A DNA stretch of 35,760 bases from Desulfobacteraceae bacterium 4572_35.2. Lineage in GTDB: Bacteria; Desulfobacterota; Desulfuromonadia; Desulfuromonadales; Desulfuromonadaceae. Where the stretch lies: positions 1 to 35,760 of the forward strand of contig NBLY01000013.1 in NCBI GenBank assembly GCA_002084665.1, read 5' to 3'. Made by a program: the position numbers and the translations under genes. Below are positions 1 through 35,760 of the stretch, piece after piece. Numbering within the stretch: position 1 is the first letter of the stretch; each line of letters opens with the position of its first letter. A model generated the notes under the pieces. The model was not told the origin of the DNA, did no database searches, and saw nothing but the letters and a program-made list of their open reading frames with translations.

Positions 1-48
1 TAAATAACTAAACTATGTAAGGCGGGACGCTCTTAAATAACTAAACTA
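1..48. repeat. Two direct copies of a 15-bp AT-rich repeat at the window edge
   Basis: TAAATAACTAAACTA occurs at 1-15 and again at 34-48, a 33-bp period. The spacer is GC-richer (ggcgggacgctct). The first copy touches the window edge, so more units may lie upstream. No function can be assigned; two copies are too few to call an iteron array or a CRISPR. Confidence 0.5.
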
Positions 49-374
49 AAATTCTTATCCTTTGCTATTTTCTCCCCCCCCTCACCACGGCACAAAGACA
101 GGGGTCAAGTCTTTGCTTGGCTCTTCCACAAAGCCCCCCTTACTTCCTCAACCTGCTGCAACCGCTTATTTTGAGTAAGATGATTTTTAGCCGTGCTCAA
201 TTTGTCGGAAAATATGTCTAACAAAAGCTGTTTATGCAACCATTCCCGTTTTTTAGATGCTGATATATAGCATTATGACTCGACCAACGATAATCTGCTA
301 TCGACTTACACTGTCCTGCACTTACTGAATTCATGTGAACGTAACTTAACAATCTTGTCTCTGCTCAAACCCCT
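49..374. other. Gene-poor stretch with a possible C-terminal gene remnant
   Basis: No convincing gene lies here. On the minus strand an open frame of about 50 codons with no good start ends at a TGA at 105-107. It reads charged, helix-like sequence (for example KREWLHKQLLLDIFSDKL), which could be the tail of a decayed gene; I do not recognise it. A small inverted repeat, CAAAGAC (93-99) and GTCTTTG (109-115), flanks the word GGGGTCAA just past that stop. Confidence 0.3.
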
Positions 375-659
375 TCAGGCCTTTTGCGGGTCTTGCTGCC
401 CTAAAATCCTCACGATAAAAACGCGAGTCGGCTCAATTTTGTAATAAATAGAATGTGAATGGTAAACGCTCCGGCGGTATCCAGCACGGATATGATCAAC
501 AACTTGGTAAAGTTTTGGCTGTTCTGCCAGTTCTTCAAATCGCTCTGTCATGCCCTGCTGATAATCCATCGCTTGAACGAGGCCGAAAGTATCAATTCCA
601 AAATCAAAGATATTTTCAAAATCTTCATCAGCGGCATTAGCTAATTCATAACATGCCAT
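375..659 (-). CDS. parE: ParE-family toxin of a type II toxin-antitoxin pair
   Basis: This 94-residue protein has the size and layout of the RelE/ParE toxin fold. An N-terminal helical part (about residues 8-50, with the stretch ERFEELAEQPKLYQVVDHI) is followed by a beta-rich C-terminus (RAGYRRSVYHSHSIYYKIEPTR, then VFIVRILGQQDP). Known ParE toxins act on DNA gyrase, while RelE relatives cleave mRNA; the sequence alone does not settle the target, but the IRxGYRRSVYHSHSIYY pattern is ParE-like. It starts with ATG and overlaps the upstream antitoxin gene by 14 bp, the usual antitoxin-first arrangement with translational coupling. It looks intact, unlike most neighbours in this decayed patch. 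Confidence 0.85.
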   Translation of the reverse strand: MACYELANAADEDFENIFDFGIDTFGLVQAMDYQQGMTERFEELAEQPKLYQVVDHIRAGYRRSVYHSHSIYYKIEPTRVFIVRILGQQDPQKA

Positions 660-897
660 TTTTACGCTTTCTCTCTATCACGGCTTGCATGATTTCGTCC
701 GGTGTTCTGCTGCTGGTTCCGCTTTCCTCACCCTCGATGAGCGCGGCGCGAATGGCTTGAATTTCGCCTTGTTCATTTCGGGCTTTGCGAATCAGGTCGT
801 TTACAACGTCACTACGGCTAGAAAATTCCTCGCTGTCGATCTGTGATTTTATCCATTTATCATTAGGCGGTGTTATTGATATGCTGGCTCTGGTCAT
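646..897 (-). CDS. parD: ParD-family antitoxin
   Basis: The 83-residue protein begins MTRASISITPPNDKWIKSQI, a ribbon-helix-helix DNA-binding N-terminus typical of ParD (residues 1-45, including SEEFSSRSDVVNDLIRKAR). An acidic, disordered C-terminus would wrap around the toxin. An upstream in-frame start would give 148 residues, but the ATG at 897 is preceded by a strong GGAGGT ribosome site six bases away, and the extra residues look non-coding and cross a large palindrome. The stop overlaps the parE start. By analogy with the family, the ParD-ParE complex probably represses its own promoter in the 900-1100 region. Confidence 0.87.
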   Translation of the reverse strand: MTRASISITPPNDKWIKSQIDSEEFSSRSDVVNDLIRKARNEQGEIQAIRAALIEGEESGTSSRTPDEIMQAVIERKRKNGML

Positions 898-994
898 GTC
901 TTTACCTCCAAAAATAGGTGCTGTAATTGTTCTTTGACCCACTAATTCCCCCTGCTTCGTAAGGACTGCACAGCCCCGTAAATCGCGTACGTTG

Positions 995-1060
995 AAGGGG
1001 GCAGGTCTTGAATTGCAACATTTCAGCTTGAAAAAGTTGCAATTCAAGACCTGCCCCCTT
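995..1060. repeat. Perfect 25-bp inverted repeat (REP-like palindrome)
   Basis: The arms at 995-1019 and 1036-1060 are exact reverse complements (AAGGGGGCAGGTCTTG... against ...CAAGACCTGCCCCCTT). They surround a 16-base loop that itself holds TTTCA/TGAAA. It lies about 100 bp upstream of parD. The GGGGGCAGGTCTTG word resembles the dispersed palindromes associated with REP-associated tyrosine (Y1) transposases in proteobacteria; that link is from family knowledge and is not shown here. It could also act as a transcription terminator or attenuator. Confidence 0.8.
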
Positions 1061-1123
1061 TTGGACGCTCGCCGAGGGCAAACAATCGCCAACTACCTAT
1101 AAATACTCGATTCACCCACAGAA

Positions 1124-1319
1124 TTAGTGGATGGCTTCCGTTTCATGAAAATCGCCAAGCATGCGATATAGATCCCTTGGTGTCGCGATCCTCCATGGGG
1201 ATGGCGTCGATCATCGTCACCACTTGTTGAAACAGCGCTGGGGTCGGAATAACGAACACCGCATCTTTCATAAAGCGGGTATAGGCCGAATCGCCATTGG
1301 CATTGGCGGCATTGATCGG
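1124..1319 (-). pseudogene. hsdM: Fragment of a type I restriction-modification methylase (HsdM)
   Basis: Read on the minus strand, the fragment gives SAYTRFMKDAVFVIPTPALF and then IDAIPMEDRDTKG. This matches the region before the methylase domain of HsdM, where the family has IPMEDRDTKGDLYEYML. After DTKG the frame shifts: a neighbouring frame continues DLYRMLGDFHET and stops at 1124-1126, while the original frame stops at 1143-1145. There is no start, no catalytic motif and no partner hsdS or hsdR gene, so it is a non-functional relic. It abuts the right end of the IS200-type element, which may have helped destroy it. Confidence 0.65.
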
Positions 1320-1324
1320 CTAAA

Positions 1325-1392
1325 TAAACAACCGACCCCAGAGGGGCCAGTTTTAAATACCCCTAGAAGGGGATACTTTACCTTGCCCCCAA
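1325..1392 (-). repeat. Right-end hairpins of the IS200-type element
   Basis: Downstream of the transposase two small inverted repeats follow each other, read on the minus strand: TATCCCCTTCTAGGGGTATT and GGCCCCTCTGGGGTC. Subterminal hairpins of this kind are what the IS200/IS605 transposase recognises. The exact element end cannot be placed without a copy from another site. Confidence 0.5.
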
Positions 1393-1727
1393 AGTGGGCA
1401 ACAATATCCTCGGGCCCACAAATGATTTCCCCAATAGGGCTTCTTCTTCAACTGTTTAAACTTATTCAATACTCGTATGGCCGTGCGGCCTTTTATGGTA
1501 CCAACATAACTTGATATTGATACTTTAGGTGGCACCAGCACCAATAGATGTACATGATCTGCTTGAACATTGAGCTCTACAATTTCAGCATGCTGCTGTT
1601 CTGAAAAAGCCCGTATACAATTTGCAGCTATTTTACCTTCCAATACCCGATATCGAAATTTTGGAACCAAAACTATATGATACTGACAGTGCCATAATGT
1701 TTGTGATAGCTTCGAAAAACGACTCAT
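1353..1727 (-). mobile_element. tnpA: IS200-family Y1 transposase TnpA with a lost C-terminus
   Basis: The protein opens MSRFSKLSQTLWHCQYHIVL and carries the HUH metal-binding signature as QADHVHLLVLVPPKVSIS (His-Val-His near residue 60), followed by KGRTAIRV and KKPYWGNHLWARGYC. This is the IS200/IS605 TnpA family, which moves single-stranded DNA between hairpin ends. Family members are usually about 140-150 residues and carry the catalytic tyrosine in a C-terminal helix (the xxKYVxxQ region). Here, after GYC, the frame runs into unrelated sequence (CPLWGQGKVSPSRGI), so that helix and the tyrosine are missing. The copy is probably inactive alone but could be moved by a relative. No tnpB lies beside it. 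Confidence 0.85.
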
Positions 1728-1736
1728 GACTTGCTC

Positions 1737-1772
1737 CTTTAGTTGCTAGTTGTGGGGACAACTCAGCTAAAG
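1737..1772 (-). repeat. Left-end hairpin of the IS200-type element
   Basis: CTTTAG...AGTTGT, GGGG loop, ACAACT...CTAAAG forms an imperfect hairpin immediately upstream of the transposase start. This is where IS200 elements carry the left-end structure, which also dampens transposase translation. Confidence 0.6.
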
Positions 1773-1793
1773 GGGTAACATTGAGTCGTTCAT

Positions 1794-1979
1794 ATGGCAA
1801 AGCCTATGAACACTGACCTTGCCCTGATGACAAGGTTTTCTTCTGTTCGAATAAAGGGTAAAGTTTACGTTCTTCACGCATTCCAGAAAAAGTCAAAAAA
1901 AGGGATACAAACACCACAAAAAGAGATCAACGTAATTAAGTCACGGCTCAAGCGTGTCGAAGTCGAAGAGGGGATATAA
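1794..1979 (+). pseudogene. higB: C-terminal remnant of a HigB/Gp49-like toxin
   Basis: From about residue 19 the frame reads IKGKVYVLHAFQKKSKKGIQ then TPQKEINVIKSRLKR. This is the conserved C-terminal half of phage-derived Gp49-like HigB toxins (LLHxFxKKxxKTPxxEIxxAxxR), ribosome-dependent mRNA interferases. The N-terminal half is missing; the first residues come from sequence next to the IS200 left end. The stop at 1977-1979 is followed after 16 bp by an antitoxin remnant, the usual toxin-first order of higBA. It is almost certainly not functional. Confidence 0.65.
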
Positions 1980-1995
1980 AAATAGAAACTATTAA

Positions 1996-2191
1996 AAATC
2001 ACAGACACAGGCAGCAAAACTTCTGGGGATCACTCAGCCAAAGGTTTCAGCCATTCTGAACGGCCAGCTAAAAGGATTCTCCCTCGAAAAACGGCTGCAC
2101 CTATCTACGTGTGCTCGATTGGGACGTTGAGGTGGTAAAAAAGAAACCAAAATCAAGAAAGCATGGCCGCTTGCAAGTTGTTTGTACATAA
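1996..2191 (+). pseudogene. higA: Remnant of an XRE-family (HigA-like) antitoxin
   Basis: The frame starting at 1996 reads TQAAKLLGITQPKVSAILNG then QLKGFSLEKR, a helix-turn-helix of the XRE antitoxins that accompany Gp49-like toxins. Near 2095 one base seems to be missing. In the next frame the text continues as TYLRVLDWDVEVVKKKP and KSRKHGRLQVVCT to a TAA at 2189-2191, the expected C-terminus. The N-terminal part before TQAAK is also absent, and a TAA closes the frame just upstream at 1993-1995. With the preceding toxin tail it forms a dead higBA pair. Confidence 0.6.
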
Positions 2192-2221
2192 ACAGCGAGA
2201 ACAACAAAGGAACAACCACCC

Positions 2222-2800
2222 ATGACATTTGAAAACAGAATTACCCACATAGACCAGCAGCAACAGCAGATCAACCAGTTGCGCCCCCTTGACTGTGACG
2301 CTTTGCACCAGTTGCGTGAATACTACCGCATTGGCTTGACTTACAGCAGCAATGCGATGGAAGGGAACACTTTAACCGAGAGTGAAACCAAGGGCTGTCC
2401 TTGAAGATGGACTTACCATCGGCGGTAAACCATTACGTGACCACCTAGAAGCCATGGGCCACAGTGAAGCCTTTAGCATGGTCTATGACCTGTCACAAAC
2501 GATATTAACCATACACCGTCTTTTTTACCAACGCATAGACAATGTAAACGCGGGAAGCTATCGCACCAAACCAGTGATAATAACGGGAACCAGCTACACG
2601 CCCCCGCCACCTTCAAAAGTTGCACCAGCTATGCAAGAGTTTATTGCTCAAATACCCACACAAAGAGACACCCTACACCCTGTTGTCTTTGCTGGCTGGC
2701 TACATATCCAACTAGCTAACATTCACCCCTTTATTGATGGCAACGGCAGAACCGCACGGCTATTGATGAATCTGGCACTTATGCAAGTGCTTGTATTTTA
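2222..2800 (+). pseudogene. fic: Fic-domain protein gene, frameshifted and truncated
   Basis: Fic proteins transfer AMP or another nucleotide moiety to target hydroxyls. The first 57 codons carry SSNAMEGNTLTE, matching the (S/T)xxxE(G/N) inhibitory helix of class II Fic proteins. An extra G in the run at 2392-2394 moves the reading frame and stops it at 2402-2404. Removing one G restores ESETKAVLEDGLTI and the rest of the domain, including the full active-site motif HPFIDGNGRTARLLMNLALM. After that the protein loses similarity at about 2785, and 2801 is already the tRNA-Ala gene, so the C-terminal helices are gone. A ribosome site (AAAGGA) precedes the ATG at 2222. Decayed, or one sequencing error plus a real truncation. 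Confidence 0.75.
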
Positions 2801-2876
<76 letters not shown>

Positions 2877-2931
2877 AAATCAGTGGTGTTTATACCAAAC
2901 CAAGGTTCATACTGTCAATGCATTTCTACCA

Positions 2932-3849
2932 TCAACAGAGATATGCCCTCATCACAGGTAAACAGTTATTCGTTATCACAACCACAACCGCTTCCATATA
3001 TTTATGCCCTGTTTTCTCAACGATATCCTTGGGCAACTCAGGTGCTGGTGCTGTTTTATCCCAATCCAATGTTTCTAGATAATCACGCAAAAACTGCTTA
3101 TCAAAGCTTGGTTGTGCGCCACCAGGTTGATATTCATCCTTGGGCCAGAAGCGTGAAGAATCTGGAGTGAGGGCTTCATCAATCCAGATCAGCTTGCCTT
3201 CAAAAATTCCAAACTCAAACTTGGTATCGGCAATGATAATCCCTTTTGTTGCAGCGATTTTACGCGCACGCTCGTAAATAGCGATGGTAACATCACGAAC
3301 TTGCGCGGCAAGCTCTGCACCACACAGCTCTTCAACAACATCAAAAGAGATATTTTCATCATGCTCACCCAATTCAGCTTTGGTTGAGGGGGTAAAAATA
3401 ACCTCGGGGAGTTGCTCGCTCTGCTTAAGTCCTTTAGGAAGTTGGATGCCACAGAGACTCCCTTTTTCCTGATATTCTTTCCAACCTGAACCCGAAATAT
3501 AACCACGAACAATACACTCAACAGGGAGCGGCTTAGCTTTTTTAACCAGCATGCTACGACCTTCGATCTGATCGCGGTACTGATGGGTGATCTCAGGATA
3601 ATCATCTACATTGGTGCTGATGATGTGATTTGGGATGATATCTTTCATCTGCTCAAACCAGTACTTAGAGATCTCGGTGAGAACATATCCTTTTTGAGGA
3701 ATCCCCTCCTTCATAATGACATCAAACGCCGAGATTCGATCGCTGGTGACAATCAAAAGATATTCACCGACATCATAGAGATCGCGGACCTTTCCTTGAT
3801 TAACAAGTTTCAGTTCAGGACAATCGCTTTGCATCACAACTGGCATCAT
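2932..3849 (-). CDS. purC: Phosphoribosylaminoimidazole-succinocarboxamide synthase (SAICAR synthetase)
   Basis: PurC joins aspartate to CAIR in de novo purine synthesis in the cytoplasm. The sequence shows the family landmarks: [20 protein letters not shown] with [22 protein letters not shown], and [10 protein letters not shown] with the acidic stretch [15 protein letters not shown]. The frame is open from a TTG at 3858, but the ATG at 3849 sits about ten bases after a GAAGGG ribosome site and is preferred. The upstream isomerase gene ends at 3855, so the two are likely co-transcribed. After [13 protein letters not shown] the expected short ending (usually YxxLTG) is replaced by about 18 unrelated residues ([18 protein letters not shown]), so the very end may be altered. 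Confidence 0.93.
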
Positions 3850-3854
3850 TTTTT

Positions 3855-5640
3855 TCAATTCCCTTCAATAGAGCGCAGAATTGTCGGCGCAATGGTCACA
3901 TCGGCAGATTCTTTCAGTGTCGCAATTTTTGCTTTCAACAGTTCATCACGTTGTGTCGTCATAACAGTGCTACGGATCCGTTCGAACTCTTCAGCTGTCA
4001 AACCAGCAGGATCGGCTGGTTGCAGCTGCTTCAAACGCACCACATAAAAGGTATCACCGGCAGTAAACAGTTGCTGAGCTACGGCATCTTTTACCGTCAA
4101 CGAGAATGCTGCTTCTGAAAGCCCTAAAACATTACCCAGTGTTGGCACAAAGTCACCTAGGGTTTGACTAAACAGTCCTGTTTCTTTCAACGACGCCCCC
4201 TTCGGCACAACAGACCTTAACGGTGTTCCCGCAATCACTTTTGCGAGGGCCTCCTCAGCTTGTTGCTGTGCCAGGACAACGGACTCACCATTCAACAACT
4301 CAACTTCAACGATCGCTTTAACAACAGAAAGTTCAGGAATGTGCGCCTCCTTTATCTCTGCAACTTCACAGATGTAGATTCCAGCAGCACCGCGAACAGG
4401 GGCAATCAAACTACCCGCTGGAGTTGAAAATGCGCGCTGAGTTAAGTCTTCATTCACGCCGATCGCTGGAATTGCCGCAGCACGTTCAAACAACCCAGTC
4501 TCCACAACAGTAAGATTCAAGCCCTCAGCAATTGTCGCCAGCGATCCTGTCTTACGGTTAACGTTATAGGCATCCATCGCATCTTCATAAGCGAGACGTT
4601 CTGACTCCTCAGTGATCAAGGCCTCTTTTACCTCAGCCTCAACATCAGCCAACGCCTTAAAACCGGCTTCGATACGTCCCTGTCCTTTAATGATATGATA
4701 ACCAAAGCGACTTTTAACGACAGTACTCAATTCACCCGCTTGAAGAGCAAAGGCTGCCTCTTCAAAGGTTGGATCCATCGTCCCACGAGCAAAGAATCCA
4801 ATGGCACCACCATTGGCAGCAGTGGCCTTATCATCTGAATATTGCTGAGCCAACTTTTTAAAATCGCCCGACTGCGCTTTTTCCAGCACCGAAGTCGCTA
4901 ACGCTGCACGTGCAGATACGGTTGCCTCATCAGCCTCGGGAGAAACCATAATAAGAATATGTGCTGCGGCAACTTGCTCTTGAATCGCAAATTGCGACAG
5001 ATGACGCTCATAATAGCGTTGCACCTCAGCCTCATCAACAACAACCTCATTACGGTACTGATTGCGGTCAAGTTGAACAAAACTCAGTGCACGTTGCTCG
5101 GCAACACGAAACTGATCCTGATGCTCGGCATAGTATGTATCAAATTGTTCGTCGCTAAGTTTAATCTGGTCGCGAAAGGCGCTGGCAGCAAAAGGGATAT
5201 ATTCTAAATTTATTTTTTCGTTCAAACGACGAAATTCATTAGCAACATCTTCATCGCTGACAACAACGCCATCCTCAAGAGTTTGGCGCGTCATTTGCAC
5301 CAACATTTGCTGCTCTTGCATTTGCTCAAACAGTTCAGGTTTCAAACGTTGATAAGTGAGAACTGAAAGATATTGTTGTTTATTAAAGGTGCCATCCACT
5401 TGAAATGCTGGAATCGCGGCAATGGATTGAACCAACTCCTCTTTTGAAACACTGAGATTAAGACGATCCATCAAAGCTGATCTCAGTTCCATTAACCTCG
5501 GCAGCAACGGTGAACTCGCGCGTTTGCTCGTTACCCTTGCCCCAAACAAGAAAAATAGTACCGATAAATGTAGCAATAATGACCCAAAAAACAACTTGAA
5601 CGACGGTGGTTTTCTGCTTCTTACGAATCAGATCGAGCAT
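3855..5640 (-). pseudogene. ppiD: PpiD/SurA-type periplasmic peptidyl-prolyl isomerase, broken near the N-terminus
   Basis: The true start is the ATG at 5640: MLDLIRKKQKTTVVQVVFWV leads a single membrane anchor (residues 12-32), as in PpiD-like folding factors at the outer face of the inner membrane. This frame dies at 5458 after AEVNGTEISFDGSS. The rest is in a second frame from about 5478: MDRLNLSVSKEELVQ, then a SurA_N-like helical region, a PPIC rotamase domain (AAAHILIMVSPEADEATV through FGYHIIKG) and a long C-terminal part. Comparison with the family layout suggests that some 40-50 codons between SFD and DRLNLSVS are missing. The two frames overlap around GCTTTGATG, which could be the repeat at which the loss occurred. 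Unless this is an assembly error, no full protein is made. Confidence 0.8.
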
Positions 5641-5754
5641 AAAAATAAATTCTCCTTGATGTACGCGGGATTTCTAATAAAATCAGCGTCGCATATTACG
5701 TTAATTGTCATCACAAATGCAATAGTTTTTCCATGAGATTCACCTTGTTTATCC

Positions 5755-6875
<1,121 letters not shown>

Positions 6876-6962
6876 CGTTGAGCCTGTAACTCATGTGAAT
6901 GTCTCTGCTTGTTAGCGGAGGCATTTCACTCATCAAACACCTTACAGCTATGCTGGCCTCAC

Positions 6963-7781
6963 ATGCTGGATTTTTTAAAAAAACATCAAACAATATTTCT
7001 TTTTACCAGCCTATTTGTGTGTGCTCTGCTGGTCTACTCCAACAGCTTGCGCCAACAAAACAAAACCACCCTATTCGAACGCGGTGTTTTACAGCTTACC
7101 AGCCCTTTTTATCGAACCCTCGACAACATCAAAAATGAAGTCACAATTTTAAGTGACAACTATCTCAACTTAATTGACGTTCAACAAAACAACATCATCC
7201 TCAAGCAGAGAATCCGCCAACAACGCCAGCAACTACTGCAACTAGGTGAAGTAGCTCAAGAAAATAGCCGCCTGCGCAAACTGCTTAACTTTCACGATAA
7301 CGCTCACGCCCCAGAACTGCCAGCTCGTGTTATCGCAGTAGATGCTTCAAGTTGGTTTCGCACCATCACCATCGACAAGGGCGCAAACGACGGCCTGAGC
7401 GAAGGGTTGGCCGTTGTCGTTGCCGAAGGGATTGTTGGCCGCACAATTAAATGTTCCAGTCACACCTCGCGGGTGTTGTTAGCCAACGATGCCGCCTCTG
7501 AAGTTTCAGCCCTGATCCAACATAATCGCACCCGTGGCGTGGCTCGCGGCAAAGGGACAACATTAACCCTCAACTATGCGTTACGTAGCAAAGATGTCCA
7601 GATCGGCGATGCGGTGATTACCGCAGGAACAGGTGGCATTTTCCCCAAAGGGTTACCCATTGGTACCATTACCAATATTACTAAGCACGATTACGGCTTA
7701 TTCCAAACTCTCGAAATCACACCCAGCGTCGACTTTTCACGCCTTGAGGATGTGTTAGTTGTCCTTGGTGAACCGCAATGA
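6963..7781 (+). CDS. mreC: Rod-shape-determining protein MreC
   Basis: MreC is a bitopic periplasmic scaffold linking MreB/MreD to the wall synthases. It has a short cytoplasmic start (MLDFLKKHQ), one membrane helix (about residues 10-28, FLFTSLFVCALLVYS), a coiled coil (ILKQRIRQQRQQLLQLGEVA, residues about 75-105) and the beta-barrel MreC domain (ARVIAVDASSWFRTITIDKG, VVVAEGIVGRTI). The open frame extends back to a TTG at 6909, but the ATG at 6963 puts the membrane helix at the expected distance from the start. Its stop overlaps the mreD start (ATGA). Confidence 0.92.
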   Translation: MLDFLKKHQTIFLFTSLFVCALLVYSNSLRQQNKTTLFERGVLQLTSPFYRTLDNIKNEVTILSDNYLNLIDVQQNNIILKQRIRQQRQQLLQLGEVAQENSRLRKLLNFHDNAHAPELPARVIAVDASSWFRTITIDKGANDGLSEGLAVVVAEGIVGRTIKCSSHTSRVLLANDAASEVSALIQHNRTRGVARGKGTTLTLNYALRSKDVQIGDAVITAGTGGIFPKGLPIGTITNITKHDYGLFQTLEITPSVDFSRLEDVLVVLGEPQ

Positions 7782-8161
7782 AACGATTAGTGCTCTACCT
7801 CATCGTGGGCATCGCCTCAATCCTAACACAAACGTCCATATTGCCTCTGCTTTTCGGCTTAACACTGCGCCCCGATCTAATATTACTGCTCGTCCTTTAT
7901 ATTGGCCTCAACGAAACACCCCTTGCGGGAGCTTTCTATGCGTGGCTACTCGGCTGCATTCTTGATGTATTTTGCGGCACGACATTAGGTTTAAACGGAA
8001 TGATTATGCTGCTTATCTTCTGTAGCATCTATATTGGCAGACGACAACTGAATCTTAAAAACGATCTGGTATTGCCCTCAACACTCTTATCATTACTCCG
8101 AGCTCGCTCACACTACAACAAACGCAAAACATCCAACCAAGGGCTAAAAATATGGCATTAA
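7778..8161 (+). CDS. mreD: Rod-shape-determining protein MreD, short or damaged C-terminus
   Basis: MreD is a small polytopic membrane partner of MreC. The first about 95 residues fit: four hydrophobic segments and the conserved PDLILLLVLYIGLNE, followed by GCILDVFCGTTLGLNG. The family is usually near 160 residues, yet this frame ends at 127 with a polar, basic tail (RARSHYNKRKTSNQG) instead of the last membrane helices. Another frame ends with a TAA just before the mrdA start. The gene is therefore either C-terminally shortened or hit by a deletion near 8065-8100. It starts in an ATGA overlap with mreC and overlaps mrdA by 10 bp. Confidence 0.75.
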   Translation: MKRLVLYLIVGIASILTQTSILPLLFGLTLRPDLILLLVLYIGLNETPLAGAFYAWLLGCILDVFCGTTLGLNGMIMLLIFCSIYIGRRQLNLKNDLVLPSTLLSLLRARSHYNKRKTSNQGLKIWH

Positions 8162-10029
8162 ATAGCCCACAACCCGATGATTTAAGCCGAAAACAGCGCT
8201 TCGAATGGCTGGCCTTGGCAGCGATCTTTTTTTTCTCGCTACTAGGCATCCGCCTGTGGTCACTACAGGTCATCTATAGCGACCAATACCAAATGCTATC
8301 GCAAAAAAATCGCACCCGCTATATCCCGATAGCCGCACCGCGCGGACCAATTTATGATCGTGACGGACTACTATTAGTTGACAACCGTCCTGCCTTTACC
8401 GTTTCGGTATTACGCCAAGAGGTCACCGACAAAGAGCAACTGCTAACACGCCTAGCCACCTACTTAAACTCTGATTGGCACCAACTCGAAGCCGACTGGA
8501 ATAAACACCGCTACTACCCACAATATCGCCCTATCCCGCTAAAGCACGATGTCGATAGGACAACAGTTGAGAAACTTTCAGAGAACTCCATCGACCTCTC
8601 GGGCATCCTGATTGAGGTACAACCGATGCGCGCCTACCCGTTCCACGAAGCGGCAGCCCATCTCTTCGGTCACATCGGTGCCATTACCGAGAAGGAATTA
8701 ACCCAGCAACGTTTCAGTGACTATCATGCGGGGGATTTCATCGGCAAAAGTGGCCTAGAAAAGCACCTTGAACCATACCTGCGTGGCATTGCCGGTGAAA
8801 AACTGGTTGAAGTTGACGTAAAAGGTAAAAAACTGCGTCAACACCAAGTACAGCCGCCGCTACCTGGCAAAAGTATTTTTCTCACCCTTGATCGCAGTTT
8901 ACAACTTCAAGCAGAACAAGCCTTTGGCGATCAATCAGGGGCTGCCGTTGTCTTGGATGTCAACAATGGTGATATTTTAGCCATGGTAAGCCGTCCAGCA
9001 TTTGATCCAGCACTTTTTGCCCACGGTATCAGTAACGAACAATGGCAAACTCTCGTCAACAACCCCGACCACCCTCTGCAAGCCAAAGCGATCAGCGGAC
9101 AATATCCACCGGGGTCAACTTACAAAATGGTAACGGCCCTAGCTGCTCTCCATGAGGGGGTGATCACCCCTAACGACATTATCGATTGCGAGGGTCGAAC
9201 AACGGTAGGCAATCGCTCATTTCGCTGTTGGAAAAAAAGAGGCCACGGGGCCACCAATCTCAAAAAAGCGCTACGGGAAAGTTGCGATGTTTGGTTTTAT
9301 GAGGTCTCCCTGAAGCTTGGAATCGAGCGAATGTCAGCAATGGCACGCAATCTTGGACTCGGTCGCTCTTACGATCTGCCGCTAGACAATGAACGGCCAG
9401 GTCTGATCCCAGATAAAACATGGAAGCGTAACCGCTACAATGCTCCATGGTATAAAGGGGAAACGGTGATTGCTGCAATCGGCCAAGGATATGTGCTCAC
9501 CACGCCATTGCAACTTGCCGTCATGACCTCAACCATTGCCAACGGTGGCACACTGTACCAACCGCACCTGATTAAGCGCATTGAAGAGTTTGACGGCCAA
9601 ATTTTAAAACAAACCTCCCCCCACGTATTACACGACTCAGATCTAAACCAACAAGACCTGCGTTACATAAAAGAAGGGATGGAAGAGGTCGTTAACCATC
9701 CACGCGGCACAGGAAAATCGAGTGCACTACAAGATGTTGTTGTTGCGGCAAAAACAGGAACAGCACAAGTGGTTCGCCTTAAAGATGATCCCGTTGACGG
9801 TGAGGAGGTCGACGTTGAAGAGATCGCTTATCGCCATCGTGATCACGCCCTGTTCGTGGCCTACGCGCCAGCAGAAAAGCCACAAATAGCCGTTGCGATT
9901 ATCGTTGAGCACGGTCAACATGGTGGTAGTGCTGCGGGGCCCATTGCCAAGCAGATTTTCACCCATTACTTTGAAACCCAACATGCAGTCCAACAGCCAA
10001 CCGAGAACTCTGGAGAGTCCGATGTTTGA
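8152..10029 (+). CDS. mrdA: Penicillin-binding protein 2, elongasome transpeptidase
   Basis: This is the class B PBP that cross-links peptidoglycan during cell elongation, anchored in the inner membrane with its catalytic domain in the periplasm. There is one membrane helix (about residues 18-38) and a pedestal/dimerisation domain with APRGPIYDRDG. The transpeptidase domain has the three active-site motifs: S322-T-Y-K (GQYPPGSTYKM), S377-C-D (RESCDVWFYE) and K534-T-G (AAKTGTAQV). At 625 residues it is full-length and looks intact. It overlaps mreD upstream and rodA downstream by 8 bp, so the elongation genes are tightly coupled. Confidence 0.95.
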   Translation: MALNSPQPDDLSRKQRFEWLALAAIFFFSLLGIRLWSLQVIYSDQYQMLSQKNRTRYIPIAAPRGPIYDRDGLLLVDNRPAFTVSVLRQEVTDKEQLLTRLATYLNSDWHQLEADWNKHRYYPQYRPIPLKHDVDRTTVEKLSENSIDLSGILIEVQPMRAYPFHEAAAHLFGHIGAITEKELTQQRFSDYHAGDFIGKSGLEKHLEPYLRGIAGEKLVEVDVKGKKLRQHQVQPPLPGKSIFLTLDRSLQLQAEQAFGDQSGAAVVLDVNNGDILAMVSRPAFDPALFAHGISNEQWQTLVNNPDHPLQAKAISGQYPPGSTYKMVTALAALHEGVITPNDIIDCEGRTTVGNRSFRCWKKRGHGATNLKKALRESCDVWFYEVSLKLGIERMSAMARNLGLGRSYDLPLDNERPGLIPDKTWKRNRYNAPWYKGETVIAAIGQGYVLTTPLQLAVMTSTIANGGTLYQPHLIKRIEEFDGQILKQTSPHVLHDSDLNQQDLRYIKEGMEEVVNHPRGTGKSSALQDVVVAAKTGTAQVVRLKDDPVDGEEVDVEEIAYRHRDHALFVAYAPAEKPQIAVAIIVEHGQHGGSAAGPIAKQIFTHYFETQHAVQQPTENSGESDV

Positions 10030-11119
10030 TCGCCGACTAGCAGGTAATTTTGATTGGACACTGCTCGCCTTAGTACTCTTGGCCGCAGCGGTTGGTATTG
10101 CCAACCTGTATAGCTCTACGTCATCGTGGAACCTAAGCGGATTACCCATCTACATGAAACAAACTTATTGGCTAGCCATTGGTTTTTCTATCGCCATCAC
10201 CTTAACCATCCTTAGCTATCGCCACCTAGAACATATGGCAGCCATCACCTATATCGGTTGCGTTTCTTTGCTCGCCTCGGTTTTAATTTTTGGCAAAACA
10301 AGTATGGGCGCCACCCGTTGGATCGATCTTGGTTTCTTCAACTTACAACCCAGTGAAGTGATGAAGGTGGTGATTATTATCGCCCTAGCTGCCTATTTCA
10401 GCCAACATGAGTCTAATGAAGGTTATCGCCTTAAGGAATTAATCGCACCGGGGTTACTATTAAGCGTTCCAGTTATCCTGACCATGAAACAACCCGATCT
10501 AGGCACAGCCATGTTGTTGCTCTTCATCGGTACAACCATGGCACTGTTTGCTGGCATTCGCCGCTACGCCCTGACCATTCTTGCCCTGCTATCCAGTTGC
10601 GCCATGACAGGCGGCTGGTTTCTTCTCCACGGCTATCAGAAGGATCGAATCCGAACTTTTCTTAATCCTGAGCGCGACCCTCTCGGCACCGGTTACCACA
10701 TCATACAGTCTAAAATTGCCGTTGGCAGTGGTGGTTTATGGGGCAAAGGCTTTATGCAAGGCACCCAATCACAACTATCCTTTCTCCCCGAACGCCACAC
10801 CGATTTTGCTTTTTCCGTCTTTGCCGAGGAGTGGGGGTTGCTTGGCTGCATTTTACTGCTAAGTCTCTATCTCGCTATCGTACTCAGAGGTATCTATATT
10901 GCACGCAAAGCTGATTCAAGTTTTGGCATGTATCTCGCCATCGGTGTCACGGCGATGATCTTCTGGCATATCATCGTCAATCTGGGGATGGTCATTGGCC
11001 TGCTGCCAGTGGTTGGCGTGCCATTGCCGTTGTTCTCATACGGTGGCACAAGCATAGTGACAACAATGATCGGCTGTGGTCTCCTTCTCAACATCAGCAT
11101 GCGCCGCTTTATATTTTAG
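10022..11119 (+). CDS. rodA: Lipid II glycosyltransferase RodA (SEDS family)
   Basis: RodA polymerises glycan strands from lipid II together with PBP2. The sequence has about ten membrane helices and SEDS landmarks: GATRWIDLGFFNLQPSEVMK, KQPDLGTAMLL, the loop NPERDPLGTGYHIIQSKIA, FLPERHTDFAFSVFAEEWG, and the C-terminal PLPLFSYGGTSI. The ATG at 10022 lies inside the end of mrdA and gives 365 residues, the family norm; the longer open frame back to 9893 is only overlap with mrdA. Confidence 0.95.
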   Translation: MFDRRLAGNFDWTLLALVLLAAAVGIANLYSSTSSWNLSGLPIYMKQTYWLAIGFSIAITLTILSYRHLEHMAAITYIGCVSLLASVLIFGKTSMGATRWIDLGFFNLQPSEVMKVVIIIALAAYFSQHESNEGYRLKELIAPGLLLSVPVILTMKQPDLGTAMLLLFIGTTMALFAGIRRYALTILALLSSCAMTGGWFLLHGYQKDRIRTFLNPERDPLGTGYHIIQSKIAVGSGGLWGKGFMQGTQSQLSFLPERHTDFAFSVFAEEWGLLGCILLLSLYLAIVLRGIYIARKADSSFGMYLAIGVTAMIFWHIIVNLGMVIGLLPVVGVPLPLFSYGGTSIVTTMIGCGLLLNISMRRFIF

Positions 11120-11189
11120 AATGATTGCCAAAACCACATTAAGATAGTATCATCACGCAATCTTTTCCCACATTTCTGATTGCCCCGCG

Positions 11190-13610
11190 ATGAACACTTG
11201 GATCAAACAACTGCCAAATCAAGGGATCTGGCTGGCACTGGCAGGCTACAGTGGTGGTTTAATTTTCAGTGCAGCACTTCCAGCAACCCATCATCTTCTC
11301 AACCACCCTTTTATACTCTCCGTAGCTTTAATTCTTTCACTTTATATCACCAGCAAACGTCACTCTCTGCCACTATGGCCAATCATTGCGGCTCTATGTT
11401 TCACCCTAGGCTTTGGTGCTTACGCCATATCAATTAGACCGCCAGCGGCAACAACCGACCTATCAGAATTTATCAATAATCAATTTGTCACCATTACGGC
11501 AACGGTCCTTCGCGTCGAGCCACAACAGGGTCGCTGGCGCATGGATGTATCGATGGAGAACATTGCCAGCCGACAACGCAGCGCACAAGCTGTTGGCACC
11601 CTGCGCGTTCAAGTTGGCCGCAAACAAAAAGGTCAAGCTGAACCATCACCACGCACCAACGCAATCCTACCCGGCGACCACATCACCTTCAGAGCAAAAC
11701 TGCGCAAACCAAGACGATACGGTCTACCTGGTGAGTTTAATTACCCTGAACATCTGGCACGGTCACATATCTACACAACAGCATTCGTCGAACAGGAGGA
11801 GAGCATTGTACGCTTAGCGCAACAAACCGAACCTTCATTTCGTTGCCACATCGAACGGTGGCGAACCGCATTAGGCGACCAAGTTTCTGCTTATTACCCA
11901 CCAAGAGACGCTGCTTATCTGCTCAGCTTAACCCTCGGCCAAAAATCACGTTTTTCAGCAGAGCAACGTGAACAATTAGCAAACTACGGCATCTCACACC
12001 TTTTTTCAATTTCAGGCCTCCACCTTGGCCTCATCGCCGCACTGATCTATCTACTACTGAACCGCCTTTACCGTAGCAGCGAGCAACTCATGCTATGGTT
12101 ACCAGCACAGATAGCGGTCCCCCTGCTAACCTTGCCACCGCTGCTACTCTATTTGTCCATTAGCGGCAGCGCGCTCCCCACCGTACGAGCAACTCTACTC
12201 ACATGCATCACTGTTGCTGCGATGATCAGTTATCGCGCGACACCGCCGTTAACCCTGTTAGCCCTGATTGCGACAGCCATCCTGACATACGACCCATTAG
12301 CACTTTTTTCGGCATCGTTCCAACTCTCCTTTGCTGGTGTCGGCGCACTCATCTACTGCCTAGCCAACAAAAAAAGTGATACCAACTCGGTCGTCGATAA
12401 GTGGTTAATCGTACCCCTTACGGCAACAATTATTGCCACCATCGCCACCACCCCGATTGCATTATGCCATTTCCATACTTTTGCTCCAGCGGGAGTGCTA
12501 TGCAACATTATCGCCATCCCCCTGATTGGTGTTTTAACCGTGCCACTTGCGCTTTTTGCGACATCGATATTGCCGGCACTCCCACAGCTCTCGTTCGTGC
12601 TATTCGACGGCTGTTTATGGTTGGTTACCTCGACGCTAAAGCTATCAAGCTGGCTTGCTCAAGGGCCAATGGCAGGAACATTTATCTATTTATGCCCAAC
12701 GCAGCATGGAGCACTCATACTATTTGCACTGGCAGTATTAACATTTTATGTCCATCAAAGACGGCGCGCACTATTGTTGCTTGGCGCAAGCGTCGTAATG
12801 TTCACAACACCATATTTTTACGCCGCACCAGCGCCCCTTGAACTTACCCCCTTCAGTGTCGGTCAGGGGGAGTCGCTACTACTTCGTCTCGGCAAACAGA
12901 AGTGCTACCTGATTGATGGTGGTGGATTTTACAATCAATCATTTGATGTCGGCAAACAACTTCTCGCCCCAGCACTGGGCTCTCTAGGGATCAAACATTT
13001 CGATGCAGTGATCCTCAGTCACGACCATCCCGATCATCGCAAAGGCCTCATTCACATCTTGGCCCATTTCAACGTCGACCAATTTTGGAGCTCTATCCCT
13101 GTTAAACAATTGCACTGGAGCCTACAAAAGGTGCTAAAAGAGCAAAATATTCCAACACGACTGTTTACAGCCAACTGGACAAACATCGCCTTAGAAAGTG
13201 AAGCACAGTTGGATATCTTTGTGCCACCGGATGATAGAGCGAAAATGAACGACCGCTCCCTCGTTGTTCTTGCACGCTACAAAAATGACGGCATCCTATT
13301 AACAGGAGACCTCGAACATCATGGTGTGACACAGCTCCTTGATGCTCCACTATTATCGCCTGTTACCGCCCTAAAACTTCCTCATCATGGCAGTCGCCGT
13401 TCGCGACCACGCGCCCTCGTCCATGAAACACAGGCCAAAATCACCATAGCCAGCGTTGGCTTTAACAACTCGTATCATTTTCCTCACCCTGAAACCATTG
13501 CCGCAGTGGATGAAAATCAAGCCATCCTGATTCGTACTGACCGCGATGGAACAATCCGATTAGAAAGTTTCGGCGAAGGTTGGCACCGACAGCCGTTAGC
13601 TCAACCTTAG
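11190..13610 (+). CDS. comEC: ComEC/Rec2-type DNA uptake channel protein
   Basis: ComEC carries incoming single-stranded DNA across the inner membrane during natural transformation. The 806 residues show the full three-part layout. An N-terminal soluble OB-like segment (about 80-215, with LPGDHITFRAKLRKPR) is followed by the Competence membrane domain (about 235-520, with LANYGISHLFSISGLHLGLI and SGSALPTVRATLL). The C-terminal metallo-beta-lactamase domain has HDHPDH near residue 611, LLTGDLEHHG and LKLPHHGSRRSRP. The start at 11190 is 70 bp after rodA, so it may belong to the same transcript, and a strong terminator follows. No other competence genes are in view, so a functional uptake system is not proven. 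Confidence 0.92.
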   Translation: MNTWIKQLPNQGIWLALAGYSGGLIFSAALPATHHLLNHPFILSVALILSLYITSKRHSLPLWPIIAALCFTLGFGAYAISIRPPAATTDLSEFINNQFVTITATVLRVEPQQGRWRMDVSMENIASRQRSAQAVGTLRVQVGRKQKGQAEPSPRTNAILPGDHITFRAKLRKPRRYGLPGEFNYPEHLARSHIYTTAFVEQEESIVRLAQQTEPSFRCHIERWRTALGDQVSAYYPPRDAAYLLSLTLGQKSRFSAEQREQLANYGISHLFSISGLHLGLIAALIYLLLNRLYRSSEQLMLWLPAQIAVPLLTLPPLLLYLSISGSALPTVRATLLTCITVAAMISYRATPPLTLLALIATAILTYDPLALFSASFQLSFAGVGALIYCLANKKSDTNSVVDKWLIVPLTATIIATIATTPIALCHFHTFAPAGVLCNIIAIPLIGVLTVPLALFATSILPALPQLSFVLFDGCLWLVTSTLKLSSWLAQGPMAGTFIYLCPTQHGALILFALAVLTFYVHQRRRALLLLGASVVMFTTPYFYAAPAPLELTPFSVGQGESLLLRLGKQKCYLIDGGGFYNQSFDVGKQLLAPALGSLGIKHFDAVILSHDHPDHRKGLIHILAHFNVDQFWSSIPVKQLHWSLQKVLKEQNIPTRLFTANWTNIALESEAQLDIFVPPDDRAKMNDRSLVVLARYKNDGILLTGDLEHHGVTQLLDAPLLSPVTALKLPHHGSRRSRPRALVHETQAKITIASVGFNNSYHFPHPETIAAVDENQAILIRTDRDGTIRLESFGEGWHRQPLAQP

Positions 13611-13614
13611 CGCT

Positions 13615-13650
13615 AAAAAAAAGGCCCACCAGTTGGCGGGCCTTTTAAAT
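13615..13650. terminator. Bidirectional intrinsic terminator between comEC and icd
   Basis: AAAAGGCCC at 13617-13625 pairs with GGGCCTTTT at 13638-13646, with a loop containing CCA/TGG. A-tract and T-tract flanks on both sides serve the convergent comEC (plus) and icd (minus) genes. Confidence 0.85.
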
Positions 13651-13701
13651 TGATCAATATCTGACAGAAAAAAACTTTCCGTCAATTAAAATTAACGATA
13701 T

Positions 13702-15513
13702 TTACATAGCATCAATAATTGCATTCAAAGTTGCACTAGGACGCATTGCCGCTCGATCTCATTGACCTTACGAGAAGGTGCTTTGGCATTTGAGAGATAA
13801 TCAGTTACTGCTTCATCAAGGGTATCAGCAAACAATTGTGCTGTTGCATTACCTGTAGATGTAGCAACTTGCTCCAAAGATGGAACCAGAGCACAGTACT
13901 CACCGAGTGAATCCCAACGCAGGTGACCTTCTTTGAGGAACTGCTCAACGTGCTTAGGAGCAGAACCACCAGCACCAGTTTCAAACACACCGCCACCTTG
14001 AAGCAGGGGTACGATAGAGAGCATACGAGCACTTGTACCCAGCTCTAAAATTGGGAACAGGTCGGTCAAGTAGTCACGCAGAGCATTACCTGTACACGAG
14101 ATCGTATTTTCGCCGCGACGACTACGCTCACACGCAAGAACCATGGCATCATCAGGAGTCATGATACGGATATCAAGACCTGCAGTATCGTGGTCCTTGA
14201 GGTAAGTTTCAACTTTAGCAATGATTTGTGCGTCATGACCACGCTTAGGATCAAGCCAGAAACAAGTAGGTACACCCTCTGCTTTAGCGCGAGTTACTGC
14301 CAACTTGACCCAGTCACGAATCGACTCATCCTTAGTTTGGCAAGAACGGAACACATCACCTTCTTCAACAGTTTGCTCAAGTAGAACGGTGCCAGTAGCA
14401 TCATCAACAACCTGAATTTTACCATCAGCAGGAGCGTAGAAAGTCTTGTCGTGTGAACCGTACTCTTCCGCTTTCTTGGCCATAAGACCAACATTGGAAA
14501 CAGCACCCATTGTTGCTGGATCGAACTGACCGTTTTTCTGGCAATCTTCAATCACTGTTTGATAGATAGTTGCATAGCAACGATCAGGGATCATCGCTAG
14601 AGTGTCTTGCAGCGCATCTTGAAGGTTCCACATCTGGCCACCATCACGAACAACAACTGGCATTGATGCATCAATGATCACATCGTTAGGCGCATGCAGG
14701 TTGGTAATGCCGTTACGCGAATCAACCATCGCCAATGCAGGGCGAGTTTCGTAAACGGCCATAATCGCCGCTTCAATCTCTTCGCGCTTCGCAGCAGGCA
14801 AACGATCAAGTTTAGCATAAACGTCACCAAGACCATTGCTGACATTCACACCGATCGAATCAAAATCAGCATTTTTCGCCACTTCAATTTGCTCAGCGAA
14901 AAACTCACGAACTGCAGCCATGCTCATTGCAGAGGAATCAACCACTTCACCTGCCAGCATAGGATGGTTTGCTTTAAGAACTTGCTCACTGCCATCGCTG
15001 CCAACAAACCTGTAAGTAACAGTAGTGTCTTTATCAAGCGTTACTGAAGTTTCACTACCGTAAAAGTCGTTATCGCTCATGTATGCAACACGAGTTTTAG
15101 ACTCTTTAGGCCAAGGCTTCATCATACGGTGAGGATTGGTTTGAGCAGCTTTCTTAACAGAAGCCGCTGCACGACGATCAGAGTTACCTTCACGCAACAC
15201 AGGGTTTACCGCACTACCTAGACACTTGGAATAACGAACTTGCAGCTCTTTTTCTGCATCATTTTTTGGCTCTTCTGGATAGTCAGGGACATCATAGCCC
15301 TTACTTTGCAGTTCTGCGATGGCAGCCTGAAGCTGAGGAATCGATGCACTGACATTAGGAAGCTTAATAATATTTGCTGTAGGATCTTGAGTAGATGTCA
15401 CGTGTCTCAACATCAACACCTGAACCCTTGAGGAATTTCTGTACAATAGGTAGCAACGCGTAAGTCGCTAACGCTGGTGCTTCATCAATTTCTGACCAAA
15501 TAATCGTTGACAT
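13702..15513 (-). pseudogene. icd: NADP-dependent isocitrate dehydrogenase, monomeric type, with two frame-breaking losses
   Basis: Monomeric IDH (about 740 residues) converts isocitrate to 2-oxoglutarate. The ATG at 15513 has an AAGGAGAG ribosome site and starts [40 protein letters not shown], then falls out of frame near 15392. The long central frame resumes at [20 protein letters not shown] and is rich in family motifs: [49 protein letters not shown]. It breaks again after [10 protein letters not shown] near 13752; the true ending [16 protein letters not shown] sits in another frame and stops at 13702-13704. By comparison with the family, roughly 30-40 codons are missing at the first break and around 60 at the second. 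As it stands the enzyme cannot be made. It has its own promoter, shared in sequence with mdh. Confidence 0.88.
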
Positions 15514-15639
15514 GTTCTCTCCTTAAGATTGTTAATAACAACTCGCCTGAGACCCAGACAAGGGTAAAGGTAACTACCCCCCTAACCCAGCCAAATAATC
15601 CGTCCCAAGCATTGCAAATAAGCACTAAAAGTTACATCA

Positions 15640-15679
15640 AAACGCTGTATACAGTATGCAAAAGACCAACAGCTGTCAA
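15640..15679 (-). promoter_or_regulatory. Promoter/operator of icd, same element as upstream of mdh
   Basis: Read on the minus strand this is TTGACAGCT (TTGACA at 15674-15679), seven variable bases, then a 24-bp block (15640-15663) containing the palindrome CTGTATACAG. The 24-bp block is identical to 19943-19966 upstream of mdh, and TTGACAGCT sits at exactly the same distance in both. TTGACA is a consensus -35 and the palindrome falls over the -10/start zone, as a repressor site would. The leader to the icd start is about 126 bases. Confidence 0.75.
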
Positions 15680-16064
15680 GCAAAAACACCGCCGAAGCAG
15701 CTGGGCCACGTACGCAGCATAAGCCCCTGTCTTTAGGGCTAAAATTTCCACGACTAACAACGCACAACAATTATATTCGCGAGAATGACCCTCGTCATCA
15801 GCAGATACAAACCTAACACAATCAGAACATTAACCTGTGAGCAAAAAGCCCCCGTTCACGCAACAATCAGCCAAGACCACCGATAACCATGTTCGCAACA
15901 TAAAAGGATCACTATCTGTCAAATCAATATTTTATTACATACCCCCTTCCAATGGCCGTCCAATTGCTGTATTAAGTTGTTTTTGCCTTGGATAGCAAGG
16001 CATGTAAATAAAATATAGGTGAGTCGGCAGCCAACCATCGTCGACAGCACCAAAGGAGCTTCTT
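15680..16064. other. Long divergent intergenic region between icd and hisS
   Basis: No coding sequence is convincing here. It holds small inverted repeats: AGCCC...GGGCT at 15722-15740, ATGAC-cctc-GTCAT at about 15784-15797, and GCCTTG-gatag-CAAGGC at 15985-16001 just upstream of hisS. The last could belong to the hisS leader. No T-box or known riboswitch was recognised. Confidence 0.4.
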
Positions 16065-17339
16065 GTGAGTATTTCCGGCATTAAAGGGATGAACGACATC
16101 TTGCCAGCCGATGTGGCAACATGGCAATTTTTAGAACAAACAGCACGTGACATTTTTGGCACCTACGGCTGTCAGGAAATTCGCGTTCCTGTTGTTGAAA
16201 AAACGGAGCTGTTTTGTCGTTCAATCGGTGAAACAACGGATATTGTTGAAAAAGAGATGTACACTTTCGCCGACAAGAGTGACCACTCCCTGACCTTGCG
16301 GCCCGAGGGAACAGCTCCGGTGATGCGCTCGTTTATCCAACACAAACTCTTCAATCAGGATCAAGTCTCCAAGCTTTACTACATGGGGCCAATGTTTCGC
16401 TATGAACGGCCACAAAAAGGACGCTATCGTCAGTTTCACCAAATTGGAGCTGAGATTATCGGTATCGACGACCCGCGTATTGACGCGCAAGTATTGGCGA
16501 TGCTCAGCCACTACTTTGAAGCCGTTGGCATTGATGATGTCAGCTTGCAGATCAACTCACTCGGTTGCCCTGAGTGTCGTCCCAACTACCGAGCCACCCT
16601 TATCGCATTTCTACAGCAACGCATGGAACAACTGTGCCCAGACTGCCAGCGTCGCTGCGCCAGCAACCCCCTACGAGTACTCGACTGCAAAGCTAAATTA
16701 TGCAAAGAGGCGACCGTTGATGCACCATCGGTTCTCGACCACCTGTGCACAGACTGCGAAACACATTTTGTCTCAGTTCAACAGCACCTCGACCTTATTG
16801 GTACACCATACAGCATTAATGACCGCATGGTGCGTGGCCTAGACTACTACACCAAGACAACGTTTGAGATGATCACCAACAACCTCGGCTCACAAAATGC
16901 CGTGGCGGCTGGCGGACGCTACGATGGTCTAATTGAAGATCTCGGCGGACCATCGTTACCCGGAATTGGTTTTGCCATGGGTGTTGAGCGCCTAGCACTG
17001 CTACTCGAGGGCAACGGCATCACAACCGCAACACCTAAAATTTTTATTGCCGCCATGGGGTACGAAGCTGAAAACATTGCATTCGGCTTACTCAATCAAT
17101 TGCAACATCACGGCATTTACGCTGAGATGGATTTCAGCGGCAAAAGCCTCAAGGCGCAGTTACGCCGCGCCAATAAGCTTAAATGCGACTACACCCTTTT
17201 TCTCGGCGAGAACGAACTTACCGACGGCAACGCACAATTAAAGCGCATGAGCGACGGCGTCCAAACCTCCCTACCGCTCGAAGGTATTTTCGAACAACTG
17301 CGCCAACTACTTGACGCATCAGCGACAACATCGCTATAA
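16065..17339 (+). CDS. hisS: Histidyl-tRNA synthetase
   Basis: This class II synthetase charges tRNA-His. The frame starts with GTG at 16065 behind an AAAGGAG ribosome site. Motif 1 and 2 regions are clear (GIKGMNDILPADVATWQFLE; TLRPEGTAPVMRSF; FRYERPQKGRYRQFHQIGAE), as are the histidine-binding motifs LDYYTKTTFEM near residue 259 and GGRYDGLIEDLGG, motif 3 GIGFAMGVERLALLL, and the C-terminal anticodon-binding domain from about residue 325. At 424 residues it is a normal length. It is followed after 92 bp by aspS, a common pairing, probably one transcript. Confidence 0.96.
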   Translation: MSISGIKGMNDILPADVATWQFLEQTARDIFGTYGCQEIRVPVVEKTELFCRSIGETTDIVEKEMYTFADKSDHSLTLRPEGTAPVMRSFIQHKLFNQDQVSKLYYMGPMFRYERPQKGRYRQFHQIGAEIIGIDDPRIDAQVLAMLSHYFEAVGIDDVSLQINSLGCPECRPNYRATLIAFLQQRMEQLCPDCQRRCASNPLRVLDCKAKLCKEATVDAPSVLDHLCTDCETHFVSVQQHLDLIGTPYSINDRMVRGLDYYTKTTFEMITNNLGSQNAVAAGGRYDGLIEDLGGPSLPGIGFAMGVERLALLLEGNGITTATPKIFIAAMGYEAENIAFGLLNQLQHHGIYAEMDFSGKSLKAQLRRANKLKCDYTLFLGENELTDGNAQLKRMSDGVQTSLPLEGIFEQLRQLLDASATTSL

Positions 17340-17431
17340 TTATTCACTTAACATTTCATCACTAGAGTCAAGCACCACAGAATACTCTTTGAAATAAACT
17401 ATTTTAAATCTTTCATATTGGAGGAACACCC

Positions 17432-19234
17432 TTGAACGACGCACTCGGAAACTGGAAAAGGACTCATTACTGCGGCGATTTGACCAGCGCCAATATCGGC
17501 AAAGAAGTTTGCCTCATGGGTTGGGTACAGCGCCGCCGTGACCACGGCGGGTTGATTTTTATTGACCTACGTGACCGCGAAGGGATCGCACAACTTGCCC
17601 TTGACCCCGACCGCGACCCTGAAGCACACGCAAAAGCAGACAGAGTTCGTAATGAGTTTGTTGTCGCCGTTAAAGGGGTCATCTCTCAACGCCCCGAAGG
17701 GACCATCAACCCAAAGATGAAAACAGGCGAAGTGGAGATCGAAGTCAGCGAGCTACGCATTCTCAACAGCTCTAAAACACCACCATTTCTCCTCGATGAC
17801 CACGTCGACGTAGCTGAAAACATCCGCCTCAAACACCGCTACCTTGACCTACGTCGCCCAGCGCTGCAAAAGAATATGATCTTGCGCCACAATGTGACAA
17901 AAGTAGTACGAAACTACCTTGATGAAAACGGATTTCTTGAGATCGAGACCCCCGTTCTCAACAAGAGCACCCCTGAAGGTGCCCGTGACTTCTTAGTCCC
18001 TAGCCGCGTTAACAGTGGTAATTTCTTTGCTCTGCCACAGTCGCCACAACTATTCAAACAACTGCTAATGGTTTCAGGTTATGACCGCTATTGCCAGATT
18101 GTTAAATGTTTCCGTGATGAGGATCTTCGCGCTGATCGGCAACCAGAATTTACTCAGATCGACTGCGAGATGAGCTTTGTTGACTGCGACGATGTCATCA
18201 CCATCATGGAGGGGATGATTGCCCGCGTCTTTAAAGAGACCATCGGCGTCGATGTCCCGGCCAAAATGGCACGGATGACCTATGCCGAAGCACTAAATCG
18301 CTTCGGTGTCGACAATCCGGACCTCCGTTTTGACCTTGAACTAGTTGAACTATCGAACATCGTCGACGGTTGCGGCTTTAAAGTGTTTGCCGATGCTGTC
18401 AAAAATGGCGGCATGGTTAAAGCGATCAACGCCAAAGGGTGTGCGACATTCTCACGTAAAGATCTCGACAACCTCACCGACTTCGTCAAAATTTATGGCG
18501 CAAAAGGTCTAGCTTGGGTCAAAATGACCGAAGATGGCTGGCAGTCACCAATTGGCAAATTCTTCACCCCTGAGGAACTGGAGCAGATCAACCAAGCGAT
18601 GGACGCTGAAGTTGGCGACCTACTGATGTTTGTTGCCGACACTACCGCCATCACCAACGAAGCACTAGGTCGCCTGCGTGGCCACCTCGGTCAAAAACTC
18701 GGTTTAGCCGACAAAAACAATTATCAATTTGTCTGGATCACCGACTTCCCACTCTTAGAATGGGACGGCGAAACACGCCGCCACATGGCTGTACACCACC
18801 CTTTCACCGCACCTCGCGATGAAGACATGGAATTGCTCGACAGCGATCCAAGCAAAGCCTGTGCAAAAGCTTACGACCTTGTGCTAAACGGTTCTGAAAT
18901 TGGCGGCGGCAGCATCCGTATCCACGACCAACAAATTCAGAGCAAAATGTTTGAACTCCTCGGCATTGGCGCAGAGGAAGCACGTGAAAAATTTGGCTTC
19001 CTTCTTGATGCCCTCGAATTTGGCGCACCACCTCACGGCGGCCTCGCATTTGGCCTTGATCGTCTCGTAATGATCTTAACTGGCTCAGATTCAATTCGCG
19101 ATGTCATCGCCTTCCCTAAAACCCAGAAAGCCACCTGCCTACTCTCAGGTGCCCCAAGTGAGGTCGAGGAGAAGCAACTACAAGAGCTCTCTATCCGCTT
19201 GCGCATGAAAAAAAAGGACGTTGCGCCGCAATAA
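17432..19234 (+). CDS. aspS: Aspartyl-tRNA synthetase (bacterial type)
   Basis: This class IIb synthetase charges tRNA-Asp. The start is TTG at 17432, seven bases after a GGAGG ribosome site. It has the N-terminal OB anticodon-binding domain ([29 protein letters not shown]), the catalytic core with [48 protein letters not shown] and the C-terminal motif [13 protein letters not shown]. The bacterial GAD insert domain lies between. At 600 residues it is full-length. Whether it is discriminating or also charges tRNA-Asn cannot be told from this window. Confidence 0.96.
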
Positions 19235-19278
19235 AGTGGTGCAACAAAAACCAACCCTTTTCCCGTTCATAGGTAAAC

Positions 19279-19872
19279 ATGGTGATCCTGTTTCTTCGTC
19301 GTATCACAATTTTATTTGCACTATTCTGTGCAACTGGCCCACTGGCCAGTTGCACAGCAACGCAAAAAACTAAAAACATCACCAGTAACAGCGTAACTCC
19401 CACCATAACCACAGCAACGCCTCAAGTAGCAACGGACAAGTCCAAAGACAAACATCACAACGTCACGGCTCAAACAACCCCAACAACTCAACAACGTATC
19501 GACCAACTTAAAAAAGATCAACTGCAAGCTTTCACTAAAAAGTGCACCTACTCTTCATCAGCCACCATTACCACCACAGCTCCGCAGACAGTGGCTATCC
19601 GTAAGCCAAAAACCCACAAAAAAGCACTCACGGAATATACCGTGCAATCCGGTGAGAATCTATATTCCATCGCAGCACGAACAAACATTTACCACGAAGG
19701 GCTACTCTGGCCACTTATCTACCAAGCAAACCGTGACCAGATAAAAGACCCTCAACAAATATTCCCAGGTCAGACTTTAACCATTACGCGAAAACACGAT
19801 AGCAGCGAAAAAGAGAAAGCCCGCGAAACAGCACGAAATTCGGGAATATTTATCCAACAACATGACAGCTAA
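19279..19872 (+). CDS. LysM-domain lipoprotein
   Basis: The protein has 197 residues with a lipoprotein signal peptide: basic MVILFLRR, a hydrophobic core and the lipobox LASC with Cys25. It continues through a Thr/Lys-rich, probably disordered linker (25-110). The single LysM domain is at about 117-165 (YTVQSGENLYSIAARTNIYH through FPGQTLTI), and a charged tail follows. LysM binds N-acetylglucosamine polymers, so the protein should sit in a membrane leaflet and hold peptidoglycan; no enzyme domain is present. It follows aspS by 44 bp. A perfect inverted repeat lies inside the signal-peptide codons. The start codon lacks a strong ribosome site (nearest is a GGTAAAC). Confidence 0.8.
   Translation: MVILFLRRITILFALFCATGPLASCTATQKTKNITSNSVTPTITTATPQVATDKSKDKHHNVTAQTTPTTQQRIDQLKKDQLQAFTKKCTYSSSATITTTAPQTVAIRKPKTHKKALTEYTVQSGENLYSIAARTNIYHEGLLWPLIYQANRDQIKDPQQIFPGQTLTITRKHDSSEKEKARETARNSGIFIQQHDS
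19326..19357. repeat. Perfect 14-bp inverted repeat inside the lipoprotein signal sequence
   Basis: CTGTGCAACTGGCC (19326-19339) and GGCCAGTTGCACAG (19344-19357) are exact complements with a CACT loop. In mRNA this is a very stable hairpin starting about 47 bases after the start codon and covering the lipobox codons. Confidence 0.85.
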
Positions 19873-19926
19873 CAAAGCACCCCATTATTCGCAAGATAGG
19901 GGATAAAAAACCCATCAGATTTTCAC

Positions 19927-19966
19927 TTGACAGCTTTTCCCCTTTTGCATACTGTATACAGCGTTT
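19927..19966 (+). promoter_or_regulatory. Promoter/operator of mdh, same element as upstream of icd
   Basis: TTGACA at 19927-19932 followed by GCT, seven variable bases and a 24-bp block at 19943-19966 with the core CTGTATACAG. The block is identical to 15640-15663 in front of icd. The palindrome covers the expected -10/start region, which suggests a repressor that controls both genes. GntR-family regulators often bind TGTATACA-like palindromes; the identity of the regulator is inference. The leader to mdh is about 166 bases. Confidence 0.75.
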
Positions 19967-20132
19967 AGCAACGATCTACATCTGACCTTTATAATTTTAC
20001 ATTGAGCATCAATTTCGTCTAAATATAAGTAGCTTTATGAGTTTACTGTTTAGATGATTGAATATCCCGTGCTGGAGTAACAGGTGTTGTTCCCGCTTTT
20101 TATTTCAATTGATTGATTTGAAGGAGAGAGAC

Positions 20133-20984
20133 ATGGCAAGAGCAAAAATTTCATTGATCGGTGGCGGTCAAATCGGTGGTGTTTTAGCACAACTTTGCGC
20201 ACTACGCGAGTTAGGTGACGTTGTACTATTTGACATCGTTGAAGGATTACCACAAGGTAAAATGCTCGACATCGCTGAAGTTGCACGTGTTGATGGTTTT
20301 GATGTAGACCTTAAAGGTACTAACAGCTACGCTGACATTGCTGGTTCTGATATTGTTATCGTTACTGCAGGCCTACCCCGCAAGCCAGGCATGAGCCGCG
20401 ACGACCTACTTGGCGTTAACGCTAAGATCATGTCACAGGTTTCTGAAGGCATTAAAGAATTTGCTCCTGACGCATTTGTTATCATCATCTCTAATCCTTT
20501 GGATGCGATGGTTACACTATGTCAAAAAGTTACCGGCTTCCCAGCTGAGCGCGTAAACGTTAACGGTATCCCAGTTATGGAGCAACTCGTTCGCAAGTAC
20601 GGTAACGAAGCAAAAGCTCAAGAAGTTATGACTGCAATGGTAGAGCGCACTAAGATGGCTGGCGGAGAAGTTGTTAAATTGTTGGGCAATGGCTCAGCAT
20701 TCTACAGCCCAGCATCATCTGCTATTGGCATGGCTGAAGCGATCTTGCGTGACCAAAAGCGAGTTCTTCCCGTATGTGCACTTCTCACAGGTGAGTTCGG
20801 CGTTGACAACTACTATGTTGGCGTTCCTTGTATTCTCGGCGCAGCTGGCATCGAAGGCATTCTTGAATTCGATCTAGACAATGAAGAGCAAGCGATGTTT
20901 GATAACTCCGTAGCGGCTGTTAAAGGCCTCATCGATGAGCTTCCTACCATCCTACCTGACCTTGCCGACGTACTTAAAGGTTAA
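20133..20984 (+). CDS. mdh: Malate dehydrogenase with an internal in-frame gap
   Basis: LDH-like malate dehydrogenase interconverts malate and oxaloacetate with NAD(H). The ATG at 20133 follows AAGGAGAGAG. The Rossmann part is normal ([56 protein letters not shown]). Then PAERV jumps directly to [11 protein letters not shown] at codon 141 (20553-20558). Family members have about 44 residues there, including LDSARFR and GGHGDDMVP, which carry the substrate-binding arginine and the catalytic histidine-aspartate pair. The encoded 283-residue protein should be inactive as written, although the frame stays open. This fits the pattern of losses in other genes here. It has its own promoter and terminator. 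Confidence 0.9.
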
Positions 20985-21015
20985 TAAATAGCGCAGTAAT
21001 AGGCTAAATGATCCC

Positions 21016-21045
21016 AACAAGGGCAATGGAAACATTGCCCTTGTT
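21016..21045 (+). terminator. Hairpin after mdh with a GAAA tetraloop
   Basis: AACAAGGGCAATG (21016-21028) pairs perfectly with CATTGCCCTTGTT (21033-21045) around a GAAA loop, a stable GNRA tetraloop. It lies 31 bp after the mdh stop. The following bases (GTGTGTC) are not a clean T-tract, so it may act as a terminator or as a 3'-end stabiliser. Confidence 0.7.
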
Positions 21046-21117
21046 GTGTGTCACGCGAAGAGGATTAGCAAAAGCTTACCATTTCAATCTCTCTAACGTT
21101 GTTTTAGTCGCGCTAAA

Positions 21118-21190
21118 GAGTTCGTATACAATTTTCCCTCGCCTATCATATCTAGCTTGCATACCGCATGGTGTTAGTGATATATGATTC
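21118..21190 (+). promoter_or_regulatory. Possible korAB promoter region with a related GTATAC element
   Basis: TTCGTATACAATTTT at 21121-21135 carries the GTATACA core found in the icd and mdh elements, and TTGCATAC at 21158-21165 matches another part of that block, but here the two pieces are separated and reordered. A small hairpin GCTGC-aaataa-GCAGC follows at 21218-21233. This is suggestive only. Confidence 0.3.
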
Positions 21191-21272
21191 GCGACTGGCA
21201 AATGACGATGTTTGATTGCTGCAAATAAGCAGCATACTATCTTAAAACATCTCTTTTTTTACAGGAGACAGT

Positions 21273-23141
21273 ATGGCAGAGAACGCAAAACTCATGAGTG
21301 CTGAGCAAATTGTCGTAAAATTCACCGGTGATTCTGGTGACGGCATGCAGCTCATAGGTAACCAACTTACCGCCCTTGCAGCATTGGACGGTAACGATGT
21401 TAACTCCCTTCCCGATTATCCTTCTGAAATCCGTGCACCTACCGGTACTATTGCCGGTGTTTCCGGTTTTCAGATGTGCCTCGGCGATCACAAAATCTAT
21501 ACTGCTGGTGATGCACCTGACGTATTGGTTTCATTCAACCCAGCTGCTCTCAAGCACAGCGCTAAGTTTGTTAAAGCGGGTGGTATTATTATCACTAACT
21601 CTGACTCTTACACTGAAAAAGCTCTTTCTAAAGTCGGTTACGAGAGCAACCCTCTCGAAGACGGCAGCTTGAACGGTTACGATGTCAAGGCTATCCCAAT
21701 GTTCACCCTCGTGCGTGAAGCACTAGCTGACATGGATATGACTAACCCAGCTAAAGATCGTTGCAAAAACTTCTTCACCATGGGTGTACTTTGCTGGCTG
21801 TTTAACAAAACTCCTCAGCTTGTTCTTGAGTTCATCCAAGAGAAGTTTGGTGCCAATGCTAAGAAGCCTAAGCTGCAAATCGCTGAAGCGAACACTAAAG
21901 CATTTAAAGCAGGCCTACACTACGGTGAAACTGCTATTATGTTCCAAGAGCGTTATGACCTTGGTGCAGCGCAAATTGAAAAAGGTCTTTACCGTAACAT
22001 TACCGGTAATGACGCAGCAGCAATCGCGATTGCTGCCGCTGGTGCTAAATCAGGTTTGCAACCATTTATCGGTTCTTACCCAATCACTCCCGCGACAGAC
22101 CTACTTCACCTTGCTTCAGAATTCAAAGATGCTGGCCTAGTCACCATGCAAATGGAAGATGAGATCGCTGGTATTTGCTGTGCGATTGGTGCGTCATGCG
22201 CTGGCAACCTAGCATTTACCACAACTTCTGGTCCAGGATTAGCTCTTAAAACAGAAGCTGCAGGTATGGCTCTGATCCTTGAAGTACCTTTGGTAATCGT
22301 CAACGTTCAGCGTGGCGGTCCATGTACAGGTCTGCCAACTAAGACTGAGCAATCGGACTTATTGCAATCGATGTTTGGCCGCAACGGTGATAGCTACATG
22401 CCTATCATTGCCGCTAACAGCCCTGCTGACTGCTTTGATGCAACCTATCAAGCAGCAAAGATTGCGTTACAATACCGGACACCAGTAATCGTCTTGACTG
22501 ACGGCTACATCGGTCAAGGTAGCTGCCCATGGAAAGTACCTACCATGGACGAGCTCGAAGACTTAACACCTTATGTAAACTTCTGGAAACCAGAAGATCA
22601 TCCAGGTGAAGAATATATGTCTTACAAGCGTGATCCTGAGACTCTGGCTCGTGATTGGGCTATCCCTGGAACAAAGGGCTGCCAACACCGTATTGGTACC
22701 CTTGAAAAAGATGAGACTGGTGCCGTTAGTCACGATCCAATGAATCATCAGAATATGACTGAGATTCGTAAGGCAAAGGTTGACAATCTAGCCAAGGTTC
22801 TTCCTGAGCTTGAGATCAACGGTGCAGATTCTGGCAAAGTACTCGTTATTAGCTGGGGTGGTACTTATGGCGCGGTTAAGGGTGCTGTTGATCGTCTCAT
22901 CGCTGACGGCAAAGAGGTGTCAGGTATCAACCTACGTTGGGTATGGCCTTTCCCACCAAACTTAGGTGAGATCATCAGCCGTTTCGACAAAGTACTCGCA
23001 CCCGAGCTGAACATGGGCCAACTAAGCCTCATGCTTCGCGCCAAATTCCTAGTTGACGTTCAATCTCTGTCTAAAGTACAGGGCGACCCATTCCGTGAGT
23101 TTGAGGTCATCGAAAAAGTCAACGAAATGTTAGGAGAATAA
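21273..23141 (+). CDS. korA: 2-oxoglutarate:ferredoxin oxidoreductase, fused gamma-alpha subunit
   Basis: With KorB this enzyme oxidises 2-oxoglutarate to succinyl-CoA, reducing ferredoxin, or runs the reverse reaction in a reductive TCA cycle. The 622 residues comprise the gamma-type domain (about 10-190, FTGDSGDGMQLIGNQL, PDYPSEIRAPTGTIAGVSGF) fused to the alpha domain (about 240-620, with GSYPITPATDLL, MEDEIAGICCAIGAS, TSGPGLALKTEA, NVQRGGPCTGLPTKTEQSDL). This fusion is typical of the two-subunit Kor family. TTSGPG and the GLPTKTEQ loop match 2-oxoacid family members that act on 2-oxoglutarate, though exact substrate is inference. A CAGGAGACAG ribosome site precedes the ATG. It is separated from korB by 4 bp. 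Confidence 0.9.
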   Translation: MAENAKLMSAEQIVVKFTGDSGDGMQLIGNQLTALAALDGNDVNSLPDYPSEIRAPTGTIAGVSGFQMCLGDHKIYTAGDAPDVLVSFNPAALKHSAKFVKAGGIIITNSDSYTEKALSKVGYESNPLEDGSLNGYDVKAIPMFTLVREALADMDMTNPAKDRCKNFFTMGVLCWLFNKTPQLVLEFIQEKFGANAKKPKLQIAEANTKAFKAGLHYGETAIMFQERYDLGAAQIEKGLYRNITGNDAAAIAIAAAGAKSGLQPFIGSYPITPATDLLHLASEFKDAGLVTMQMEDEIAGICCAIGASCAGNLAFTTTSGPGLALKTEAAGMALILEVPLVIVNVQRGGPCTGLPTKTEQSDLLQSMFGRNGDSYMPIIAANSPADCFDATYQAAKIALQYRTPVIVLTDGYIGQGSCPWKVPTMDELEDLTPYVNFWKPEDHPGEEYMSYKRDPETLARDWAIPGTKGCQHRIGTLEKDETGAVSHDPMNHQNMTEIRKAKVDNLAKVLPELEINGADSGKVLVISWGGTYGAVKGAVDRLIADGKEVSGINLRWVWPFPPNLGEIISRFDKVLAPELNMGQLSLMLRAKFLVDVQSLSKVQGDPFREFEVIEKVNEMLGE

Positions 23142-23145
23142 GACC

Positions 23146-24147
23146 ATGGCAGATACTCAACTGACAAAAAAATATTTCGCGTCCGCTGCGGAAGTAAAGT
23201 GGTGCCCAGGTTGTGGCGACTTTGCAATCATGAACGCTGTTCGTGCTGGCATGGTCGCGGCGGGTAAACCTCGTGATGAAGTAGCTATCGTTTCTGGTAT
23301 CGGCTGCTCAAGTCGTTTCCCATACTACATGGAAACTTATGGCTTCCACACCATTCACGGTCGTGCTGCTGCGATCGCATCTGGTGTTAAAGTAGCGAAC
23401 CCTAAGCTCGACGTATGGACAATCTCTGGTGATGGCGATTCTACTGCTATCGGTGGCAACCACTTTATCCACGCGATTCGTCGTAACGTCAACCTGAACT
23501 ATGTTCTCATCAACAACAAGATCTATGGTCTCACCAAAGGTCAGTACTCTCCTTGTTCTGAGATGGGTCAAATCTCTAAGACCAGCCCTTATGGTGTTAT
23601 TGACTACCCTATGACACCTTTGCGTGTTGCTGTAAGCCTTGGTGGAACCTTTATCGCGCGTAGTATTGATGCGCAGATGAAGCTCTCTGAAGAGATCTGT
23701 GTTCGTGCGGCAAAGCATCGTGGTTTCAGCATGATGGAGATCTTTGCAAACTGCGTTATCTACAACGATGGCGCACACAAGCAACTCACTGATAAAGTGA
23801 CCGGCGCTGACTTCTACATCGTCCTACGTGACGGCGAGAAGATGACCTTCGGTACAGAAGATCAGCTCTGCCTCGTTCAAGATGGCTTTAAAATTAAAGC
23901 AGCTAAGGTTGCTGATGTTGCCGAAGCGGACATTCTTGTTCACGATGAGAAAAACGCTGAAGTTGCCGCTCTTCTTACCGAGATGCGTCCAGACGCAGGT
24001 CTACCTATGGCTTTCGGTGTTATCTATGCTGATGACACAAAGAAAACCTATGATGACATGGTATACGAGCAGCTTGAAGCTGTTAAAGCGAAGCGTGGTC
24101 GTTCATTAGATCAAATCATGCAAGAAGGTCACACTTGGACTGTTTAA
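23146..24147 (+). CDS. korB: 2-oxoglutarate:ferredoxin oxidoreductase, beta subunit
   Basis: The beta subunit binds thiamine diphosphate and an iron-sulfur cluster. KWCPGCGDFAIM gives the CxxC pair (Cys20, Cys23), GIGCSSRFPYY a further cysteine, and the TPP/Mg motif reads GDGDSTAIGGNHFIHAIRRN then NLNYVLINNKIYGLTKGQYS. The C-terminal 100 residues (from about 230) form the extension usual for this subclass. The gene looks intact and is read with korA. No delta (ferredoxin-like) subunit gene is nearby, so a separate ferredoxin must be the electron partner. Confidence 0.92.
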   Translation: MADTQLTKKYFASAAEVKWCPGCGDFAIMNAVRAGMVAAGKPRDEVAIVSGIGCSSRFPYYMETYGFHTIHGRAAAIASGVKVANPKLDVWTISGDGDSTAIGGNHFIHAIRRNVNLNYVLINNKIYGLTKGQYSPCSEMGQISKTSPYGVIDYPMTPLRVAVSLGGTFIARSIDAQMKLSEEICVRAAKHRGFSMMEIFANCVIYNDGAHKQLTDKVTGADFYIVLRDGEKMTFGTEDQLCLVQDGFKIKAAKVADVAEADILVHDEKNAEVAALLTEMRPDAGLPMAFGVIYADDTKKTYDDMVYEQLEAVKAKRGRSLDQIMQEGHTWTV

Positions 24148-24170
24148 GTTCAATGTTTGACTAGGTCACG

Positions 24171-24207
24171 AAAAAAGGCTCGGGGATCTCCCCCGAGCCT
24201 TTTTTTA
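24171..24207. terminator. Strong bidirectional terminator after korB
   Basis: GGCTCGGGG (24177-24185) pairs with CCCCGAGCC (24191-24199) around a short ATCTC loop, flanked by six A and eight T residues. It serves the convergent korB (plus) and the GGDEF-EAL gene (minus). Confidence 0.93.
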
Positions 24208-24228
24208 TTGACAATCAAATCTGTTCTT

Positions 24229-26136
24229 TTATTCGACCAACTTATTAGCTTGCTCGCTCGACACCTTGATTTGCGATGGGACAACAGGCTTGGAAAACAA
24301 AAAGCCCTGCATCTGCGAACAGTTGCGATCAGATAAAAACACGGCCTGATCGTGTGTTTCAACCCCTTCAGCAATCACATGTAGGCCCATATTGCGTGAC
24401 ATGGCGATAATTGTTTCAACAATCGCTGCATTGTCTGGTTCATGAAGAATATCCACCAAAAATGATCTGTCGATCTTTAAACGATCAATCGGAAAATTTT
24501 TCAGATAATTTAAAGATGAATATCCGGTACCAAAATCATCAATGGCGATTCTGACCCCTAAGCTTGAAATTTTATGTAATAAGTTCAAGGCCTGATCGGT
24601 GCGTTCAACAAGTACAGATTCAGTAATCTCCAGCTCAAGTTGCTCGGAAGGTAAGCCACTTTCTTGCAGTGCATTGAGGATAACCTCAACAAGGTTTGGT
24701 TGTTCAAGTTGAATCCCCGACAAGTTAACCGACAGACTCAATTCAATACCAAGTTCCGTTTGCAGCTGCACTATCTCTCGACAAGCGCGACGGAGAACCC
24801 ATTCACCAATAGAAATAATTAGCCCAGTCTCTTCAGCAACAGCAATAAACTTATCGGGTAAAATCAATCCGAGCTCAGGATGGTTCCAGCGCAACAGTGC
24901 TTCAACCCCCACCACCTTTTTCGTTTCCAAATCGATCTGTGATTGGTAGCAGATAAACAGCTGTTCGTTTTCGATTGCATGTCTTAAACCGTTTTCTAGC
25001 TCCAACTGCTCAACAGCGTTACGATTCATACTCTCGGAATAAAATTGAAAGCTATCACCCTTCTCACTCTTTGCCGCATACATGGCCATATCAGCATTAC
25101 GCAACAGATCAGCAGCATTGGCACCATCTTGGGGATAAATAGCGATCCCAACGCTCCCTGATAACACCAACTCATGGCCCTCAATAGCACAAGGCTGACC
25201 AATGGTTTTGAGAATTTTTTGGGCGATATGTGGAACATTGAATGAATTGCGATAACCAGAAAGAACAATAATAAACTCATCGCCCCCCAACCTTGCCACG
25301 GTATCATTTTCACGAAAAGAACTGCTCAAACGCTGAGCGACCTCTTGCAAAAGAAGGTCGCCGATATGGTGACCCAAGGTATCGTTGACTTTTTTGAAGT
25401 GATCCAAGTCAATAAATACCACACCCAAGTGATGGTCAAATCGTTTGGTGTCAGCAATGGCGTGAACCAGTCGGTCTTGCAGCAACGTTCGATTAGGCAG
25501 GCCAGTTAACTTATCGTAATAAGCAAGTTGATGAATTTTGTCCTCTGCAGCTTTACGTTCTGAGATATCGCGATAAATGGCGCGGATACTATGGGGCTGA
25601 TCATTTTCAAAGCGTAAACTCACATTGCCTTCGAGCAACATAGGGCAACCATCTTTACGCAAAAATGTCACTTCAGCTGAATTAACAATTCCACCTGCGA
25701 TGAGCGATTCAAACCGCTGACGACAATGATGGTGGTCATCAGGACTTATCACGTCAAAAATATTGAGCGCAGCAATTTCACTATCGCTATAACCTAAGGT
25801 CTCGCGCCAAGCGCGATTAACAAAGAGCAAACGACCGTCGAGAGCCACAGATTGGATTAAATCGGATGCATTTTCAAACAGGTCATGATAGCGCTCTTGC
25901 ATCGAAGTTTGGGCATGCAACGAACGGCGTAACCGTCCAGACCAGATCCCCAGCAATCCGCCAGCAATGCTGCCGTAAACACTAGGATAGAGATAACTCG
26001 TGACACTACGAATATCTGCGCCAAGTTTCAACCTCGGAACAATTGAAAAAACAGCGAGAATGATCGCACCGGCAAGGGAAAACAAACAAAAGTCTATGAC
26101 GGGTCGAGAATACAATCGATCAATAAAATTTTTCAC
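24229..26136 (-). CDS. Membrane PAS-GGDEF-EAL cyclic-di-GMP signalling protein
   Basis: The 635-residue protein has two membrane helices (about 14-34 and 50-66) and a PAS sensor domain (82-195, ENASDLIQSVALDGRLLFVN). A diguanylate cyclase domain (about 205-365) has intact GGDEF at 284-288 and an inhibitory RxxD site five residues before it (R275-D278). An EAL phosphodiesterase domain follows (about 375-620, VEALLRW at 411-417, ITESV, DDFGTGYSSL, EGVET). All catalytic signatures look present, so it could both make and break cyclic-di-GMP; in many such proteins only one activity is used. The short periplasmic loop offers little sensing surface, so PAS is the likely input. It is a stand-alone gene. 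Confidence 0.93.
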   Translation of the reverse strand: MKNFIDRLYSRPVIDFCLFSLAGAIILAVFSIVPRLKLGADIRSVTSYLYPSVYGSIAGGLLGIWSGRLRRSLHAQTSMQERYHDLFENASDLIQSVALDGRLLFVNRAWRETLGYSDSEIAALNIFDVISPDDHHHCRQRFESLIAGGIVNSAEVTFLRKDGCPMLLEGNVSLRFENDQPHSIRAIYRDISERKAAEDKIHQLAYYDKLTGLPNRTLLQDRLVHAIADTKRFDHHLGVVFIDLDHFKKVNDTLGHHIGDLLLQEVAQRLSSSFRENDTVARLGGDEFIIVLSGYRNSFNVPHIAQKILKTIGQPCAIEGHELVLSGSVGIAIYPQDGANAADLLRNADMAMYAAKSEKGDSFQFYSESMNRNAVEQLELENGLRHAIENEQLFICYQSQIDLETKKVVGVEALLRWNHPELGLILPDKFIAVAEETGLIISIGEWVLRRACREIVQLQTELGIELSLSVNLSGIQLEQPNLVEVILNALQESGLPSEQLELEITESVLVERTDQALNLLHKISSLGVRIAIDDFGTGYSSLNYLKNFPIDRLKIDRSFLVDILHEPDNAAIVETIIAMSRNMGLHVIAEGVETHDQAVFLSDRNCSQMQGFLFSKPVVPSQIKVSSEQANKLVE

Positions 26137-26266
26137 AATAACAGTCCCTGCTTAGTCACATTAAGAACAGATAAACCATTCTAAACCAAACGTCCTGCCA
26201 TTGAAAGAAATTAATGATTTAACGCTATTCCTTGCTCCACTCATCAAGGCCCAGCGAATAATTTGT

Positions 26267-27112
26267 TCATGGGAGTGGCTCCTTCACGTTTAGTGGCCAT
26301 GTTTCATCGATCAACTTAGTCATTTCCTGCTCTTGCAACACCACGGGCAACATCCGCGTTAACGGACGAATCGCACGGGGATTCTTGATCCATTTTTTCA
26401 GACCTTGAATATCCCACGGTTGATTATCTTTATGGGTTTTAGGGTAGAAAGAACTGAACAATCCAGACAAATTCGGCGCGATAGCCCCCGTCCCCAACCC
26501 ACCCTGCTTGGCAGTCAACAGCCGATGACAGCTACCACAATGTTTTTCAAAAAGATTTTTCTCATCTACACCATTTTCAAAATGGATCACTTGTGGTGGT
26601 TGTGAACTTGCCCATTGCGGCTTGAGCCCAGCAGCAAAAATAACATTAACAAGAGCATCCACGTCACCTTGCTGCAGAGAAAAGTCGGGCATAAAAAAAG
26701 CGGGAACGCGAATAGAAGCTACCACTTCGTCAGGTAAAACCTGTTGATACAAACGATCTAAATCAGCGGCCAACGGGTTCCCTTTACCTGCCAAAACGTG
26801 ACAGCGACGACACGCCAACAGATCAACGAGATGTTGGCCACGCCTTACAACATCAGACTCAGTAAAGCGATACCAAGAGTGGTTCGCCTCAATGAGACGG
26901 TAATGAGCAAGTTGCCGCCGCAGAGTTGTTGGATTCCCGCGATGACAATCAACACAGGCCAACGTCGACAACAACCCTTCTTGATGTTGCTGCACAGCCC
27001 TCTCTCCACTACAACCATCGTGACAACGCACACAGCTGGCAGATTCAGCCAAGCATTCGCTCGCCCATGTCAGGGCGATAACAGCAATTAAAAGAACCAG
27101 CCGAATAACCAA
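26267..27112 (-). CDS. Tetrahaem cytochrome c, last gene of the Rieske/cytochrome b operon
   Basis: The 281-residue protein has a signal peptide (residues 1-22) and four CxxCH haem sites: CVRCH 27-31, CVDCH 53-57, CRRCH 101-105 and CGSCH 192-196. The first two lie in a compact N-terminal segment. The last two head monohaem-cytochrome-like segments (DLLACRRCHVLAGKG; FEKHCGSCHRLLTAKQ with a later TRMLP that may supply an axial Met). It is probably the cytochrome c subunit that takes electrons from the Rieske/cytochrome b core in the periplasm. It starts with TTG inside the end of the subunit-IV gene, behind GAGG, a coupled arrangement. I do not know a specific named homologue. Confidence 0.85.
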   Translation of the reverse strand: MVIRLVLLIAVIALTWASECLAESASCVRCHDGCSGERAVQQHQEGLLSTLACVDCHRGNPTTLRRQLAHYRLIEANHSWYRFTESDVVRRGQHLVDLLACRRCHVLAGKGNPLAADLDRLYQQVLPDEVVASIRVPAFFMPDFSLQQGDVDALVNVIFAAGLKPQWASSQPPQVIHFENGVDEKNLFEKHCGSCHRLLTAKQGGLGTGAIAPNLSGLFSSFYPKTHKDNQPWDIQGLKKWIKNPRAIRPLTRMLPVVLQEQEMTKLIDETWPLNVKEPLP

Positions 27113-27501
27113 TTTTCGCCTCTAAAATAAAATGCAACCACCGTTAAACCAACAATCACCAAAAACGTTATCACCGTTAACCAGTTAATCTTTTTTTGAT
27201 CGCTAGGGAACCATTGTGCTTGGGCGTTCGGGCTCACATTCGGCAGCCAAGGCAATGCACAAAATAAAATTCCAAGGAAAATGATCGGATAGATCGCGTA
27301 CTTGGTGTAACTAACCACCTCTTGCGTCCAAATAAGAAACCATGCCGCACGCGAGGGATTAGGAACCAGCGAGATATCGGCAGGATTGAGCAACGGCGCT
27401 GGAAACAGCGCGGCAAAAACCACGACAACCAGCACAATCGCCGCCATCGATTGCTTAATTAAGCGAAAAAAAACAGGATCACTTTTTACATAATTTTTCA
27501 C
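27088..27501 (-). CDS. Cytochrome b subunit-IV-like membrane protein
   Basis: The 137 residues carry three membrane helices (about 17-37, 66-86, 107-127). The stretch FPAPLLNPADISLVPNPSRA with AWFLIWTQE is the counterpart of the b6f subunit IV/cytochrome b C-terminal region that helps form the quinol oxidation (Qo) site. In mitochondrial and b6f proteins this place has PEWY; here it reads RAAWF, a divergence seen in split cytochrome b proteins of anaerobes. It starts with GTG overlapping the cytochrome b stop (GTGA), so the two halves are translated together. Confidence 0.85.
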   Translation of the reverse strand: MKNYVKSDPVFFRLIKQSMAAIVLVVVVFAALFPAPLLNPADISLVPNPSRAAWFLIWTQEVVSYTKYAIYPIIFLGILFCALPWLPNVSPNAQAQWFPSDQKKINWLTVITFLVIVGLTVVAFYFRGENWLFGWFF

Positions 27502-28118
27502 AGGTACGGTAACACCCCTTTTTGTTTGCGAATTTTATAAAAATGTAAAAAACACAACATCAACGTTACCCCAGGAAGCACCACAACATGCAGCACATAA
27601 AAGCGCAACAACGATAATGGCTGACCTACGGCATCGGGCACTAAAAAGCCGTGCAACAACTCACCGCAGGGAACCACGCGGAGCAACTCCATCCCAGTCT
27701 GTGTCGCCCACAGTGCCAATTGATCCATCGGCAACAGGTAACCTGTATAACCAGAGAATAGCCCTAAGCATAGCAACATAAAGCCGATCAACCAGTTCAT
27801 CTCACGTGGCTTACGATAAGCTCCGGTAAGGATCACCCGCAGAGTATGAAGAAAAAGGAGGATCAAATAAAAATTAGATGCCGTACGATGTAAGCTGTGC
27901 AAGAAATGGCCAGCAAATACCCGTTCTTCAATATAAATAATGGAGTTGTACGCATGATCGGTATGCGGTTGATAATACATTGCCAACAAAAACCCACTCA
28001 CCATTAATAGCATAAATAGTGTAAAGGCCATCCCCCCCAAACAGAAGGTATAGCTAATGCGCAAGTTACGTTCTATCACCACCCGCGGGAATAGATGTTT
28101 GATAAAATCTTCAATCAC
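27498..28118 (-). CDS. Cytochrome b (b6-type, N-terminal half)
   Basis: This 206-residue diheme membrane protein oxidises quinol in the inner membrane. Four helices carry the two histidine pairs: FLHSLHRTASNFYLILLFLH in helix 2, and RFYVLHVVVLPG with LCFLHFYKIRKQ in helix 4. The GYTGYLLPMDQLALWA segment matches the GYSLPWDQ-like Qo region of cytochrome b. Length fits b6-type split cytochrome b, with the other half encoded next. It starts with GTG at 28118. Between it and the upstream Rieske gene lies a MITE. Confidence 0.92.
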   Translation of the reverse strand: MIEDFIKHLFPRVVIERNLRISYTFCLGGMAFTLFMLLMVSGFLLAMYYQPHTDHAYNSIIYIEERVFAGHFLHSLHRTASNFYLILLFLHTLRVILTGAYRKPREMNWLIGFMLLCLGLFSGYTGYLLPMDQLALWATQTGMELLRVVPCGELLHGFLVPDAVGQPLSLLRFYVLHVVVLPGVTLMLCFLHFYKIRKQKGVLPYL

Positions 28119-28140
28119 AATAATACCCTTTAGCGCGCGC

Positions 28141-28307
28141 TAGCAGGCTGTCGGACTTGACGGGCCGTAGCGAGAAATAGACTGCTTGAGACCAGATTTT
28201 CGAGAATTTGAGAGCGAATAGCTGGCCTATTTGTCGATAATTGTCGGAAACATGGGCCAAGTCAGGCTGTTTCGCAGTAGGTCCATGTTAAGTTCGACAG
28301 CCTGTTA
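28141..28307. mobile_element. 167-bp MITE-like element with terminal inverted repeats, inside the cytochrome operon
   Basis: The ends TAGCAGGCTGTCGGACTTG (from 28141) and, on the other strand, TAACAGGCTGTCGAACTTA (to 28307) match at 18 of 21 positions over the full repeats. The interior has no open frame of note. The element fills nearly the whole gap between the Rieske stop (28313) and the cytochrome b start (28118). Its transposase partner is not in the window. TA at the outer ends could be a target duplication. Confidence 0.7.
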
Positions 28308-28312
28308 GAATG

Positions 28313-28705
28313 CTATCCGTAAACAAGCCAATCTTCACCCTGTTGTTGCAACTCTAAGCGCGGCAAGTCTTCGTCAGCGGGACCTTTTAATATCGTGCCA
28401 TAACGATCAAATACGCTGCCATGACACGGACAACTAAGCTCCTTTGGTGTCACGCTCAGAGTACAACCCAAGTGGGTACACACCAAACTTAACGCATAAA
28501 CGTTACCTGCCTCGCGAATCAAAGCGAATCGTTGTTGACGGTAGACCAAAGCACCGCGGCCAGGAACTGAGGCCATTGGAACCCGAGCCAACAATGTTTT
28601 CGCTACTGGAACTGGGGCAAAAAACTTTTGCAAAAACCATAGCCCTGCGCCTGCGGTTATTGCGGTGCGGAGGAAGTTTCGTCTTTTTTTAGAAAAGTTT
28701 GCCAT
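28313..28705 (-). CDS. Rieske iron-sulfur protein
   Basis: The 130-residue protein carries the [2Fe-2S] Rieske motifs CTHLGC (76-81) and CPCHGS (92-97), so the cluster ligands Cys76, His78, Cys92 and His95 and both bridging cysteines are in place. A Tat-like start (KKRRNFLRTAITAGAG) gives an N-terminal membrane anchor that carries the folded protein to the periplasmic side. It overlaps the upstream decahaem gene by 49 bp. With cytochrome b and subunit IV it makes a bc-type quinol oxidase core. Confidence 0.93.
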   Translation of the reverse strand: MANFSKKRRNFLRTAITAGAGLWFLQKFFAPVPVAKTLLARVPMASVPGRGALVYRQQRFALIREAGNVYALSLVCTHLGCTLSVTPKELSCPCHGSVFDRYGTILKGPADEDLPRLELQQQGEDWLVYG

Positions 28706-29931
28706 TTTCTCACATACAATTCAGCATAGTTGCGATCTCGACGCGACATACGTTGAAACCGTTCTAGCGGATAAAATGATCCATTAACAATCAGCTGCCC
28801 CTCGGGGCGCCAAAAACTCGACAAACCTAGACCATCGCGGTCAGGACGGTAGATCCGCTTCTCTTCAGGCTGCAACATAAAACGACGTGGTTCATTGTGG
28901 CAACTATCACACATTACGGTGCCACGACGTATGGTGTGCGGTGTATAGGCTTTCCACTCAGCGGCTAACAGTCTATTTTCATCACCAACAGGTTGATTAT
29001 TTTCAATCTCACTATAATAAGCAATAAACTGTGGCCGGATAGGACTGACTCGACCACGCTCATTTAAGCCAAGAATCGGCGAATTTTGGCGTTTCAAATA
29101 ACTACTTTTGACATACTGATCATTCGTTTGCCGCACTCTAAAATAGTTGCGATTCGAACTGTCAGTCGTTTTGATATAAAAGGTTCCATACTCTTGCGCT
29201 GACCATGCCGCATGACAACTAACGCACTCCATATTGTCTAAATGGGCGGCAACACTGTGTTCAATCACGGTAGGATCGGGATCATGGCAATCAATACAAC
29301 GGCTGGCAACAACTTGCCCCGCTTGCAAACTTTCCATGGTATGACAATCGCCACAATCCATCCCCACTTCAGAATGGACATCAGGGCGCATTTTCAAGTA
29401 ATGCTGTTCGTGATTCTGTTCACCACGCTGATAGCGGACACTGTCTTCACGCGGGGCACGGCCAGAAAAATCCCAGCCGACAAAATAGCCGTTATGACAT
29501 TGCAAACAGGTCTCGGTATCAGGACGATCAATGGCATGACCTTCACCATGACAATCCAAGCAGCTTGTCACATGGCAGCCCATGCAGTTGGTATCAAAAA
29601 ACTGTGGATCGGCTTGCGACCAACTTCGCTGACAAAACTCCTGCTCGGCCACACGGGTACTCATGGCATGATCAAAGATACGCTCGGCCTGCTCATGGCA
29701 GCCAGTACAGCCAACCGCATTATTATCGATGGTTGTGGGATCGGCAACATTTCCAGCCACACCATGACACTCGCGACAGCCTAACTTGGCATGAACACCG
29801 CTAACAACATGGTCATGGCAATCCTGACACGCTGCACCAGCAGTTAAGTGAGCATGGGCTTGTACCAGCTCAGCATGAGCCGCAACGATGCTACTGAGTA
29901 ACAGCAGCGCGGTTAAAACACTCTTCAACAC
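28657..29931 (-). CDS. Decahaem c-type cytochrome
   Basis: Ten CxxCH motifs are visible, in order CQDCH, CRECH, CTGCH, CMGCH, CLDCH, CLQCH, CGDCH, CIDCH, CVSCH and CDSCH. The best start is the GTG at 29931, giving a clean signal peptide (LKSVLTALLLLSSIVAAHA); the frame stays open to 30030, but that extension is shadow of the upstream gene. The C-terminal 80 residues after the last haem (from QPEEKRIYRPDRDG) have no haem and may be an interaction module. The protein should be periplasmic and shuttle electrons from the Rieske/b core. It overlaps the upstream cytochrome gene by 41 bp. Confidence 0.87.
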   Translation of the reverse strand: MLKSVLTALLLLSSIVAAHAELVQAHAHLTAGAACQDCHDHVVSGVHAKLGCRECHGVAGNVADPTTIDNNAVGCTGCHEQAERIFDHAMSTRVAEQEFCQRSWSQADPQFFDTNCMGCHVTSCLDCHGEGHAIDRPDTETCLQCHNGYFVGWDFSGRAPREDSVRYQRGEQNHEQHYLKMRPDVHSEVGMDCGDCHTMESLQAGQVVASRCIDCHDPDPTVIEHSVAAHLDNMECVSCHAAWSAQEYGTFYIKTTDSSNRNYFRVRQTNDQYVKSSYLKRQNSPILGLNERGRVSPIRPQFIAYYSEIENNQPVGDENRLLAAEWKAYTPHTIRRGTVMCDSCHNEPRRFMLQPEEKRIYRPDRDGLGLSSFWRPEGQLIVNGSFYPLERFQRMSRRDRNYAELYVRKWQTFLKKDETSSAPQ

Positions 29932-31611
29932 GATTATAATCCAATGGTTGTTGATAGATAGGATCTTTCGGCTGATCATGGCACACCAAGCATTGATTAA
30001 CAGCCAAAATACGATGAACTTCTTGATCATTCAACGCACGACTATGTTCGCGTACCACACCAGAAAATGATTGCACATCCCCCTGCTGCATCACCATAAA
30101 ACCATCTAAAGGTAAATTATCAGCCTTTTCACACAGCAGCGTACTTTCAACATTTTGCCCTTCAACGACATGCTGCCCAAAGCCCAAAAAGACAAGATTA
30201 GCATGGCATTCACTACAACCAACGGCCTTAGCCGCAGTGTTGTGCGAATAGAACGGCGCAAAACGCAGCTGTTTTTTCCCCTTGAAGGTTGAAACATACT
30301 CCTCCAGCTGCGCCTCACCATCAGCATCCAGTACGGTGACAAAGGTCTGACACCCTGGAGTTAATGGTGCTATTTTACCTCGCTGATCAAGGGCTAACGG
30401 AAAAGGATACAGTGAGCGATAATCCTCGGTCTCGCTAAAGCTACCCCGTGTTTTTCGACCGATAACGTAATCCATCCCCTGTTGCGATTGATCATATTGA
30501 GTATGGCAACCGAAACATTGCGGCACCGCTGCCGAATGACAAGCATAACACTCCATCCGCTCGTGACCAGCAATCTGGTGTTCAGGAGTGCCAGTGATCA
30601 CCTTGCTAATATGCTCACGACCATCACGCTTACCCACCACGACCACCTTACCATCACGATAAAAGACATTGGAGTAAGGTCGCCCTTTTGAAGTTAAAAC
30701 CAGCGTATCACCACTATAAACCTGCTGCTGATAACTACGCGACTCCCGTAGCGCTTCATCATTTTCACGCGCAACGATTTTTACCTTGGGCAGCTCAAGC
30801 GCACTACCGTGGCAATCCTCACAGGAGACCTCGGTTTGCAAATACATGTTCTCGTAGGCGTAGCCATCACCCATCACATCACGCGAGGTGTGGCAATCGA
30901 TACACTCTAAACCTTTTTCATGGTGGATATCGGCCTGAATTTGCGTCACGTTGCGCGAACCAGAGATCACTTCAGGACCGGGGAAGGCATTGCGAACAGG
31001 AACTCCACCATTATTACCATCATTCATCCCCTGATAAGAGAGAGCAATACGGCCACTACGGTTATGACAGCGGATGCACACAGTATTAGTCGGCAACGGC
31101 TCCATACGGTGCGTTTCAGAATGGGGCCACTTATTACGTAAACTGAGATCATTGCCCTGATAAGTACCATTGTCATTAAAAGGGAAATGACAAGCGGCAC
31201 AACCTGAAGCATGGGAACCGCGCCAAGATTGAGTCGATTCAACCCCCACGTGACACAATGCACAATATTTACGATACAGTTCTCCGGCCAAATTATCTAA
31301 CTCACGCACCGAGCGCAACTGAACGGGTTTACCTTGAGCATCAAATTGCTGCTGAGGCACTTGCCACAGGTTTCATCCCAAAACTCTGGATCGGAAGGGT
31401 TGCGTGGCCCATACATACTCGCGTGAGCTGCTTTTTTATCGCTCAGGGTCGCATCACCACCGTGACACGCTATACAATCGCCATGACTATCTGATGCCAA
31501 CTCTAAGCCAACATGACAGCGTTCACACTGTGAGTCAGGCTCTGAAAACATACAGCCAAAACACAAACAACACAGAACAGTCACAACTGATAAACTTAAA
31601 AATCGAAACAT
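29891..31611 (-). pseudogene. About 12-haem c-type cytochrome, interrupted by a frame-shifting loss
   Basis: The first part starts MFRFLSLSVVTVLCCLCFGC, a signal peptide with a weak lipobox-like Cys20, and carries CERCH, CIACH and then CGKC at residues 82-85, but the expected His of that third site is missing because the frame ends in unrelated text. The rest, from about 31360, carries nine more sites: CALCH, CAACH, CIRCH, CIDCH, CEDCH, CYACH, CFGCH, CSECH and CLVCH. At the joint the DNA reads TGTGGCAAGTGCCTCAG, which serves both as CGKC in one frame and as WQVPQ in the other, so TGGCAAGTGCC looks like a direct repeat between which sequence was lost. The first gene of the cytochrome operon is therefore broken as written. 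Confidence 0.83.
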
Positions 31612-31733
31612 GAAACCCTAAGGTGAAAGGAAAAAAGCATTAAAAGGAGCATGTCGTACAACAAGCGAACAACGAACATTCTTTCTTTTGAAAAATATTT
31701 CTCGTAATTTCAAATAGGCCCAACACTCAACAG

Positions 31734-32327
31734 CTACTTCTTAATCGCTGCCCAAGCATTATACAGCAGATCATCGGTAATCTCTTGCAGCGGAGTATTG
31801 ACCACGCACAACAAACGCAACTCAACCGCCCGCAAAACAACACCGATATAGCTGATCGCCGCAGCGTACAGATCTTGTTGACGAATCACCCCTGTCTTCA
31901 TGCCCTCTTCAAGCATCACGCGTACTGCCTTAAACGGTTCGGTAAAGCACATTGGTACGGCATCAGTCATAAATTCGGAGTGCTTCATGTACAGCATATA
32001 TTCCATCATCACTGGATCAGATTCAGCAATATCAAACGACAAACGGGCAAATGCTTCAAGTTGCTCTCGCACCGTCGTTACATGCTCTAGACGTTGCTGC
32101 AACATCTGGTTAAACTCTTCGAGGGTGTTGTCATGAATCTGGCGGGCAAGGCTCTCTTTATTGTCGAAGTAACTGTAGATAGCCCCAGTACTCACCCCCG
32201 AGGCCTTAACGATGGCAGGGATCGAAACATTGTGGTAGCCCTTCTCAACAAACAACTCGCGAGCCACCATTAACACTTTTGCCATTTTTTCATGTGGCGC
32301 AATATGACGTTTTTTTTCTCCAGACAT
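31734..32327 (-). CDS. TetR-family transcriptional regulator
   Basis: The 197-residue protein has the TetR helix-turn-helix at about 20-65 (KVLMVARELFVEKGYHNVSI, KASGVSTGAIYSYFDNKESL), followed by an all-helical ligand-binding domain (70-195). The ATG at 32327 follows an AGGGGGGCT ribosome site. It lies upstream of the cytochrome operon on the same strand with a 120-bp gap, so control of that operon is a reasonable guess, with no direct evidence. The ligand is unknown; the domain resembles AcrR-like regulators only in general layout. Confidence 0.88.
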   Translation of the reverse strand: MSGEKKRHIAPHEKMAKVLMVARELFVEKGYHNVSIPAIVKASGVSTGAIYSYFDNKESLARQIHDNTLEEFNQMLQQRLEHVTTVREQLEAFARLSFDIAESDPVMMEYMLYMKHSEFMTDAVPMCFTEPFKAVRVMLEEGMKTGVIRQQDLYAAAISYIGVVLRAVELRLLCVVNTPLQEITDDLLYNAWAAIKK

Positions 32328-32423
32328 TAGCCCCCCTGCCGAGAATCATTCATGCAATAAAACTACCGTTGACAACATAGCGAAAACAAAGACAAAACAA
32401 AAGATCAATCAACGCTGCGACCG

Positions 32424-34486
32424 CTATTTGACCAGACTAATTTTCCAACAATTGTGAATCCTTGAATTTCTTTCAAAATCCAGAGGGATCGTTTGCTGCG
32501 AGATCTCCTCAATTTCATAATCGACCAAACCAGCAAAATCCATTTTAAAACGACGTAAATTGTTCGAAAAAATCAACACACCGTCATCCGTCAATAAACG
32601 ACAGGCATTTTGAATTAACGCCACATGGTCGCGTTGAATATCAAAGCAGTCATCCATTTTTTTAGAATTGGAGAAGGTTGGTGGATCCAAAAAGATCAAA
32701 CCATACTTACGCGAGTGCTGCTCAAGCCACTTTAAACAATCAGCACTGACCACCTGATGAACATGAGAAGTAAAGCCGTTCAGTTCAAGATTTTCCTTCG
32801 CCCATCCGCAATAAGTGCTCGACATGTCAACGGTGGTCGTAGACTTTGCCCCACCCGCAGCAGCATATACGCTGACACTACCGGTATAGGCAAACAGATT
32901 CAAAAAATCACGCTGCGGCGCAAGGTCGCGAATCAACTCACGGGTGAGACGATGATCAAGAAACAATCCAGTATCGAGATAATCGGCGAGGTTAACCTTA
33001 AAGCGTAAGCCGCCCTCTTGAACTTCAAAGAAATCACGCTTCTGATCTTGACGATCATACTGATCAGTACCGCGCTGGCGTTTACGTGTCTTGACATAGA
33101 CAGACTCCGCCGATACGTCTAAAAGTTCAGGTAGCACAGTCACCACTTCGCGTAAACGGCGGCGCGCTAAGCGCTCATCGATGGTCGATGGTGCTTGATA
33201 CTCCTGCACGTGCACACGATTTTCATACAGATCAACGGCAACCGAATATTCTGGCAGATCGGCATCGTAGACTCGATAACAGCTAATTCCACTACGTCGC
33301 GCCCACTTACGCATGCGCTTTAAATTTTTACGCATACGGTTGGCGAACATCTGTGCACCATCACTAAGGGTGACAACAGTGGCGAGACCGTGAGATGCGG
33401 CAATCGGGGCACGGAAATAATGTTCGGGTTCAACTTTGAAGTGCAGCAATAAACACTTGAGCGCACCGTTGTAAAAGGTGTGCTTATTCAACGCGCGCAT
33501 GGCTAACGCTTGACCAAACTCGCTACCGACAGTAAAGACGGAAACATTCCAGTGAAGAAACTGCTCACGCAGCTTCTCACCCAACAGAGTGTAAAGCTGT
33601 AAAACCTCCTCTTTTTCACCAAGTCGCTCACCGTACGTTCAGCGTTGGCCCAGGCATTCTTTATTGCCCGTGGATCACGATCATAACCGACAATGCGCGG
33701 TACCGATTCCGCCCCTTTTTCGCGCCGTTGTTGCGCTTCATCTAGCAATTGCTGCCACAGCTGAGCATCGTGTTGTTGCCAATGCAAAAAGCCATAATAT
33801 TCACGCAACATCCCCGGCGCACAATCGCCCGCCATCAATGCCGCTTCGATAGCCAGAGTTCCCGAACCACACATGGGGTCGACCAATGGCGCCCCCGCCT
33901 GACTCAGGGTGCTCCATCCCGCGCGCACCAGCAACGCAGCCGCTAAATGCTCCTTCAAAGGGGCACGGCCACCTTCGGTACGATAACCACGGCGATGCAA
34001 ACTATCGCCAGACAGATCGAGACTCAGAATAAGCTTATCGTGATTAAGCCACGCATTGATGCGCCAGTTCGGTTGCTGAACCTCAACATCTGGCCGCTGG
34101 CCTGTGAGCTCACGAAAGCGATCGACCACCGCATCCTTGATTTTTAGCGCCGCGTAGCGCGAGTGGGTGATTTTCGATGACGATAGGTTGCAGTCCACCG
34201 CCATGGTTGCCGTCGAATCGAAGTGATCTTCCCAAGGGAAACTGTGAACAGCCTCATACAACTGATCAGGGTCCTCTACGGGCTGCTCGATCAATGGCAT
34301 CAAAATTCTGCCCGCTAACCGCGACCATAAACAGACACGATACACCACCTCTAACGTGCCGAAAAATTCAACACCGCCGCGTGTTTGCCGTGCCGTTGTC
34401 GCACCGAGAGAGCTGAGTTCATCTACCAACAGAGGTTCTAACCCTTTGGGTGATGTAGCGAATAATTTAAATGCTTGTTGTGCCAT
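32424..34486 (-). pseudogene. rlmL: Bifunctional 23S rRNA guanine methyltransferase RlmKL, broken in the middle
   Basis: RlmKL methylates 23S rRNA at G2445 (N2, RlmL half) and G2069 (N7, RlmK half). The first frame (MAQQAFKLFATSPKGLEPLL from the ATG at 34486) holds the THUMP domain and the start of the RlmL methylase (PLVDPMCGSGTLAIEAALMA, IVGYDRDPRAIKNAWANAER). It loses frame at about 33637. A second frame resumes as YGERLGEKEEVLQLYTLLGE and continues through the RlmK half (FLNLFAYTGSVSVYAAAGGA, LIFLDPPTFSNSKKM) to 32424. About 30 codons, including the NPP of the NPPYGER catalytic motif, appear lost. The start at 34486 is chosen over a GTG at 34498. Confidence 0.87.
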
Positions 34487-34571
34487 GAGTCGTATCACTT
34501 TATAAAAAGTTGAAAATCAACCGCTTAAACGATCTTTAGCTGTTGTTACCTTGCGATAGCGAGCAACTATG

Positions 34572-35009
34572 TTATTCGCCCTCGGCGATCTCGACCAATT
34601 GCAGCGCAAAGTTCAACACTTTACCCGCCATCGGGTGATTACCATCTAGGGTGATTTGATCGCCGTCAACGCCGGCAATGGTGACCACCAGCGGAATCCC
34701 CTCTTCGGTCTCAGCTTGCATTTGCAAACCAGCCTCAAGCTCCATCCCTTCAGGTAACATGGAACGATCTACCGTGGCCAGTTGATCGTCGTCGTACTCA
34801 CCATAAGCATCAACCGCTTCAATCCGAACCTGTTTTTTTTCACCAACAGACATCCCCGCTACGGCTTTTTCAAAGCCAGGGATCACTTGTGACTGACCAA
34901 GGGTGAATTCCAGCGGTGTACCGCCCGTTGAGGAATCAAACTCAGTGCCATCCTCATAAGTACCGACATAATGAACTTTAACGCGTTGACCTTGTTGTAC
35001 AACATCCAT
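34572..35009 (-). CDS. SlyD-like FKBP-type peptidyl-prolyl isomerase
   Basis: The 145-residue cytoplasmic protein has the SlyD layout. FKBP strands come first (QRVKVHYVGTYEDGTEFDSS, GQSQVIPGFEKAVAGM). An insert-in-flap chaperone domain follows at about 65-120 (EAVDAYGEYDDDQLATVDRS), and the fold closes with NHPMAGKVLNFALQLVEI. It lacks the long metal-binding His/Cys tail of E. coli SlyD. A TTG six bases upstream keeps the frame open, but the ATG at 35009 is preferred. It lies 85 bp upstream of rlmKL on the same strand. Confidence 0.9.
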   Translation of the reverse strand: MDVVQQGQRVKVHYVGTYEDGTEFDSSTGGTPLEFTLGQSQVIPGFEKAVAGMSVGEKKQVRIEAVDAYGEYDDDQLATVDRSMLPEGMELEAGLQMQAETEEGIPLVVTIAGVDGDQITLDGNHPMAGKVLNFALQLVEIAEGE

Positions 35010-35058
35010 AATCAAATCATTCTTTTCAATTGAGTTTCAAAATTAGTGTGACAGAGAA

Positions 35059-35760
35059 TCAATTCTCTTCTATACGCTTCAGTAATACCTCGGCACAGCT
35101 CGTTGGAATCGCACCAATCGCCCGGACTTTGCCTAGCTCGGCGCCACCCTCTTCAATACCATGGAAATCGGAACCGCCAGTAACCAGCAGTTGACGTAAG
35201 CGCGCCTGAGTCAAATACCACTCAATTTCACTGCTAGTGGCACCGTTATTATACACCTCTATACCATTTAAACCAACCGCGACCAACTCATTGAGCAATT
35301 TCTCCATCTTTTCGCCGTCACGGGTCACATAAGGGGGGTGAGCCAGCACGGCAACACCACCCGCAGAGTGAATCAGATCGATCGCTTCATCGACAGGGAA
35401 AAATCGTTTCGGGATATTGCACGGTACTAGATATTTATTAAAGGCATCCTCCATCGTTTTCACGTGGCCTGCCTCCATCAGTTCCATAGCAATATGTGGC
35501 CGGCCCACCGTGCCATCGGCGCGCGCTTTCACCCGTTCAAAATCGAGTGGCTCCATCCCTTTTGTGACCAACAGGGTATTGATTTTATCGACAATCAGCT
35601 TATTGCGCTCGGCGCGAAACTGCTGAAAACTCCCAGAGATCACCTGAACACCACACTGTTGACCAACTTGGCGTGCGATCAGTACCCCGTCAATATTATC
35701 ATGGTCACATACCGCAAGCGTTACCACACCAGCCTGTGCAGCCTTTTCAACAAGTTGCTG
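35059..35760 (-). CDS. PHP-domain phosphoesterase (YciV/RNase AM-like), partial at the window edge
   Basis: The frame is open to the window end (QQLVEKAAQAGVVTLAVCDH) and stops at 35059. PHP metal-site motifs are visible: CDHDNIDG, VGRPHIAMEL, VAVLAHPPY and GGSDFHG. This family includes RNase AM/YciV-type 5'-3' exonucleases and 3',5'-nucleotide phosphatases acting on pAp-like substrates. After GVQVISG the text jumps straight to SFQQFRAERNKLIVDKIN near 35630. Relatives have about 40 residues there (GVELS... with a metal-binding Glu and the HLLGY motif), so an in-frame gap is likely. The N-terminus lies outside the window. Confidence 0.8.
   Translation of the reverse strand, partial: QQLVEKAAQAGVVTLAVCDHDNIDGVLIARQVGQQCGVQVISGSFQQFRAERNKLIVDKINTLLVTKGMEPLDFERVKARADGTVGRPHIAMELMEAGHVKTMEDAFNKYLVPCNIPKRFFPVDEAIDLIHSAGGVAVLAHPPYVTRDGEKMEKLLNELVAVGLNGIEVYNNGATSSEIEWYLTQARLRQLLVTGGSDFHGIEEGGAELGKVRAIGAIPTSCAEVLLKRIEEN

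Follow-up and report, generated by a model that had tools for sequence, protein, structure and literature searches.

Six genes on the minus strand of the window (the whole stretch of 35,760 nt that was analyzed, to which all coordinates refer) are identified by sequence as the ext core extMNOPQS of a Desulfuromonas-family bacterium, a known kind of gene set that equals the Cbc6 complex. The genes run from 31611 to 26267 and comprise those for a 12-haem cytochrome, a 10-haem cytochrome, a Rieske protein, cytochrome b, a protein in the place of subunit IV, and a tetrahaem cytochrome, in the order that the initial annotation had proposed. The core likely works as a menaquinol oxidase that feeds periplasmic multihaem cytochromes under the control of a TetR-family regulator. 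The features of the locus are as follows.

31734..32327, minus strand: TetR-family regulator gene, upstream of extM and co-directed (Pfam TetR_N, 6.4e-17)
31674..31681, no strand: GAAYGTTC palindrome, candidate operator, between the TetR gene and extM
31297..31611, minus strand: 5' piece of extM, with a lipoprotein-like start and 2 CXXCH motifs (NF040943 positions 4-82)
29891..31360, minus strand: 3' piece of extM, with 9 CXXCH motifs (NF040943 positions 118-599, 853.8 bits)
28657..30030, minus strand: extN (cbcN), decahaem cytochrome c, with 10 CXXCH motifs (NF040967, 612.7 bits)
28313..28705, minus strand: extO, Rieske 2Fe-2S protein, with boxes CTHLGC and CPCHGS (Pfam Rieske, 8.4e-13)
28119..28312, minus strand: spacer with a dispersed repeat of about 167 nt that has matches elsewhere in its own genome
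27498..28118, minus strand: extP, cytochrome b6-like, with His 77, 91, 177, and 192 and Cys26 (Pfam Cytochrome_B)
27088..27501, minus strand: extQ, membrane subunit and remote subunit IV (PetD-like) candidate (NF040970, 175.3 bits)
26267..27112, minus strand: extS, tetrahaem cytochrome, with two cytochrome-c-type domains and 4 CXXCH motifs (NF040971, 315.9 bits)

An Ext family is the top NCBIfam match for five of the six genes, and the scores listed for ExtM, ExtN, ExtQ, and ExtS exceed the curated cut-offs. ExtP scores 226.4, below its cut-off of 290; NF040969 is still its best NCBIfam match, and its position is syntenic. The model named for ExtO (NF040968, 416 positions long) matches the decahaem gene rather than the Rieske gene. 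Furthermore, the M-N-O-P-Q-S order was found on one strand in 44 of 57 loci, with every gap shorter than 1 kb in 41. Most of the other 13 loci are cut by contig ends; one carries an inverted extM, and locus L044 falls outside the 44 solely owing to an extra ExtM match on the opposite strand. Because five top matches are Ext families and the order recurs in these loci, the gene set lies far beyond chance, and its absence from relatives, once named as grounds for rejecting the complex, is not what we observed. Within its own assembly, the locus holds the sole Rieske and the sole Cytochrome_B match.

The closest described counterpart is the cluster extHIJKLMNOPQS of G. sulfurreducens (GSU2940-GSU2930; PMC5877670). 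Both contain 12-haem ExtM, 10-haem ExtN, Rieske ExtO, cytochrome b ExtP, membrane ExtQ, and tetrahaem ExtS in one run, whereas the cluster in the window is without extH, extI, extJ, and extKL and its extM is broken. Cbc6, reported as CbcMNOPQR with GSU2934 listed as cbcN, overlaps extKLMNOPQS and shares a 10-haem CbcN and a b-type CbcP with the locus described here (PMC10989804, PMC11434368). In contrast, the 5-haem CbcR of Geobacter (Gmet_0534 in the same reports), which is taken to correspond to ExtKL, does not occur in the window's cluster. The initial annotation, which called the complex related in idea to the Cbc complexes, had the link right and understated it, as the locus is itself a Cbc complex. 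Butler et al. 2010 (PMC2825233) report that all six Geobacter genomes in their comparison conserve the cluster, which they term a "bc complex", and they name it as a candidate for the uncharacterized link between inner membrane and periplasm in Geobacter.

The core displays the features of the Rieske/cytochrome b superfamily, with Rieske cluster boxes that are intact in all readable ExtO sequences and four haem-b His ligands in 52 of 52 ExtP. More specifically, the b6-type split of the b subunit and the helix-A Cys, which 50 of 52 ExtP have at the haem ci-binding position of b6f, are as in cytochrome b6, and an ExtP profile compared with solved chains found cytochrome b6 as its best match (2.4e-47). 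By sequence position, ExtP is a b6-type cytochrome with a probable covalent haem ci. Unlike in the b6f and bc complexes, multihaem partners replace cytochrome f or c1, and the Glu of the PEWY motif is missing from ExtQ. None of the 52 ExtQ sequences has an acidic residue in the six-residue PEWY stretch, which reads AAWF at the PEWY place here, while Glu61, seven residues beyond Trp54, is invariant among them. With the PEWY Glu absent throughout, quinol oxidation at a standard site is not a safe assumption. The missing acid, if confirmed, bears on the energy that such a complex can conserve; a literature search found no paper naming both Geobacter and PEWY.

ExtQ was annotated as subunit IV. 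The gene is present and belongs to the ExtQ family, but its likeness to subunit IV is limited to sub-threshold matches to Pfam PF00032 in 4 of 27 ExtQ homologues (best 0.0075 among those listed), amid other weak chance families, and ExtQ is best described as a remote PetD-like candidate. A search of an ExtQ profile against solved chains returned no relative (the top two were PsaA, E about 0.95, a chance level), and the AlphaFold prediction of ExtQ was poor (pLDDT 66.9, pTM 0.36). In a structural alignment of this model, b6f chain B (4ogq_B, 2e74_B) scored Z 2.2-2.3, level with unrelated chains, and the alignment speaks neither for nor against the assignment.

On the periplasmic side, the 10-haem and 4-haem genes carry the full number of motifs that had been claimed for them. 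The homologous part of extN starts near 29889, inside the annotated frame, and the AlphaFold model of ExtN was not used (mean pLDDT 37.5). The extO gene overlaps extN by 49 nt, and the N-terminus of ExtO is twin-arginine-like. The 12-haem gene proposed earlier is not intact. In this DNA, the two frames into which extM is split together hold 11 intact CXXCH motifs (2 + 9), compared with 12 in 47 of 55 ExtM ORFs counted; the first ORF stops shortly past a third motif whose His is gone, and an alignment to three relatives places a 115-nt gap in the DNA. The intact c-haem motifs consequently number 25, against 26 for an unbroken set, and the earlier count of about 26 also left out the haem ci that ExtP probably binds covalently. 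As a full ExtM cannot be made from this assembly, the 12-haem arm was either recently lost or misassembled.

The broken gene raises the question of whether the locus is a decaying remnant, in which the core came under weaker selection after the loss of extH and extI and extM is already a pseudogene. Such decay would fit the occurrence of extM in two frames also in G003, that is, in two of the four genomes without ExtI, as well as the dispersed repeat between extO and extP (24 matches in its own genome including itself, of which 7 others are near full length at 73-83%). However, dN/dS against the nearest relative, G005, lies between 0.03 and 0.16 for all pieces, which indicates purifying selection and is similar to, or slightly above, the values for pairs that retain extHI. 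Moreover, extM is unbroken in G009 and G004, which also have no ExtI, two loci in which other ext genes are retained (L036, L084) likewise have short extM frames, and the source assembly is fragmented and 80% complete, so an assembly error is possible. We consider decay unlikely on this evidence.

The extHIJKL outer-membrane conduit adjoins the core in Geobacter (PMC6148476) and in most core-bearing family genomes, whereas ExtH and ExtI were found neither in the window nor elsewhere in its 80% complete assembly; extJ and extKL are likewise outside the window's cluster. ExtI is missing from 4 of the 13 family genomes with the core, namely the window's genome, G003, G004, and G009 (G012, with no ExtN, no ExtM, and an ExtI match of just 31%, was left out of the 13). 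The TetR gene directly adjoins extM in all four, and in relatives extH and extI sit between the two. A tree of five Ext proteins places the window as sister to G005, which has extI, and G009 and the pair G003+G004 elsewhere with weak support (54-70). A single loss of extHI is not supported by this tree, and at least two losses would be implied if there was no regain. A search of 14 genomes for MtrB/PioB-like porins, which could serve as an alternative exit, gave no match above the cut-off, and none at all in G000, G009, and G008; as G008 is a complete genome with ExtI, the search was not used as evidence of absence. The core-bearing genomes without extH and extI offer natural test cases for a core working without its outer-membrane neighbors.

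The family names in NCBIfam refer to tellurite and selenite, which we did not take as function. They could point to a main role in periplasmic selenite or tellurite detoxification or respiration, with the b/Rieske core supplying electrons, and a G. sulfurreducens extI mutant is reported to reduce less selenite and tellurite (PMC5877670). This phenotype belongs to ExtI, however, which is missing here, as is the selenoprotein candidate ExtKL from the window's cluster, and deletion of extHIJKL is reported to have also lowered Fe(III) citrate reduction (PMC6148476). Such a main role appears improbable. As a separate observation, the selenite/tellurite phenotype of the extI mutant counts against a general respiratory role of ext.

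Under the favored reading, the inner membrane would hold a menaquinol oxidase made up of ExtP, ExtQ, and ExtO. Electrons from the quinol would enter the Rieske cluster, move to the cytochrome-c domains in ExtS, and then run along the periplasmic haem chains of ExtN and ExtM. Where relatives have extH and extI, electrons could continue to the outer-membrane module; in the lineage without them, periplasmic carriers or reductases would be the end point unless the electrons exit by another route. The quinol oxidase wired to periplasmic multihaem proteins, as first suggested, fits the homology. No biochemistry of the Ext/Cbc6 complex was found in the literature searched. In principle, multihaem chains can carry electrons both ways, and the opposite direction, from periplasmic cytochromes to the quinone pool, would agree with a haem ci combined with a non-standard quinol site. 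The published expression reports considered here concern acceptor reduction or outward transfer, and we regard reverse running as very improbable. A broader proposal, which we put forward tentatively and hold as rather doubtful, is that the whole Ext/Cbc6 family may be a b6-type complex that keeps haem ci, has no acidic PEWY residue, oxidizes menaquinol in a non-standard manner (perhaps with the invariant ExtQ Glu61 taking part, or else without bifurcation), and passes electrons straight into long haem chains. In one Desulfuromonas lineage, the complex would then have been severed from the outer-membrane exit and would end in the periplasm alone, still controlled by the TetR protein.

The adjacent TetR gene named in the initial annotation was confirmed, and a TetR homologue lies upstream of ext in family genomes, in contrast to the LysR neighbor of most clusters surveyed in PMC6148476. 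The 8-nt palindrome GAAYGTTC occurs once in the whole window. Family loci contain 20 such sites, 12 of them no more than 300 nt ahead of extH or, in loci without extHI, ahead of extM; the motif was picked post hoc from upstream DNA and several genomes are close kin, so that a binomial value is no fair P-value. No such site precedes extM in G009, G003, and G004, or extH in L075 and L076. Taken together, the regulator probably controls the promoter through this candidate operator. The idea that it may sense a respiratory or toxic signal is supported by the synteny and the shared palindrome. Further loci with a TetR gene near ext show 46-54% identity and may hold a different regulator. By eye, L076 carries a similar yet different palindrome.

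The window is a single contig (35.8 kb) from an assembly of 1.9 Mb that is 80% complete, and its Rieske/cytochrome b locus is made up of six genes. Pfam and NCBIfam identify these as ExtM, ExtN, a Rieske protein, the cytochrome b6-like ExtP, ExtQ and ExtS, confirming the gene set and order proposed in the initial annotation. The principal features are:

31611-26267, minus strand: ext core, six co-directed genes
31674: single GAAYGTTC copy of the window, between the TetR gene and extM

The proposed 10-haem and 4-haem partners were likewise borne out, with 10 and 4 CXXCH motifs counted in ExtN and ExtS, respectively. An intact 12-haem gene was not found, and two frames with 2 and 9 CXXCH motifs stand in its place. 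The locus holds the only Rieske match and the only Cytochrome_B match of its own assembly. It corresponds to the G. sulfurreducens cluster GSU2935-GSU2930, which was described in 2010 as a conserved 'bc complex' (PMC2825233) and is also named extMNOPQS (PMC5877670) or, with some letters different, Cbc6 (PMC10989804, PMC11434368), and therefore belongs to a kind already described. The locus is genuine and damaged in part. Its interest is modest and lies in the separation of the core from its exit and in the lack of the usual acid at the quinol site.

The first extM frame (104 aa) stops just past its third motif, whose His is lost, and the two pieces cover ExtM profile positions 4-82 and 118-599, with 115 nt absent in an alignment against three relatives. 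ExtM is also split in two frames in G003, a genome of the same genus, and lies in a single frame in the 11 other family genomes that have it. Either this break seems to have arisen recently or it comes from faulty assembly. Judged by substitution rates, the core is maintained after the split from G005: dN/dS values against G005, rough because dS is 0.4-1.1, are 0.108 and 0.041 for the extM pieces, 0.089 (N), 0.083 (O), 0.031 (P), 0.155 (Q) and 0.135 (S). For these genes, two genome pairs that retain extHI range from 0.00 to 0.09, and Q and S are therefore somewhat higher in the window.

All four haem-b His residues of ExtP are present in 52 of 52 sequences. A helix-A Cys (50/52) aligns in HMMER on a Cys of cytochrome b6 that we take to be the haem ci residue of b6f. 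ExtO carries the boxes CTHLGC and CPCHGS, with Phe at the second residue past the latter in all readable sequences but one. In contrast to bc complexes, with their acidic PEWY motif, ExtQ reads (S/A)AWF and similar at that place, located from weak PF00032 matches beginning at residue 40 and from the presumed position of PEWY near the start of this profile, and no acidic residue occurs there in any of the 52 sequences. An invariant Glu61 lies seven residues beyond Trp54. ExtM profile positions 374-504 match ExtN, so the two cytochromes are partly related. The NCBIfam model NF040968 (416 positions), named for the iron-sulfur subunit ExtO, matches the decahaem ExtN (28657-30030; 618.6 bits) and gave no match to the window's Rieske protein, which suggests an error in the model or in its naming.

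Menaquinol would be oxidised by ExtOPQ, and electrons would pass from the Rieske protein through the cytochrome-c domains of ExtS to ExtN and ExtM. A Q-cycle is in question because the PEWY acid is absent. Where extH and extI exist, electrons may go outward; a published extHIJKL deletion strain reduces Fe(III) citrate at about 65% of the wild-type level (PMC6148476), and loss of extI lowers selenite and tellurite reduction (PMC5877670). In the window's line, electrons would have to terminate in the periplasm or exit by another route.

TetR adjoins extM directly in the window and in genomes G003, G004 and G009. The order is TetR, extH, extI, extM in G011, and in G002, G006 and G008 the run TetR, extH, extI is followed by a PAS-type gene and a second extH and extI ahead of extM. 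ExtI gives a strong match in 9 of the 13 family genomes with the core and is missing from four, with none in the whole assemblies of the window genome, G003, G004 and G009 (listed completeness of the last two, 97-98%). ExtH has no match in the window's own genome. On a tree of five Ext proteins, in which node support is weak among the other extI-less genomes, the window's sister is G005. Since G005 retains extI, the window's line probably lost extHI independently of the other genomes. Locus L071 (2403-9949) has two copies of extH-extI flanking a PAS-type gene; its two ExtI proteins are 98% identical, which suggests recent duplication or conversion.

Across 13 family loci (224 kb), 20 copies of the palindrome GAAYGTTC were counted, and 12 of them fall within the 3.9 kb made up by the 300 nt upstream of extH or, in loci lacking extHI, upstream of extM. 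It is absent before extM in three loci without extHI, and before extH in two others. TetR regulators beside some ext clusters are already mentioned in a figure legend (figure 9 of PMC6148476). Because the palindrome was spotted by eye, tested on the same DNA and is missing in these five loci, we treat it as a lead to a candidate operator.

With one genome scanned per species, 43 loci came up, spread over Desulfuromonas, Geobacter, Geomonas, other Deltaproteobacteria and one or a few MAGs each under the labels Vicinamibacteria, Bdellovibrionales and Myxococcales. The nearest named relative is Desulfuromonadales MAG C00003068. Adding further relatives and removing seven duplicates gave 57 loci, with L060 and L066 belonging to a single genome. 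The set is not absent from relatives: all six genes stand in order on one strand in 44 of the 57, with every gap below 1 kb in 41 of these. Most of the other 13 are interrupted by contig ends; extM is inverted in L059, and L044 was excluded solely for an extra opposite-strand ExtM match. The ExtN profile matches 40 of 58 genomes (own included), 24 above the curated cut-off, and many weak matches are other cytochromes.

The spacer between extO and extP (28119-28312) holds a dispersed repeat, about 167 nt long and bounded by inverted-repeat ends, which has 24 matches in the assembly, itself counted, seven others being near full length (73-83% identity). In a large gene downstream of extS (24229-26136), inspection by eye shows motifs of the PAS, GGDEF and EAL-like types, and homologues also lie downstream in other genomes of the genus. 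Weak MtrB/PioB-like porin matches with one in-frame TGA each (G003:C87, G004:C1, G005:C57, G011:C3, G013:C57) may reflect either selenocysteine or two adjoining frames. An inverted repeat at 995-1060 has 29-nt arms (97% complementary) and an 8-nt loop. Inverted 47-nt arms at 15640-15686 and 19920-19966 (87% complementary, 4.2 kb apart) may mark the termini of a unit that is mobile or has been duplicated.
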